Shown in pieces: positions 1 to 64,000 of a stretch of 64,000 nucleotides of DNA. Both the position numbers and the translations under genes were made by a program. Each line of letters begins with the position of its first letter. Within the stretch, counting starts at the first letter, position 1. Source of the DNA: Acidobacteriota bacterium (lineage in GTDB: Bacteria; Acidobacteriota; Blastocatellia; Pyrinomonadales; Pyrinomonadaceae); assembly GCA_019239425.1 (NCBI GenBank), contig JAFAZX010000081.1, positions 38,721 to 102,720 of the forward strand, read 5' to 3'. A model generated the notes under the pieces. That model worked only from the letters and a program-made list of their open reading frames with translations. It was not told where the DNA came from and ran no database searches.

Positions 1-978
1 GACGTACAGAAGCGCGACGCGCAGCTCGAAGAGGTCGCGCGCCGCGCAGGCGTGCGCGCCGAGCGCGGGCGTCGCTTCGCGGAGCTGACGAGCTTGCGCG
101 TCGGCGGGGCGATTGACTGGCTCTTCGTGCCCGAGACGGAAGAGCAGGCCGCGGCCGTCGTCGGCGCGCTGGAAGAGACAGGGATTGCGTGGCGCGTCCT
201 CGGCGCGGGCAGCAACGTGCTCGCAGACGACCGCGAGCACCGCTACGTCGTCGTCTCGACGCGCGAGGTCAAAGGCAAGGCCGAGTTCGACGGCGAGCGC
301 GTCTCGGTCAGCGCGGGCTTCTCGCTCCCGCGCCTGTGTGTGGAGGCGGCGCGGCAGGGGCTTTCGGGGATTGAAGGCCTGGGCGGCATCCCCGGCACGG
401 TCGGCGGCGCGCTCTGGATGAACGCGGGCGCGTACGGCCACGAGATCGGTCAGGTCGTCGAGACGGTGCGCGTCGCGCGCGAAGGGAAGATCGTCGAGGT
501 GCCGGGCGGCGAAGTGAAGTGGGACTACCGCCACACTTCATTCAAGGAGGGCGAGCTGCTCCTGGGCTGCACGCTCAGGCTCAAACGCGACGACCCCGAG
601 AAGATTAAGGGGCGGATGGAGGAGGCGAAGCAGAAGCGCTTCGCCACGCAGCCGCACGGCGCTCGCTCGGCCGGCTGCTTCTTCAAGAACCCGCCGGGCT
701 CGGGCCTGAGCACGGGGAAGATGATCGACGAGATGGGCATGAAGGGCGAAAAGCGCGGCGGCGCCGTCGTCTCGCCCGTCCACGCCAACTTCATCGTCAC
801 CGAGGGCGAGGACGCCCGCGCGTCGGACGCCTACGCCCTCGCCGAAGAGATACGCGAGCGCTTCCGCCGCGAGCACGGGGTCGAGCTGGAGTACGAGGTC
901 GAGCTGTGGGGGGCCGACGGGGAGTTCAAGGATGAAGGCGGAAGGACGAAGGATGAAGGGGACACGGATGAAAAATAG
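1..978 (+). CDS. murB: UDP-N-acetylenolpyruvoylglucosamine reductase MurB (frame open to window start; GTG at 52 is a possible start)
   Basis: TSLRVGGAIDW, GAGSNVLADD, GLSGIEGLGGIPGTVGGALWMNAGAYG, SAGCFFKNP motifs; followed by ftsQ-ftsA-ftsZ. Confidence 0.93.
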   Translation, partial: DVQKRDAQLEEVARRAGVRAERGRRFAELTSLRVGGAIDWLFVPETEEQAAAVVGALEETGIAWRVLGAGSNVLADDREHRYVVVSTREVKGKAEFDGERVSVSAGFSLPRLCVEAARQGLSGIEGLGGIPGTVGGALWMNAGAYGHEIGQVVETVRVAREGKIVEVPGGEVKWDYRHTSFKEGELLLGCTLRLKRDDPEKIKGRMEEAKQKRFATQPHGARSAGCFFKNPPGSGLSTGKMIDEMGMKGEKRGGAVVSPVHANFIVTEGEDARASDAYALAEEIRERFRREHGVELEYEVELWGADGEFKDEGGRTKDEGDTDEK

Positions 979-1030
979 CTCGACGCGCGAAAGCGAAGCT
1001 TTCATCCTTCGTCCTTCCGCCTTCATCCTT
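928..1030. repeat. Heptamer-repeat hairpin (GGATGAA/GGCGGAA family), perfect 30-bp arms 928-957 / 1001-1030
   Basis: AAGGATGAAGGCGGAAGGACGAAGGATGAA and exact reverse complement. Confidence 0.9.
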
Positions 1031-1044
1031 TCAGAGGAGAAGCA

Positions 1045-2133
1045 GTGAGAGAGCAGGTCATCACACCGCGCGCGGGGCGCGCCGGGGCGAAGGGACGCGG
1101 CGTCTCGGTGCAGCGGCCGACGGCGCGCAAGTCGCGCCCCGCGGCGAAGGACTCGGGGCAGAAGAGCTTCGAGTGGAAGTCCGCGCTCCCGTACGTGCCC
1201 GCCCTGCTCAAGGCCGTGCTCGCCGTCGCGCTCGTCCTCGTCCTGTACGCCGGCTACCGCAACGCCGTCGCGGCCTCCTTCTTCAAGGTGCGTTCGGTGG
1301 ACGTGTCCGGCACCTCGAAAGCCTCGCGCGAAGAGATACGCGCGGCCGTCATCCGCCTTTCGGGCGCGGGCGTCTGGCAGGCAGACCTCGAAATCATCGC
1401 GAAGGAGTTGAAGGGACTGCCGTGGGTGCGCGACGCCGTCGTGACGCGCGTGCTGCCGTCGGGCCTGCGCGTGCGCGTCACCGAGCGCCAGCCGCGCGTC
1501 ATCGCGCTCAACGGCGAAGGGCACCTGGTCTGGGTTGACGACGACGCGGTGCAGCTCGGCGCGGCCACCCCGGGCGACGAAGACTTCTTCGTCCGCGGGC
1601 TCGAAGAGGGGGCGGGCGAGCAGGCGCGGCGCGACAACCAGGCGCGGGTCGAGGCGGCGCTGGCCCTCAAGGCCGACTGGGACAAGTCAGGGCTCTCGAA
1701 GCGCGTGAGCGAGATCGACCTCGGCAACCTCGAAGACGTGCGCGTGCACCTCGCGGGCGACGACGCGGGCGTGCAGGTCGTGCTCGGCGGTCAGGACTAC
1801 GTCAAGCGCTTCCGCAACGCGGTCGCGACGCTCGACGAGAAGGGGCGCGTGCAGAACGGCCGCTGCGTCTCCTACATCAACATGACGACGGGGCGCAGCG
1901 CCATCTTCGGCTTCAAGCCGTGCGCCGCCAACGCGATTCCCGAAGCCGCCGACATCCCGCAGGAGGAGGCGGGCCAGGGCGCGACGCCCGCGCACGCGGC
2001 TTCGACGCGGAGCCAGGGCAGCGCGCCCGCGCGCACGCAGCCGCCGAAGGCGGGCGCGAAGAGGCAGGACGCGGCCCGCCCCTCTTCGGCGGCCGTCAGG
2101 CCGAGGCGCGCCGAGGCGAGCCAGGAGCATTGA
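1045..2133 (+). CDS. ftsQ: Cell division protein FtsQ-like (TM + POTRA)
   Basis: N-terminal TM then FFKVRSVDVSGTSKASREEIRAAV; position between murB and ftsA; GTG start with AGAGGAGA upstream. Confidence 0.85.
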   Translation: MREQVITPRAGRAGAKGRGVSVQRPTARKSRPAAKDSGQKSFEWKSALPYVPALLKAVLAVALVLVLYAGYRNAVAASFFKVRSVDVSGTSKASREEIRAAVIRLSGAGVWQADLEIIAKELKGLPWVRDAVVTRVLPSGLRVRVTERQPRVIALNGEGHLVWVDDDAVQLGAATPGDEDFFVRGLEEGAGEQARRDNQARVEAALALKADWDKSGLSKRVSEIDLGNLEDVRVHLAGDDAGVQVVLGGQDYVKRFRNAVATLDEKGRVQNGRCVSYINMTTGRSAIFGFKPCAANAIPEAADIPQEEAGQGATPAHAASTRSQGSAPARTQPPKAGAKRQDAARPSSAAVRPRRAEASQEH

Positions 2134-2216
2134 AGCGTTAGCGACGAGAGAGTCTCGAGTTGAATTTCGCGCCGGACTAACGAAAACCCCCAGGTCTGCG
2201 AAGGAGCGAAACCCGG

Positions 2217-3551
2217 ATGGCTAAGCACCTGACTCACACGGTCGGACTCGACGTCGGCACCAGCCGCGTGACCTGCATCATCGGCGAACCCGGCGACGGC
2301 GGCCTCCTCGAAATCGTCGGCATCGGCGAGTCGGAGGCGCGCGGCCTGCGCAAGGGCGTCGTCGTCGACCCCGAGGCCGCCGTCGAGTCGATCACGCGCG
2401 CCGTCGAGGAGGCCGAGCGCATGAGCGGGCTCGAAGCCGAGGAGGTCGCCATCAACCTCTCCGGCTCGCACATCATGAGCTTCAACGGGCAGGCCATCGT
2501 CGCCGTCTCGGGGCGCGAGCGCGACCCGGTCTACGAGTCGGGCCACGGGCGTCGCAACGCGCACGCCCCCGTCATCGTCGCGGGCCGCGACCGCGAAATC
2601 ACGCAGGACGACGTGCGCCGCGCGATTGAGTCGGCTTCCGCGATTCAACTCCCGGCGGGCCGAGAGATTGTCGACCGTCTGCCCCAGGAGTTCATCGTCG
2701 ACGACCAGGACGGCATCAACGACCCCGTCGGCATGATCGGGGCGCGCCTGGCCGTCAAAGTCCACATCGTGACGAGCCCCGTCACCGCGCGCCAGAACGT
2801 CATCAACTCGGTCAACCGCGCCGGCCTCGTCGTCGGCGAGATGGTGCTCGAACAACTCGCAGCGGCCGAGGCCACCTTGACCGACGACGACAAGGAGTTC
2901 GGCGCGGCGCTCGTGGACATCGGCGCCGAGACGACCGGGCTCATCATCTACCAGCGCGGCGCCGTGCAGCACACGGCGGTCTTCGCGCTCGGCGGCTCGC
3001 ACTTCACGAACGACATTGCGTTCGGCTTGCGCACGCCGATTCCCGAGGCCGAGAAGATTAAGCGCAACGTCGGCTGCGCGTCGGCGCTGAGTCTGTCGGA
3101 GTCGGAGCGCGGCGAGCTGGTGGACGTGCCCTCGGTCGGCGGCCGGCCGCCGCGCCAACTGTCGAGACAAATCTTGTGCGACATTCTTCAGCCGCGGGCC
3201 GAAGAGGTCTTGTCGCACGTCGCCGACGAGATACGCGAGGCCGGCTGGGAGGGGCAGCTTTCGAGCGGCGTCGTCCTGTCGGGCGGCGGCTCGCTCCTGA
3301 ACGGCATGGTCGAGATCGCCGAGCAGGTCTTCGACGCGCCCGTCCGTTTAGGCTACCCCGAGCGCGACCGCTTCGGCGGACTCGTCGAGGACATCCAGAG
3401 TCCCGCGTGGGCGGCCGCGTCGGGCCTCTGTTTAATTCGCCAGCGGGCGAAATCCGCGGAAATGCGGGCGTCTCTCGCGCGGGCGCAGGCGAGCGGGGGC
3501 TTAGGCGCGCTCGTCTCAAAATTTCGTAACCGTTTTGGTGGTATTTTCTGA
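2217..3551 (+). CDS. ftsA: Cell division protein FtsA
   Basis: [57 protein letters not shown] motifs. Confidence 0.95.
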
Positions 3552-3686
3552 GTAGATGTTGTATGCTGCCGCGCCAGCCGGCACAAGATGTAGCCCTCAA
3601 TATTTTGTTGTCGGCGGCGCGCACAGCCCAAGATAACCGCACGACACCTTACGGGGCGGTCTGAGGCTTCGGAAGGAGAGAGGAAA

Positions 3687-4841
<1,155 letters not shown>

Positions 4842-4844
4842 AGG

Positions 4845-5000
4845 ACAGTAGGCAGTAGGCAGATGGCAGTCGGCAGTCGGCTTAAAGACAAAGTGGCTTG
4901 AAGGATTCGGAGGCGGCGAGTTAAGGCTCGCCGCCTCAAAAATTTTTCGGAGCGTTTCTGTCTTCAACTGCCTACTGCCGTCTGCCTACTGCCTACTGCT
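4845..5000. repeat. Heptamer-repeat hairpin (GTAGGCA family) with internal GAGGCGGCGAG/CTCGCCGCCTC hairpin
   Basis: CAGTAGGCAGTAGGCAGATGGCAGTCGGCAGT ... ACTGCCTACTGCCGTCTGCCTACTGCCTACTG. Confidence 0.85.
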
Positions 5001-5248
5001 CTCCCAGCCTTGAACTTTACTTAATCGTCGTGTATTGTGTCGCGCAAACCCTGACAGGATTGAAATCAACCACGGGTAAAGACCGTTTCTCGTCTGTCTA
5101 CTTCAGACCGCAGAATGTGTGGGGATGCCGACCGGGCAGACAGTGCCCGCCGTGTCTCGCCTTCTATTCAATCCTGTCGCCGCGTACACGGCGCGGGCGG
5201 CCCCGTTTCATGCAAGTTATCTGGCACTGTTGGAGGTGAGGAGACAAA

Positions 5249-5734
5249 GTGAACCGCAAACTGATTCGCACGACACTGGCCGAGGTCAAGGGTCGCGAGA
5301 CGGCGCCGCAGGCGCGTGAGAATTCGGAGAGGTCGGAGAGGCCAGAGAGGTCGGAGAGGCCGGCGCCGCCGCCGCGCGCGCCGCAGCACCGCCCTTCGGG
5401 CGGCGGGGCCGCCCCGCGCGAGGCGCGTGAGTCCTCCCCGGCCCGCGACCGCGACTCCTCTTCGGCCGCCGCCCTCGGGCGCAAGAAGATTCCGCCCGCC
5501 GAGACGAGCGCCGAAATCTTCTACTACAAGAAGCAGATGGATCAGCACACGCCGATGATCATCGTGCTGACCGACGGCGAGGAGGTCGAGGGCACCATCG
5601 AGTGGTACGACCGCACCGCGCTCAAGATCAACCGCAAGGGCGCGCCCAACATCATGCTGCTCAAGCACAACATCAAGTACATGTTCAAGGCCGAAGACCG
5701 CGACGGCGGCGGCAGCGAAGAGACCGGCGACTGA
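5249..5734 (+). CDS. Hfq-like Sm-domain protein with ~80-aa low-complexity N-terminal extension
   Basis: C-terminal [52 protein letters not shown] resembles the Hfq Sm1/Sm2 arrangement. Confidence 0.7.
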
Positions 5735-5838
5735 ACTGAAGTGGACGACGCCGGGGGAGAGAGGCCCTCGCGGGGGCGGCCCCGGCGGCCGTCCGCGCTT
5801 CCCCCCGACACCCTCACCCGAGGCACCGGCTCCGAGAG

Positions 5839-6903
5839 ATGAAAGACTCTTCATCCAACCCCGCCGCGGCGGGGCGCACGGGCGCGCGCGCCCCGCGCAT
5901 CGGCATCACGATGGGCGACCCCGCAGGCATCGGCCCCGAGGTCGTCCTCAAGGCCGTGGCCGAGCCCGAGGTGCTCGCGGCCTGCGTGCCCGTCATCGTC
6001 GGCGACGCGCGGCACCTCGCGCACGCCGCGCGCACGCTCGACCTCCGGTGCGGCTACGACATCGTGCGCCGCGGAGAAGCCTTCCCCGAAGAGACGAACG
6101 GCCCCGTCATCTACCACCTCGACAACATCCGGGGGACGGTCGCGCCGGGCGTCGAGTCGGGCGACGCGGGCCGCGCCGCGGCCGAGTACATCGAGGCGGC
6201 GGTCGAGCTGTGCGGCGCGGGCGCCGTCGACGCCATTGCCACCGCGCCCATCAACAAGCGCGCGCTCTTCCTGGGCGGCTACAGCTTCCCGGGCCACACG
6301 GAGTTCCTCGCGCACCTGACGGGGAGCGCGGAGTCCGCGATGGCCTTCGTCGCCTCGAACCTGCGCATCGTCCTCATCTCCACGCACGTCCCCCTGGCCG
6401 AGGCCATCCGCCTCGTCGAGAAGGAGCGCATCACGCGCGTCACGCGGCTCGCCAACCGCGAGCTGAAGCGCTGGGGCATCGAGCGCCCGCGCATCGCCGT
6501 CGCGGCCCTGAACCCGCACGGCGCGGAGGGCGGGCTGTTCGGCGTCGAGGAGGCGGCCGAGATCATGCCGGCCGTCCAAGCTTGCCGCGAGGAGGGCTTG
6601 GAGGTCTCGGGGCCGCATTCGGCCGACACGGTCTTCCTGCGCGCCTCGCGCGGCGAGTTCGACGCCGTGATTTCGTGTTACCATGACCAGGCGATGATCC
6701 CCGTGAAGTGCCTCTCGTTCGGCGAGGCGGTCAACGTCACGCTGGGTCTGCCGTTCATCCGCACCTCCGTCGACCACGGCACGGCCTTCGACATCGCGGG
6801 CCGCGGCGTCGCGGAGCATTCGAGTATGGTCGCCGCCATCACCCTGGCCGCGCGCCTCGCGCGCGCCGACGAGAGCGGCAGGGCAGTTGAAGTGGAAGGA
6901 TGA
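5839..6903 (+). CDS. pdxA: 4-hydroxythreonine-4-phosphate dehydrogenase PdxA
   Basis: IGITMGDPAGIGPEVVLKA, GHTEFLAHLTG, AALNPHGAEGGLFG, SCYHDQAMIPVK. Confidence 0.95.
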   Translation: MKDSSSNPAAAGRTGARAPRIGITMGDPAGIGPEVVLKAVAEPEVLAACVPVIVGDARHLAHAARTLDLRCGYDIVRRGEAFPEETNGPVIYHLDNIRGTVAPGVESGDAGRAAAEYIEAAVELCGAGAVDAIATAPINKRALFLGGYSFPGHTEFLAHLTGSAESAMAFVASNLRIVLISTHVPLAEAIRLVEKERITRVTRLANRELKRWGIERPRIAVAALNPHGAEGGLFGVEEAAEIMPAVQACREEGLEVSGPHSADTVFLRASRGEFDAVISCYHDQAMIPVKCLSFGEAVNVTLGLPFIRTSVDHGTAFDIAGRGVAEHSSMVAAITLAARLARADESGRAVEVEG

Positions 6904-6974
6904 AGGCGGAAGGATGAAGGATGAAGTAACCGCTGTCTTCCCTTCATCCTTCATCCTTCCGCCTTCATCCTTCC
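6894..6974. repeat. Heptamer-repeat hairpin (GGATGAA family), perfect 33-bp arms 6894-6926 / 6942-6974
   Basis: GGAAGGATGAAGGCGGAAGGATGAAGGATGAAG and exact reverse complement, 15-nt loop. Confidence 0.9.
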
Positions 6975-6998
6975 AAATACCCGGAGGTTTTCAAGCAC

Positions 6999-7406
6999 GT
7001 GTCAGCAGAGAGTGAGGCCTCACGGCGCATCCTCGTGGCCGACGACGACCCGGCGATTTTGCGCCTGGTGACGGCCATCGTCGAGAAGGAGGGCTACACG
7101 GTGGTGCCCGCGCGCGACGGCCGCGAGGCGTACCAACTCCTCCAGAAGGGCGGCGACTTCGACGCCTGCATCTTCGACGTGGTGATGCCGCACATCCAGG
7201 GGCCGGAACTCGTCCGCTACATGAAGACCGAGCGGAAGCTGATGAAGATTCCGGTGATGATGATGACGGCCGAGCAGAACCCGAAACTCTCCTCCGACAG
7301 CTTCTCCGCCGGGGCCGTCGTCTTCCTCCCCAAGCCCTTCACGACCTCTCAGCTCCAGACCATGCTGCGCATGCTGATCAACAAGTCGCGCGGCGAGCAG
7401 GGTTAA
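6999..7406 (+). CDS. Single-domain response regulator (REC)
   Basis: ILVADDDPAILRLV, DACIFDVVMP, PVMMMTAEQ, FLPKPF. Confidence 0.88.
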   Translation: MSAESEASRRILVADDDPAILRLVTAIVEKEGYTVVPARDGREAYQLLQKGGDFDACIFDVVMPHIQGPELVRYMKTERKLMKIPVMMMTAEQNPKLSSDSFSAGAVVFLPKPFTTSQLQTMLRMLINKSRGEQG

Positions 7407-7448
7407 ACCCGCGGCCGGACATCCAGGGGGAAGGACGAGGAGAATTTT

Positions 7449-8129
7449 ATGAACCGACCGAATCCTTCGCACGCGACGCGCGCCGCGCTCTGCGGCGCCG
7501 CGCTCCTCATGCTCGCGGCCCTCTGCGCGGCGGGCGCGGGCGCGCAGTCGGGCCGCAAGGCGCAGAAGCCGCTCGGGCTGCCCACCGAGAAGCCGACGCC
7601 GGCCGACCCCGCGGACAAGCCCGCCGCGCCGAAGAACGTCGAGCCGACGGTCACCTTCCTCGTCCTGAAGGACGACACGCTCTCGGTCAGCTACGACTCT
7701 CTGGCGCGCGACGACGTGGCCGCGGCCTTCGTCGAGAGGCTGCGGCGGGTCGGCCGCGACGTGGAGGTGAAGGACGGCGGCAAGGGGCGGCGGCAGGAGG
7801 CGCGCGAGCAAGCGAAGAAGCAGGAGAAGGCCTTCGTCGTCTTCTTCCAGATGGAGGAGACCGGCATCGGCTCAAGCTCCCAGACCGACCTGCGCGGGAT
7901 GGTGATGCGGACTTACGTCTACACGCCGAAGACGGGCGACCTCAAGTTCTCAGACACGATCTTCCAGCGGCCTTACTATGACTCGGCGCGCGTCGGCGGC
8001 GTGCGCGTGCCCGTCCCGACGCGGCGCATCGAGCGCTACCCCTCGCAGTACCAGCTCCAGCAGGCCGCGCGCGACGCCGCCGACCGCCTCCTCTCGCGCT
8101 TCAACATCACCCCGCCGCCGGAACAATGA
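7449..8129 (+). CDS. Secreted hypothetical protein
   Basis: ORF with hydrophobic signal-like N-terminus ALCGAALLMLAALCAAGAGAQ. Confidence 0.6.
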   Translation: MNRPNPSHATRAALCGAALLMLAALCAAGAGAQSGRKAQKPLGLPTEKPTPADPADKPAAPKNVEPTVTFLVLKDDTLSVSYDSLARDDVAAAFVERLRRVGRDVEVKDGGKGRRQEAREQAKKQEKAFVVFFQMEETGIGSSSQTDLRGMVMRTYVYTPKTGDLKFSDTIFQRPYYDSARVGGVRVPVPTRRIERYPSQYQLQQAARDAADRLLSRFNITPPPEQ

Positions 8130-9217
8130 GAGTAGGCAGGAGGCAGATGGCAGCAGGCAGTAAGGAGGATGAGAGGCACGCCGTCTCTCATCCTCCTTTA
8201 TTGTCGAAGACGAAGGGCAGGGTGTTTCTCGTCTTCGCTTTCGCCCTCTGCCTTTTGTCCGTCGACGCGTCGGCGCAGAAGAAGCCGAAGCCGGCGCTGA
8301 AGGCTTCGGACGCGCGGCGGGCCGTCGCGGAGGCGCCGGGGTTCGCGCTGTCGAAGGGCGCGGTGAAGGTCAAGGAGGTGAGTCCGGCCGGCTCGACGCC
8401 CGTGACGGTCTCGGCCGTCGTGACCGAGGCGTTCCGGCTCGTGCGCGTCGAGGACGAGCGCGTCGAGCAGACGGGCGGCGTCTTCAGGGTCAAGCGCTGG
8501 CGCGCCGCCGAGTTCCGCACGGGCGACCGCGCTTGGGAGGAGTTCGAACTCTTCGCGGAGGCCGTCGGCCCGGAGCGGCTCGAAGCCGCGCGCGCGGCGC
8601 TCGAAGAGCTGGTCACGGAGTTCGAGGCGCGGCAGGCGAAGGTCGGGGCCGGCTGGGAGGTCACGGCGCGCACCGCGGAGGAGGAGGCCGTCAACGCCGG
8701 CAAGTCCGGCTCGAAGAAGCAGGAGAAGAAACGCGAGGAGGAGAAGCAGCCGGCGGCCGAGCCCCTGACGCGCGGGCCGCTCACCATCAAGCAGCTCTCC
8801 TTCATGGGCTCTTCGGCCGTGGCCGAGGTCGAAGTCGCGGGCGTCTTCACCCTGGCGAGGGACGCGCGCGGCCGCTGGCGCGCGACCGGCTTCGAAGTCG
8901 GCGGCGAGACGGTCGGCGACCCGGAGGCGCTCTGGCGCGCGGTCAACGAGCGCAAGGCGGCGCGCGCGCGCGCAGACCTCGCGGAGATCAGAGAGGCGCT
9001 CGACGCCTTCCGCCGCGAGCGCGGCTTCTACGTCGTCGGCGAGGACTCGGTCGTCCTCTTCGACCACCTCAGCCCGCGCTACGCCAGGCGCGTCATACGC
9101 CTCGACCCCTGGCACAACCCCTACCGCTACAACGGCACGCAAGCCTCTTACACACTCACCTCCGACGGCCCCGACGGCAAGCGCGACACCACCGACGACA
9201 TCGGAAGGCAAAAGTAA
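8126..9217 (+). CDS. Secreted hypothetical protein with GspG-like C-terminal segment (true start probably downstream, e.g. GTG ~8222)
   Basis: RVFLVFAFALCLLSVDASAQ signal-like; C-terminal RRVIRLDPWHNPYRYNGTQASYTLTSDGPDGKRDTTDDI resembles pseudopilin C-terminus. Confidence 0.6.
   Translation: MRVGRRQMAAGSKEDERHAVSHPPLLSKTKGRVFLVFAFALCLLSVDASAQKKPKPALKASDARRAVAEAPGFALSKGAVKVKEVSPAGSTPVTVSAVVTEAFRLVRVEDERVEQTGGVFRVKRWRAAEFRTGDRAWEEFELFAEAVGPERLEAARAALEELVTEFEARQAKVGAGWEVTARTAEEEAVNAGKSGSKKQEKKREEEKQPAAEPLTRGPLTIKQLSFMGSSAVAEVEVAGVFTLARDARGRWRATGFEVGGETVGDPEALWRAVNERKAARARADLAEIREALDAFRRERGFYVVGEDSVVLFDHLSPRYARRVIRLDPWHNPYRYNGTQASYTLTSDGPDGKRDTTDDIGRQK
8130..8165. repeat. Heptamer-repeat arm (GTAGGCA family) without a partner arm, next to a short IR at ~8160-8202
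   Basis: GAGAGTAGGCAGGAGGCAGATGGCAGCAGGCAGTAA. Confidence 0.65.
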
Positions 9218-9281
9218 AAAGGCAAAAGGCAAAAGTGAAGGCGGCTTGCCCGCTCTTACTTTTGCCTTTCCTTTACGCCTT
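9205..9281. repeat. Heptamer-repeat hairpin (GGCAAAA family) between convergent genes
   Basis: AAGGCAAAAGTAAAAAGGCAAAAGGCAAAAGTGAAG ... CTTACTTTTGCCTTTCCTTTACGCCTT. Confidence 0.75.
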
Positions 9282-10049
9282 GACGACGATGAGGTGGCTC
9301 TGCGAGAGCTTCAGCTCGCGGAACTTGGAGGGGCGGGGTGTGCCCGTGCCGAAGTCTGGGTGTGTGATGTCGGGCATGCCGAGTTCGTCGATCAGTTCTT
9401 TGACGAAGCCGACCATGCCGTAGTCGTGTGTGGCGTAGAGGCCGCGCTGGAGGCCGCGCTTGGCGATGCGCGTGAGTGAGCCGGCGAGCGGCAGGCGGCC
9501 GAGCCGGCTGTTGTGCAGGCGCGTGGCGGCGCGGCTCAGCCGGTAGCGCAACTGGCTCCGGTCGGTGCGGCGCGGGCGGTAGCGCACGCCGTCGGGCCAG
9601 AAGTCCCAGTAGCCCGTGCCCCAGTCTTCGATGACGTAGAGGCCGCCCGGCTTGAGGTGTCGGTCGAAGAGGTGCCAGAAGCTGACGCGGGCCAGCTCGC
9701 CGACGTGCGAGCAGTCGTCGATGATGACGTCGAAACCCTCGGGCGCGCACTCGCGCGCGATGCGGTCGAGGAGCGCGGTGTCCTGCTGCCCGCCCCGGTA
9801 GAGGCGTACGCGCCCGGTCGGGTCTTCGATCTCGGCCGGGTTGAGGTCGAGGCCGGCGATACGGCCGCGCTCGAAGTAGTCGCGCCAGAGCAGGAGCGAG
9901 CCGCCCTTGAGGACGCCGAGCTCTAACAGCCGCACGTCTTTGTCGAGCAGCGGGCGGAAATACTCCTCGTAGTTGCGCAGGTAGTGCGTGTGCTGCGCCT
10001 TGTCCGTGTCGTAGTTCGAGGCGTCGAGCGCCCTTTTCGTCGAAGTCAT
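9273..10049 (-). CDS. Class I SAM-dependent methyltransferase family protein
   Basis: VRLLELGVLKGGSLLLWRDYF, GLDLNP, FDVIIDDCSH, LKPGGLYVIEDWGTGYW. Confidence 0.75.
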   Translation of the reverse strand: MTSTKRALDASNYDTDKAQHTHYLRNYEEYFRPLLDKDVRLLELGVLKGGSLLLWRDYFERGRIAGLDLNPAEIEDPTGRVRLYRGGQQDTALLDRIARECAPEGFDVIIDDCSHVGELARVSFWHLFDRHLKPGGLYVIEDWGTGYWDFWPDGVRYRPRRTDRSQLRYRLSRAATRLHNSRLGRLPLAGSLTRIAKRGLQRGLYATHDYGMVGFVKELIDELGMPDITHPDFGTGTPRPSKFRELKLSQSHLIVVKA

Positions 10050-10050
10050 A

Positions 10051-11076
10051 TCAGACCTTTCTCAAGTAAAAAATTGCCTGGTCGCCTTCGCCGGTTCTAT
10101 TCAACTCTCGGGCGCGCGCTTCGAAGGCGGCGAGCTCTTCGGGCGCGAAGACGGAGTCGGAAGGGTTGACGAAGTAGGAGCGCGGGTCTGTGAGCGGGAT
10201 GTCGCGCGCGTACTGCTCGCTCCCCCAGAACTGGAAGGCCGTCGAGTCGTAGGCGACTTCGTCGACGCTGAACCCGGCCCCCTCGGCCAGAGACCTGAAG
10301 GTCTGCTCGGTGTAGAGGAAGAGGTGGCGCGGCGCGTCGAGCTGAACCCAGTCGACGCCGTACTCCGCCCAGGCGCGCGCGACGACGGGGATGCGGATGA
10401 CGGCGTAGTGCCCCGGCCTCAAGACCCTGCGAATCTCTGCGAGCGCCCGGCGCGCGTCCGGCACGTGTTCGAGCGAATGGTTGGCGAGGACGAGGTCGAA
10501 CTGGCGCGTGAGGTCGGAGAGTTCGGCCTTGAGCACGCGCACGCCGCTCTCGTATTCGATCTCCCCGGCCACGAACGGGTCGACGCCCACCAGATCTGTA
10601 AAGCCGAAGTGGCCGAGCGAGACGAGCGTCGCGCCCGCGCCGGAGCCTACGTCGAGGACGCCCGAGTCCGGTTGCAGCCGCAGGTCGAGCCGCGTCTCCG
10701 AGAGGTACGGCGGGAAGCCGACGACCACACGCCCCGCGCGCGCGGCGAGCAGTCGCCCGAGCGGGCGGCGCAGCTCGCCGAGCGGACGACGACGCCCGCA
10801 GTAGTAGCGCGCCGCGCGGCCCCTGATGAACGTCGCGGCGCGGCGTGCCAGTCTCTTCTTGAGCCCGGCCCCGGCCGCCTGCTCGGGCGGGCGCAGGGAG
10901 TAGTAGTCGCCCGCGTAGTACGGGGCGAGGTCGGGCACCTCGCTTATGTGGAGCGTGCCGCAGGCGGCGCACTCCAGATAGTCGAACTCGTCGCGCGTCC
11001 CCGCGAACATCTCGCGCGCGCGGTGCAGGCGGTTGCCCTCGCTGTTGCCGCAGACGCGACAGGCTCTCTCTCCCAT
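10051..11076 (-). CDS. Class I SAM methyltransferase with N-terminal zinc-ribbon-like CxxC motifs
   Basis: CRVCGNSEG...CAACGTLH, GVLDVGSGAGATLVSL, FDLVLANHSLEHVPD; start set at the ATG encoding MGERACRVCGN. Confidence 0.75.
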   Translation of the reverse strand: MGERACRVCGNSEGNRLHRAREMFAGTRDEFDYLECAACGTLHISEVPDLAPYYAGDYYSLRPPEQAAGAGLKKRLARRAATFIRGRAARYYCGRRRPLGELRRPLGRLLAARAGRVVVGFPPYLSETRLDLRLQPDSGVLDVGSGAGATLVSLGHFGFTDLVGVDPFVAGEIEYESGVRVLKAELSDLTRQFDLVLANHSLEHVPDARRALAEIRRVLRPGHYAVIRIPVVARAWAEYGVDWVQLDAPRHLFLYTEQTFRSLAEGAGFSVDEVAYDSTAFQFWGSEQYARDIPLTDPRSYFVNPSDSVFAPEELAAFEARARELNRTGEGDQAIFYLRKV

Positions 11077-11325
11077 TGACTCCACCGGCGGGTGAATTAT
11101 CGCCCCGACGAAAACGGCGGCATTATACATGCGCGCCGCGCCCGCAAAGCGCCCCGGAAAATCAGCTTGACGCTCGGTCGGCGCGGGTGTTAGGTTTGAT
11201 TTGCGGCCTTCGTGCGTGGTTTCAGGCGAGGGGCCGCCGAACATGCCCTGCCGACGCCCACGCGCGAAAGCGTTCCTTTACTTGCCCCCTCGGAGCGTTC
11301 GGCCCCCTGACACAAGGAGACTCTT

Positions 11326-13042
<1,717 letters not shown>

Positions 13043-13080
13043 TTCCCTTTTCCACTTTGCCTCCGTATAATCGAACGGTC

Positions 13081-15882
13081 ATGGAGATCCCGAAAACTTA
13101 CGACCCGAAGCAGGCCGAGGAGAGCCACTACTCACGCTGGGAGCGCGAAGGTTGTTTCGCGCCCGAGGTCAACTCAGACCCCGCGGCCCCCGTCTACTCC
13201 ATCGTCATCCCGCCCCCGAACGTGACGGGCTCGCTCCACATGGGGCACGCGCTCCAGCACACAATCATGGACGTGCTCACGCGCTACCAGCGCATGCGCG
13301 GCCGCCGCACGCTCTGGCTCCCGGGCACAGACCACGCCGGTATCTCGACGCAGATCATGGTCGAGAAGCAGTTGCGGAAGGAGGAGGGGAAGACGCGCCA
13401 CGACATCGGGCGGGAGGAGTTCACCGCGCGCGTCTGGAAGTGGAAGGAGCAGTACGGCGGCGAGATCACGCGCCAGATGCGGCGCGAGGGCGCGAGCGTC
13501 GACTGGTCGCGAGAGCGCTTCACAATGGACGAGCACCTCTCGCGCGCCGTACGCGAGTTCTTCGTGCGGTGTTATGAAGAAGGACTCATCTACCGCGGCC
13601 CGGGCATGATTAACTGGTGCCCGAAAGACCAGACGGCGCTCTCCGACCTCGAAGTCGAGAAGGCGCCCACGAAGCCCGGCGAGGGGAAGCTCTACTACCT
13701 GCAATACCCCGTTAAAGGTTCAGACCGCCGCGTGACGGTGGCGACGACGCGTCCCGAGACGATGCTCGGCGACACGGCCGTGGCAGTAAGCCCGAAGGAC
13801 GAGCGTTACGCAGACCTCGTCGGGCAGACGTTGATTCTTCCCATCGTCGGCCGCGAGGTTCCCGTCATCGCGGACGAGTACGTAGACCCCGAGTTCGGCA
13901 CCGGCGCGGTCAAGATTACGCCCGCGCACGACCCCAACGACTACGCGATGGGCAAGCGCCACAACCTCCCGCAGGTGCAGGTCATCGACCAGCACGCGCG
14001 GATGACCGCCGAGGCCGGCGCGGAGTTCGAAGGCCTGGATCGCTACGAGGCGCGCAAACTCGTCGTCCAGAAGTTCGAGGAGGCGGGGCTGCTGGAGAAG
14101 GTGGTCGACTACGAATTCTCCATCACGAAGTGCGGCCGCTGCGCGACGGTCATCGAGCCCCTGATTTCGACGCAGTGGTTCCTGAAGCAGTCCGAACTCG
14201 GCCGCGAGCCGCTGCGGCTCATCCGTGAGCAGCACGAGCCGCGCTTCGTGCCCGAGAACCCTTACGAGAAGGTCTACGAGAACTGGCTCGCCGGCCTCTA
14301 CGACTGGACGCTCTCGCGGCAGCTCTGGTGGGGCCACCGCATCCCCGCGTGGTACGACGGGCAAGGGAAGGTCTACGTCGCGCGCAACCTTGAGGAGGCC
14401 GCCGCGCAGGCAGGGACTTCGGAACTCGTGCAGGACGAGGACGTGCTCGACACCTGGTTCTCATCCGCCTTGTGGCCCATCTCGACTCTGGGCTGGCCGG
14501 ACGAGGACTCGCCCGACCTCAAGACCTTCTACCCGACCTCCGTGCTCGTCACGGCGCGCGACATCATCTTCCTCTGGGTCTCGCGCATGATGATGACGGG
14601 GATGAAGTTCGAAGGGAGGAAGGCTTTCGACGACGTCTTCATCACCGGCACCATCTTCGACGAGCACGGGCAGCGCATGTCGAAGACGAAGGGCAACGGC
14701 GTCGACCCGCTCGACGTGTTCGACAAGTACGGCGTGGACGCGACGCGTTTGGTGCTCGCCTCCATCGGCTCGACCGACACGCGCTGGAACGACAACCAGG
14801 TCGAGAGTTACCGCAACTTCGCCAACAAGATTTGGAACGCCGCGCGCTTCTGCCTCTTGAACTCCGAGGGCGCGCAGGTCGGGCGTGGTTTTGAAGGCGA
14901 CTCGAAGACCTGGGCGCTGCACGACCGCTGGATCGTCTCGCGCCTCAACAAGACGGCGCGCGCGGTCGCCGCCTCGGTCGAGTCCTACCAGTTCCACGAG
15001 GCCGTCTACGCGCTCTACCACTTCTTCTGGGACGACTTCTGCGACTGGTACATCGAACTCTCCAAGTCGGACGTGACCGCCGCCGAAGCAGGCCCCGAGC
15101 GCGACGCCGCGCGCAGCCGCGTGCTGACCGTGCTCGAACAGGCCCTGCGCCTGCTCCACCCGTTCATGCCCTTCATCACGGAGGAGCTTTGGCAGCGCCT
15201 GCCGGGCGTCGGCAGGGACTCGATGCACGCGGCCTACCGCGCGGCCGACGTGACGCCGACCGTCATGCTCGCGGAGTTCCCCGTGGCGAACGAGGCTTTG
15301 ATAGACGAGCAGGCCGAAGAGGAGATGCGCTCGGTCATCGAACTCGTCTCGCGCGTGCGCAACATCCGCACGGAGTTATCGGTCAAGCCCGGCGAGCACC
15401 TGCCGCGCCTCTACGTGGCTTCGCCCAGCCACGACATGCGCTACGTCTTCGCCAACAGCGCCGACCAGATCACGCGGCTCACGCGCGCCTCGAAGATGTT
15501 CGTCGGCGACAGCCTCGAAAGGTTTACGCCGGGCTCGAACGGGACGGACGGCGAGGCCGGCGCGAGCGGCGTCCAGCCCGATGCGTTGCACCCGGACGAC
15601 AAGGGCATCCCGCGCGCGTCTGCGCGGGCCGTGCTCGCGGGCGGGGCGGAGGTGGCCGTGCCGCTCGAAGGCTTAATCGACTTCGCCCAGGAGCGCGCGC
15701 GCATCACGCGCGAGCGGGAGAAGCAGGAGAAGGAGCTTCAGAAGGCGGAGGCGCAACTATCTAACTCGAACTTCGTCGAGCGCGCGCCGGCCGAGAAGGT
15801 GGAAGAGCTGCGCCAGCGTTCGGCGGAACTCGGCCAAAGAATCAAGGCGTTGGGCGAGATGTTGGAGGCTTTAGGCGAATGA
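13081..15882 (+). CDS. valS: Valyl-tRNA synthetase
   Basis: PPPNVTGSLHMGHAL, GTDHAGISTQ, MSKTKGNGVDPLD, C-terminal coiled coil. Confidence 0.97.
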   Translation: MEIPKTYDPKQAEESHYSRWEREGCFAPEVNSDPAAPVYSIVIPPPNVTGSLHMGHALQHTIMDVLTRYQRMRGRRTLWLPGTDHAGISTQIMVEKQLRKEEGKTRHDIGREEFTARVWKWKEQYGGEITRQMRREGASVDWSRERFTMDEHLSRAVREFFVRCYEEGLIYRGPGMINWCPKDQTALSDLEVEKAPTKPGEGKLYYLQYPVKGSDRRVTVATTRPETMLGDTAVAVSPKDERYADLVGQTLILPIVGREVPVIADEYVDPEFGTGAVKITPAHDPNDYAMGKRHNLPQVQVIDQHARMTAEAGAEFEGLDRYEARKLVVQKFEEAGLLEKVVDYEFSITKCGRCATVIEPLISTQWFLKQSELGREPLRLIREQHEPRFVPENPYEKVYENWLAGLYDWTLSRQLWWGHRIPAWYDGQGKVYVARNLEEAAAQAGTSELVQDEDVLDTWFSSALWPISTLGWPDEDSPDLKTFYPTSVLVTARDIIFLWVSRMMMTGMKFEGRKAFDDVFITGTIFDEHGQRMSKTKGNGVDPLDVFDKYGVDATRLVLASIGSTDTRWNDNQVESYRNFANKIWNAARFCLLNSEGAQVGRGFEGDSKTWALHDRWIVSRLNKTARAVAASVESYQFHEAVYALYHFFWDDFCDWYIELSKSDVTAAEAGPERDAARSRVLTVLEQALRLLHPFMPFITEELWQRLPGVGRDSMHAAYRAADVTPTVMLAEFPVANEALIDEQAEEEMRSVIELVSRVRNIRTELSVKPGEHLPRLYVASPSHDMRYVFANSADQITRLTRASKMFVGDSLERFTPGSNGTDGEAGASGVQPDALHPDDKGIPRASARAVLAGGAEVAVPLEGLIDFAQERARITREREKQEKELQKAEAQLSNSNFVERAPAEKVEELRQRSAELGQRIKALGEMLEALGE

Positions 15883-16733
15883 GCTGGCTTGACGAGGGGG
15901 CGCTGTTCTCGCAAATCGGCGCGTTCCTGAACGAAGACATCGGCCGCGGCGACATCACCACGCAGTCCACCGTGATGCGCAGCCAGTCTGCCAAAGGCCG
16001 CTTCATCGCCAAGGAGGCGATGGTCGTCTGCGGACTCGAGGCGGCCGAGGCCGTCTTCTCGACGCTCGACTCGCAGCAGCAGATCGAGGCCTTCGTCGCC
16101 GACGGCGACGAGGTCGAGGCCGGCAAGGTCATCGCGCGCACGACCGGTTTCGCGGACGTGCTGCTCGCGGGCGAGCGGCTCGCCCTCAACCTCATGCAGC
16201 GCCTCTCCGGGATAGCGACGCTCACGCGCAGGTACGTGCAGGCGGTCGAGGGCACCGGCGCCGTCGTCGTGGACACGCGCAAGACTTCCCCCGGCCTGAG
16301 GATGCTCGAGAAGTACGCGGTCACGACGGGCGGCGGGCGCAACCACCGCTTCGGCCTCGACGACGGCGTGCTCATCAAGGACAACCACATCGCGCTCGCG
16401 GGCGGCGTGGCGACGGCCGTGGGGCGCGCGCGCAAGGCGGTCGGCCACCTGCACAAGGTAGAGGTCGAGGTCTCGCGCGAGCGCGACCTGCGCGACGCCG
16501 TCGAGTCCGGCGCCGACATCCTCCTCATCGACAACCAGACGCCGGAGGAGACGCGCCGCCTGGTCGAGGTCGCGCGCTCGCTCAAGTCCGACATCCTGCT
16601 CGAATCCTCGGGCGGCATCACGCTTGAGAACGTCCGCCAGTACGCCGAGGCGGGCGTCGATCTCATCAGCGTCGGCGCGCTCACGCACTCGGCGCGCGCC
16701 GTGGACATCAGCTTCAAGATTCAGTCGGCGTAG
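15879..16733 (+). CDS. nadC: Nicotinate-nucleotide pyrophosphorylase NadC
   Basis: EDIGRGDITTQSTV, LNLMQRLSGIATLT, DTRKTSPGLRMLEKYAV, GGGRNHRFGLDDGVLIKDNHI. Confidence 0.95.
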   Translation: MSWLDEGALFSQIGAFLNEDIGRGDITTQSTVMRSQSAKGRFIAKEAMVVCGLEAAEAVFSTLDSQQQIEAFVADGDEVEAGKVIARTTGFADVLLAGERLALNLMQRLSGIATLTRRYVQAVEGTGAVVVDTRKTSPGLRMLEKYAVTTGGGRNHRFGLDDGVLIKDNHIALAGGVATAVGRARKAVGHLHKVEVEVSRERDLRDAVESGADILLIDNQTPEETRRLVEVARSLKSDILLESSGGITLENVRQYAEAGVDLISVGALTHSARAVDISFKIQSA

Positions 16734-16829
16734 GGGCGAAGGGAACCGTCGGGCGTGCGGCGCGTGTAAACGTTCGGCCCGCGGCGGGCATCGGAAGTTC
16801 ATCCCCGGCGTTTTTCAAGGAGGATTGCG

Positions 16830-17618
16830 ATGAAGGAAGTTTTGGCTCGCGCGGCGCTGGCGCTGCTCGTCGCGGGGTGCGCGTTCATGCCCGAGTCACA
16901 GGCGCAGCAGAAGCGCCGCCCCTCGCGCCGCGCGACGACGCGGACGCGCCCGCAGCCCGTGCAGGCGCCCGACCTGCCCGACGAGCCTTCGGTCGTCAGC
17001 ACGGCCGATGAGGGGCAGGGCACGCCGGCGCGCCGCACCGGCACGCGCGCGCGCCAGCAGCAGCAGCAGAGCACGCAGGCCGAGAACGAGCGGTTGCGCG
17101 GCACCGTCCGCGACCTCTCGGGCCAGGTCGAGCAGCTCTCGGGCCAGCTCAAGCAGATGAAGACCGACCAGCAGGCCATGTACGACCTCGAACGGCTCAC
17201 GCGCGCCGAGCAGCGCGCCGAGCAGCTCCGCACGCAGCTCCGCGAGGTGACGGACAAGGAGTTCCAGCTGCAGGAGCGCCTGGCCGAGATCGACTACGAG
17301 TCGCAGCCCGACGCCATCCAGCGCCGCTCCGCGCTCGTCGGCTCGCTCAACCCCAGCTCGGTGCGCGACGCCATCGCGCAGCAGCTCGAACGCGAGCGCG
17401 TGCGCATCAACAAGCAGTTGGAGCTGCTCGCCGCGAGCCACACGCGCCTCGAGGCCTCAGTCGCCACGGCCGACGCCGAGGTCGAACGCCTCCGCCAGCG
17501 CGTCGAAGCCTCCGACCAGGCGCAGCAGGCGCCGCCCACGCCCGGCACCGACGCGACGGGCGCCGTCGCCACGCCCCAACCCAGCCCGTCCCCTTCGCCC
17601 GCGCAGCCGCCGTTGTGA
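16830..17618 (+). CDS. Secreted coiled-coil hypothetical protein
   Basis: Signal-like N-terminus with AGCAFMPESQA; heptad-rich Q/E/R body. Confidence 0.6.
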   Translation: MKEVLARAALALLVAGCAFMPESQAQQKRRPSRRATTRTRPQPVQAPDLPDEPSVVSTADEGQGTPARRTGTRARQQQQQSTQAENERLRGTVRDLSGQVEQLSGQLKQMKTDQQAMYDLERLTRAEQRAEQLRTQLREVTDKEFQLQERLAEIDYESQPDAIQRRSALVGSLNPSSVRDAIAQQLERERVRINKQLELLAASHTRLEASVATADAEVERLRQRVEASDQAQQAPPTPGTDATGAVATPQPSPSPSPAQPPL

Positions 17619-17703
17619 AAGGATGAAGGATGAAGGCGGAAGGATGAAGGGATAGCAGACCGCATCGCTTTCATCCTTCATCCTTCCGCCTTCATCCTTT
17701 CGC
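17616..17703. repeat. Heptamer-repeat hairpin (GGATGAA family)
   Basis: AAAGGATGAAGGATGAAGGCGGAAGGATGAAG ... CTTTCATCCTTCATCCTTCCGCCTTCATCCTTTCG. Confidence 0.85.
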
Positions 17704-17706
17704 TTC

Positions 17707-18033
17707 ATGTCTTCCGTCACCAAACTCGAACTCTACCGGCTGGTCGGCGCGGCGGCGGCGCGCGGCGAGCGCGTGGTCGTGGCGACCGTGGCGCACACGC
17801 GCGGCTCGACGCCGCAGCGGCGCGGCGCGAAGATGCTCTTCTTCGAGGGCGGCGGGACGGCCGGCACGGTCGGCGGCGGCTGCGTCGAGGCCGAGGTCTG
17901 GGCCGAGGCGCGCGAGGCCCTGCGCACGGGCCGCCCCGCGCTCCACCGCTTCACCCTCACCGCCGACGAGGCCAGCGAAGAGGGCATGGTCTGCGGCGGC
18001 ACCATGGAGATTTTCCTCGACGTGTGGGGCTGA
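17707..18033 (+). CDS. XdhC/CoxI N-terminal-domain protein (small)
   Basis: VATVAHTRGSTPQRRGAKMLFFEGGGTAGTVGGGCVEAEVWAEA, MVCGGTMEIFLDVW. Confidence 0.8.
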   Translation: MSSVTKLELYRLVGAAAARGERVVVATVAHTRGSTPQRRGAKMLFFEGGGTAGTVGGGCVEAEVWAEAREALRTGRPALHRFTLTADEASEEGMVCGGTMEIFLDVWG

Positions 18034-18036
18034 GGC

Positions 18037-18111
18037 GTGATAAGTGATGAGTGATAAGTGATAAGAAAAACCGCGGGCCTTGTTCTCCTCTTATCACTCA
18101 TCACTTATCAC
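18037..18111. repeat. Heptamer-repeat hairpin (GTGATAA/GTGATGA family)
   Basis: GTGATAAGTGATGAGTGATAAGTGATAAGA ... TCTTATCACTCATCACTTATCAC. Confidence 0.85.
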
Positions 18112-18131
18112 GCGCGAACGGAGTGAGCGCC

Positions 18132-18422
18132 ATGAGTTCTTTCGTCGAAAACTATAAGGCGAAGCACAGGCACCCGCTGAACCAGTTGACCCATTACGTC
18201 GGCATCCCCTTAATCGTGTTGAGCCTGCCGCTCTTCCTGTGGGACTGGCGTTGGGCGCTGGGACTGTTCGTGGCGGGCTGGGTCTTCCAGTTCGTCGGGC
18301 ACGCCATCGAAGGCAACAGCCCGGCCTTCTTCCGCAACCCCGTCTACCTCGTCGTCGGCCCCCTCTGGCTCCTGCGCCGCGCGCTCGCCGCCGTCGGCCT
18401 CGTCCGCCCCACCGAAAAATAG
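18132..18422 (+). CDS. Mpo1/DUF962-like membrane protein
   Basis: SFVENYKAKHRHPLNQLTHYVGIPLIVLSLPLFLWDWRWALGLFVAGWVFQFVGHAIEGNSPAFFRNPVYLVVGPLWL. Confidence 0.8.
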   Translation: MSSFVENYKAKHRHPLNQLTHYVGIPLIVLSLPLFLWDWRWALGLFVAGWVFQFVGHAIEGNSPAFFRNPVYLVVGPLWLLRRALAAVGLVRPTEK

Positions 18423-18425
18423 ACG

Positions 18426-19244
18426 TTGGACAGCTCACACGCGCAAACCCCCCCCGCCGAACTCACACGCGCACTCGCGCGCGTGATCGGGGCGGGCGGC
18501 GTGGCCGTGCTCGCGACAATCGTCGAGGCGGAGCAGGGCGTCGGCGCGAAGGTCTTGTTCGAGGCCGAGGGCGGGAGGACTGGGACGACCGGCGACGCGA
18601 CTTTTGATGAAGCGCTCGCGGCGTACGCGCGCGACTTCGACGCCTCGCGCGCGGAGGCGAAGACTTTGCGCGCGGAGGAGTTCGCGCCCGCGCCCGGGGC
18701 CTGGCGCGGGGCGCGCGTGCTGTTCGAGCGCGTCGAGCCGGAGCCGCACCTCGTCGTCTGCGGCGCGGGGCACGTCGGGGCCGCGCTCGCCAGACTCGCG
18801 CACGCCGTCGGCTACCGCGTCACGCTCGTCGACGACCGCGCAGACTTCCTCACGCGCGAGCGCTTCCCCGAAGGGGGGATTGACCTGGTGACGGCGCACG
18901 GCTGGGGCGAGACTTTGAAGGAGGTCGTCGGGACGGGCCGCGGCGTCTACGCGGCGGTCGTCACGCGCGGCCACAACGAGGACGAGGAGTGCTTGCACGC
19001 GGTGCTGGCGGCGCGCCCCGATTACGTCGGCATGATCGGCAGCCGCCGCCGCACCAACATCGTCCTCGGCCGCCTGCGCGAGTCAGGGATTGATGAAGAG
19101 GTCTTGAGGGAAGTCCGCGCGCCCGTCGGCCTCGACCTCGGCGCCGTCACGCCCGAAGAGGTCGCGCTCGCCATCCTCGCCGAGGCGGTCGCGCACCGCC
19201 GCGGCGGCGACGGCACCTCGCTCTCCGCGTGGCGGCGGGCCTAA
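18426..19244 (+). CDS. XdhC family protein (Rossmann domain)
   Basis: LVVCGAGHVGAALARLAHAVGYRVTLVDDRADFLTRERFP, GMIGSRRRTNIVLGRL, APVGLDLGAVTPEEVALAILAE. Confidence 0.88.
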   Translation: MDSSHAQTPPAELTRALARVIGAGGVAVLATIVEAEQGVGAKVLFEAEGGRTGTTGDATFDEALAAYARDFDASRAEAKTLRAEEFAPAPGAWRGARVLFERVEPEPHLVVCGAGHVGAALARLAHAVGYRVTLVDDRADFLTRERFPEGGIDLVTAHGWGETLKEVVGTGRGVYAAVVTRGHNEDEECLHAVLAARPDYVGMIGSRRRTNIVLGRLRESGIDEEVLREVRAPVGLDLGAVTPEEVALAILAEAVAHRRGGDGTSLSAWRRA

Positions 19245-19269
19245 CTTTCAAACTTCTACGGTACGGCCC

Positions 19270-20064
19270 TCACTCCCAGTCGCCCGGCACGCCGGGCTCG
19301 ACCTCGGCGCGGCCCCCGGGCGGCGGCGCGAGCCGCCTGCGGCGCCGCCCCATCAACCAACCGTGGAGGAACTGCACGGGGCCGATCAGCCAGTAGGTCA
19401 TCCACGAGAGCGGCACCCAGCGCGGGCCGCCGCCGAGCGCGAGCCCGGCCGAGAGCAGCCCCACGGCCGACATCAAAGCGTTCTCCTGCATCTGCTCGCG
19501 CGTGTCAAAGACCTCCAGCTCGTTCAGCTCAAGCTGCGCGCGCCTGCGGTAGGCGTGGTGGTAGAGCAGCGCGAAGACGGCGAAGACCGCCGCGAAGCCG
19601 AAGCCGAAGATCGACATCATCAGCGGCACCTGCTCGCGCCTGACCGGCGGGAGCGGCGTGCCGTCCGGGGCCACGGCGCCCGGCGCGCCGCCGGTGAAGC
19701 TGTTGATGACGAGCGTCCAGACGAACTTGAGCGGGTAGACGTAGAAGAGGACGACGAAGAGCAGCAGCGCCGTCATCCAGATCACGAAGTTGTCGTTGAG
19801 GCCGTAGCGCCGGAAGAACTTGAACTGGGTGAACCAGACGTGGAAGAGCATCGCGAAGGTGATGGCGAAGGCGAGGAAGCCGCGCATCGTCACGAGCAGC
19901 TCGTCGAAGGTGCGCGGCACTTCGAGCGAGACGACGAGCAGCGTGATGGCGAAGGCGATCACGCCGTCCGAGAGCGCCTCGATGCGCGAGACCTCCCCGA
20001 GGCCGCGCAGGCGGAAGCCGTCCTGCACCGCGGCCTCCCTCTTCGACAGACTCTCTCTAATCAC
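19270..20064 (-). CDS. TMEM175/DUF1211-like integral membrane protein
   Basis: SRIEALSDGVIAFAITLLVVSLEVP motif in TM1; multiple TM segments. Confidence 0.7.
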   Translation of the reverse strand: MIRESLSKREAAVQDGFRLRGLGEVSRIEALSDGVIAFAITLLVVSLEVPRTFDELLVTMRGFLAFAITFAMLFHVWFTQFKFFRRYGLNDNFVIWMTALLLFVVLFYVYPLKFVWTLVINSFTGGAPGAVAPDGTPLPPVRREQVPLMMSIFGFGFAAVFAVFALLYHHAYRRRAQLELNELEVFDTREQMQENALMSAVGLLSAGLALGGGPRWVPLSWMTYWLIGPVQFLHGWLMGRRRRRLAPPPGGRAEVEPGVPGDWE

Positions 20065-20157
20065 ACGGACTCCTTGCGGTTTCCCCGCGGCGTAGGCATC
20101 TTAGACCTTACGAACCGGCGAGCATTATTCACGTTCGGCCCTTATCTCGCAAGACTC

Positions 20158-21471
20158 ATGTCCACGGCCCCGCCCCAGGCACGAACCACACGAACGCCCC
20201 GCGCGGGCGGGATGTTCCGCGCGCTCCGGCACAGCAACTTCCGCCTGTTCTTCGTCGGCGCGTTCCTCTCGAACGCGGGCACGTGGATGCAGTCGGTGGC
20301 GCAGAGCTGGCTCGTGTTGCAGTTGACCGACTCGGGGACGTGGCTCGGCGTGGACACGTTCGTGGCGACGGCGCCGGGCCTCGTGCTGACGCTGGTCGGC
20401 GGCGTCATCGCCGACAAGGTCGACCGCAAGCGCCTGCTCATCTACACGCAGGCGGGCGCGGGGCTTTCGGCGCTCGCGCTGGCGGCGCTGGTGTGGGCGG
20501 GCGCGATCCGCTGGCAGGGCGCGGCGCGGCGGCCCACGGACGTGTGGATGGTGCTCGTGCTCTCCTTCGTGACGGGCTGCTGCTGGGCCATCTCGGGGCC
20601 TTCGTACCAGGCCATCACGGTCGACCTCGTCGAGCGCGAAGACTTGGCGAACGCCATCGCGCTCAACTCTTCGCAGTTCCAGTTGGCGCGCGTGGCGGGG
20701 CCGACGCTGGCGGCCGTGACGATGAAGCTGCTCGGGATGGCCGGCTGCTTCTTCGCCAACGGACTCTCCTACGCGGCCATCGTCGCCGCGCTCTCGCGCG
20801 TGAGTTTCGAGAGGCGCGGCGGCGCGCCGGCCGCGGCCGAGAAGGCGGGGAAGGCCGAGGCGGCGCGGCGCTCGATGCGGAATGATCTGGCCGAAGGGTT
20901 CAGGTACGTGCGCGGGCGGCCGCGCGTGGGCGCGGTGCTGCTCTGTTCGGCGGTGGTCTGCCTGTTCGGGTCGCCGTACATCGTGCTGCTGCCGCTGTTC
21001 GCGCGCAACGTCTACGGGTGGGACGAGGCGGGGCTGTCGCTTCTGATGGGGACGGCCGGCGGGGGCGCGCTCGTCGGGGCGCTCGGGCTCGCCTACCTCG
21101 GCGACGTGCGGCGCAAGGGGCTCATCCTGCTGGCGGCGATGCTCTCGGCCGGGACTTGCATCGTCAGTTTCGCGTCCGCGCCGTCGCCGCGCGTCGCCGT
21201 CCCTTTGCTCTTCCTGGCGGGGACGTCGATGGTCTCGTTCTTCGCGCTCGGCAACACGCTCATCCAGCAGCTCGTGACGGACGAGATGCGCGGGCGCGTG
21301 ATGAGCATGTGGATTCTGACCTTCATCGGGACGCTGCCGGTGTCGGGCTTCCTCTCGGGCGCGGCGGCCGACCGCTTCGGCCCGCGCCCGACGCTCGCGG
21401 CCTGCGGCCTCGTCGTCCTCCTCTTCGGCGTCGCGACGGCCTTCGGCAACCCGCGCCTGCGCGAGATGTGA
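20158..21471 (+). CDS. MFS transporter (EntS-like exporter type)
   Basis: ALRHSNFRLFFVGAFLSNAGTWMQSVAQSWLVLQLT; start placed at ATG 20158 rather than 19363. Confidence 0.85.
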   Translation: MSTAPPQARTTRTPRAGGMFRALRHSNFRLFFVGAFLSNAGTWMQSVAQSWLVLQLTDSGTWLGVDTFVATAPGLVLTLVGGVIADKVDRKRLLIYTQAGAGLSALALAALVWAGAIRWQGAARRPTDVWMVLVLSFVTGCCWAISGPSYQAITVDLVEREDLANAIALNSSQFQLARVAGPTLAAVTMKLLGMAGCFFANGLSYAAIVAALSRVSFERRGGAPAAAEKAGKAEAARRSMRNDLAEGFRYVRGRPRVGAVLLCSAVVCLFGSPYIVLLPLFARNVYGWDEAGLSLLMGTAGGGALVGALGLAYLGDVRRKGLILLAAMLSAGTCIVSFASAPSPRVAVPLLFLAGTSMVSFFALGNTLIQQLVTDEMRGRVMSMWILTFIGTLPVSGFLSGAAADRFGPRPTLAACGLVVLLFGVATAFGNPRLREM

Positions 21472-21570
21472 GGGGGAGGGGTGTTGGGGGCTGGGTGTTG
21501 GGTGCTGGTGTAAGGACAGTCAGCCTGTCTAAAACCCAGAACCCAACACCCAGCACCCAGCACCCCTCCT
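21472..21570. repeat. Heptamer-repeat hairpin (GTGCTGG family) between convergent genes
   Basis: GGTGTTGGGGGCTGGGTGTTGGGTGCTGG ... CCCAGAACCCAACACCCAGCACCCAGCACCCC. Confidence 0.85.
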
Positions 21571-22470
21571 TCACTTCTTCTTAGTCCGGGCGCTGGCGGT
21601 TCTCGTCACGGGGGCGGCGGCCGGCATCTCCTGAGACCAGAACTGCGGGTCGGCGGCGACGAACGACTCGGGCGGGTTCGTCATCTTCGGGTCGATCTGG
21701 TAGATCGTCGTCGTGATGGACTCGATGGTGGCGGCCGAGAGCTTCTCGAAGTCGCCGAGCTTGTCGCCCATCGCCTTCGGGAACTCGGCGGAGTTGGTCA
21801 GGTCGGAGTCCATCTCGGCGAGCGACTCCAGCGCGGAGATGATGACGAACGTCCCGTCGGGCGCGCCGCCGACCGACTCGTAAGTCGCCCAGTGGTGCTC
21901 GCCCTTCATCTTCTTCACCGCGTCCGTGTACATCGCCGTGAGCCTGAGCCAGTCGCCGTAGTGGCCGACCTTGATGCGGAAGGTCGAGATGGCGACGTAG
22001 CGCACCCGGGCGAGTGACGTGCGCGGGTTGTAGCTCAGCTCCGGACTGTAGACGGCGACCATCGAGCGCTCGGACGCGTGCAGGTCTTCGCCCGCGCGCG
22101 GCGGCCCCATGAGCCCTTCGTAGAAGGCCTTGACCGGGCCGGGCGTCCGTATCCAGCGCTCCATGTCGCGCTCGGCCTGCGCCCACTGTTCGAGCGAGTC
22201 GAACGGGTAGGCGTACATGACCTCGTTGTAGTTGCCGGCGAGGGGGGACATGCCGAGGCGCACGTAGGACGGCTGGCCCGCCTTCTTCGCGTAGGCGAGC
22301 GTGCGCGCGAAGTTGTTCGACTCGCGCTGGTGCTCCTCGAACTTGCCGGGGCGTATCTCCTCGCGCTCGAAGAGGAAGACTTTGGGCGGGCCGGCGGTCT
22401 GGGCGGCGGCACTCGCGACGAACAGGAACAGCAGGCAGACGGCGGAAAGCAGCGGGAAGGTTCTCTTCAT
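21571..22470 (-). CDS. Secreted hypothetical protein
   Basis: MKRTFPLLSAVCLLFLFVASAAAQ signal peptide; single uninterrupted ORF. Confidence 0.65.
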   Translation of the reverse strand: MKRTFPLLSAVCLLFLFVASAAAQTAGPPKVFLFEREEIRPGKFEEHQRESNNFARTLAYAKKAGQPSYVRLGMSPLAGNYNEVMYAYPFDSLEQWAQAERDMERWIRTPGPVKAFYEGLMGPPRAGEDLHASERSMVAVYSPELSYNPRTSLARVRYVAISTFRIKVGHYGDWLRLTAMYTDAVKKMKGEHHWATYESVGGAPDGTFVIISALESLAEMDSDLTNSAEFPKAMGDKLGDFEKLSAATIESITTTIYQIDPKMTNPPESFVAADPQFWSQEMPAAAPVTRTASARTKKK

Positions 22471-22602
22471 ACGGTTCGCCCACCTCCGTTGGGGCAAGAA
22501 GGTTCTACGCGCGCGGCCGGGGACGACCGCGTGTGGTGTCCGAGATTCGTTTGCGTAGATTCTTACGGGAGGTGGGCCGCGCGTGGATTCACGCGGGGCG
22601 TG

Positions 22603-23100
22603 TTACTCGTCGTCGCGGAGGATTCTTTCGAGCGGCGTCCGGCCGCGGTCGTCGAACTGCCGGGCGGGCTGCGGGCGCGCGGCCCCGAGCGCGGGCCGTG
22701 CCGGCTTCACGTCCAGCCCGAGCGGGGAGGCCGGGGCAACGCCCGGGCCTTCGTCGAGATTCAGAGTGTTCGTACGACGCCTCTTTTCCCAGCGCTTCAG
22801 GGCGGGGAGCAGGTGGAACCACTGCGCGTAGCCGAGCGCCATCGCCGCCGCCCAGAAGGCGAGGCGGCCCTTCACCCCGAAGTCCGGAGAGTGGAAGAGG
22901 AAGGCGACGGCCGTCCCCAGTGGGAACGAGAGCAGCGCCATCGCGGCCTCGAGGAAGGAGCTGGGCGCCGCGTCGAAGAAGAGCGTCCGGTGCGCGCCCG
23001 GCATGATGGAGTAGACCACGAGCAGCGTCGTGCAGAGCAGAAGCCACGGCTTCCGCCTTAAAAACTTTAGATGCCGCGCCGCCGACCTTGTTCCGCGCAA
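22603..23100 (-). CDS. Membrane hypothetical protein
   Basis: Several hydrophobic segments (PWLLLCTTLLVVYSIM, MALLSFPLGTAVAFLF); start uncertain. Confidence 0.5.
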   Translation of the reverse strand: MRGTRSAARHLKFLRRKPWLLLCTTLLVVYSIMPGAHRTLFFDAAPSSFLEAAMALLSFPLGTAVAFLFHSPDFGVKGRLAFWAAAMALGYAQWFHLLPALKRWEKRRRTNTLNLDEGPGVAPASPLGLDVKPARPALGAARPQPARQFDDRGRTPLERILRDDE

Positions 23101-23180
23101 GAAAGCCGGGGGGAGACGTTCTACCGACGGGCGGCCCTGTTGACCGCTGAATCGCTGAGGATTTTTTGAGGAGAAAAGGG

Positions 23181-25475
23181 ATGCGAACCTTCAGAGACCT
23201 GCTGTGCCTCTTCTTCGGACTGCTGCTGATGGCGCTGGTCACCGCCACGGCCGACGCGCAGGGCGTCATCGTCCCCGGCCCGTGCCGGCGCTGCCCCGGC
23301 CCGCCGCGGCCGATTTCGATCCCGATGCCGCGCGCCCTGCCGGTCAAGTCCATCAAGATCGAGACCAAGATCAACGCGCAGGTCGCCACCACCCACGTCG
23401 AGCAGGTCTTCCGCAACGACACCGACGCCACGCTCGAAGGCACCTACTTCTTCCCCATCCCCGAGACCGCCTCCGTCGCCGAGTTCGCCATCTGGGACGG
23501 CGACAAGCGGCTCGTCGGCGAGGTGCGCTCGCGCGAGGAGGCGCGCCAAATCTACGACCAGATCGTCCGCCGCCAGCGCGACCCTGGCCTGCTCGAATAC
23601 GCCGGCCGCGACCTCTTCCAGGCCAGCATCTTCCCCATCCCGCCCCACTCCGACAAGAAGCTTGAGCTGACCTACACGCAAGTCCTCAAGGCGGAGGGCG
23701 GCACGGTCAACTACCGCTACCCGCTCGGGACGGGTCGCAACGTCTCGCAGATTGAGGGCACCGTCTCCGGCCTCGTCGAGATCGAGGGGCGCGAGCCCGT
23801 CCGCAACGTCTACTCGCCGAGCCACGAGATCGACGTCTCGCGCAAGGGCGAGCGCAACGCGCGCGTCTCGTTCGAGACGGCCGCGGGGCGCGAGCCGCAG
23901 GACTTCCAGCTCTTCTACACGCTCTCGGACGCGGACTTCGGCATGACGCTCCTGACGCACCGCGAGCCGGGTAAGCAGGGCTTCTTCCTTCTGACCATCT
24001 CGCCGAAGGACGCCCTGTCCGAAGCCGAGTACGTGGCGAAGGACGTGGTCTTCGTCCTCGACACGTCGGGCTCGATGGCCGAGGCGGGGAAGATGGAGAA
24101 GGCGCGCGCGGCGCTCCTCTTCGGCGTGCGGAGCTTGAGGCCGGCCGACCGCTTCAACGTCATCAACTTCGCGGGCGAGGAGCACCTGATGACGACGGGG
24201 CTCGTGCAGGCCGACGCCGCGGGGCGCGCGCGCGGCGAGGAGTTCATCGCGCAGCTCAGGCCGACCGGCGGCACGAACATCAACGGCGCGCTGCTCGCGG
24301 CGATGCAGCAGTTCGACCGCTCGGAGCGGCCGCGCCTGCTCGTCTTCCTCACCGACGGCCTGCCGACGGTGGGCGAGACGAAGGTCGAGCGCATCCTCGA
24401 CAACGCGCGCGCGGCGCGCGTGCCCGGCGTGCGCCTCTTCACCTTCGGCGTCGGCTACGACGTGAACACGGCGCTCCTGGACAAGCTCGCGTCCGACAAC
24501 GGCGGCGCCGCCGAGTACGTCGAGCCGAAGGAAGACCTCGAAATCAAGGTCTCGAACTTCTTCACGAAGATCAACCACCCCGTTCTGACGAACCTCGCGC
24601 TCGACATGGGCGGCGTCGAGTCCGACCTCGTCTATCCGCGCGAGCTGCCCGACATCTTCCGCGGCACGCAGCTCACGCTCGTCGGCCGCTACCGCAACCA
24701 GCGCGACCTCGACCGCGTCGTGCTCCGCCTGACGGGGCGCGCGGGCGAGGCCACGCGCGCGTTCACGTACAGCGACGTGAGCTTCCCGCTCACGACCGAG
24801 CGCAACGACTTCCTGCCGCGCCTCTGGGCGACGCGCCGCGTCGGCTGGCTGATGGAGCAGATCCGCACGAACGGCGAGCAGAAGGAGTTGACCGACGAGA
24901 TAACCGACCTCGGCACGCGCTACGGCATCGTCACGCCCTACACCTCCTACCTCGCGCTCGAAGAAAGCGAGGCGCGCCAGATCAGCAGCTTCGCGCGGGG
25001 GCGGCTCGACGGGGCCGACAAGGACGAGGTGACGCGCACCGCGCCGGGCATCGCGGGCGCGCGGCGCCGCGCGGAGGCCGACCGCCCCGCGACCGCTGGC
25101 GCCGGCGGCACTTCGGACCTGACGACCGTCTACAACTCGCCGGCGCCGAAGGAGGCCGCGAAGGCGCAGACCGGCGCATTGGCCGTCCGCCAGAGCAAGC
25201 GCGACCGCGCGCAGCAGGAGGCGCTGCGTGACGAGGACGCGGCCTCCGCGGCCGTGCGCAAGGTCGGTGACAAGACCTTCTACCTCCGCGAAGGCGTCTG
25301 GACAGACTCCGAGTTCAAGGCGGACGCACGGCTGCCCGAGACGGCGGTCGAGTTCGGCGGCGACGAATACTTCGCGCTCATCAAGCGTGAGCCGCAGCTC
25401 GCGCGCTTCTTCTCGCTCGGCGAGCGCGTCCTCGTCGTCTACAACGGCCGCGTCTACAGGGTGACCGTCAAGTAG
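23181..25475 (+). CDS. VIT + von Willebrand factor A domain secreted protein
   Basis: ATTHVEQVFRNDTDATLEGTYFFPIPETASVAEF (VIT); DVVFVLDTSGSMAEAGKMEKARAALLF (MIDAS). Confidence 0.9.
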   Translation: MRTFRDLLCLFFGLLLMALVTATADAQGVIVPGPCRRCPGPPRPISIPMPRALPVKSIKIETKINAQVATTHVEQVFRNDTDATLEGTYFFPIPETASVAEFAIWDGDKRLVGEVRSREEARQIYDQIVRRQRDPGLLEYAGRDLFQASIFPIPPHSDKKLELTYTQVLKAEGGTVNYRYPLGTGRNVSQIEGTVSGLVEIEGREPVRNVYSPSHEIDVSRKGERNARVSFETAAGREPQDFQLFYTLSDADFGMTLLTHREPGKQGFFLLTISPKDALSEAEYVAKDVVFVLDTSGSMAEAGKMEKARAALLFGVRSLRPADRFNVINFAGEEHLMTTGLVQADAAGRARGEEFIAQLRPTGGTNINGALLAAMQQFDRSERPRLLVFLTDGLPTVGETKVERILDNARAARVPGVRLFTFGVGYDVNTALLDKLASDNGGAAEYVEPKEDLEIKVSNFFTKINHPVLTNLALDMGGVESDLVYPRELPDIFRGTQLTLVGRYRNQRDLDRVVLRLTGRAGEATRAFTYSDVSFPLTTERNDFLPRLWATRRVGWLMEQIRTNGEQKELTDEITDLGTRYGIVTPYTSYLALEESEARQISSFARGRLDGADKDEVTRTAPGIAGARRRAEADRPATAGAGGTSDLTTVYNSPAPKEAAKAQTGALAVRQSKRDRAQQEALRDEDAASAAVRKVGDKTFYLREGVWTDSEFKADARLPETAVEFGGDEYFALIKREPQLARFFSLGERVLVVYNGRVYRVTVK

Positions 25476-25480
25476 CAGAT

Positions 25481-25581
25481 TTAAGGCGGAAGCCCGACCG
25501 TGAGGGAGAGCGTCGGTCTTACTCAGCCGGTGCGGTTGTGGAAGACCGACGCTCTCCCTCACGGTCGGGCTTCCGCCTTAA
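25481..25581. repeat. Perfect 40-bp inverted repeat (25481-25520 / 25542-25581), 21-nt loop
   Basis: TTAAGGCGGAAGCCCGACCGTGAGGGAGAGCGTCGGTCTT and exact reverse complement. Confidence 0.95.
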
Positions 25582-25641
25582 GCTTGTATCTTGACTGTCC
25601 ATTCATGTACAAAGGGGGGGAAGGAGAGAGTCGAGTCGGCG

Positions 25642-26625
25642 ATGAGTTTAAAAAGTCTGAGTCGTTGGGCCGCGCTCGCGTCGTGCGCGGCCGTTCTTTT
25701 GGCGGCGGGCGCGGCCAGGGCGCAGGAGCAGGGCTGGAGGGGCGGGCGGCAGGGCGTCGCGGGGAAGGATTTGAACGCCGTCTACTTTCTCGACTCGAAG
25801 CGCGGCTGGGTGGCGGGCGACGGCGGCGTCGTGCTGCGCACGCGCGACGGCGGGCGCGCGTGGACGCGGCAGACGGTCGAGACCAAAGAGTCGATCAACG
25901 ACGTCTACTTCCGCAACGAGGAGGACGGCTACCTGCTCGCCGCCACGGAAATCTTCACCACCGAGGACGGCGGCGAGACCTGGCAGTCTTCGACTCGCTT
26001 CCACGCGCAAACCTTCGGCGCCGAACCCGAACTCTACAGCGTGCGCTTCACGAGCAAGAAGCGCGGCTGGATCGTCGGGAGTTTGAGCAAAGGCGATAAC
26101 GTCACCGACAGCCTCGTGCTCGCGACGACGGACGGCGGCGTCTCCTGGCAGCGCCAGCGCGTGCCCGTCAGAGACGAGCTGATCCACCTCGACTTCGACG
26201 GCGACAGGCGCGGCTGGATCGTCGGCAGCGGCGGGCGCGTGCTGCACACGCGCGACGGCGGAGACTCCTGGGAGGTGCAGGACTCGGGCACGACGGCCGC
26301 GCTCTACCACGTCGACTTCGAGGGCGACGAGCACGGCTGGGCCGTCGGCGCGCGCGGCACAGTCCTGCGCACGGACGACGGCGGCCGCACATGGCGCACG
26401 GTGCCGCCGCGCGTGACGACGACGCTCCTGAGCGTGAAGTTCGTCAACAAGGAGGAGGGCTGGGCCGTGGGCCGCGGCGGCGTCATCCTCCGCACGGAGG
26501 ACGGCGGCGCGAGCTGGGTGCAGCAGGAGAGCCGAACGCGCCAGAACCTCTACGCGCTCTTCTTCGACAAGAAGGTCGGGTGGGCGGTCGGCGGCGACGG
26601 CCTCGTGCTCCGCTACGAACGCTAG
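25642..26625 (+). CDS. Ycf48/BNR-repeat beta-propeller secreted protein
   Basis: Repeated GWxVGxxGxxLxTxDGGxxW units; signal peptide. Confidence 0.85.
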   Translation: MSLKSLSRWAALASCAAVLLAAGAARAQEQGWRGGRQGVAGKDLNAVYFLDSKRGWVAGDGGVVLRTRDGGRAWTRQTVETKESINDVYFRNEEDGYLLAATEIFTTEDGGETWQSSTRFHAQTFGAEPELYSVRFTSKKRGWIVGSLSKGDNVTDSLVLATTDGGVSWQRQRVPVRDELIHLDFDGDRRGWIVGSGGRVLHTRDGGDSWEVQDSGTTAALYHVDFEGDEHGWAVGARGTVLRTDDGGRTWRTVPPRVTTTLLSVKFVNKEEGWAVGRGGVILRTEDGGASWVQQESRTRQNLYALFFDKKVGWAVGGDGLVLRYER

Positions 26626-26844
26626 GACAGGTCAGAAACGCCCGCGCCCTTCAAGAACCCGCGACCGAGTCCGTCCCGGCGCATCTCGTTTATTAGACGG
26701 CGAACCGGGCATTATTCATCCGAAAAGTTTTGAGCAACGCGGGGGCGCGGGGCGGGCATCCGAAGGTTTAGCATAGCAAGCCCGGAAGGCCGCGGGGGGA
26801 ACGCGGGCTTTCGGGTAAGAATGGACGGTTCTCCTGTGGTTTAC

Positions 26845-26878
26845 GCCCGGCGTGGGACGAAACGCCGGGCGTCTTTTT
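26845..26878 (+). terminator. Rho-independent terminator
   Basis: ACGCCCGGCG tgggacgaaa CGCCGGGCGT CTTTTT. Confidence 0.85.
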
Positions 26879-26887
26879 ATCCGGTTT

Positions 26888-27391
26888 TTATCCGAGGCGG
26901 CGCAGCTCCGAGACGGCGGCGAGGTGGTGGTCGTCGTGCTCGGCGGTGAAGTAGGCCATGTCGATGACGCGCATCTGCTTTTGCAGGCGCGGGTGGAGCG
27001 CGGAGGCCGAGACCTCGGCCTCGTCTAAGGCTTCGAGCCGGCGGACGAACCCCTCGCGCGCGGCGCGGAAGGCGGCGAGAATCTCTTCGAGGCGCGCGTC
27101 GTTGTGGCCGGCCTCCTCGGTCTTGCGGTTGCGCATGTCGGCCGCGCGCAGGACTTCGAGGCCGCGCGCGTAGTCTTCGAGCCGCCCCTCGTGCAGCTCG
27201 TCCAAATCCAGGAGGTGTCCCGCCTGCTCCTGTATCGACCAGAGGCCGCCGGGCTTCGCCGTCAGCTCTTGGCGCGCGAGCCCGCGCGTCAACTCTTCCA
27301 AACGCGCGGGCGTCCCGCGCAGCCGCTCCAGCACGCACGGGAAGACGCCCAACGGCAGGTTGAACTCGAACTCACGCTCGACCCAGCGCAT
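26888..27391 (-). CDS. DinB-like (DinB_2 superfamily) protein
   Basis: WSIQEQAGHLLDLDELHEGRLEDY, RVIDMAYFTAEHDDHHLAAVSELRR. Confidence 0.75.
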   Translation of the reverse strand: MRWVEREFEFNLPLGVFPCVLERLRGTPARLEELTRGLARQELTAKPGGLWSIQEQAGHLLDLDELHEGRLEDYARGLEVLRAADMRNRKTEEAGHNDARLEEILAAFRAAREGFVRRLEALDEAEVSASALHPRLQKQMRVIDMAYFTAEHDDHHLAAVSELRRLG

Positions 27392-27418
27392 CCTCTTGAC
27401 CACGGCGCGCCTCCATAT

Positions 27419-27567
27419 AAAAAGTAGGCAGTGGGCAGTGCAGAGGGTGCTGGGTGCTGGGTGCTAGGTGTTGGGTTAAGATCAGTTTGTCCTACCCAGC
27501 ACCCAGCACCTAACACCCAAAACCTTCTTACTGCCTACTGCCATCTGCCCACTGCCTACTGCCTTTA
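27419..27567. repeat. Composite nested heptamer hairpin: outer GTAGGCA-family arms enclosing a complete GTGCTGG-family hairpin
   Basis: Outer AAAGTAGGCAGTGGGCAGTG ... CACTGCCTACTGCCTTT; inner GGTGCTGGGTGCTGGGTGCTAGGTGTTGGG ... CCCAGCACCCAGCACCTAACACCC. Confidence 0.88.
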
Positions 27568-28074
27568 GTTGATCTTCTTGATGCTCTTGACCAACTGCCC
27601 GTACTCGGCCGCGTGCTTCTGCAGGCCGTCGGCGGTGCCGAAGGAGAGGATGATGACGGGCTTCTTCGCGGCGAGCAGGTCGGCGCTGAAGACGATCTCC
27701 TCGCCTTCGATCTGGCCGGAGCCTTTGACCGACTCGTACTCCATGCCGTTGTGCGTGCCCGGCTTCGGCTCGCCGTCGAACTTCAGGTTCTTGATCTGTT
27801 TGCCAAGCTCCTCGCCGAGCGCCTTGGCCGCGTCCTCGAAGTCCTCCTCTTTCGTGACCCAGAGGACGATGCTGATGCCGCCCTCGGCCGGCGAGGCGGT
27901 GATCTGTTCGCCGTCGGGTTCGGCCTTCCAGCCGGCCGGCAGCTCGAAGGTGATGCCGCCCGCCTCGTGCGTGAAGGTCTTGGTTTCGGACTGGACGGCG
28001 GCGCGGGCGGCGGCGGTCAGCGCTAAGGCGACGACGACGGCGGGGAGCAGTTGCTTGAGTCTCAAAGTCTTCAT
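27565..28074 (-). CDS. Secreted hypothetical protein
   Basis: MKTLRLKQLLPAVVVALALTAAARA signal peptide; FTHEAGGITFELPAGWKAE. Confidence 0.65.
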   Translation of the reverse strand: MKTLRLKQLLPAVVVALALTAAARAAVQSETKTFTHEAGGITFELPAGWKAEPDGEQITASPAEGGISIVLWVTKEEDFEDAAKALGEELGKQIKNLKFDGEPKPGTHNGMEYESVKGSGQIEGEEIVFSADLLAAKKPVIILSFGTADGLQKHAAEYGQLVKSIKKIN

Positions 28075-28200
28075 CCTCCGGGGTATTTGGCGTGGGCGGA
28101 ATGTTCGTGCGAAGGAAAGAGGAGCCGCGAGTCGTCTGCGGCTCCTCGAAGGCCGACGCATCTTAAACCGGCGCGCCGGAAAAGGCCAGCGAACGCCCTT

Positions 28201-30168
28201 TCAGTTCGCGGCGCGCTCCTGCCTCTTCCCGTCCTTGTTGTCGAGCACCGAGCGCGCGACGGCCAGCGTGGCGAAGGCGCGCGGCGCCTCGCCCTCGAAG
28301 CTGCGTGCGAGGGCGGCCGCGCGCTGCAGCTCCTCGCGCGCGAGCTTGTTGAAGATGTCGTTGAGGTCGAACGACTGCGCCCCGCTGCTCGACGCCATCG
28401 ACATGTTCTTGGTCTGGAAGCGCGTGCTGATGCGACCGTCCTCGCCCGTGTACTCCTTCGCGGCGTTGGCGGCCTTCACCACTTCGAGCATCACCTCCCA
28501 CGTCCGCGGGCGGTCGAGCTCGTAGAGCTGCGTGGCGACGGCGACCAGCGCGCTCACGCGCTCGCGCGACGCCGCGTCGATGCGCTCCTTCGCCTCGGCC
28601 AGAGCCTCGTCGAGAATTTCGACGGCGCGGCCCGGCTCCTGCTTCGAGACGAGGCGCGCGGCCTCGGTCAGAACCCACGCGCGCTGGATGCTCGTCAGAG
28701 TATTCCCGCGCGCGAGCCTGAGCGCCTCGGTCACGTCCTTGTTGTTGACGGCCTCGCGCGCGGCCTCCATGTCGATGTAGGCGCGCAGCTTCTGGCGCGC
28801 GTCCGTGTCCTCGATCTTCGAGAGGAACTCCTCGACGCGCGGGTCTTTCTGCCGCATGGCGTCCAGCACCGCGTCCACGTAGACGGCGTCGCGCTCCTCG
28901 GCCGTCTTCGCGCGGTCGAGGCGCGAGAGCGTCTCGCCGACGCGGTCGCGGTTCGGGTCTTCGGGGGCGAGTCCGCGCGTGAGCGCGTTGTTGCCGGCGC
29001 CGCGCGCCGCCTCGGGCGCGTCGGGCGTGAGCGAAGCCTGCTTGGCGCGCAGGGCCGCAGACCTGTCCGGCGCGTACTGGTCGAAGAGCGGCAGCAGGCG
29101 CGTGATGACCATGTACCAGCCGGCGCGGCCCGACGACGTGCGATCCTGGTCGGGCGTCGGCGTCGGGCGCATGAGCAGCGAAGCGGCCGCGCGGAAGTAG
29201 GCCGCGCGGAGCTGCGGCGAGACGTCGGGCGGCGGCCAGGATTGATTCGGCCCGTTCCCCCACGAGTTCGCGTTCGAGCCGGCGTTGTCCGAGAAGGTCA
29301 TGTAGAGCGTCGGCGAGAAGAGGTAGGAGGCGAGCAGCGAGGCCGTGTTCGCGTCCGACGCGGGGTTCGAGGCGGCGCGCGCCAGCATCGCCGCGTAGCG
29401 CTCGTCGGCCGCCTGCGCGTTCTTCACACGCAGGCGCGTCAGAAACTCGAGTCCGGGCAGCGTGACCGCGCCGAGCGCGGGGTCTGCGAACTGAATCGCG
29501 CGCTCCACGTCGCCGTCCTGCACGAGTTGGCTCGCGAGGCGCAGGCGCTTGGCGACGGCGGGCGGCGTGTCCGTCGGGTCGGGCCGCTGCTGCTGCCCCG
29601 GCTGCGTGCCGCCGCCGGCGTCGGTCGGTCTTTCGTTTGAGGTGGCGGCCGACTCCGCCTCGCGCTTGCGCGCCTCGTCGAGCTTCGTCAGAAACTCTTC
29701 GCCGAGCGCGCGGTCGCGCTTCGCGGCGAGGCGGAGGACTTCGGTGCGGAGGCTCGGCCCCAGCTGGATGGATGAGAAGCCGCGCTCGCGCTGCTGGCGC
29801 GCGCGCTCTTCGGCGACGCGACGGTCTGACTCCGCGTCGGCGGCCTCGGCCTCGTCCCACGCGCGGCGGAAGAGCGTGACGGCCTTCTCGCGCTCGGTGT
29901 CCCACAGGGCGTCGGCCGAGCGCGCCTGCACGCGCGCGCGCAGGGCGGGGTCGCGGAACGTGCGCGCGTCGTCGGCGAGCGCGGAGACGAGCGAGATGGC
30001 GGTCGTGCGCCTAAGCTCGGCCATCGGGTCTGCCGGCTCGGGCGCAGGCTTCTTCGCGGAAGTCTTCGCGGGCTTCGGCTTCGCGGCCTGCGGCTCCTGC
30101 GCCCCGACGCGCGACGGCGAGACGGCCGCGCAGAGTGCGAGGGCCAGCAGCGAGACTCTCTTCGACAT
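28201..30168 (-). CDS. Secreted helical-repeat family protein, paralogue A
   Basis: MSKRVSLLALALCAAVSPSRVGAQ; shares RRAWDEAEAAD, LRLAAKRDRALGEEFL, SIQRAWVLTEAARL, TGEDG with paralogues B and C. Confidence 0.8.
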   Translation of the reverse strand: MSKRVSLLALALCAAVSPSRVGAQEPQAAKPKPAKTSAKKPAPEPADPMAELRRTTAISLVSALADDARTFRDPALRARVQARSADALWDTEREKAVTLFRRAWDEAEAADAESDRRVAEERARQQRERGFSSIQLGPSLRTEVLRLAAKRDRALGEEFLTKLDEARKREAESAATSNERPTDAGGGTQPGQQQRPDPTDTPPAVAKRLRLASQLVQDGDVERAIQFADPALGAVTLPGLEFLTRLRVKNAQAADERYAAMLARAASNPASDANTASLLASYLFSPTLYMTFSDNAGSNANSWGNGPNQSWPPPDVSPQLRAAYFRAAASLLMRPTPTPDQDRTSSGRAGWYMVITRLLPLFDQYAPDRSAALRAKQASLTPDAPEAARGAGNNALTRGLAPEDPNRDRVGETLSRLDRAKTAEERDAVYVDAVLDAMRQKDPRVEEFLSKIEDTDARQKLRAYIDMEAAREAVNNKDVTEALRLARGNTLTSIQRAWVLTEAARLVSKQEPGRAVEILDEALAEAKERIDAASRERVSALVAVATQLYELDRPRTWEVMLEVVKAANAAKEYTGEDGRISTRFQTKNMSMASSSGAQSFDLNDIFNKLAREELQRAAALARSFEGEAPRAFATLAVARSVLDNKDGKRQERAAN

Positions 30169-30193
30169 CGGATACCTCCGAGGGCGACGGACG

Positions 30194-30271
30194 GGGAATG
30201 ATGAATGATGAGTGATGAATGATGAATAAAAAGCCCGCCGCCTTTCATTCATCACTCATCATTCATCATTT
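30194..30271. repeat. Heptamer-repeat hairpin (AATGATG family)
   Basis: GGAATGATGAATGATGAGTGATGAATGATGAA ... TTCATTCATCACTCATCATTCATCATTTC. Confidence 0.85.
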
Positions 30272-30291
30272 CAAAGCCGCAGGTTCCAGAA

Positions 30292-32196
30292 TCAGTTGGC
30301 CGCGGCGCGCTCCTGCTTCTTGACGAGGACGGAGCGTGCGACGGCGAGGGTGGCGGCCGAGCGCGCCGCCTCGTTCTTGAGCGTGCGCGCGAGCGAGGAG
30401 GCGCGGTCGAAGTCCTCGCTCGCGAGCGCGGCGAAGACGCCCGCGAGGTTGAAGCCCTGCGCGGAGGAGTTCGAGGTCATCGCCCCGCCGCCCTTGAACT
30501 GCACCCGGACGACCAGCTCGCCGTCCTCGCCCGTGTAGTCGGGCAGGCCGTTGGCAGACTTCACGACCTCGTTCATCAACTCCCAGGCGCGCGCGCGGTC
30601 GAGCGCGACGAGCTGCGTCGCGATGGCCGTCAGCGTGCGGGCGCGTTCGGGCGCGGCGTCGTCGATGCGCTTCGCCTCCTCGACCGCCTGGTCGAGGACT
30701 TCGACGGCGCGGCCCGGCTGCTCCTTGCCGAGCAGCCTCGCGATCTCGGTGAAGGCCCAGACGCGCTGGACGTTCGTCAGCTCGTCGGCGCGCGCGAGTT
30801 TAAGAGCCTCTTCACTGCGCTTCTCCTGGATGGCATCCTGCACGAGCCGGAAGGAGATGACGGCGAGCACCTGCTTGCGCGTGTCTATGTCTTCGATCTT
30901 GTTAGCGTACTCGCGCGCCTGCGCCGCGTCACGCTCAACCATCGACATCGCGGCCTCGAAGTACCAGCGGTCGCGCTCGTTCGCATCCTTCGCGTTCTCG
31001 GCCCGCGTGAGGGCCTCCTGCGCGCGGTCGCGGCCCGGCGGGTCGGGGACGATGCCGCGCGTCAGAATCTCCGAGTCGCGCTCGCCGCCGATGTTAGCCG
31101 TCTCCTGCATGAGCTGCGACTGGCGCGCGCGGATGGCCGGCGCCTTGTCGGGCATGAACTGCTCGAAGAGCGGCGCCATACGCGTCGCGACGACGTAGGC
31201 GCCCATGCGGCCCGAGGTGGAGCGATCCTGCTCGGGCGGCGGCAGCGGGCGGAGGAGGATTTGCGCCGCCGCGTTCAGGAAGGCGGCGCGCACCTTCGGG
31301 TCTACGTCCTGCGGCGGGGCGATGTTGCCGCGGAACTGGCGCGTGTGGCTGCTGCCCGTGGGCTTCACGGTGATGTAGAGGTAAGGCGTGAAGGGGTAGG
31401 ACGAGAGCAGCGAGACCGAGTTGGCGTCGGCCGAAGGGTCGGCGGCAGCGCGCATGAGCAGCGAGTTGAAGCGCTGGTCGGCGGCGGCCACGTTCTTCTC
31501 GCGCAGCGTGTTGAGGAAGTGCATGCCGAAGGTGTTGACGGGGTAGAGCGCGGCGTCCGCGAACTTCAACGCGCTCTCGGTGTCGCCGTCTTCGAGAAGC
31601 TGCTGCGCGAGTTGCAGGCGCTGCGCCATGTAGGTCGGCGGGTCGTCGGGGTTGAAGGGCTGGCCCGAGGCGGCCGGGGCGTTCGCGGCCGCCGCCGCGG
31701 TCGCCTCGCCGGACTCCGCCTTCTTCGACTCGTCCAACTGCGCCAGGAACTCGTTGCCCAACTCGGCGTCGCGCTTCGCGGCGAGCCGCAGGACTTCGCG
31801 GCGCACGCTGCCCGCGACGCGCGACGAAGGCCCCGTGCGCGAAGCGGCGCGGGCGCGCGCCTCGCCGAACTGCTCGTCGGCGGCGGTGGCGTCAGCCCAC
31901 GCGCGGTGGAAGAGGTCGCGCGCCTGCTCCTTCTCCGCATCCCAGAGCACGTCGGCGGCGCGCGCCTGCACGCGCGCGCGCAGGACGGGGTCGCGGAAGG
32001 CGCGGGCGTCGCTGGTCAGCGACGAGACGAGCGAGATGGCCGAGACTCTACGCGATTCGGCCAGGGGGTCTGCGGCTTCCGCCTTCTTCGCGGCCGGCTT
32101 CTTCTGCGCGGCGGGCGGGGCCGGCGTCTGCCCGGCGGCCGGCGCGAACGTCGAAAGGGATAGGGCGAAGGCGAGGAGGCGTGCGGGTCTGTTCAT
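30292..32196 (-). CDS. Secreted helical-repeat family protein, paralogue B
   Basis: MNRPARLLAFALSLSTFAPAAGQ signal; same conserved blocks as A and C. Confidence 0.8.
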   Translation of the reverse strand: MNRPARLLAFALSLSTFAPAAGQTPAPPAAQKKPAAKKAEAADPLAESRRVSAISLVSSLTSDARAFRDPVLRARVQARAADVLWDAEKEQARDLFHRAWADATAADEQFGEARARAASRTGPSSRVAGSVRREVLRLAAKRDAELGNEFLAQLDESKKAESGEATAAAAANAPAASGQPFNPDDPPTYMAQRLQLAQQLLEDGDTESALKFADAALYPVNTFGMHFLNTLREKNVAAADQRFNSLLMRAAADPSADANSVSLLSSYPFTPYLYITVKPTGSSHTRQFRGNIAPPQDVDPKVRAAFLNAAAQILLRPLPPPEQDRSTSGRMGAYVVATRMAPLFEQFMPDKAPAIRARQSQLMQETANIGGERDSEILTRGIVPDPPGRDRAQEALTRAENAKDANERDRWYFEAAMSMVERDAAQAREYANKIEDIDTRKQVLAVISFRLVQDAIQEKRSEEALKLARADELTNVQRVWAFTEIARLLGKEQPGRAVEVLDQAVEEAKRIDDAAPERARTLTAIATQLVALDRARAWELMNEVVKSANGLPDYTGEDGELVVRVQFKGGGAMTSNSSAQGFNLAGVFAALASEDFDRASSLARTLKNEAARSAATLAVARSVLVKKQERAAAN

Positions 32197-32329
32197 CTTT
32201 TCGTCCTCTGTCTGAAGATGGGCCTGTCGGGACATGCACAAGCCCCCGGATAGACGGAGACCTGCGCTCGGACTGAGTTGGAGGGGTAAACGTCCTCGCG
32301 CGGGGGCTTGTTCCAAAAAAAGCCGGAGG

Positions 32330-32399
32330 GAAGGGGGCTGGGTGCTGGGTGAAGACAGATTCTTCCCCGGCACCCAACACCTAACACCCAGCACCCTTC
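32330..32399. repeat. Heptamer-repeat hairpin (GTGCTGG family)
   Basis: GGGGGCTGGGTGCTGGGT ... CACCCAACACCTAACACCCAGCACCC. Confidence 0.8.
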
Positions 32400-32968
32400 T
32401 ATACGGCGATGACTTCAATGTCGGGGTCGATCTCCTGGCGGATGAGGCCCTCGATGCCGAGGAGCGTGCCGGAGAGGGAACTCGGGCAACTGCCGCAGGC
32501 GCCCTGGTAGCGGATGGTGAGCGTCTTGTCGTTGAGCGAGAGCACTTCGAGCCAGCCGCCGTCGGAGGCGAGGTAGGGGCGCACCTTCTCGTCGAGAATC
32601 TCGTTGATGCGCGCGAGGCGCGGGTCATCGCTCATGAGCGCGCCGAGCGGGCCGCCGACGCCGGCGGGCTGCGGGGCGGCGGCGCCGCCGTTCGAGGCCA
32701 CGGACGCGGCCGCGCGGATGGGCACGGCGAGGCGCGGCAGCAGGTCGTCCCAGTCGGCCTCGTCCGTCTTCTCGACCGTGACCATCCTGTCCATGTAAAA
32801 GACGGACGAGACGTCGCCCACGTCGAAGAGCGGGCCGGCCAGAGCGTCTCCGGCAGCCTCGGCGGCGCTGTGGAACGAGCGGGTCGTGCCGGCCGTCACC
32901 GGCTCCTTCAGGATGAACTTGACGGCGTTCGGGTTCGGCGTCTCTTCGATGTTATCAATCTTCGGCAT
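32399..32968 (-). CDS. Nfu/NifU-type Fe-S scaffold (Nfu N-terminal + NifU C-terminal domain)
   Basis: [12 protein letters not shown]...; [36 protein letters not shown] (CxxC). Confidence 0.88.
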
Positions 32969-33281
32969 TCTTTAAACCTCTCCCTTACGGATAAAAACTT
33001 CACTCAAATCAGGACGGCGCGTGCAGCGTCTGAACGTTTTGTCTGATTTTCGCCGGGCACATTATAACCTGTTTCGGCCGCCGGTCTAAGTGAGGCGAAG
33101 GCACGACTTCCGGGACTGCCGTTGATAGTACCAATCCGCACCCACGGGGGGGCAAAATTTAATTTGTCAAAAGGGGAAAGTAGGCGTATAGTTCTGGCTC
33201 TCGCTTGTCCCCCCTTCGCAGGTGAGACAAGTTGAGACGAGAGGCAGACGGTAGCGAGGGCCGGCTGCCTCTTGCTATATT

Positions 33282-33391
33282 CAGTAGGCAGTAGACAGTA
33301 GACAGTAGGCGGCAGGCCGGTTTGAGCGGCTGGCCCTTCGACGACGGAAGGGCTTTTAACTGCCTGCTGCCATCTGCTTACTGCCTACTTT
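33282..33391. repeat. Heptamer-repeat hairpin (GTAGGCA/GTAGACA family)
   Basis: CAGTAGGCAGTAGACAGTAGACAGTAGGCGGCAG ... CTGCCTGCTGCCATCTGCTTACTGCCTACT. Confidence 0.8.
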
Positions 33392-33395
33392 CATT

Positions 33396-34541
33396 ATGAA
33401 CATCGGAATCACTGTCTACCCGACCTACGGCGGGAGCGGCATCGTCGGCTCGGAGCTGGGGAAGGAGCTGGCCGAGCGCGGGCACACGGTGCACTTCATC
33501 TCTTCGGCCCTGCCGACGCGGCTCACGCAACTGAACGAGCGCGTGCGCTTCCACGAAGTCGAGATGATGTCGTACCCGCTCTTCGAGCACCAGCCTTACA
33601 CGCTGGCGCTCGCGACGAAGATGGCCGACGTGGCCGAGACGGAAGACCTCGACCTGCTCCACGTCCACTACGCCATCCCGCACTCGATCAGCGCCATCCT
33701 CGCGCGCGAGTCCCTGAAGCCGCGGAGGACGCTGCCCGTCGTGACGACCTTGCACGGGACGGACATCACGCTCGTCGGCGCCGACCGCTCGTACCTGCCC
33801 ATCACGCGCTACGGCATCGCGCAGTCGGACGGCGTCACCGCCGTCTCCCACTACCTCAAGCAGGCGACGGCCGAGACCTTCCAGTTCGAGCACATCGCCG
33901 TCATCCCGAACTTCATCTGCGCGAGCGACTACAGCCGCAAGCCGAAGGAGGAGCTGCGCCGCGAGCTGTCCCCCAACGGCGAGCCCCTGCTCTGCCACGT
34001 CTCGAACTTCCGCCCCGTGAAGCGCCCCGTGGACTGCGTGGAGATTCTGGCGCGCGTGCGCGCCAAGGGCGTGGGCGCGCGGCTCGTGATGGTGGGCGAC
34101 GGCAGCGAGCGCAGCCGGGCCGAGCACCGCGCGCGGTGCCTGAACGTCGAGCGTCACTGCTCGTTCGTCGGCAAGCAGCCGCGCATCACCGACTACCTCT
34201 CGGTCTCGGACGTGCTGCTCCTGCCCTCGGAGCAGGAGTCCTTCGGACTCGCCGCGCTCGAAGCGCTCGCGTGTGAAGTCCCCGTCATCGCTTCTCGCGT
34301 CGGCGGCATCCCCGAGGTCGTGGACGACGGCTCGACGGGCTGCCTCGCCGAAGTGGGCGACGTGGAGAAGATGAGCGACTGCGCCGCGCGCCTGCTCGCG
34401 GACGAACGCTTGCGGCGCGAGATGGGGCGGCGCGCGCGCGCGTCGGCCGTCGGCCGCTACAGCACCGACCTGGTCATCCCGCAGTACATCGAATTCTATG
34501 AGCGCGTCATCGCCGCTTCGAAAGAGAACCCCTCGAAGTAA
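33396..34541 (+). CDS. bshA: GT4 glycosyltransferase, BshA-like (N-acetyl-alpha-D-glucosaminyl L-malate synthase)
   Basis: MNIGITVYPTYGGSGIVGSELGKELAERGHTVHFIS, EQESFGLAALEALACEVPVIASRVGGIPEVV. Confidence 0.9.
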   Translation: MNIGITVYPTYGGSGIVGSELGKELAERGHTVHFISSALPTRLTQLNERVRFHEVEMMSYPLFEHQPYTLALATKMADVAETEDLDLLHVHYAIPHSISAILARESLKPRRTLPVVTTLHGTDITLVGADRSYLPITRYGIAQSDGVTAVSHYLKQATAETFQFEHIAVIPNFICASDYSRKPKEELRRELSPNGEPLLCHVSNFRPVKRPVDCVEILARVRAKGVGARLVMVGDGSERSRAEHRARCLNVERHCSFVGKQPRITDYLSVSDVLLLPSEQESFGLAALEALACEVPVIASRVGGIPEVVDDGSTGCLAEVGDVEKMSDCAARLLADERLRREMGRRARASAVGRYSTDLVIPQYIEFYERVIAASKENPSK

Positions 34542-35250
34542 CGCCGCGCGCCCCTCGTCGGCGGTCGAGGAATGGGTCGCGAAGGTCTCCGAGGAGAAGC
34601 CGGTTCGCTACATCGTCCAGAACCTTGAGCGCGCCTACGGCGTGCCCGAGAACAAGTGGACGGACTGGGACGTGCTCGACATGCTCGTCGCCGTCATCCT
34701 CTCGCAGGCGACGAGCGACGCCAACAGCGACCGCACCTACGACGCCCTCAAGCGGAGGTTCCCGACGTGGGACTCCGTGCTCCGGGCGCGCGAACAGACG
34801 CTGGTCGAGACGATACGCTTAGGCGGGCTCGCCAACCAGAAGGCCGCGGTCATCCGCGACCTGCTGCGCCAAGTCAAAGAGCGGCACGGCTCGTTCGACC
34901 TCTCGTTCCTGCGCGGCCTGCCCGCGATGGATGCGGTCGAGTACCTCGCGAGTTTCCGCGGCGTCGGCCCGAAGACGGCGGCCTGCACGCTCCTCTTCGC
35001 CTGCGCCACAGAAGTCTTCCCGCTCGACACGCACATCTTCCGCGTGCTCCGCCGCGTCGGCCTCATCCCTCCGAAGTGCGCCGACCGTTTCGCGCACGAG
35101 GTCATGAACCGCCTCGTGCCCGCCGGCAAGTTCTACTCCTTCCACGTCAACCTCATCCGCCACGGCCGCAAGCTCTGCCGCCCGCGCGACCCCGTCTGCG
35201 AGCGCTGCCCCGTCGTCGAGTACTGCGACTACGGCCGCGAGGTTATTTGA
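34498..35250 (+). CDS. nth: Endonuclease III-like HhH base-excision glycosylase
   Basis: FRGVGPKTAACTLLFACATEVFPLDTHIFRV; C-terminal Fe-S cysteines CRPRDPVCERCPVVEYC. Confidence 0.9.
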   Translation: MSASSPLRKRTPRSNAARPSSAVEEWVAKVSEEKPVRYIVQNLERAYGVPENKWTDWDVLDMLVAVILSQATSDANSDRTYDALKRRFPTWDSVLRAREQTLVETIRLGGLANQKAAVIRDLLRQVKERHGSFDLSFLRGLPAMDAVEYLASFRGVGPKTAACTLLFACATEVFPLDTHIFRVLRRVGLIPPKCADRFAHEVMNRLVPAGKFYSFHVNLIRHGRKLCRPRDPVCERCPVVEYCDYGREVI

Positions 35251-35618
35251 AACTCCCGCCCGACGCCCGGGCCGCAAACTACTCGCGTGAGCCGACGCGC
35301 GGGCCGGCGCGATTTGGGGGCGCGGCCGTTTGACCTCCCGACGCTTTCCGCTTACTATTTCCGGGCTGACTCCGCCCGGTGGCTACTCATTCGGAACAGT
35401 TTCGCGCACAGTTCGACGGCCGGCATCGATGCCCTTTGACCCGGCCTTCCCTCCCGATGGCTACTCCCGGCCGCGGGCTCTCATTCATAGTTGATTCGCT
35501 TACGGCTTTCTAAGAAGCAATCGGCCCCAACGACTTGAACACGCGTCACCTCACGTCTGTTAAGTCCAGGCTGCACCCAAGCAGTTGAACCGGCGGGCAC
35601 GCCCGTCGCGGAGGGAAA

Positions 35619-37220
35619 ATGAGAAAAGCTTTTGCGTCACTGATCACTCTCGTCTTCTGTCTTCTCCTACTACCGGCCGTAGTATTCGGCCAGGGCAACT
35701 CCGACGTGATGAAGCCCGACCACTTCGACAAGACTTCCAAGCCCTTGCGCGAGATGTTCGACCGGCCCGACAAGCCGGAGCCGGCGCGCGGAGGCAAGGA
35801 CTTCGAACCCGGCCGCCCCTCTTCCGTCGGCAACTCTAACCCCTCGGGCGTCGACCCGCTCGCCGGCCAGAACGCCGTCATCGACGCCTACGCGCAGCCG
35901 AAGGCTTCGACCACCGGCGTCCCCGTCGACCCGAGCCGCCGCGTCGCGCCGCCCGACACGACGGGCGACCTCGGGCCGAACCATTACGTCCAGTGGGTCA
36001 ACCTGCGCTACGCCGTCTACACGCTGTCGCGTGACGCCTCGAACAACATCACCGGCTTCAACCTCGTCCCCGGCTTCCCGAAGAACGGCAACACCCTCTT
36101 CCAGGGCTTCGGCGGGCGCTGCGAGTCGGACAATGACGGCGACCCTATCGTCCAGTACGACCAGTTCGCCGACCGCTGGATTCTGACGCAGTTCGCCGTC
36201 ACCGCGACGCCCTACACGCAGTGCGTTGCGGTCTCGACCTCCCCCGACCCGACCGGCACCTACTACCGCTACTCCTACTCGTTCAGTAATAGCTTCAACG
36301 ACTTCCCGAAGATGGGCGTCTGGCGCGACGGGTACTACATCACCTACAACATGTTCAAGAACGGCCGCACCTTCTCGGGCGCGAACGTCTGCGCGCTTGA
36401 GCGCGACAAGATGCTCGTCGGCGCGGCGGCCCGCCAGATCTGCAAGCTGACGACCGCCGCCGCGAGCATCGAGCCGGCCGACATCGAGGGCAGCACGCTG
36501 CCGCCCGCGGGGAGCGCCTGCCCGCTGCTGACCATCGGCACCTCTTCGGTGGGCGCTTTGCGCTACTCGGTGAACTGGACGGCCGGCACCTCGACCTTGA
36601 CGGGGCCGTCCACGGTCGCGGGCGTCGCCACCTTCAGCCGCGCGTGCGGCGGCGGCACCTGCATCCCGCAGCCCGGCACGACGCAGCAGCTCGACTCTCT
36701 CGGCGACCGCCTCAACTACCGCCTCAGCTACCGCAACTTCGGAACCTACGAGACGATGGTCGTCAACCACCCGGTCGCGACGGGCGGCACGAGCGGCATC
36801 CGCTGGTACGAGTTCCGCAACGCCGCGGGCCAGACCCTGGGCAGCGCCAACCCCGTCGTCTTCCAGCAGGGCACGTTCTCGCCCGACGCGACCTACCGCT
36901 GGATGGGCTCGGCCGCGATGGACAAGGCGGGCGGCATCGCCATCGGCTACAACGTGTCGAGCAGTTCTGTCGTCCCCTCGATCCGCTACGCGTACCGCGC
37001 GGCGGGCGACCCCGCGGGCGCGCTCGGCAACGAGACGAACATCCTGACGGGCGGCGGCTCGCAGCAGACGACCCTCGCGCGCTGGGGCGACTACAGCACC
37101 ATCAGCGTCGACCCCGTGGACGGCTGCACGATGGTCTTCACGACCGAGTACCTGCCGGCCAACGGCACCTTCAACTGGACGACCTACATCTACTCGTTCA
37201 AGCTGAGCAGCTGCCAGTAG
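35619..37220 (+). CDS. Large secreted hypothetical protein
   Basis: MRKAFASLITLVFCLLLLPAVVFGQ signal peptide; NHYVQWVNLRYAVY, FADRWILTQFA. Confidence 0.75.
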   Translation: MRKAFASLITLVFCLLLLPAVVFGQGNSDVMKPDHFDKTSKPLREMFDRPDKPEPARGGKDFEPGRPSSVGNSNPSGVDPLAGQNAVIDAYAQPKASTTGVPVDPSRRVAPPDTTGDLGPNHYVQWVNLRYAVYTLSRDASNNITGFNLVPGFPKNGNTLFQGFGGRCESDNDGDPIVQYDQFADRWILTQFAVTATPYTQCVAVSTSPDPTGTYYRYSYSFSNSFNDFPKMGVWRDGYYITYNMFKNGRTFSGANVCALERDKMLVGAAARQICKLTTAAASIEPADIEGSTLPPAGSACPLLTIGTSSVGALRYSVNWTAGTSTLTGPSTVAGVATFSRACGGGTCIPQPGTTQQLDSLGDRLNYRLSYRNFGTYETMVVNHPVATGGTSGIRWYEFRNAAGQTLGSANPVVFQQGTFSPDATYRWMGSAAMDKAGGIAIGYNVSSSSVVPSIRYAYRAAGDPAGALGNETNILTGGGSQQTTLARWGDYSTISVDPVDGCTMVFTTEYLPANGTFNWTTYIYSFKLSSCQ

Positions 37221-37318
37221 GCTCTGACTCAAGACGCAAAAGTTGGGGGGCGGGCGCGTTCAAGCGTCAGCCCCCCAACTTTTGGTCTATACTCGTCGCA
37301 GAGAAAGAGGAAGGTCAC

Positions 37319-37828
37319 TTGAAACGAAGTCTGAAGATCACACTCGCACTCGCCGCGCTCCAACTCTGCGCGGCGCTCCCGGCGCCCGCCCGCGCAGCGG
37401 CGGCGCACGACCCGAAGACCACGGTGCGGAGGCCGACGATGACCCAACGCCGTTCGAAGGGCGCACGCCGGCGCGCGCCCGACGCGCTCACGCCGGGCGT
37501 GTGGGGCGGCCCGCACATAAGCTTCACGGTGACGGAGACCGGCGCGAGCGTCGAGTACGACTGCGCGCACGGGACGGTGGCAGGGAAGATCGTCGTGGAC
37601 GCGCAGGGCCGCTTCGGCGTCAACGGCCGGCACTTCGAGGAGCACGGCGGCCCCGTGCGCGCCACCGAAATCGAGGAGGAGGGCGCGGGCGGCTACCGCG
37701 TGCGGCTGAGCGGCCGCGTCGGCGGCAGCCTGATGAAGCTCACCGTCACGCGAGCGGACACGCGCGAAGTCATCGGCACCTTCAACCTCGCGCGCGACAG
37801 GGAACCCAACCTCACCAAGTGCCGCTGA
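37319..37828 (+). CDS. Small secreted hypothetical protein (TTG start)
   Basis: KRSLKITLALAALQLCAALPAPARA signal; AAAGAGGAAGG upstream; TGATG overlap with next gene. Confidence 0.65.
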   Translation: MKRSLKITLALAALQLCAALPAPARAAAAHDPKTTVRRPTMTQRRSKGARRRAPDALTPGVWGGPHISFTVTETGASVEYDCAHGTVAGKIVVDAQGRFGVNGRHFEEHGGPVRATEIEEEGAGGYRVRLSGRVGGSLMKLTVTRADTREVIGTFNLARDREPNLTKCR

Positions 37829-38298
37829 TGTCATACCTGGTTGACGGCAACAACGTGATGGCGCAGCGCGTCGGCTGGCACAGGGACAAGCCCGGCGCGC
37901 GGCGTCGGCTGTTAGGGGAGCTGGCGCGGTTCGCGCGGGAGGCGGGCGTGACCGTCGAGGCCGTCTTCGACGGCGCGCCCGACGAGTTCTTCCCCGACGG
38001 CTCTCACTTCATGGGCGTGCGCGTCTTCTACGCCGAGCGCGGCCGTGACGCGGACGCGCGCATCAAGCACCTGGTCGAGGCGTCGCGCGAGCGCCGGACG
38101 TTGAAGGTCGTCACCTCCGACCGCGCCCTGGCCGACTACGTCCGCCGCTGCGGCGCGGAGGTCATACGCTCCGGCGACTTCCGCCGCCGCCTCGAAGCCC
38201 TCTCCGCCGACAACAAGGAAGAGGACGCGCGCGGCGGCGTCAAAGAGTCAGAACTCGGCGAGTGGCTCTATTACTTCGGTGCCGACCCCGATGAATGA
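37828..38298 (+). CDS. NYN-domain ribonuclease, YacP-like
   Basis: YLVDGNNVMAQ, VEAVFDGAPD, VFYAERGRDADARIKHLVE, VVTSDRALADYVRRCGAEVI. Confidence 0.82.
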   Translation: MSYLVDGNNVMAQRVGWHRDKPGARRRLLGELARFAREAGVTVEAVFDGAPDEFFPDGSHFMGVRVFYAERGRDADARIKHLVEASRERRTLKVVTSDRALADYVRRCGAEVIRSGDFRRRLEALSADNKEEDARGGVKESELGEWLYYFGADPDE

Positions 38299-38398
38299 AG
38301 GCAGTAGGCAGTAGGCAGATGGCAGTAGGCAGTTGAAGAACTATGTCTTAAATGCCTACTCCCATCTGCCTACTGCCTACTGCTTTCCGCCTACTCTT
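38298..38398. repeat. Heptamer-repeat hairpin (GTAGGCA family) between convergent genes
   Basis: GGCAGTAGGCAGTAGGCAGATGGCAGTAGGCAGTT ... TGCCTACTCCCATCTGCCTACTGCCTACTGC. Confidence 0.85.
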
Positions 38399-38822
38399 TC
38401 CCCACCAGCTCGACATCGAAGATGAGCTTCTGGCCGGCGAGGGGGTGGTTGCCGTCGATGGTGACGTGTGTGTCCGTGACTTCGGTGACGACGACTTCGA
38501 GCTGGCTGCCGTCCTGTAGCGGGAGGCCGAAGTGCATCCCGACCTGCGGCTCGACGGGGAACTGCGCCGCCTCGCGCGAGACCTGCGTGACGAGCTGCTC
38601 GCGGCGCGGGCCGTAGGCGTCTTCGGACTCGATCTCGACCGTCTTCGAGTCGCCGACGTTCAAGCCCCGCACGGCCTCGTCGAAGCCCGGGATGACCTCG
38701 CCGGCCCCGACCGTAAACTCCAGAGGGTCGCCGTCGCGCGAGGAGTCGAAGACCTGCCCGTCTTCGAGCCGCCCCGTGTAGTGCACGCGCACCCGGTCGC
38801 CGTTTTTCGCCGGCTCTGTCAT
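38391..38822 (-). CDS. FKBP-type peptidyl-prolyl isomerase, SlyD-like
   Basis: GDRVRVHYTGRLEDGQVFDSS, FTVGAGEVIPGFDEAVRGL, VTIDGNHPLAGQKLIFDVEL. Confidence 0.92.
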   Translation of the reverse strand: MTEPAKNGDRVRVHYTGRLEDGQVFDSSRDGDPLEFTVGAGEVIPGFDEAVRGLNVGDSKTVEIESEDAYGPRREQLVTQVSREAAQFPVEPQVGMHFGLPLQDGSQLEVVVTEVTDTHVTIDGNHPLAGQKLIFDVELVGKE

Positions 38823-38927
38823 AATCGCCCTCCGTCCGCGTTGTAACGTTTGCCGAAGCATCGCACAAACGTCTCCCAAAGGCCAGCCGCCGGCCCGCGG
38901 CGGCACTCACCGACGAGAGAGCCGCAG

Positions 38928-41171
38928 ATGAAAAGAGACCTCGCCCTTACCCTCGCACTCCTTCTGGCTTTTACGCAGACGCCCGCGCAGACGAACACGC
39001 CCGCGCCGCAGCAACCGTCCCAGCCTTCGCAGACCCCGACCCCGGAAGACGGCCCCGAGGACGACGTGGTGCGCATCACCTCGAACCTCGTGCAGTTCGA
39101 CGCCGTGGTGACGGACAAGCAGGGGCGCCACGTCGCCGACCTGCGGCCCGAAGAGTTCGAAGTCTTCGTGGACGGCCGGCGGCAGGAGATCACCAACTTC
39201 ACCTTCGTCGCGGGCGCTACGGAGGCCGGCCGCGTCGCGCAGCCCGTCGCGCGCCCCGACAGGTCGGCCAAGTCTGTGCCCGCGCCGCCCGTCCCTTCCG
39301 CGCCGCCGCGCGCCTCGCAGGTGCGGCGCACCATCGCGCTCGTCGCGGACGACCTCGGCACCTCCTTTCAAGACATCGTCGGCGTGCGCCGCGCGCTCAA
39401 GAAGTTCGTGGACGAGCAGATGCAGCCGGGCGACCTCGTCGCCATCATGCGCACGTCGGCGGGCATGGGCGCGCTGCAACAGTTCACGACCGACAGGCAG
39501 CTCCTCTACCGCGCCATCGAGCGCGTGCGCTGGAACCCGCAGGGTCGCGCGGGCGTCGGCACCTTCGCGCCGCTCGAACCCGACCCGCTCGAAGAGGCGG
39601 GCTCGATGACCGGGCGCAAGCCGGGCGGCGGCGACAGGAAGCAGGTCGGCGAGGACGAAGACGAGGACGAGAAGAACGCCTCCAAGTCCGTGGACGAGTT
39701 CCGCGAGGGCGTCTTCACCGTCGGCACGCTCGGCGCCATCGGCTACGTCGTGCGCGGGATGAAGGAGCTGCCCGGCCGCAAGTCGGTCGTCGTCTTCTCC
39801 GGCGGCTTCCAGATTTACAGAGACCCGAGCCGCACACAGGATCACCGCAACACCGAGCGCATCATCGAGAACCTGCGCCGCCTGACCGACCAGGCCAACC
39901 GCGCCTCGGTCGTCATCTACACGGTGGACGCGCGCGGCCTCGCGGTGACCGGCCTCACGGCGGCCGACCAGTTCAACCCGAAGGCCGGCGCGGCCCCCGA
40001 CTTCTCGGGCGTCAACGACCGCAACGACGAGCTGCTCCGCAACCAGGAGGGACTCTCTTACCTCGCCGAGCAGACCGGCGGCATCTTCGTCAAGAACACG
40101 AACGACCTCGCCGGCGGCATGGAGCGCATCCTCGACGACCAGAAGGGCTACTACCTCATCGGCTTCCGCCCCTCCGAAGAAGTCTTCCGGCCCGAGCAGG
40201 GCAAGACGCGCTTCAACAAGTTCGAGGTCAGGCTCAAGCGCTCGGGCCTCAACGTCCGCACGCGCGCGGGCTTCTACGGCTTCGCCGAAGGCGACCGGAA
40301 GCCCGCGCCGCGCACGCGCAGCGAGCAGCTGATGGCGGCGCTCACCTCGCCGCTCGCCTCGGGCGGGCTGACGCTGCGCCTGACTTCGCTCTTCAGCAGC
40401 CCCTCGGAGAAGAATGCGGTCGTCGACTCGCTCCTCCACATCGACGCGAGCCAGTTGAAGCTGGTGGACGAGGCCGACGGCTGGAAGAAGGCCGTCATCG
40501 ACCTGGTCGCCGTCACCTTCGGCGAGAACGGCGGGGCGCTGGACGAGTTCAACCGCACCGAGACCATCCGCGCGCGCGGCGAGGGCCTCCAGCGGATGCT
40601 CTCCGAAGGGCTCGTCTACATGATGAAGGTGCCGCTCAAGAAGCCGGGCGCCTACCAGCTCCGCGTCGCCGTGCGCGACTCGCAGACGGAGAAGGTCGGC
40701 TCGGCCAGCCAGTTCATAGAGGTGCCCGACCTCTCGAAAGGGCGGCTCGCGCTCTCGGGCGTCGTCCTCACCTCGGCGCAGGACGACGGCCCCCGGGCCG
40801 GCGCAGCGGAACAGGCTCCGGGGCACGACCTCCTGCGCGACGCGACCGTGCGCCGCTTCCGCCGGGGCGCGGCGCTCGACTTCGTCTACCACATCTACAA
40901 CGCGAAGGCCGACCGCGCCACGGGGCGGCCGCGCCTGCTGACGCAGGTGCGCCTCTTCCGCGACGGCCAGCCCGTCTTCGACGGCCCCGCCGCGCCCTTC
41001 GACCCCGGCCCGCAGGCGGACGTCGCGCGCCTCAAGGCCGGCAGCCGCATCCAGCTCGGCCTGAACCTCACGCCCGGCGAATACGTCCTCCAACTCGTCG
41101 TCACAGACCAACTGTCCAGGGGTGCCCGCGCCACCGCCACGCAATGGCTCGACTTCGAGATCGTCAAGTAG
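38928..41171 (+). CDS. Secreted VWFA-related domain protein
   Basis: MKRDLALTLALLLAFTQTPAQ; VRITSNLVQFDAVVTDKQGRHVADLRPEEFEVFVDGRRQEI... Confidence 0.88.
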   Translation: MKRDLALTLALLLAFTQTPAQTNTPAPQQPSQPSQTPTPEDGPEDDVVRITSNLVQFDAVVTDKQGRHVADLRPEEFEVFVDGRRQEITNFTFVAGATEAGRVAQPVARPDRSAKSVPAPPVPSAPPRASQVRRTIALVADDLGTSFQDIVGVRRALKKFVDEQMQPGDLVAIMRTSAGMGALQQFTTDRQLLYRAIERVRWNPQGRAGVGTFAPLEPDPLEEAGSMTGRKPGGGDRKQVGEDEDEDEKNASKSVDEFREGVFTVGTLGAIGYVVRGMKELPGRKSVVVFSGGFQIYRDPSRTQDHRNTERIIENLRRLTDQANRASVVIYTVDARGLAVTGLTAADQFNPKAGAAPDFSGVNDRNDELLRNQEGLSYLAEQTGGIFVKNTNDLAGGMERILDDQKGYYLIGFRPSEEVFRPEQGKTRFNKFEVRLKRSGLNVRTRAGFYGFAEGDRKPAPRTRSEQLMAALTSPLASGGLTLRLTSLFSSPSEKNAVVDSLLHIDASQLKLVDEADGWKKAVIDLVAVTFGENGGALDEFNRTETIRARGEGLQRMLSEGLVYMMKVPLKKPGAYQLRVAVRDSQTEKVGSASQFIEVPDLSKGRLALSGVVLTSAQDDGPRAGAAEQAPGHDLLRDATVRRFRRGAALDFVYHIYNAKADRATGRPRLLTQVRLFRDGQPVFDGPAAPFDPGPQADVARLKAGSRIQLGLNLTPGEYVLQLVVTDQLSRGARATATQWLDFEIVK

Positions 41172-41185
41172 CGCGGCCCGTGACG

Positions 41186-41315
41186 GGAACGTGAACCGTA
41201 AACCGTAAACCGTGACGAGAAAGAACCGACTTCTTCTTGTCACGGTTTACGGTTTACGGTTTACTGTCTACAGGCCCGCTCACTTATCACGGTTGACGGT
41301 TCACGGTTCACGTCT
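41186..41315. repeat. Heptamer-repeat hairpin (GTAAACC/GTGAACC family)
   Basis: CGTGAACCGTAAACCGTAAACCGTGAC ... GTCACGGTTTACGGTTTACGGTTTAC ... CACGGTTGACGGTTCACGGTTCACG. Confidence 0.85.
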
Positions 41316-41318
41316 CTT

Positions 41319-43628
41319 ATGGCACTCCTGTTCGCCGCCGCGCTCTTCGTCAGCGCGTTCATGCTCTTCTGGGTTCAGCCGCTCGCGGGCAAGATGCTTC
41401 TGCCCCTGCTCGGCGGGACGCCCGCCGTCTGGAACACCTGCATGCTCTTCTTTCAGGCGTTGCTGCTCGCGGGCTACGCCTACGCTCTGGCGCTGGCGCG
41501 CTGGCTGTCGGCCCTGGCGCAGGCCGCGGTGCACCTGGCGCTGCTCGCGGTGGCCGCGCTGGCCCTGCCCATCGCCTTGAACGCGGCCGCGGCCGGCGGC
41601 GTGCCCGAGGGCGCGAGTCCCGAGTGGTGGCTGTTGAAGACTCTGCTTTTGACGGTCGGGCCGCCCTTCTTCGTGCTCTCGGCCAGCGCGCCCCTGCTGC
41701 AAGGCTGGTTCGCGCGCACGCGCGCCGAGTCGGCCGAAGACCCTTACTACCTCTACGCGGCGAGCAACGCCGGGAGCCTCTTCGCGCTGCTCGGCTTCCC
41801 GGCCTTGCTCGAGCCGGCGCTCACGCTCGGCCAGCAGAGCCGCGCCTGGTCTTTCGCCTACGGCGCGCTCTTCGTCCTCTTCGCCGCCTGCGCCGCCGTG
41901 GCCGTGCGCGCGCGCGGGCGAGTCGGACGAGACGAAACGCGCGAAGCTTCCCCCGCCGAGCCTTTGAGTTTGAAGCGGCGGCTGCGCTGGGTCGTGCTGG
42001 CGTTCGTGCCTTCGAGCCTCGTGCTCGGCGTGACGACGCACGTCACGACCGACCTCGTGGCCGTGCCGCTGCTATGGGTCATCCCGCTCGCGCTCTACCT
42101 CCTGAGTTTCGTCTTCGTCTTCGCGCGCGGCTTCAAGCTCCCGCGCGGCTTCGCGGCGCGCGTGGTGCCGGCCGCGGCGGTGCTGGTCTCGATGGTCTAC
42201 CTGTCGGGCGCGACGCGGCCCGCCTGGTTCCTCATCATCTTCCACCTCGCCTTCCTCTTCGCGGCCGCGCTCGTCTGCCACGGCCAGTTGGCCTCTGACC
42301 GCCCCGCGGCCTCGCGCCTCGCGGAGTTCTACCTGTGCCTCGCCCTGGGCGGCGTGCTCGGCGGACTCTTCAACGCGGTCGTCGCGCCGCTCGTCTTCAA
42401 CTACGTGACCGAGTACCCGCTCGTCATCCTGCTCGCGACCTACCTGCGCCCCGCCTACCGCAAGTCGAGCGGCACGCTGCTGGGGCTGCGCCTCGGCGCG
42501 AAGAAGAAGGATGAGAGCGCCGCTGTCGAAAACGAAGAGCCGTTTGAGACGGTCGAGGGCGACGGCGCGGAGAAGCGTTGGGGCCTGCTCGACCTGCTGC
42601 TGCCGCTGGTGATTGGGCTGCTCGCGGCGGCGCTCATGCTCGTCACGCAGCGGTTCGAGCTGACGCCGGTCGAGCGCGCGGCCCTGACGCTCGGCGTCCC
42701 GCTCTTCCTGCTCAACCACTTCTTCGCGCCGCGCCCCGTCCGGTTCACGCTCGGCCTCGGCGCGGTCATGCTGGCGACGCTGCTCTTCGCCGAGTGGGGG
42801 AGCGACCGCACGCTGCACGCGTCGCGCAACTTCTACGGGACGCACCGCGTCCAGGGCGCAGGGGACGACTCGGTGCACTGGCTGAACCACGGCAGCACGC
42901 TCCACGGCAAGCAGTACATGGACGCCGCGCACCGCTGCGAGCCGGTCTCTTATTATCATCGCGAGGGGCCGCTCGGCTCCGTCTTCCGGCACGTCCACGA
43001 GAAGCGCGAGGCGGCGGGCGTGGCCGCGCCGCTCTCGGTCGCCGTCGTCGGCCTCGGCGCGGGCACGACCTCGGCCTACTCGCGCGCGGGCGAGGCGTGG
43101 ACGTTCTACGAGATCGACCCGCAGGTCGGCGACATCGCGCGCGACCCGAGGCTCTTCACCTACCTCTCGGAGTGCGCGGGCGCGCGGCCGAACGTCGTGC
43201 TCGGCGACGCGCGGCTGCGTCTGCGCGAGGCGACGCCCGAAGCTTACGACCTCATCGTGCTCGACGCCTTCAGCTCGGACGCGGTGCCCGCGCACCTCAT
43301 GACGCGCGAGGCGCTCGCGCTCTACGTCTCGAAGCTGAAGCCCGGCGGCCTCGTCGCCTTCCACGTCTCGAACCGCAGCCTCCAGCTCGAACGGGTCGCG
43401 GGCGGCATCGCGAAGGACGCGGGCCTCGCCGCGCGCATCTTCGACGACGGGAGGCAGGGCGCAGACTTCGGCCTCGACGCCTCGACCTGGGTCGCCGTCG
43501 CGCGGGCCGACACAGACTTCGGCCCGCTCGCCTCCGACACCAACTGGCCCGAGTTCGACAGAGACGTCTACAAACTCGAAGTCTGGCGCGACGACTTCTC
43601 CGACATCCTCAGCGTCTTCAGGTGGTGA
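41319..43628 (+). CDS. Fused multi-TM / spermidine synthase-like protein
   Basis: N-terminal TM segments; C-terminal VAVVGLGAGTTSAYSRAGEAWTFYEIDPQVGDIA ... DLIVLDAFSSDAVPAHLMTREALALY. Confidence 0.85.
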   Translation: MALLFAAALFVSAFMLFWVQPLAGKMLLPLLGGTPAVWNTCMLFFQALLLAGYAYALALARWLSALAQAAVHLALLAVAALALPIALNAAAAGGVPEGASPEWWLLKTLLLTVGPPFFVLSASAPLLQGWFARTRAESAEDPYYLYAASNAGSLFALLGFPALLEPALTLGQQSRAWSFAYGALFVLFAACAAVAVRARGRVGRDETREASPAEPLSLKRRLRWVVLAFVPSSLVLGVTTHVTTDLVAVPLLWVIPLALYLLSFVFVFARGFKLPRGFAARVVPAAAVLVSMVYLSGATRPAWFLIIFHLAFLFAAALVCHGQLASDRPAASRLAEFYLCLALGGVLGGLFNAVVAPLVFNYVTEYPLVILLATYLRPAYRKSSGTLLGLRLGAKKKDESAAVENEEPFETVEGDGAEKRWGLLDLLLPLVIGLLAAALMLVTQRFELTPVERAALTLGVPLFLLNHFFAPRPVRFTLGLGAVMLATLLFAEWGSDRTLHASRNFYGTHRVQGAGDDSVHWLNHGSTLHGKQYMDAAHRCEPVSYYHREGPLGSVFRHVHEKREAAGVAAPLSVAVVGLGAGTTSAYSRAGEAWTFYEIDPQVGDIARDPRLFTYLSECAGARPNVVLGDARLRLREATPEAYDLIVLDAFSSDAVPAHLMTREALALYVSKLKPGGLVAFHVSNRSLQLERVAGGIAKDAGLAARIFDDGRQGADFGLDASTWVAVARADTDFGPLASDTNWPEFDRDVYKLEVWRDDFSDILSVFRW

Positions 43629-43699
43629 ATGGTGAATGGTGAACGGTGAACGGAGACCCCGACTTCACCATTCACCATTTACCATTTACCATTCACCAA
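43623..43699. repeat. Heptamer-repeat hairpin (GTGAATG/GTGAACG family)
   Basis: GGTGAATGGTGAATGGTGAACGGTGAACGG ... TTCACCATTCACCATTTACCATTTACCATTCACC. Confidence 0.85.
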
Positions 43700-43700
43700 C

Positions 43701-45614
43701 ATGCGATCTGTCATCGTCGGCACGGCCGGCCACATCGACCACGGGAAGACGACTCTGGTGCGCGCGCTGACGGGCGTGGACGCCGACCGCCTGCCCGAGG
43801 AGAAGCGTCGCGGCATCACCATCGACCTCGGGTTCGCCGAGCTGGACTTGGGCGACGTGCGCGTCGGCTTCGTGGACGTGCCCGGCCACGAGCGCTTCGT
43901 CAAGAACATGCTCGCCGGCGCGCACGGCATCGACCTCGTCGCGCTGGTCATCGCCGCGGACGAGGGCGTGATGCCGCAGACGCGCGAGCACTTCGACATC
44001 TGCCGCCTGCTCGGAGTCAAAGCCGGGCTGGTCGTTTTGACGAAGGCGGACGCGGTGGACGAAGAGTTGCTCGAACTCGTCCGGCTCGAAGCGTCGGAGC
44101 TGGTCGCCGGCTCTTTCCTCGAAGGCGCGCCGGTCGTGGCCGCGAGCGCGCGGACGGGGCAGGGCATTGAAGAGCTGAAGGAGGTTTTGCGCGCGGCGGC
44201 GCTCGCGGCGCCCGAGCGTTCGGGGGACGAGGTGGCGCGGCTGCCCGTCGACCGCTCGTTCACGATGCGCGGCTTCGGCGCGGTGGCGACGGGCACGCTC
44301 GTCGCGGGCGAGATTAGGGAGGGCGAAGAGTTGGAGCTTCTCCCCACGGGGACGCGCGTGCGCGTGCGCGGGCTTCAGGTGCACGGCGCGAGCGTGCACG
44401 AGGCGCGCGCGGGGCAGAGGACTGCCGTGAACCTCGGCGGCGTCGAGACGGCGGGCGTCGAGCGCGGGATGGTGCTCGCGCCCGTGGGTCGCCTGCGGCC
44501 GACGCAGATTATGGACGCGCGCGTCACGGTGCTCGCCGACGCGCCGCGACCCTTGCGCGCGCGGCAGCGCGTCCGCGTCCACCACGGCGCGTTGGAAGCG
44601 CTGGCGCGCGTCTCCGTGCTCGAAGAGTCAGGCGAGGTCGCGCCGGGCTCCGCGGGTCTCGTGCAGTTGCGCCTCGAATCGCCAATCGTCGCGCTCCCCG
44701 GCGACCGCTTCATCCTGCGCACGTACTCGCCGCAGCAGACGTTCGCGGGCGGCGTCGTCCTCGACGCTCACGCCCAGAAGCACCGCGGCCGCGAGCGCGC
44801 GTCGGCGCGCTCCGCGCTTAAAGCCTTCGAAGGCGCAGACCCGGGCGCGCGGCTCGCCTTCTTCGTCGAATCGGCGGGCGAGCGCGGGCTGCGCCGCGAG
44901 GAGGCCGCGGCGCGCACGGGCTGGCGCGACGACCGTTTGGCCTCCGCCGTCTCGGAGGCAGAGCGGCGCGGCCCGGTCGTCGAGGCCGAAGGGGTTCTGG
45001 TTTCTAAAGACGTTCTGGAAAGGCTGCGGCGCGCGGCGGTCGAAGAGGTCGAGGCGCACCACCGGCGCGAGCCGCTTTCGAAGGGCCTCGCGCGCGAGAC
45101 TCTGCGCGAAAAGGTCTTCACGCACGCCGCACCCGAGGTCTTCCGGGCCGCGTTGAAGAAGGCTGAAGAAGAGGGCGCGCTCGTCGCGGAGCGCGACCTC
45201 GTGCGCGCGGCCGGCCACAGCCTCGACCTCTCGCCCGCGGACGCCGCGCTGCGCGACCGGCTCGAAGCGGTCTACCGCGACGCGGCGCTCGAAGCGCCCG
45301 CGCTCGAAGACGCGTTCGCGCGCGCGGGCGGCGCGGGCGCGCGGCGCGAACACCTGCGCAAACTCCTCCAACTCCTCCTCGACGCGGGCGCGCTCGTGCG
45401 CGTCAAGGAAGACCTCCTCCTCCACCGCGACCCGCTCGAACACCTCACGGCGGCGCTGCGCGACTACGCCGCGCGCACCCCCGACCGCCTCATCGACGTG
45501 GCCGCCTTCAAAGAACTCTCCGGCGTCTCGCGCAAGTACGCCATCCCGCTCCTCGAATACTTCGACCGCGAGCGCGTCACCAGACGGGCCGGGGATAAGA
45601 GGCTGATTCTGTGA
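43701..45614 (+). CDS. selB: Selenocysteine-specific elongation factor SelB
   Basis: [59 protein letters not shown]-terminal winged helices with [14 protein letters not shown]-type tail ([28 protein letters not shown]). Confidence 0.95.
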
Positions 45615-45669
45615 AGGGTGCTGGGTGCTGGGTAAGAACAGGCTTTTTACCCAGCACCCAGCACCCTTC
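45613..45669. repeat. Heptamer-repeat hairpin (GTGCTGG family)
   Basis: AAGGGTGCTGGGTGCTGGGTAA ... TTACCCAGCACCCAGCACCCTT. Confidence 0.9.
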
Positions 45670-45836
45670 CCCTTTCCCCCACAAACCCCTTGCGTCCGGC
45701 GGGGCGCGGCGCTAACATAGCGGCGAATCCAGAAGCAATACCGTCGGAAGCAAAACCCGGCAAATACTCCAGAGCTTTTTCGGCTTAATTTAAGAAGCCG
45801 TCGAGATTCAGACTAACCGAACTCAGGAGGTTCAAG

Positions 45837-46055
45837 ATGAAGAGTCTGGTTGACGCTCTGCTTGGGATCGTTGGGGTCGCCGCGCTGGTCTTTGCAATCT
45901 GGCAGTTCTACCTCTTCGCCGCGACGACCGACCCGCAGGGGAACACGCCGCACCTCTGGAAGGCCATCGCGGGCTTTGTGGTGCTCTGCGTCTGCGCGCT
46001 CGCCATCTTCCTGCGCCACTCGGGGGCGGAAGAGGAGATACACATCACGCAGTGA
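45837..46055 (+). CDS. Small two-TM membrane protein
   Basis: LLGIVGVAALVFAIWQFYLFA, AIAGFVVLCVCALAIFL; AGGAGG upstream. Confidence 0.65.
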   Translation: MKSLVDALLGIVGVAALVFAIWQFYLFAATTDPQGNTPHLWKAIAGFVVLCVCALAIFLRHSGAEEEIHITQ

Positions 46056-46102
46056 CGGGCCGCGCGCCGCTCCCGTCCCGCCGACCGCGTCACGCTCGAA
46101 AG

Positions 46103-46158
46103 GCGCCGCGGGCGCCGTCGCGAACGAAAGCCGACGGCGCCCGCGGCGCGTCGCTTTT
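46103..46158 (+). terminator. Strong hairpin terminator
   Basis: GCGCCGCGGGCGCCGTCG / CGACGGCGCCCGCGGCGC perfect 18-bp stem then gtcgctttt. Confidence 0.85.
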
Positions 46159-46196
46159 AGACACCCCGGCCCCGCGGGCGGGGAAGGACTAGCCAG

Positions 46197-46568
46197 ATGC
46201 TCCTCTCCTACACGGCGGCGCTCGCGCAGGTGCGCACCCCTTCCTACTTCCCCTGGATCGCGTTCGGGCTGCTCAGCCTGGGCGGCCTGGGCTGGCTCAT
46301 CGCGGCGGCCCTGGGCTTCGCGCGCGCCCGCGCCTTCGGCGAGTCGCCGCGCTGGTTCGCCATCTCGGCCGTCTGCCTGCTGCTCTACCACATACAGATT
46401 TTCGTCTTCGTCATCTACGGCATCAGCGGGCAGAACCCCGAGAGCCTGCTCGCGATGGGCGCCTTCTTCAACCTCTTCGTCGCGCTCGGCGCCGTCTGCG
46501 CCATCATCGGCTTCATGCGCATGAACGACCCGCGCACGCGGCCGCTGGGAGGGGAAGAGCTGGACTGA
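46197..46568 (+). CDS. Multi-TM hypothetical protein
   Basis: WIAFGLLSLGGLGWLIAAALGFA, WFAISAVCLLLYHIQIFVFVIY. Confidence 0.6.
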   Translation: MLLSYTAALAQVRTPSYFPWIAFGLLSLGGLGWLIAAALGFARARAFGESPRWFAISAVCLLLYHIQIFVFVIYGISGQNPESLLAMGAFFNLFVALGAVCAIIGFMRMNDPRTRPLGGEELD

Positions 46569-46585
46569 GCTTTTCATCGAAGACA

Positions 46586-46634
46586 AAAGGAGAAGCCCCT
46601 CCCGCTCGCGGCCGGAGGGGCTTCTCCTTTTAAC
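46586..46634. terminator. Bidirectional hairpin terminator between convergent genes
   Basis: AAAAGGAGAAGCCCCTCC ... GGAGGGGCTTCTCCTTTT. Confidence 0.85.
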
Positions 46635-46645
46635 TGACGACCGAC

Positions 46646-47626
46646 TCAGCGCCTCTTGTTCAGCTCGCGCGCGGCCTCGACGGCGTAGTACGTGAGGATG
46701 ACGTCCGCGCCCGCGCGCCTGATGCCCGTCAAGGTCTCCATCATCGCGCGCTTCTCGTCGATCCAGCCGCGCTGCGCCGCCGCCTTCAACATCGCGTACT
46801 CGCCCGAGACGTGGTACGCGGCGAGCGGCAGGTCGAAGCGGTCGCGCACCTGGCGCAGAACGTCCAGGTAGGGGCCGGCCGGCTTGACCATCAGGAAGTC
46901 CGCGCCCTCCATCACGTCCAGCTCGGCCTCGCGCATCGCCTCGCGCGCGTTGGCCGCGTCCATCTGGTACGCGCGCCGGTCGCCGAAGGCGGGCGCCGAG
47001 TCGGCCGCCTCGCGGAACGGGCCGTAGAAGGCCGAAGCGTACTTCACCGCGTACGACATGACGGCGACGTGCTCGAAGCCGGCCTCGTCCAGGCCCGAGC
47101 GGATGGCCCCGACCTGCCCGTCCATCATCGCCGAAGGCGCGACGATGTCGGCCCCGGCCGCGGCCTGGCTGACGGCCGTGCGCGCGATGAGTTCGAGCGA
47201 CTCGTCGTTCAAGACCTCGCCCCCGCGCACGACGCCGCAGTGTCCGTGCGAAGTGTACTCGCACAGGCACGTGTCGGCGATGACGACCATCTCGGGCACG
47301 GCGCGGCGCACGGCGCGGACGGCCTCCTGCACGACGCCGCGCTCGGCGTAGGCGCCGGTGGCCGTCTCGTCCTTCGACTCCGGCAGCCCGAAGAGGATGA
47401 CTCCGGGGACGCCCGCGTCGAAGGCGGCGGCCGCCTCGCGCGCGACCTGATCGACCGAGAGGTTGAAGACGCCCGGCATCGAAGAGACCTCTTTCCGCAC
47501 GCCCTCGCCCGGGCACGCAAACAGCGGCAGGATCAGATCCTCCGGCGCGAGCCGCGTCTCCCTGACCAGCGCCCGCACGCCCTCGCGCCGTCTCAAGCGC
47601 CTCGGCCGGTGGACAAGCTCATTCAT
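46646..47626 (-). CDS. hemB: Delta-aminolevulinic acid dehydratase (porphobilinogen synthase)
   Basis: [63 protein letters not shown]. Confidence 0.96.
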
Positions 47627-47759
47627 GAAATACCTCTCTCTTCGACTGTAAGGATAAGAACGTCCCCCCGCGAAATGATACGACCCCACACCCCCGCGCG
47701 CAAACTCGGCCCGCGCTTGACCTTTCCGCGACGGCCCCTATAATTGAACCCTTCCACAC

Positions 47760-47836
47760 GGCGGGGTAGCTCAGCTGGTTAGAGCGTGGGATTCATAACC
47801 CCAAGGTCGGGAGTTCAAGTCTCCCCCCCGCTACCA
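47760..47836 (+). tRNA. tRNA-Met (CAT), CCA encoded
   Basis: GGCGGGGTAGCTCAGCTGGTTAGAGC, anticodon loop TTCATAA, T-arm GGGAGTTCAAGTCTCCC, 3' CCA; an A31-C39 mismatch in the anticodon stem. Confidence 0.92.
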
Positions 47837-47860
47837 ATCTTTTCCTGTTGTGACAACAAC

Positions 47861-49090
47861 TTACGAGGCGGCGGCGGATTGCGGGTCCGCCGCCGCTTTT
47901 CGCTTTGCCGAGATTTTGCCGAGGCCGGAAAAGCCGCGCCCATCGTAGGACGCGACCAACTCCATCGCCCGCTCCATCTCCTCGGGGGAGGCGTGCGTGT
48001 AGTCGCCCGTCATGCTGTTGGGCGAATGCCCGAGGATGTCGCGGCGGACGTGCTCGGGCACGCCCATCTCGGCCGCCCTTGAAGACCACGTGTGCCGCAG
48101 GTCATGGAAGGTGAGGTTGCTGATCCCCGCTAGACCGCAGGCGCTGACGAACCCCTTCTTGATGTCGTTGATGCGCTCGCCCGTGCGGATGCTCCTGAAG
48201 ACGTACTCCCCCGTGGTCACGTCTTCGCAGAGCCTCCGCAGGATGTCGCGCACCCGCCGACTCATCGGGATCACGCGCGGCCTGCCGTTCTTGCTCTCCT
48301 CAATGAGGAGCCAGCCGGGCCTGACCTCCCACACCTCACCCTTGATGACGCGGGTGAAGGTGACGTGTCCGAAGTTCAGGTCCTGGCGCCTGAGCCGGAA
48401 CAACTCGCCCTTCCGCATCCCCGTGCAGAGAGCCACCTCCGAGACCGGCCGCAGGTGCTCACGCCTGCCGACTAAGCCCTTGCCGAAGAGCGCTTTCTCC
48501 TCTTCGGACGAGAGGCGGCGGCTGCGTTTGCGCCGCGCCGGTATCTTCCCGCGCACCGACTTTGGCAGCTCGTCGCAGGGGTTCGAGGTCGCCACCTTCT
48601 CCCTCATCGCCATCCGGAAGATGGACGAGAGCAGGGTCACCTCCTTGTTAACCGTGGTCGGGCTGCGCTTGCAACTCACCGCGCTCCCGTCCTCCAGCAC
48701 CCGCTTTCTGACAGTCTCGCTGTCCAAGCGCTGGTTGATGAACCTGACGACCGTCATCACCGTGATCTCGTCGAAGCCCTTGTCGTTGAAATGCTCCTTG
48801 AGCATCTCGCAGCGGAACTCGTCGTGATCCGATGATGAGTGGTTCTCGCGGGCGAAGGGTAGAAAGACCTTGTCCACGAAGGCCGAGAAGCGCTTCAACT
48901 CCTCGCGCTCCGCGCCGTCGCGGTAGGTGCCGTCCAGGACCTTGCGCCGCTCCTTGAAGGCGAGTTCGCGCGCCTCCTTTTTGTCCCCGGCGATAGAACT
49001 GCCGTCCTTCCCGTTGAAACTGCCTGAGTAACGCTTTCCGTTGACAAAGAACTCGTAGTGCCAGAACTGGCCTCTTTTCCTGACGTACAT
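47861..49090 (-). CDS. Tyrosine recombinase/integrase
   Basis: CTGMRKGELFRLRRQDL, HDLRHTWSSRAAEMGVPEHVRRDILGHSPNSMTGDYTHAS (R...HxxR...H...Y). Confidence 0.95.
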   Translation of the reverse strand: MYVRKRGQFWHYEFFVNGKRYSGSFNGKDGSSIAGDKKEARELAFKERRKVLDGTYRDGAEREELKRFSAFVDKVFLPFARENHSSSDHDEFRCEMLKEHFNDKGFDEITVMTVVRFINQRLDSETVRKRVLEDGSAVSCKRSPTTVNKEVTLLSSIFRMAMREKVATSNPCDELPKSVRGKIPARRKRSRRLSSEEEKALFGKGLVGRREHLRPVSEVALCTGMRKGELFRLRRQDLNFGHVTFTRVIKGEVWEVRPGWLLIEESKNGRPRVIPMSRRVRDILRRLCEDVTTGEYVFRSIRTGERINDIKKGFVSACGLAGISNLTFHDLRHTWSSRAAEMGVPEHVRRDILGHSPNSMTGDYTHASPEEMERAMELVASYDGRGFSGLGKISAKRKAAADPQSAAAS

Positions 49091-49167
49091 CCGACGCTCC
49101 TTTCTCCGGGGTCGCGGCCGAAAGAAGCGACCTAGAGTTTAGCTTCTGGAGTGGCTCGTAACAAAAC

Positions 49168-49440
49168 CTAACTGGCCGCCCGCTTCTTCAGCTTGGGTCG
49201 TTCGGCCCATTCGAGCAGCTTCGCGAGTGGGAAGACGGTCACGCCGTCCAGGTCTAAGAAGGGGATCGGGTAAGCAGTCTTGCCCTTTCGGGCCTTATCT
49301 ACCAGGTTGCGTATATGGCCGTCCGAACAGCCGAGAAGGACGTGGGCCTCCCTGATCGTGATGAACTCCTTCGCCCTGATCATCCTCAAAGTCTTCCCGA
49401 TCTCCTGAGCCGCGTGGTCGTCGGAGGCGGAGTGAGCCAC
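49168..49440 (-). CDS. Excisionase-like helix-turn-helix protein
   Basis: FITIREAHVLLGCSDGHIRNLVDKARKGKTAYPIPFLDLDGVTVFPLAKLLEWAERPK. Confidence 0.75.
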   Translation of the reverse strand: MAHSASDDHAAQEIGKTLRMIRAKEFITIREAHVLLGCSDGHIRNLVDKARKGKTAYPIPFLDLDGVTVFPLAKLLEWAERPKLKKRAAS

Positions 49441-49624
49441 GCTTTGCCCCTACACGGTCTGCTCGGCGAACACTTCTCTGGCCACCGCGCGCATTCGCTC
49501 TTCTAGCGCGGTGAAGAAGGCATCTTTCATTTGATTAGTCTCGGCGCTCCCCATTAATTCCTTTACCTCAGTCCTCTCACGCCGCGTCGCGGCTCAGGCC
49601 GTGTGATTGGCAAAGGTGGTGCCG

Positions 49625-49648
49625 CGTTTTGCTCAGCGTTTTGCTCAG
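49625..49648 (+). repeat. Tandem duplication of CGTTTTGCTCAG (2 x 12 bp)
   Basis: CGTTTTGCTCAGCGTTTTGCTCAG. Confidence 0.9.
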
Positions 49649-49798
49649 CTCAGATTCGTTAATCGTATGAGGTCGTATGCGCGCGATTTTTGGGCGGTTT
49701 GCTATGCCGGCCGGTTAGAGGTGTACGCCCGGTTATATCTTGAGGGAGGCCCGGCCGGATGTGCTTTCCCTACCCGCGAGTAGACTTTCCCCACTCGC

Positions 49799-49840
49799 CG
49801 TGTGGGGATTGTCTACTCGCGAGTAGACAATCCCCACACG
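49799..49840. promoter_or_regulatory. Perfect 42-nt palindrome plus degenerate third half-site at ~49775-49793
   Basis: CGTGTGGGGATTGTCTACTCG|CGAGTAGACAATCCCCACACG; nearby CGCGAGTAGACTTTCCCCAC. Confidence 0.85.
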
Positions 49841-50052
49841 AGGCGGCTGCTTACGGGAGGGCGTGTGGCGAGGAGCGGATACTTCGTCAGGCTTACTAAA
49901 TCTACCCCCTTTCAACAGAAGTCTCTTCAATTATTCCTTGTCGCAGAGGAGTTGGAGGGTAGAGCCGCTTCAGCTTCCGGCACCGGAACTTCACATCGAT
50001 CTGCATGTGATGGCCCGGCGCTTGCTTCTCGTACTGCTGCCACGTCACGGTG

Positions 50053-50075
50053 GGACGTGTAACGATTACACGTCC
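50053..50075. promoter_or_regulatory. Inverted repeat, candidate operator upstream of ParB-like gene
   Basis: GGACGTGTAA CGA TTACACGTCC. Confidence 0.7.
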
Positions 50076-50141
50076 TCCTTTCTGAAAACTACAGCGAGAT
50101 GTGTCTACCGACTGCGGACCGCGATCAGAGTGAGGAGTTTT

Positions 50142-51233
50142 ATGGAAGTGCCGGCAGATGTCGGAAGTTTAGTCGTCGAACTTGAGTTGGGAAAACTTAA
50201 AGAGCCCACCTTTTACGAAGTCCTGTTCGGTGCCACCTCTATTGCTGAACAAGACCTTCTCCAAGACGCAGTACTCAAGGTCAGGCCGCTTAAGCCTGCC
50301 GGCAGGGCCTACGAGATCGTCGTCGGTGTCGAGCAATACAGAGCGGCGCTCAGGCAGGGCGCGCGAGCCGTCGCCGCCGTCGTCAAGGAGATGACGGAAG
50401 ACGAAGCGCGCCGCTACGCCACCGATGAGTTCCTGCGTGCCGCGGCCTCTTCGTCGGCTAGGAGCGTCGTCCAGCTTCTCGTCGCCGCCAAAGATAACGA
50501 GGCGCGCGGCGGCGAGTGGGGCGTCGAGCGCCTGACGAAGGCCCTGGGAATTAAAACGTCAACTTACGCGCACGCCTGGTCGAGTGTCACCTTTGTTTGT
50601 GATCAGCTTCGGCGGAGTGAGCCCGAGGCGGCGCACCTCGGCTTGGCGGAGTTAGTCGCCTTGGCGGTTCGCAGGAACTTTCTGCCCGCGTTCACGGAGC
50701 TTTACACGGGGCGGATGACGGTCAACCGTTTCTACCGGGATGTCTATAAAGCAAGTGAGGTCGGCCAGGAGAAGAGCCGGCAGCAGCAGGAGGCGAAGGG
50801 CAAGCGCAAACTTCGGCCCGCTGCCGGCGCGCGCCCTTCGGCAGAAGGCGTTGCCGCCGATAGCCCGGCCCACGCGGCACTCACCCCCGGACAACTCGTC
50901 ACCGAAGCCTTACTCAAACTAGCCGAAGCTGCGTCCGTAAATGACGGCGGCGATGACGACGCTGGCGGCGAACAGGTCTTGGACCAACAAATCGTCACGT
51001 TCATCGACTCACACATCAATCTCCAAGCCACGATCCGTCGAATCTGCCGGCGACTGCTAAACCACCTCGGCTCCATGCACGGTCATCACCGCAGGTCTAA
51101 AGCTACACGTCCGGCGCAGCCCGTCTACCTCGACGACGCCCGCCAGCTTTCCTTCGACCTTCCGGTGGCGGCGAGCCAGCCGGGCGGCCCGGAATCGGAG
51201 CGTCGGCGCGATAATAAAGCCAGCGCCGCCTGA
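50142..51233 (+). CDS. ParB-like nuclease/partition-domain protein
   Basis: VLKVRPLKPAGRAYEIVVGVEQYRAALRQGARAVAAVVKEMTEDEARRYATDEFLRAA resembles ParB/Srx core; ATG 50142 with GAGGAG upstream. Confidence 0.65.
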   Translation: MEVPADVGSLVVELELGKLKEPTFYEVLFGATSIAEQDLLQDAVLKVRPLKPAGRAYEIVVGVEQYRAALRQGARAVAAVVKEMTEDEARRYATDEFLRAAASSSARSVVQLLVAAKDNEARGGEWGVERLTKALGIKTSTYAHAWSSVTFVCDQLRRSEPEAAHLGLAELVALAVRRNFLPAFTELYTGRMTVNRFYRDVYKASEVGQEKSRQQQEAKGKRKLRPAAGARPSAEGVAADSPAHAALTPGQLVTEALLKLAEAASVNDGGDDDAGGEQVLDQQIVTFIDSHINLQATIRRICRRLLNHLGSMHGHHRRSKATRPAQPVYLDDARQLSFDLPVAASQPGGPESERRRDNKASAA

Positions 51234-51423
51234 TCTCAGACTTTCCTGCGCGGCCGAATTTTCGTACTTGCGTCTCCCTTTAGCAGCGTCAGACACGAAG
51301 CCCGAGCGAAATAGAAAGCCCGAGAACTTAGGGGTAGGTGAGCAAGCAAGCCAGTTATGTTTAGCTTTAAGAAAAACCATTCTGTCACGCCCATGAACGA
51401 ACGAGGGGAGGAGAAGAATTTTC

Positions 51424-51837
51424 ATGTCTGACCAAAAGAAGAAGGGGCAAAGTAAGGGGCGCTCGAAGGCCGGTCGCGGCGGGAGGCCGAAGCTGGACGA
51501 CACGGAACGTCGGAGCCGGATGATAGGCGTGTCCGTCAATGACGACGAGTACGAAGCGATTGGAGGCAAGGCCAAAGTGCATCACATGACCCGGGCCTTC
51601 TTCTTGCGTCACGTCGGCCTCGGCTACAGGATGCGCCGCCCGATCCCGCCCATCAACTATCTCGCATACAGGAAGCTGGGCCGCATGGCCGCGAACCTCA
51701 ACCGTGTAATTCTACTGAGCAACATGGGGAAGCCGTTCGGGATCAACCGGGAGTTCGCGGAGCAGATGTACGAGCAACTGCAATCGGTCCGGCGCAACTT
51801 ACTGGGGGTGGAGCGTGACGATCACGAAGGTAACTAA
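51424..51837 (+). CDS. MobC-like mobilization/relaxosome accessory protein
   Basis: RRSRMIGVSVNDDEYEAIGGKAK... INYLAYRKLGRMAANLNRVILLSNMGK; overlaps relaxase start. Confidence 0.8.
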   Translation: MSDQKKKGQSKGRSKAGRGGRPKLDDTERRSRMIGVSVNDDEYEAIGGKAKVHHMTRAFFLRHVGLGYRMRRPIPPINYLAYRKLGRMAANLNRVILLSNMGKPFGINREFAEQMYEQLQSVRRNLLGVERDDHEGN

Positions 51838-54154
51838 AGGCCGAAGTTTCGGCGGTGCGCTCGACTACCTCTTCTACGAGAGGGCGGGGCTCGGGCGCGA
51901 GCAGGAGCTCCTGCGGGCGCTCAACGAGCCTGAGCTGCCGGAACAGAATCGGGACGGTCTTGAGAAGGAAGAAGATCTCCTTCGCTCGAAGTCGCCGTCC
52001 GGTCAGGACGAGGCGGTCGAAGCGAAGGGCGAGCGGAAGCTTCGGGGCGAACTGATCGCCGGCAACGTCGCGGGCCGCACGGTCGAGGAAATTCAGCGCG
52101 AGATGGAGGCCTTCGCCGGGCGGAACCCGGAGGTCGAGCGCAAGGTCTTGCACGTAGCTATCAGCACCCGCGAGGAAGACAACGTCACGCCGGAGATTCA
52201 GGCGCGGATGGCCGAGCTGTACGCCGCGCGCAGGGGGCTCGACAAGACAGTCTGGATCGCCGTCCGCCACGAGAACGACCACGGCGAATTCCACATTCTC
52301 GCCTCGGCCGTCGATTACAGGGGGCGGGCGATCCGCGACTCGAAAGACTTCGAGCGCTCCGAAGAGATCGCGAAGGAACTGACGAGGGGGTTCAACCTTA
52401 CACCTGACATTCCGAGCAGAGAGTCGATGCGCAAATGCATGACGCAGGCCGAAATGAAATACGCGGCGCGAACGGGCAGGCCGAGCACGCGGGCAGTTCT
52501 TCAGGAGATTGCGGACGACGTGATCGGCCGCGGGGCGACGGCCACGGAGTTCATCGAGAGGCTGGAAGAGAGGGGCGTGCAGGTCGTCCCCTACATCAAT
52601 GAGAAAGACGAGGTGAAAGGCATCAGCTATCGTCTCGACGGCAAGCTGATGCGCGGCAGCGATCTCGGCCGCGGCTATTCATGGCCCGGCCTCCAGAAGG
52701 AGTGGGAACACCACAAGCAGTACCGCGAGGGCAGAGTCGACTATGAGCGAGAGAGAGACCATCCGGCAATTAGCAAGGCAAGAGAGCGTGAACAGGAGCG
52801 AATCCGCGCAGCAGCAACAAGGGAACACAGGGATGATGAACGAGCAATACAGTCAACTGGCAGGACAACTGAAGAAGTTACACGAAAGGCTGGATCACAT
52901 CGAGAAGAACCTGATCCTACAGCAGCCCGACGTGCTCGAATTCACGAAGACCGCATACCCGTACTTAGAGGCGGCGATCAGGAGGTGCGAGGCGGTCGAA
53001 CAGAAGCTACAGTCGCTGGAAAAGCTGGTGAGCGAGTACGAGGAGCACATGGCGGAGAACTGGGAGGCGACGGACGAGATCGTCAAGCAGCAGAGGACGG
53101 ACTTCGCCGCGATCAGCGAACGCTTTCAGGGCCTAGCGATCAGGGATCTGCAAGGCTGCCTCCAGCAGATACGGGCCGAGCTGGCGACGGTGTTGGCGGC
53201 CGAGGAGAAGTGCGAGGAGACGCTGGGCGAGTGCAGGGAATTGGCTCGACGGGTAGGTCAGATCTACGAGACGGCCAGCTGCACTATTCAGGAGCTGGCG
53301 GAGACCGTGACTGGGCACGTCAACGAGGTGAGGGAGAACTCGGAGCAGGCGATAGAACAAGCAAGGGTGAAGTTCGTCAAAACCTTTCGCCGGCTAGATA
53401 CGACACTCTGGGATCACCCGATCCTCGGCATGGCGCTGCTGGCCTTCATGACGATTGTACTCAGTACACTGACGGTGTTGACGCTAAACAGTTCCACGAG
53501 GGACGGGGAAATGAGCCAATCGGTCGAGGCATCAACGACGGCCACTCAGCAAGCACTCAAGCCGGTAATCGAGAGGATCGAGAAGCAGACGCAAAACTTG
53601 GACGTGATTTACCAGCAAAGCGAGGCGTTCGAACTCTACTTGAGGACCCTGCCAGTAAATCAACGCAACAAGAAGCGGGCGGAACTAATCGAGGGCGCGA
53701 AGAGGCAGAAGGCCGCCGAGGACGCCCGCAGGCGGGCAGATTAGCTCTAGGCACGGACGGGCAACAGTCGGGCACGCAGTCGTCCCAGCGTGAGCGGGCA
53801 GCGGCGCTTGAGCGTCTAAGTCAACTGACCGGCGTCAAGCAGCAGTCGGAGTTGCCCGACTTTGAAAAACTGGAACGGCTTACAAGCGTAAAGCGCCCGG
53901 AGCCAGCCTCGGCCCCGGGTGTGCCGGGCCGGCCGGACAAGGGGAATGCGGGCTTGGGTGGGACGACGCAGGAACCCTGCGTTTCTAGAGGACTGCCGGG
54001 CCAGAATGCGCCTTCGCCGACCGGCCGCGCGCTCGGCGAGCCGAACTACGGTCATCCCCCGTTACACCCGGCAGATTATGATCGTGACAAGGGGCGGACG
54101 CCCGGCAAAGATGACAGGTCAAATCGTACGTCCGGCTCCGGCCGGTCGCGATAG
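51815..54154 (+). CDS. Relaxase/mobilization nuclease (VirD2/MobA type), long Arg/Gly-rich C-terminal region
   Basis: TKVTKGRSFGGALDYLFYE, ERKVLHVAISTRE, VWIAVRHENDHGEFHILASAVDYRGRAI. Confidence 0.88.
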   Translation: MTITKVTKGRSFGGALDYLFYERAGLGREQELLRALNEPELPEQNRDGLEKEEDLLRSKSPSGQDEAVEAKGERKLRGELIAGNVAGRTVEEIQREMEAFAGRNPEVERKVLHVAISTREEDNVTPEIQARMAELYAARRGLDKTVWIAVRHENDHGEFHILASAVDYRGRAIRDSKDFERSEEIAKELTRGFNLTPDIPSRESMRKCMTQAEMKYAARTGRPSTRAVLQEIADDVIGRGATATEFIERLEERGVQVVPYINEKDEVKGISYRLDGKLMRGSDLGRGYSWPGLQKEWEHHKQYREGRVDYERERDHPAISKAREREQERIRAAATREHRDDERAIQSTGRTTEEVTRKAGSHREEPDPTAARRARIHEDRIPVLRGGDQEVRGGRTEATVAGKAGERVRGAHGGELGGDGRDRQAAEDGLRRDQRTLSGPSDQGSARLPPADTGRAGDGVGGRGEVRGDAGRVQGIGSTGRSDLRDGQLHYSGAGGDRDWARQRGEGELGAGDRTSKGEVRQNLSPARYDTLGSPDPRHGAAGLHDDCTQYTDGVDAKQFHEGRGNEPIGRGINDGHSASTQAGNREDREADAKLGRDLPAKRGVRTLLEDPASKSTQQEAGGTNRGREEAEGRRGRPQAGRLALGTDGQQSGTQSSQRERAAALERLSQLTGVKQQSELPDFEKLERLTSVKRPEPASAPGVPGRPDKGNAGLGGTTQEPCVSRGLPGQNAPSPTGRALGEPNYGHPPLHPADYDRDKGRTPGKDDRSNRTSGSGRSR
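52743..53744 (+). CDS. Nested out-of-frame coiled-coil protein with one TM segment (MobB-like arrangement); alternative start ATG 52833
   Basis: 333-aa ORF in a different frame entirely inside the relaxase gene; balanced composition, heptads (LKKLHERLDHIEKNLILQQ), TM HPILGMALLAFMTIVLSTLTVLTL. Confidence 0.72.
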   Translation: MSERETIRQLARQESVNRSESAQQQQGNTGMMNEQYSQLAGQLKKLHERLDHIEKNLILQQPDVLEFTKTAYPYLEAAIRRCEAVEQKLQSLEKLVSEYEEHMAENWEATDEIVKQQRTDFAAISERFQGLAIRDLQGCLQQIRAELATVLAAEEKCEETLGECRELARRVGQIYETASCTIQELAETVTGHVNEVRENSEQAIEQARVKFVKTFRRLDTTLWDHPILGMALLAFMTIVLSTLTVLTLNSSTRDGEMSQSVEASTTATQQALKPVIERIEKQTQNLDVIYQQSEAFELYLRTLPVNQRNKKRAELIEGAKRQKAAEDARRRAD

Positions 54155-54243
54155 GCTCAGAGGGAATAAAGCTGTCAGCCGGCCCGGTTAACCCTCCATT
54201 CCGACACTGCCGGCGGACACTAAGCTATACCTTCAACGGGTTG

Positions 54244-54287
54244 TTAAGGTCATCGGGGAACTCGCCCTGATGACCTTAATTTTTTTG
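54244..54287 (+). terminator. Rho-independent terminator of the mobilization operon
   Basis: TTAAGGTCATCGGGG aactcg CCCTGATGACCTTAA TTTTTTT. Confidence 0.93.
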
Positions 54288-54776
54288 CTGTGCCAGTTAG
54301 GAGCAGGGAATCATAGACGTCTCGTCACACCTACCGTTGTAATGCCGAATAAGAAAGCTTGGTGCCGTCGCGAAATTCCGTAGGAGAGGCGCAGAACCGC
54401 CAGCGGCTTGGATAAGGGAGGGTGGAAAGAAGTGCCGTATAGTGCAATTGCAGTTAGCCGTACAGTGTGTGGAGTCCTTACGCTGTAATCCTAGAGGTTG
54501 TCGCGGCCCTGGGCTGCCCTGGCGCGAAGATGGCCCGCGCCGGAACTGCGTCAGCGAGCCGTAAGTTTAATAAATTGAATTATCTAGCCTGAAAAATTTA
54601 TTGCCTCAACTATTGCAGGGGATTACCCTCTCGCCTCGTAGCGCCTCCGCGCCGGACTTCCTTGCACTTCTCGGCTCTCCGGCGCTGAAGTCCTAAGTCC
54701 GTCCAGACACACTTCTACCTGGCCGCCGATGATGTCGATTCACGGCAGCCGGGGTACGCGGGACTGCGCGGGCTGC

Positions 54777-55031
54777 CTAGAACAGAGACAGCACGCTTTG
54801 GAGCAGGTTCAGCGCGATCTCCGCCGCTGAATCAGTGGCGGTAGCCTCACTGCTACCCGTCTCTTCTTGCCCTGTAAGGCCAGTATCTATCTCGCCGTTT
54901 ACCGTAGCTGTTTGCGAAGGTTGCGAGGGCGGCGGCGACGTTTTGCCGGTATCTATCTCGCCCGCGAAGGCTGGGATAGTGAGCGTAAGGGTAAAGACCA
55001 ACGCAATGCTTAGACGGCGTAAGTTTTTCAT
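54777..55031 (-). CDS. Small secreted peptide precursor with duplicated GEIDTG
   Basis: MKNLRRLSIALVFTLTLTIPAFA|GEIDTGKTSPPPSQPSQTATVNGEIDTGLTGQEETG...AAEIALNLLQSVLSLF; AGGAGAA upstream of ATG. Confidence 0.75.
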   Translation of the reverse strand: MKNLRRLSIALVFTLTLTIPAFAGEIDTGKTSPPPSQPSQTATVNGEIDTGLTGQEETGSSEATATDSAAEIALNLLQSVLSLF

Positions 55032-55188
55032 TGTGTTCTCCTAAATGTGGCTTACCAGTTCGTGATGGGCGGGCGGGAGTGAAGTCCTGACCACCTGTGA
55101 CGAGTTAACGCGGGCGAATCTTAGCACCCTACCGTGCCGGGATTCCCCTGTCCGCGATTACCTGAAGGCGGGGAAAGGTAGTCCTCAC

Positions 55189-57072
55189 ATGATTATTTTC
55201 AGCCGGTTACTTCAGGAATTAGCTAATCCGGCTCTCGATGCGGAAGGGCGGGCGCTGCTCAGATGTCAGCTCGCTAAGGAGCTAGAGAATATAGGGAATT
55301 ATAAGGCCGCCCGCGAGGCTATGGGCGAGCTGTGGCCGGAAGTCGGGGGGCGTCCGGTACTCGATGAACTGAGCGACACGACGGCGGCCGAGGTGCTTTT
55401 GCGGGTCGGCGTACTAACGGGCTGGCTCGGCAGCACGAGTCAGATCGAAGGGACGCAGGAGACGGCAAAGAACCTTATCTGGGAAAGCCTTAGTAGATTC
55501 GAGGCACTACAGGATGCGGGGAAGGTAGCGGAAGCACAAAACGAGATCGCGTATTGCTACTGGCGAGAGGGCGCACGCGGCGAAGCCCGCGTATGGCTGC
55601 GAGAGGCGTTGAACAGACTCGCAGGGCAAGATGGTGAAACAAAGCTGGTAACTCTACTTCGCAGCGCGATAGTTGAAAGAACATCCGGCCGATACAACGA
55701 CGCCCTCAGATTCTTAACCGAAGCCCTGCCTCTGACAGAAAAAAGTAAAAATGAGGCACTAAAGGGAATGGTTCACAACCAATACGCTCTCGTTCTTAGG
55801 TTCCTCGGCACGGTAGAGCACCGTGAAGACTACATAGACCGCGCGCTTATCGAATACACCGCCGCGAGCTATCACTTCGAGCAGGCCAGCCACACGCGCT
55901 ATCAAGCCTGCGTCGAAAACAATCTCGGATTTCTATTCGGCGTCATCAAGAAATTCTCCGAAGCCCACGAGCACCTCGACCGCGCCCAGGCCCTCTTTAC
56001 CAGCATGAAGGACGATGTACACACGGCGCAGGTAGACGACACCCGCGCAAGGGTGCTGCTGGCCGAAGGACGCACTGCTGAGGCCGAAAGGCTCGTCCGC
56101 TCGGCGGTTCAGATTCTTGAGCGGGGCGGGCAACAATCACTGTTAGCTGAAGCCCTGACAACTCATGGAATCGCTCTAGCGCGGACGGGAAGCAATAACG
56201 CCGCGCTCCAAAGGCTTCGACGCGCGGTAGGGGTGGCGCAGAAGGTTGGCGACTCGGAAGCCGCGGGGCTCGCCGCGCTCACTATCCTCGAAGAGTTGGC
56301 CGATCACCTCCCGTCTCACGAATTGAGCGCCACCTACGACCAAGCTGCGGAACTGCTTTCCAACTCTGACAATCGTGAGAGTAAAGACCGCCTGCTCACG
56401 GCCTCCCGCCGCGTGCTATTCCTCGTCGGCTCGCTTCCTTCGCCCCCAACCTGGAAGGGCTTCGACTTCTTCAAGGCGGTACATCGCTACGAAGCACGCC
56501 TTATCGAGCGGGCGCTGAAGGACGCCAGCGGCATCGTGTCGCGGGCCGCACAACTGCTCGGCATCAGGCGACAGAGCCTGAACTCCATGCTGCACGAAGG
56601 CCGTCACAAGGAACTCGCACACCTACGGGCTCCGGTTGAACCGCGTAAAAGCAGCCTCATGTTCCGCGACGAGGTGGACTGCCCCGACACGCGCGCCGTC
56701 TCCGTCCTGCACGTCGAAGACGACGCCCTCGTCGCCGACGCGGTGCGGGTGACACTGGAAGGTGAAGGTTGGGCGGTCGAGACCTGCAAGGATGGGGCGA
56801 CCACGCTGGAGAGGCTTCAAAGCGGCGGCCGCTACGACGTGCTGATCTTCGATAACAACTTACCGGACACGAACGGGATGGAGTTGATACGCCGCACGCG
56901 GGCGCTCGCCCACAGGCAGCAGACTCCCATCATCATGCTCTCCGGTGATGAGGTGGAGATGCAGGCGAAGCGTGCCGGGGCTAACGCCTTTCTGCGTAAG
57001 CCGGGGGACGTGCAAGCGATCACCGAAACGGTCGCGCGCCTGCTCGCGCGTAAGAAGGGACGAGAAGAATGA
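55189..57072 (+). CDS. TPR-repeat regulator with Fis-type HTH and C-terminal receiver (REC) domain
   Basis: TPR-like repeats; EARLIERALKDASGIVSRAAQLLGIRRQSLNSML (Fis HTH); VSVLHVEDDALVADAV...DVLIFDNNLPDTNGMELI...PIIMLSGD...FLRKPG (REC). Confidence 0.85.
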   Translation: MIIFSRLLQELANPALDAEGRALLRCQLAKELENIGNYKAAREAMGELWPEVGGRPVLDELSDTTAAEVLLRVGVLTGWLGSTSQIEGTQETAKNLIWESLSRFEALQDAGKVAEAQNEIAYCYWREGARGEARVWLREALNRLAGQDGETKLVTLLRSAIVERTSGRYNDALRFLTEALPLTEKSKNEALKGMVHNQYALVLRFLGTVEHREDYIDRALIEYTAASYHFEQASHTRYQACVENNLGFLFGVIKKFSEAHEHLDRAQALFTSMKDDVHTAQVDDTRARVLLAEGRTAEAERLVRSAVQILERGGQQSLLAEALTTHGIALARTGSNNAALQRLRRAVGVAQKVGDSEAAGLAALTILEELADHLPSHELSATYDQAAELLSNSDNRESKDRLLTASRRVLFLVGSLPSPPTWKGFDFFKAVHRYEARLIERALKDASGIVSRAAQLLGIRRQSLNSMLHEGRHKELAHLRAPVEPRKSSLMFRDEVDCPDTRAVSVLHVEDDALVADAVRVTLEGEGWAVETCKDGATTLERLQSGGRYDVLIFDNNLPDTNGMELIRRTRALAHRQQTPIIMLSGDEVEMQAKRAGANAFLRKPGDVQAITETVARLLARKKGREE

Positions 57073-58976
57073 GCCTCTTAATCGTCACCATCCTCGCTAG
57101 CCTTCTCTCCGGCGCTCAAGCGGCCGGCACTCATGGTTCCTACTCCTGTCTTGGCCCTTGGATGAACGCGCAAACGTCTCTCGGCCAGCAGGAACGTGGT
57201 AAGAAGAAGGACGCGCAGCCCAGCCAGCGCACGGCCCGACCCCATGACGACCCCCTGGCCGCACAGCGCCGCGCGACGGCCGCATCGCTCCTCACGTCAC
57301 TGGCCGACAAGGCGCGCTCCTTCCGCGACGGGACGTTACGCGCACGCACACAGGCCCGGGCAGCCGACGCGCTCTGGGAGTTGGACGCGGAACTGGCGCG
57401 CACCCTCTTCCGCCGCGCCTGGGCGGACGCCGACACGGCAGACCGCGAGATCGAGCGCAAGCGCGAGGAGGATCGGAAGGCTCAGCTCGCCTCCAGCGGC
57501 GTCGCGATGCAGTCGGCGGCGCCGGAACTGCGCGCCGAAGTCTTACGGCTCGCCGGCAGGCGCGACCGCGCACTCGGCGAGGAGTTCCTCGCGCTGCTCG
57601 CGCAGCCCGACGAGAAGGACCCGGCGCAGACGGGCGCGGGTGATCTGAGCTACGGCATTTCGGCAGCGGAGTTGCAGCGCCTCGGCCTCGCCCTCAAGCT
57701 GCTCGAAGAGGGGGACACGGCGCGCGCCGTGCAGTTCGCCGAGCCGGCGCTCGGCCGCGCCTCGATCCCGTCGCTCAAGTTCCTCTCGGCTTTGAGGGAG
57801 AAGGATGCCGCTTCGGCCGACAAGCTCTTTACGACTCTCTTCGCGCGGGCGGCGGCCGACCCCGACTCGGACGCCAACACGGTCTCGCTGCTCATCTCCT
57901 ACGTCTTCACGCCCTTCAGATACTTCACCTCCTATAAGACCTCGGGGACGGGCATGGCCTCGGGGCCTGACACCCTCGCGCAGGACGTGGCGCCCGCGCT
58001 ACGCAGCTCCTTAATGCGTGCCGCGGCTCAGATACTCCTGCGGCCGACGATGCCGCAGGAGTACGACAGCACGTCCGCGGGGCGCTCAGGCTCCTACATC
58101 ATCATCAAGCGGCTGCTCCCGCTCTTCGAGCAGCACGCGCCAGACCTGACGGCGGCTCTCAACGCACGCGCCGCCTCGCTCCTGCCGGACGTGCCGGAGC
58201 GCCTGCGCACGGCCGAGGCCGAGGGCGGCTTCTCGCTGACGCCGAAGCCCGCCCCGCGCGACCCAGTGCAGACGGCACTCGAACGCGCCGAGCGCACCAC
58301 GGGGACGGCCGAGCGCGACGAGATCTACGCGGTGGCGGCCCTCAACGCGACGTTTCGGAACGACCCGCGCGCCGCTGAGATAGTTGACAAGATCGTCGAC
58401 GCCGACCTGCTGCGGCGCGTGCGCTCATTCACCGACTTCGCCTTCGTCCAGAACGCGCTCGACAAGAAGGACGCGGAGGCGGCGGTCGCCCGCGCGCGCA
58501 AGGCCGACCTCACGTCCCTGCAACGCGCGTGGACTCTGGAGCGCGCGGCCGACCTCCTGGCGAAGACGGACCGCTCGGGCGCAGTAGTGCTGCTCGACGA
58601 GGCGCTCGCCGAGGCCCGCCGCATCGCGGACGACGACCCGGGACGGGCGCAGGCGCTGCTGGCCGTGGCGACGCGCTACGAGAAGTTGGATCGCGCCCGC
58701 GCGTGGGAGTTGATGAACGAGGTCGTGAAGGCCGCAAACTCCGCGCCCACCTTCACGGGCGAGGACGGCGAGATGTCAGTGCGGTTTAAGTCGAAACGCG
58801 GCGGCTGGATGACCTCTTTCGACGTGGAAGAGTTCAACCTGTCGGGCGTCCTCAGCGCGCTCGCCGCAGAGGACATGAACCGCGCCGTACAGCTCACGGA
58901 CGGAATCACCAACGAAGCGGCGCGCGTGTCGGCCGTGTTAGCCGTTGCGCGCTCCGTCCTCGTGAAGAAGAGTTGA
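57069..58976 (+). CDS. Secreted helical-repeat family protein, paralogue C (ATGA overlap with upstream regulator)
   Basis: RRAWADADTADREIE, EVLRLAGRRDRALGEEFLALL, SLQRAWTLERAADLL, RAWELMNEVVKAAN, FTGEDGEMSVRFKSK shared with A and B. Confidence 0.85.
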   Translation: MSLLIVTILASLLSGAQAAGTHGSYSCLGPWMNAQTSLGQQERGKKKDAQPSQRTARPHDDPLAAQRRATAASLLTSLADKARSFRDGTLRARTQARAADALWELDAELARTLFRRAWADADTADREIERKREEDRKAQLASSGVAMQSAAPELRAEVLRLAGRRDRALGEEFLALLAQPDEKDPAQTGAGDLSYGISAAELQRLGLALKLLEEGDTARAVQFAEPALGRASIPSLKFLSALREKDAASADKLFTTLFARAAADPDSDANTVSLLISYVFTPFRYFTSYKTSGTGMASGPDTLAQDVAPALRSSLMRAAAQILLRPTMPQEYDSTSAGRSGSYIIIKRLLPLFEQHAPDLTAALNARAASLLPDVPERLRTAEAEGGFSLTPKPAPRDPVQTALERAERTTGTAERDEIYAVAALNATFRNDPRAAEIVDKIVDADLLRRVRSFTDFAFVQNALDKKDAEAAVARARKADLTSLQRAWTLERAADLLAKTDRSGAVVLLDEALAEARRIADDDPGRAQALLAVATRYEKLDRARAWELMNEVVKAANSAPTFTGEDGEMSVRFKSKRGGWMTSFDVEEFNLSGVLSALAAEDMNRAVQLTDGITNEAARVSAVLAVARSVLVKKS

Positions 58977-59059
58977 CGGCTTCAGGATGGACGGGCGGTT
59001 CATCTCCTTACGCCCGTCCGGTTGGCACGCTCGCCTAGGCGGGTGCGAGCTGTGCCCTG

Positions 59060-59100
59060 AGGAGCCGCCGCGCGCGGATGACAGAGGCGCGGCGGCTCCT
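59060..59100. repeat. Perfect 14-bp inverted repeat, GCCGCCGC core (hairpin 1 of 3)
   Basis: AGGAGCCGCCGCGC / GCGCGGCGGCTCCT. Confidence 0.8.
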
Positions 59101-59184
59101 TCGAATCGAAAAGAGGCAGGTGCGCTGTGGGGGCGCGTGTGTTTCATGCAGGCACGTCCGTTAGGGGTAGCGGGCTGTGCCGCG

Positions 59185-59227
59185 GTGGCCGCCGCAGAGG
59201 GGCGGGGACAAACGACGCGGCGGCCAC
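59185..59227. repeat. Perfect 11-bp inverted repeat, GCCGCCGC core (hairpin 2 of 3)
   Basis: GTGGCCGCCGC / GCGGCGGCCAC. Confidence 0.75.
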
Positions 59228-59374
59228 AATTCTTTGTCAACTCGGTTCGGGGCGAGTGCCTGATTCGTTGGCGCGAGTCTGCGCTTACCCCGTCCGCGCT
59301 CGGTCGGCCGGAGGATGAGGACGGCAGGCCGGGCGCGCGGCCGTCGCGTGGCGGGTAGAGCTAACGCGGCAGCG

Positions 59375-59426
59375 AGAGGCCGCCGCGCCTCGGGCAAAAT
59401 CTGGCGCGGCGGCCTCTGGCTTTTTG
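59375..59426 (+). terminator. Perfect 15-bp hairpin followed by T-run (hairpin 3 of 3)
   Basis: AGAGGCCGCCGCGCC / GGCGCGGCGGCCTCT then ggcttttt. Confidence 0.8.
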
Positions 59427-59711
59427 TAAATCGATTTTCGAGTACGGCCCGCGCTACACGTTATCTCTGAAGATTTGCGCCGCAAGGGCGGGTTTATAGG
59501 GAAGCAAAAAGAGCAGTGGATTTCGGCGCACCTGATGTTCTATCCTATTGGCGCCTGCTGTTTTCCAGCGGAAGTAGATAAAGCGTCGCAACTTCACTCT
59601 GCGCACCTGCCAAGAGGTAACAGCCTTAACTGTGTCGGGTCTCAGAGTACCGAAAGAACTCACAGAGAAATATAAGTTTGCTCACGGCCCCACGCGGAGA
59701 GGACGATTCTC

Positions 59712-62700
59712 TTGCCTCGCATATACGACAATATCGAACAGAAGTTGCTGCCGGCGCTCTGTGACGCGCTGGAGCCCGCGACGCACGCCGATTTCTGTGT
59801 CGGCTACTTCAACCTGCGAGGCTGGAAACAACTCGACTCGTACATCGAACGCTGGGACGGCGGGGAGGGCAAGCGTTGTCGACTGCTCGTCGGGATGCAG
59901 AAACTCCCGCAGGAAGAGCAGCGAGAGATGTACAGCCTAATTCGTTCGGACGGCGGGCTCGATAATTCGACCGCCCTACGCCTTAAAAAGAAACTGGCGG
60001 ACGAATTCCGTCAGCAGCTTGCCACCGGCGTTCCGACGAACGAGGACGAGGAGGGCTTACGACGCCTTGCCGCGCAAATTCGTGCGGGGAAAGTCGTCGT
60101 TAAGTTGTTCCTGCGCCATTCGCTCCACGCGAAGCTATACCTGCTTTACCGGCCCGACCCAATCAACCCGATTATCGGCTATCTCGGCAGCAGTAATCTA
60201 ACTGCCTCAGGGCTATCGCATGGCGGCGAGTTGAACGTTGACGTGCTGGACGACGACGCGACCCGGAAGCTGAACCGCTGGTTTGAAGACAGGTGGAACG
60301 ACCGCTGGTGCCTGGACATCTCGCAGGAGTTGGTCGAAATCATCGAGGAGAGTTGGGCGAGGGAGGAACTGACGCCCCCTTATCACGTCTACATTAAGAT
60401 GGCGTACCACCTCTCACAGGAGGCGCGAGCCGGGCTGGCTGAGTTTCGCATCCCGCGCGATTTCGGCAACCGGCTCTTCGCTTTTCAGACGGCGGCGGTG
60501 AAGATTGCAGCGCATCATTTGAACAAGCGCGGTGGTGTACTTATCGGCGATGTCGTCGGGCTCGGCAAGACTCTGATGGCGACGGCGCTCGCGCGCATCT
60601 TCGAGGATGATTACGGGATTGAAACCCTCATCATCTGCCCGAAGAACCTCGTGCCGATGTGGGAAGACTACAGGCAGCGTTACCGCCTTCGAGCCAAAGT
60701 GCTGTCGCTCACACGCGTCACGAAGGAACTCGCCGAGATGCGCCGTTTTCGTCTCGTGCTGATTGACGAGAGCCATAATCTGCGCAACCGCGAAGGCAGA
60801 CGCTACCGGGCGATAAAGGAGTACATCGAGAAGAACGACAGCCGCTGCATACTGCTCTCAGCCACGCCCTACAACAAAACTTACCACGACCTCTCCAGCC
60901 AACTGCGGCTCTTTGTCGCGGAAGACAAGGATTTGGGAATACGCCCCGAGCGGCTGTTGCGAGAGCTGGGCGACGCCGCTTTCGCCGCGCTCGGGCAAGT
61001 CGCGCCGCGCACCATCGCCGCGTTTGAGAAGAGCGAGTACGCGGACGACTGGCGTGAGCTGATGCGGCTCTACATGGTGCGGCGCACGCGCACCTTCATC
61101 CAGGAAAATTACGCAAAGGCGGACGAAGCGACCAGCCGCAAGTTCCTCGTCCTCGAAGACGGCACGCCATCCTACTTCCCATCGCGCGTGCCTAAGACGG
61201 TCAAGTTTCGGGTTGATGGTGATGACCCGCAGGACCAGTACGCGAAACTCTACACGCCGCCCGTCGTTGACGCGGTTAATAATCTGAATCTGCCGCGTTA
61301 CGGCCTCGGCAATTATGTCGCCGTGCGCCCGCGCGTTAAGCCGATGGCGGGTGAAGAGAAGGTCTTACGTGATCTGTCGCGCGCCGGAAAACGCCTTATG
61401 GGTTTTTGCCGGACGAATCTGTTCAAGCGGTTGGAGTCGAGTGGACAAGCCTTCCTGCTCTCAATCGAGCGCCATATCCTGCGCAACTACATCTTTCTGC
61501 ACGCCATCAATAACAACCTGCCTCTGCCCATCGGGACACAGGACGCGACGCTGCTCGACGCTCGCGTGATGGACGAAGACGCGGACTCAACGAGCCTCAC
61601 AGCGAGCTTAATCGACTATGAAGATGGGGCGGACGCAGACAGGGCCGAAGAAGTTGCGGAGTCTGAAGATGTTTCTTTACTCCATGATGCTAAGGACTTC
61701 CAGCGTCGCGCTGCTTCAATCTACGCCCAATACGCTAGCCAGCATCTCAGTCATTTCAAGTGGCTCGCGACGACGCTGTTCACCTCGGAACTCAAGCGGG
61801 ATTTGGAGGAGGACTGTCAGGCGTTACTCAGTATCCTGCACCTGAGCGGCGAATGGCGCGCCGCCGAAGACCGTAAGCTTGATGCGCTTGCTACCCTGAT
61901 CAATGGGAAATACAAGACGGAGAAGTTGCTCGTCTTCTCGCAGTTTGCCGACACGGTACGTTACGTTGCTCGGGAACTGTGTCGCCGCGGTATTAAGCAG
62001 ATAGCCGGTGTCACCGGTGCTTCGGAGAATCCGACGGAAATCGCGTGGCGTTTCAGCCCTGTCAGTAATGAGAAGCAGACGCGCGTTCCTTCTGAAGAAG
62101 AACTGCGCGTACTAGTCGCCACAGATGTTCTGAGTGAGGGACAGAACTTGCAGGACGCGCACGTAGTCGTCAACTACGATCTGCCGTGGGCGATCATCCG
62201 CCTCATCCAACGCGCTGGTCGCGTTGACCGTGTCGGCCAGAAGGCCGACAGCATCCTATGCTATTCGTTCCTCCCAGCCGAAGGAGTCGAGAACATCATC
62301 CGCCTGCGCGCACGTGTGCGAGAGCGTCTGCGCCAGAACGCCGAGGTGGTCGGCACCGACGAAGCCTTCTTCGAGGACGACAAGCGTGACGGCTTTCTGC
62401 TCGACCTCTACAACGAGAAGAGCAACGTCCTCGACGGCGAGGCTGATACGGAAGTTGATCTCGCCTCCTACGCCTACCAGATTTGGAAGAACGCCATCAC
62501 AGAAAACCCCAAGTTGCAAAAGATTATCCCAGAACTTCCCCCTGTGACCTACGCAACCAAGCAGCACATCCCTTTTGGTAAGGACGCGCCCGAAGGAGCA
62601 CTCGTCTACATGCGTACGGCGGAGGGCAACGACGCGCTCGCGTGGATTGATGAACAGGGGAATAGTGTCACCGAATCGCAGTATGCAATTTTGAAGGCTG

Positions 62701-63122
62701 CTGAGTGTGTGCCCGAAACGAAGCCGCTGCCGCGAGCCGAAAATCACCATGAACTCGTGCAGAAAGGCGTCGAACTTATAATCCGTGAAGAAAAGAACGT
62801 TGGCGGCGGATTGGGCAGGCCGAGCGGCGCGAGGTTTCGCATCTACAACCGCTTGAAGTCCTACGCTGACAGCGTTCGAGGGACCCTCTTCGAGTCTGAA
62901 GCATTGCTTAAAACGATAGACGAAATTTACCGTTATCCACTGCGCCAGGCCACTGCCGACGTTTTGAACCGGCAGATGCGAGGCGGCGCGACAGATGAAT
63001 CTCTCGTCCAACTCGTTATTGCCCTACGCGACGAAGACCGCCTGTGCGTCGTCCACGAAGACGAGCAGGACGGCGAGCCGCGTATCATCTGTTCGATGGG
63101 CTTGAGGAACGCACAGGCTTAA
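59712..63122 (+). CDS. PLD-domain SNF2-family helicase
   Basis: N-terminal HSLHAKLYLLYRPD...GYLGSSNLTASGL (PLD HxK/GSSN); GDVVGLGKTLMA (Walker A), LIDESHNLRN, LLSATPYNK, VLVATDVLSEGQNLQDAHVVVNYDLPWAIIRLIQRAGRVDRVGQ. Confidence 0.9.
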   Translation: MPRIYDNIEQKLLPALCDALEPATHADFCVGYFNLRGWKQLDSYIERWDGGEGKRCRLLVGMQKLPQEEQREMYSLIRSDGGLDNSTALRLKKKLADEFRQQLATGVPTNEDEEGLRRLAAQIRAGKVVVKLFLRHSLHAKLYLLYRPDPINPIIGYLGSSNLTASGLSHGGELNVDVLDDDATRKLNRWFEDRWNDRWCLDISQELVEIIEESWAREELTPPYHVYIKMAYHLSQEARAGLAEFRIPRDFGNRLFAFQTAAVKIAAHHLNKRGGVLIGDVVGLGKTLMATALARIFEDDYGIETLIICPKNLVPMWEDYRQRYRLRAKVLSLTRVTKELAEMRRFRLVLIDESHNLRNREGRRYRAIKEYIEKNDSRCILLSATPYNKTYHDLSSQLRLFVAEDKDLGIRPERLLRELGDAAFAALGQVAPRTIAAFEKSEYADDWRELMRLYMVRRTRTFIQENYAKADEATSRKFLVLEDGTPSYFPSRVPKTVKFRVDGDDPQDQYAKLYTPPVVDAVNNLNLPRYGLGNYVAVRPRVKPMAGEEKVLRDLSRAGKRLMGFCRTNLFKRLESSGQAFLLSIERHILRNYIFLHAINNNLPLPIGTQDATLLDARVMDEDADSTSLTASLIDYEDGADADRAEEVAESEDVSLLHDAKDFQRRAASIYAQYASQHLSHFKWLATTLFTSELKRDLEEDCQALLSILHLSGEWRAAEDRKLDALATLINGKYKTEKLLVFSQFADTVRYVARELCRRGIKQIAGVTGASENPTEIAWRFSPVSNEKQTRVPSEEELRVLVATDVLSEGQNLQDAHVVVNYDLPWAIIRLIQRAGRVDRVGQKADSILCYSFLPAEGVENIIRLRARVRERLRQNAEVVGTDEAFFEDDKRDGFLLDLYNEKSNVLDGEADTEVDLASYAYQIWKNAITENPKLQKIIPELPPVTYATKQHIPFGKDAPEGALVYMRTAEGNDALAWIDEQGNSVTESQYAILKAAECVPETKPLPRAENHHELVQKGVELIIREEKNVGGGLGRPSGARFRIYNRLKSYADSVRGTLFESEALLKTIDEIYRYPLRQATADVLNRQMRGGATDESLVQLVIALRDEDRLCVVHEDEQDGEPRIICSMGLRNAQA

Positions 63123-63159
63123 ACATCACATACTCACAAAGCCGACGGGCATAACCAGT

Positions 63160-64000
63160 ATGACAACTCTGGACCTCAGAAATACTCAAAAGCTCCTCAA
63201 AGAGTTCAAGTTCACAGAACTTTTCACACAAGAGCTTGGCTGGGACAGGCTGCGTTTGCCGCCGCGGGCGCTGCCCGTTGATGGTACATCATTCACCCTA
63301 ATGCCTGTTGCCGAAAAGCGCGGCTTCCAAGTCTTCGAGTGCCGATCTTCTAATGGGATCCCATCACGCACTATTCGTACGAAGATTGATCGTGAAGTGA
63401 CAATGCTAGCTTATGAGCACCTGATAGTCTTCGTTGATGGGGAGCGCACAACGCAAATCTGGCGCTGGGAGCAGCGTGAAGAAGGACAGCCACGCATCGC
63501 GCGCGAAGAATCATTCGTTCCTGCGCAGCAAGTCGGGAAGCGAATGGCTCACAAGTTGTCACAGCTCTTCATATCGCTTCAGGAGGAAGAGGCTGGAGGG
63601 CTGAGTGTCGCTGGAATCTCAAGCCGTGTGCGCTCCGCATTCAACGTCGAGCGCGTAACCAAACGCTTCTACGACCAATTCAAAAAAGAGCACGACGCTT
63701 TCCTCAAACAGATTGTGGGGATTGAAGACGCAGAGCAAAAGTCCTGGTACGCGTCGCTCATGCTCAATCGCTTAATGTTCATTTACTTTCTTCAACGGAA
63801 AGGCTTTCTCAATGGCGACCGAAACTACTTACGAAATCGTCTCACCCTGATGCAGGAGCGGTATGGTAAGGATAAGTTTTACTCGTTCTACAATACATTT
63901 CTGCGCAGACTTTTCCACGATGGGCTCGGCAAGCCCGAACGTAATCCGGAAATCGAATTCCTTCTCGGCAAAGTACCATACCTTAACGGCGGCCTGTTTG
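63160..64000 (+). CDS. Eco57I/type IIG-like restriction-modification enzyme, N-terminal part (truncated by window end; not in the ORF track)
   Basis: My translation from ATG 63160 is open to 64000: MTTLDLRNTQKLLKEFKFTELFTQELGWDRL...FNVERVTKRFYDQFKKEHDAFLKQIVGI...WYASLMLNRLMFIYFLQRKGFLNGDRNYLRNRL...VPYLNGGLF. Confidence 0.8.
   Translation, partial: MTTLDLRNTQKLLKEFKFTELFTQELGWDRLRLPPRALPVDGTSFTLMPVAEKRGFQVFECRSSNGIPSRTIRTKIDREVTMLAYEHLIVFVDGERTTQIWRWEQREEGQPRIAREESFVPAQQVGKRMAHKLSQLFISLQEEEAGGLSVAGISSRVRSAFNVERVTKRFYDQFKKEHDAFLKQIVGIEDAEQKSWYASLMLNRLMFIYFLQRKGFLNGDRNYLRNRLTLMQERYGKDKFYSFYNTFLRRLFHDGLGKPERNPEIEFLLGKVPYLNGGLF

Follow-up and report, generated by a model that had tools for sequence, protein, structure and literature searches.

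In plasmid ColE1 the genes mbeB and mbeD are both nested in mbeA. In RSF1010 and R1162 mobB lies within mobA/repB in another reading frame and is required for mobilization (PMC2200642), and the MobA protein of RSF1010 is of the MOBQ type (PMC12857230). Two further groups of plasmids are more relevant to the present work. In the IncP-6 (Rms149-type) and related MOBP plasmids, represented here by Plesiomonas pPS-MS-17-188-3 (L012) and a Chitinibacter locus (L013), a MobC/NikA-like gene is followed by a MOBP relaxase gene. The nested gene of L012 is annotated as 'IncQ-type mobilization protein MobB' and matches PF17511 (E 3.7e-13), and that of L013 is also annotated as IncQ-type MobB. In the IncQ2-typed plasmid pEMB2 (L016) and in a pWES-1-like plasmid (L015), a 227-aa ORF whose product has a transmembrane (TM) segment is nested in an 813-aa mobA.

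Here we describe an overlap of this kind in a 64-kb stretch of DNA (the window, Table 1). The initial annotation had placed a 333-aa ORF inside a 779-aa relaxase ORF, and upon re-checking the coordinates proved to be exact: the 333 codons lie wholly within the 779 codons of the relaxase, in the +1 frame. The GTG start of the relaxase ORF is consistent with the alignment of relaxase N-termini. The nested product was also described as protein-like with a clear TM helix, and we do find one TM-like segment with a mean hydropathy of 2.28. We consider it probable that the nested ORF represents a genuine gene, overprinted on the relaxase in the +1 frame, that both frames are used, and that the product is a MobB-like protein that would have a role in transfer.

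Table 1. Positions of the features discussed in the text, numbered within the window.
Feature	Position	Strand	Remarks
SelB, selenocysteine-specific elongation factor	43701-45614		upstream of the element
tRNA-Met (cat), likely integration target	47760-47836	+	3' end ~25 nt from the integrase ORF
Tyrosine recombinase (Phage_integrase), likely element integrase	47861-49090	-	domain match
ParB N-terminal-domain protein	49863-51233	+	456 aa as called; true start may be downstream
NikA/MobC-like relaxosome accessory protein	51424-51837	+	137 aa; 23-nt overlap with the relaxase start
MOBP-type relaxase ORF	51815-54154	+	779 aa; GTG start; nuclease domain at residues 73-195; without primase domain
Nested start region TATGAGCGAGAGAGAGACC	52742-52760	+	YERERD in the relaxase frame, MSERET in the nested frame
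Nested ORF	52743-53744	+	333 aa; ATG start; +1 frame; mostly helical (predicted); one TM segment
TM segment of the nested protein, ILGMALLAFMTIVLSTLTV	53421-53477	+	residues 227-245
Relaxase C-terminal tail 3' of the nested gene	53745-54154	+	Gly/Pro/Arg-rich; end basic; frame open
1136-aa protein with PLD and SNF2 helicase domains	59712-63122		best PADLOC match HKD+Snf2, 4.5e-49

The likeness to the IncP-6-type plasmids begins with the gene order, since in the window, too, a NikA/MobC-like gene precedes the MOBP relaxase gene. The relaxases of L012 and L013 share 37-38% aligned identity with that of the window. Their mobB genes share both the relaxase codon of the start and the +1 frame with the nested gene of the window, and encode, like the latter, a coiled coil and a TM segment. 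In other words, the nested ORF begins at the homologous codon (TATGA within a Y-E/D-x-x-R-D motif) that is used by the annotated mobB genes of MOBP relaxase/primase genes: the window reads YERERD in the relaxase frame and MSERETIRQ in the nested frame, as compared to YEQDRD and MSKTETLRQ in L012. The differences are also substantial. MobB of the IncP-6 type has 166 aa and matches PF17511, whereas the nested protein of the window has 333 aa and does not. Moreover, the relaxase of L012 runs on into a RepB primase with both PF16793 and PF22448, while neither domain is found in the window relaxase. In L015 and L016 the position of the nested start and the frame are again as in the window, and the product likewise has a TM segment, near residues 169-187, but the nested product is shorter and the relaxase frame continues for ~330 codons beyond the nested gene, as opposed to ~136.

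The parallel with RSF1010 that was drawn initially holds for the nested mob arrangement but not for its nearest relatives, which are the MOBP relaxases of IncP-6/IncQ2-like plasmids and not the MOBQ relaxase of RSF1010. In RSF1010, mobC is transcribed in the opposite direction, whereas in the window the relaxase is of the MOBP type and the NikA-like gene is upstream on the same strand. The more specific proposal, a membrane factor for mobilization that resembles MobB and is overprinted, is supported by its position, the +1 frame, the start codon, the helical-plus-TM plan and the constraint seen in both frames.

The identity of the relaxase as a MOBP-type protein is secure, with a PF03432 match at residues 73-195 (E 1.4e-20; 74.3 bits versus a cutoff of 24.6). 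Its motif III (52265-52294, relaxase residues 151-160) reads RHENDHGEFH, aligned as RH-ENDHGEFH, versus RHTDTEHEHIH in the relatives, i.e. of the triad the first and the last aligned His are retained, Glu stands in place of the middle, metal-binding one, and one residue is missing. We take this to be a form between the three-His motif and the HEN motif of ColE1 MbeA. The likeness to ColE1 mbeA consists of a MOBP relaxase gene with nested auxiliary genes and, in the window, a partly HEN-like motif III. A Glu/Lys-rich insertion of ~50 residues (51878-52050, residues ~22-78) separates motif I from the remainder of the nuclease domain, and is not present in the aligned relatives. The protein is the sole PF03432 relaxase of its host genome (7.4 Mb, 103 contigs). 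Distant relaxase matches were seen in 7 others of the 297 genomes sampled from the phylum and in 3 of the 165 sampled from the class, and used as a lone query the window relaxase found no relatives among genome contigs or viral contigs. The window relaxase is isolated in these samples. The closest plasmid relaxases, at ~35% identity, come from IncP-6/IncQ2-like and from cyanobacterial plasmids.

The coding phase along the overlap was followed by the GC content at each codon position and by codon-usage log-odds, with the genes of the window as the reference. By both measures the relaxase frame gives way to the nested one at ~52743, at the nested ATG, and the signal leaves the nested frame at ~53744, after which neither frame is strong. 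The relaxase frame had been said to look protein-like again beyond the nested stop; this is borne out weakly, as its codon-usage log-odds are 0.04 and 0.02 and then fall to -0.22.

Such a phase change at both borders could also be produced by sequencing or assembly indels near 52743 and 53744, in which case there would be one continuous relaxase with its middle part misread in the wrong frame. We regard this as extremely improbable: the borders coincide with a start codon at the homologous mobB position and with a true stop codon, a gene using a single frame would not keep the other one stop-free, and the same layout is present in independent genomes. The direct switch between frames at 52743 would equally be expected if programmed frameshifting fused the relaxase domain to the nested frame, so that a MobA-MobB fusion would be made instead of, or besides, a separate MobB. 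Here a +1 shift would be required, no slippery heptamer is visible at the junction, and the ATG is located exactly at the switch as it is in annotated mobB genes, which makes frameshifting very unlikely.

The use of the relaxase frame was assessed by stop avoidance, i.e. the nested protein was synonymously recoded and the stops arising in the relaxase frame were counted. Two codon models were employed, one shuffling the gene's own codons and the other drawing on the codon usage of neighbouring genes. No stop is present in the relaxase frame over the nested gene, as compared to 5.0 expected from the self-shuffles (P 0.0008-0.001) and 8-12 expected from the codon usage of neighbouring genes (P<0.0002). 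The same tendency is seen at the level of codon pairs, where a T-ending codon before a codon starting with AA, AG or GA occurs in 0 of 107 cases in the nested gene versus 18 of 225 elsewhere (Fisher P 0.0011). Twenty ordinary genes of the window, used as a control, contain 216 stops where 217.1 are expected (observed/expected 0.995), therefore codon-context bias is not the cause of the missing stops. Past the nested gene the relaxase frame stays open for ~136 more codons (chance P ~0.03). In addition, synonymous recodings would give a less hydrophilic relaxase-frame peptide than the actual one (P 0.009, one of eight features tested). In the reverse test, the P value for an open nested frame given the relaxase peptide ranged from 0.0004 to 0.087, depending on the codon model.

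The absence of stops bears on the possibility that the nested ORF alone is coding, with a relaxase of ~310 residues that has lost its stop codon and is followed by a passenger frame open by chance in GC-rich DNA. The codon scores over the overlap do favour the nested frame alone, the relaxase-frame peptide is of low complexity, and a Bacteroides relaxase (L018) stops before its next gene. Nevertheless, a chance passenger would not be expected to show zero stops against 5-12 expected when matched controls are at 0.995, nor to remain open for the further ~136 codons, and related relaxases read through their nested mobB to the RepB primase (L012) or to a K/R-rich end. We therefore consider this explanation unlikely, though it deserves more weight than the two above.

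The converse, that only the relaxase is real and that its low-complexity tail leaves the nested frame open by chance, is highly improbable in our judgement. There are many spurious long ORFs in the GC-rich window, the open nested frame has a P of 0.07-0.09 given the relaxase peptide and the codon usage of the element, and no homologues of the nested product were found in 297 phylum-level genomes or in plasmids. However, the codon-usage and GC-phase signals are in the nested and not in the relaxase frame, the product has a clear TM segment and predicted helices, and the start codon is at the known position of nested mobB genes. For the nested ORF a GC artefact is excluded. Given zero stops against 5-12 expected in the relaxase frame, together with the codon signal of the nested one, both frames appear to be in use, the nested frame by codon signal and the relaxase frame by stop avoidance.

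To survey other relaxases for nested genes, GTDB genomes were searched with an alignment built from three relaxases, and 80 loci were obtained. Of the 68 loci (GTDB and plasmid) in which the motif could be located, 37 have an ATG at the codon and at least 55 open codons behind it, 10 have the ATG with an early stop, and 21 have no ATG. Besides the plasmids described above, a conserved nested product of 166-168 aa with a TM segment is found in 15 further Pseudomonadota loci. MOBP-like relaxases of Bacteroidota also have a nested +1 ORF at the same or nearly the same position: in L079 and L086 the product has 126-129 aa, starts at an internal ATG and contains a strong TM segment, and in Flavobacteriia (L088-L105) it has 61-64 aa, is without a TM segment and shows no detectable similarity to the nested protein of the window. 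Three cyanobacterial loci (L067, L014 and L026) have nested ORFs at or near the homologous codon, and in a few cyanobacteria the products have ~140-222 aa. An independent relaxase from a genome of the window's own family (L023) contains a 120-aa nested ORF. The nested protein of the window is the longest in the survey, where lengths range from ~61 to 333 aa.

According to the initial annotation, frequent stops in the nested frame of homologues would speak against the overlap. The outcome is mixed: the frame is open at many loci, but a nested gene is missing from many relaxases of cyanobacteria and from that of L022 (1555 aa), which also comes from the window's own family. The overlap is thus a feature of a subset of the relaxase family.

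Where the overlap could be compared within a group, its mean identity is higher in the nested frame than in the relaxase frame (0.66 versus 0.52 in Pseudomonadota, 0.70 versus 0.52 in Flavobacteriia), and the substitutions are mostly at the third position of the nested codons (0.45 and 0.49, respectively). In Flavobacteriia L088-L105 the 61-64-aa ORF (MNKSETVQLFSK..., e.g. L088:4749-4940) is conserved at the position of mobB, again in the +1 frame. The pattern of substitutions in these loci indicates selection on the nested ORF, and their relaxases have a K/R-rich stretch at the end, after the nested ORF. The codon just past the relaxase domain may be an old site of overprinted mobilization genes that is shared across phyla (Pseudomonadota, Bacteroidota, some cyanobacteria and the host group of the window), with genes that are selected where testable and have diverged beyond sequence recognition; we give this suggestion an even chance of being correct.

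The nested protein itself resists assignment to a family. Its AlphaFold model is all helical, with low confidence (pLDDT 59). A Pfam search gave no match to PF17511 (Mobilization_B) at E<=1, nor was an MbeB or MbeD domain reported. The apolipoprotein match in Pfam (E 3e-4) is far below the family cut-off and was set aside as a generic coiled-coil match, as were the SMC/Rad50-like matches of related nested proteins. In a profile comparison with the MobB family residues 1-19 alone aligned (E 0.0096, probability 4%), in a start region that is partly forced by the relaxase frame; nothing aligned in the reversed control. A profile of the flavobacterial nested ORFs gave no alignment to the window protein beyond chance. 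We note that the relaxase motif Y-E/D-x-x-R-D tends to give M-x-x-x-E in the +1 frame, and that M-x-x-x-E is also seen in relaxases that have no nested gene (e.g. MTHTEIIN-stop in L041). For this reason the homology of the start site is firm as a position, but it does not settle the homology of the proteins. Of the features that characterize MobB, the nested gene shows the +1 frame within mobA, the start just past the relaxase domain, and a helical region followed by a TM segment. The protein thus fits a MobB-like assignment by position and architecture (a long helical region and one TM helix), though not by sequence.

A mechanism can be proposed on this basis. The MobA-like MOBP relaxase would nick oriT, aided by the NikA/MobC-like protein encoded upstream. 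Translation of the nested gene would initiate internally, at the ATG that lies within the Y-E-x-x-R-D motif of the relaxase; no strong Shine-Dalgarno sequence was seen upon inspection of the region ahead of 52743. The protein would begin with ~220 helical residues in the cytosol, cross the membrane by a single helix and end in a C-terminal region of ~88 residues. In analogy to MobB of IncQ plasmids it may anchor or stabilise the relaxosome at the membrane, and may assist in presenting the relaxase-DNA complex to the type IV secretion system of a helper. The relaxase frame would be held open through the nested gene so as to reach a hydrophilic, partly basic C-terminal tail, presumably because this tail is needed; it could serve as a linker and a type IV transport signal. 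Positively charged C-terminal clusters are transport signals in some systems (PMC3297438), and according to the title of a study cited there, MobB is required by the type IV transport signals that the R1162 relaxase carries (Parker and Meyer 2007). We infer expression, membrane topology and a transport role for the nested protein, as well as mobilization by helper elements.

The genomic context points to a mobile element. Starting from tRNA-Met, the order is integrase, ParB-domain gene and mob operon, the latter beginning ~3.6 kb from the tRNA, and the GC content drops from ~0.69 to ~0.60 over the tRNA-Met/integrase/mob stretch. Most integrative mobilizable elements with a single tyrosine recombinase integrate at specific sites such as the 3' ends of tRNA genes (PMC5704250). 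As the integrase adjoins tRNA-Met and is near the relaxase, the arrangement suggests an integrative mobilizable element at this tRNA. An attR was not found within the 64-kb window, oriT-type repeats were not evident upstream of the NikA-like gene, and a scan of the same region for a few nic-like patterns gave no match. The 3' half of tRNA-Met recurs, at 81-92% identity, at four other sites of the genome (C20:31544-31655, C20:56598-56709, C103:893-952 and C103:13659-13714); three of the four copies have no detected tRNA, and these copies are possibly attachment-site scars of related elements. The PLD/SNF2 protein is possibly the product of a defence gene carried near the element.

That mobB can be overprinted within a relaxase gene is already known, and the window case is best described as a highly diverged variant of the nested MobA/MobB pair. 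What is new is the 333-aa nested protein with no family match, the relaxase devoid of a primase, the probable chromosomal element and the different host group. The single-sequence statistics for the maintenance of both frames are also new. We found no description of nested mob genes in such hosts or in Flavobacteriia in the literature within our coverage, which left out most subscription papers.

In the PLSDB gene table, which is incomplete, L012 is listed with MobB and the RepB primase but with no relaxase, and L015 with fragments plus an ORF on the reverse strand that lies over the relaxase domain. Automatic annotation often retains one frame, as in these two cases. Reports of nested overlaps are therefore probably too few, and the mobility of elements like the present one may be wrongly assessed. 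With the overlaps collected here, selection on both frames can be measured directly. The present locus would extend the nested MobA/MobB plan beyond its original plasmid groups to a likely chromosomal element, with a far larger nested protein that is no longer recognisable by sequence.
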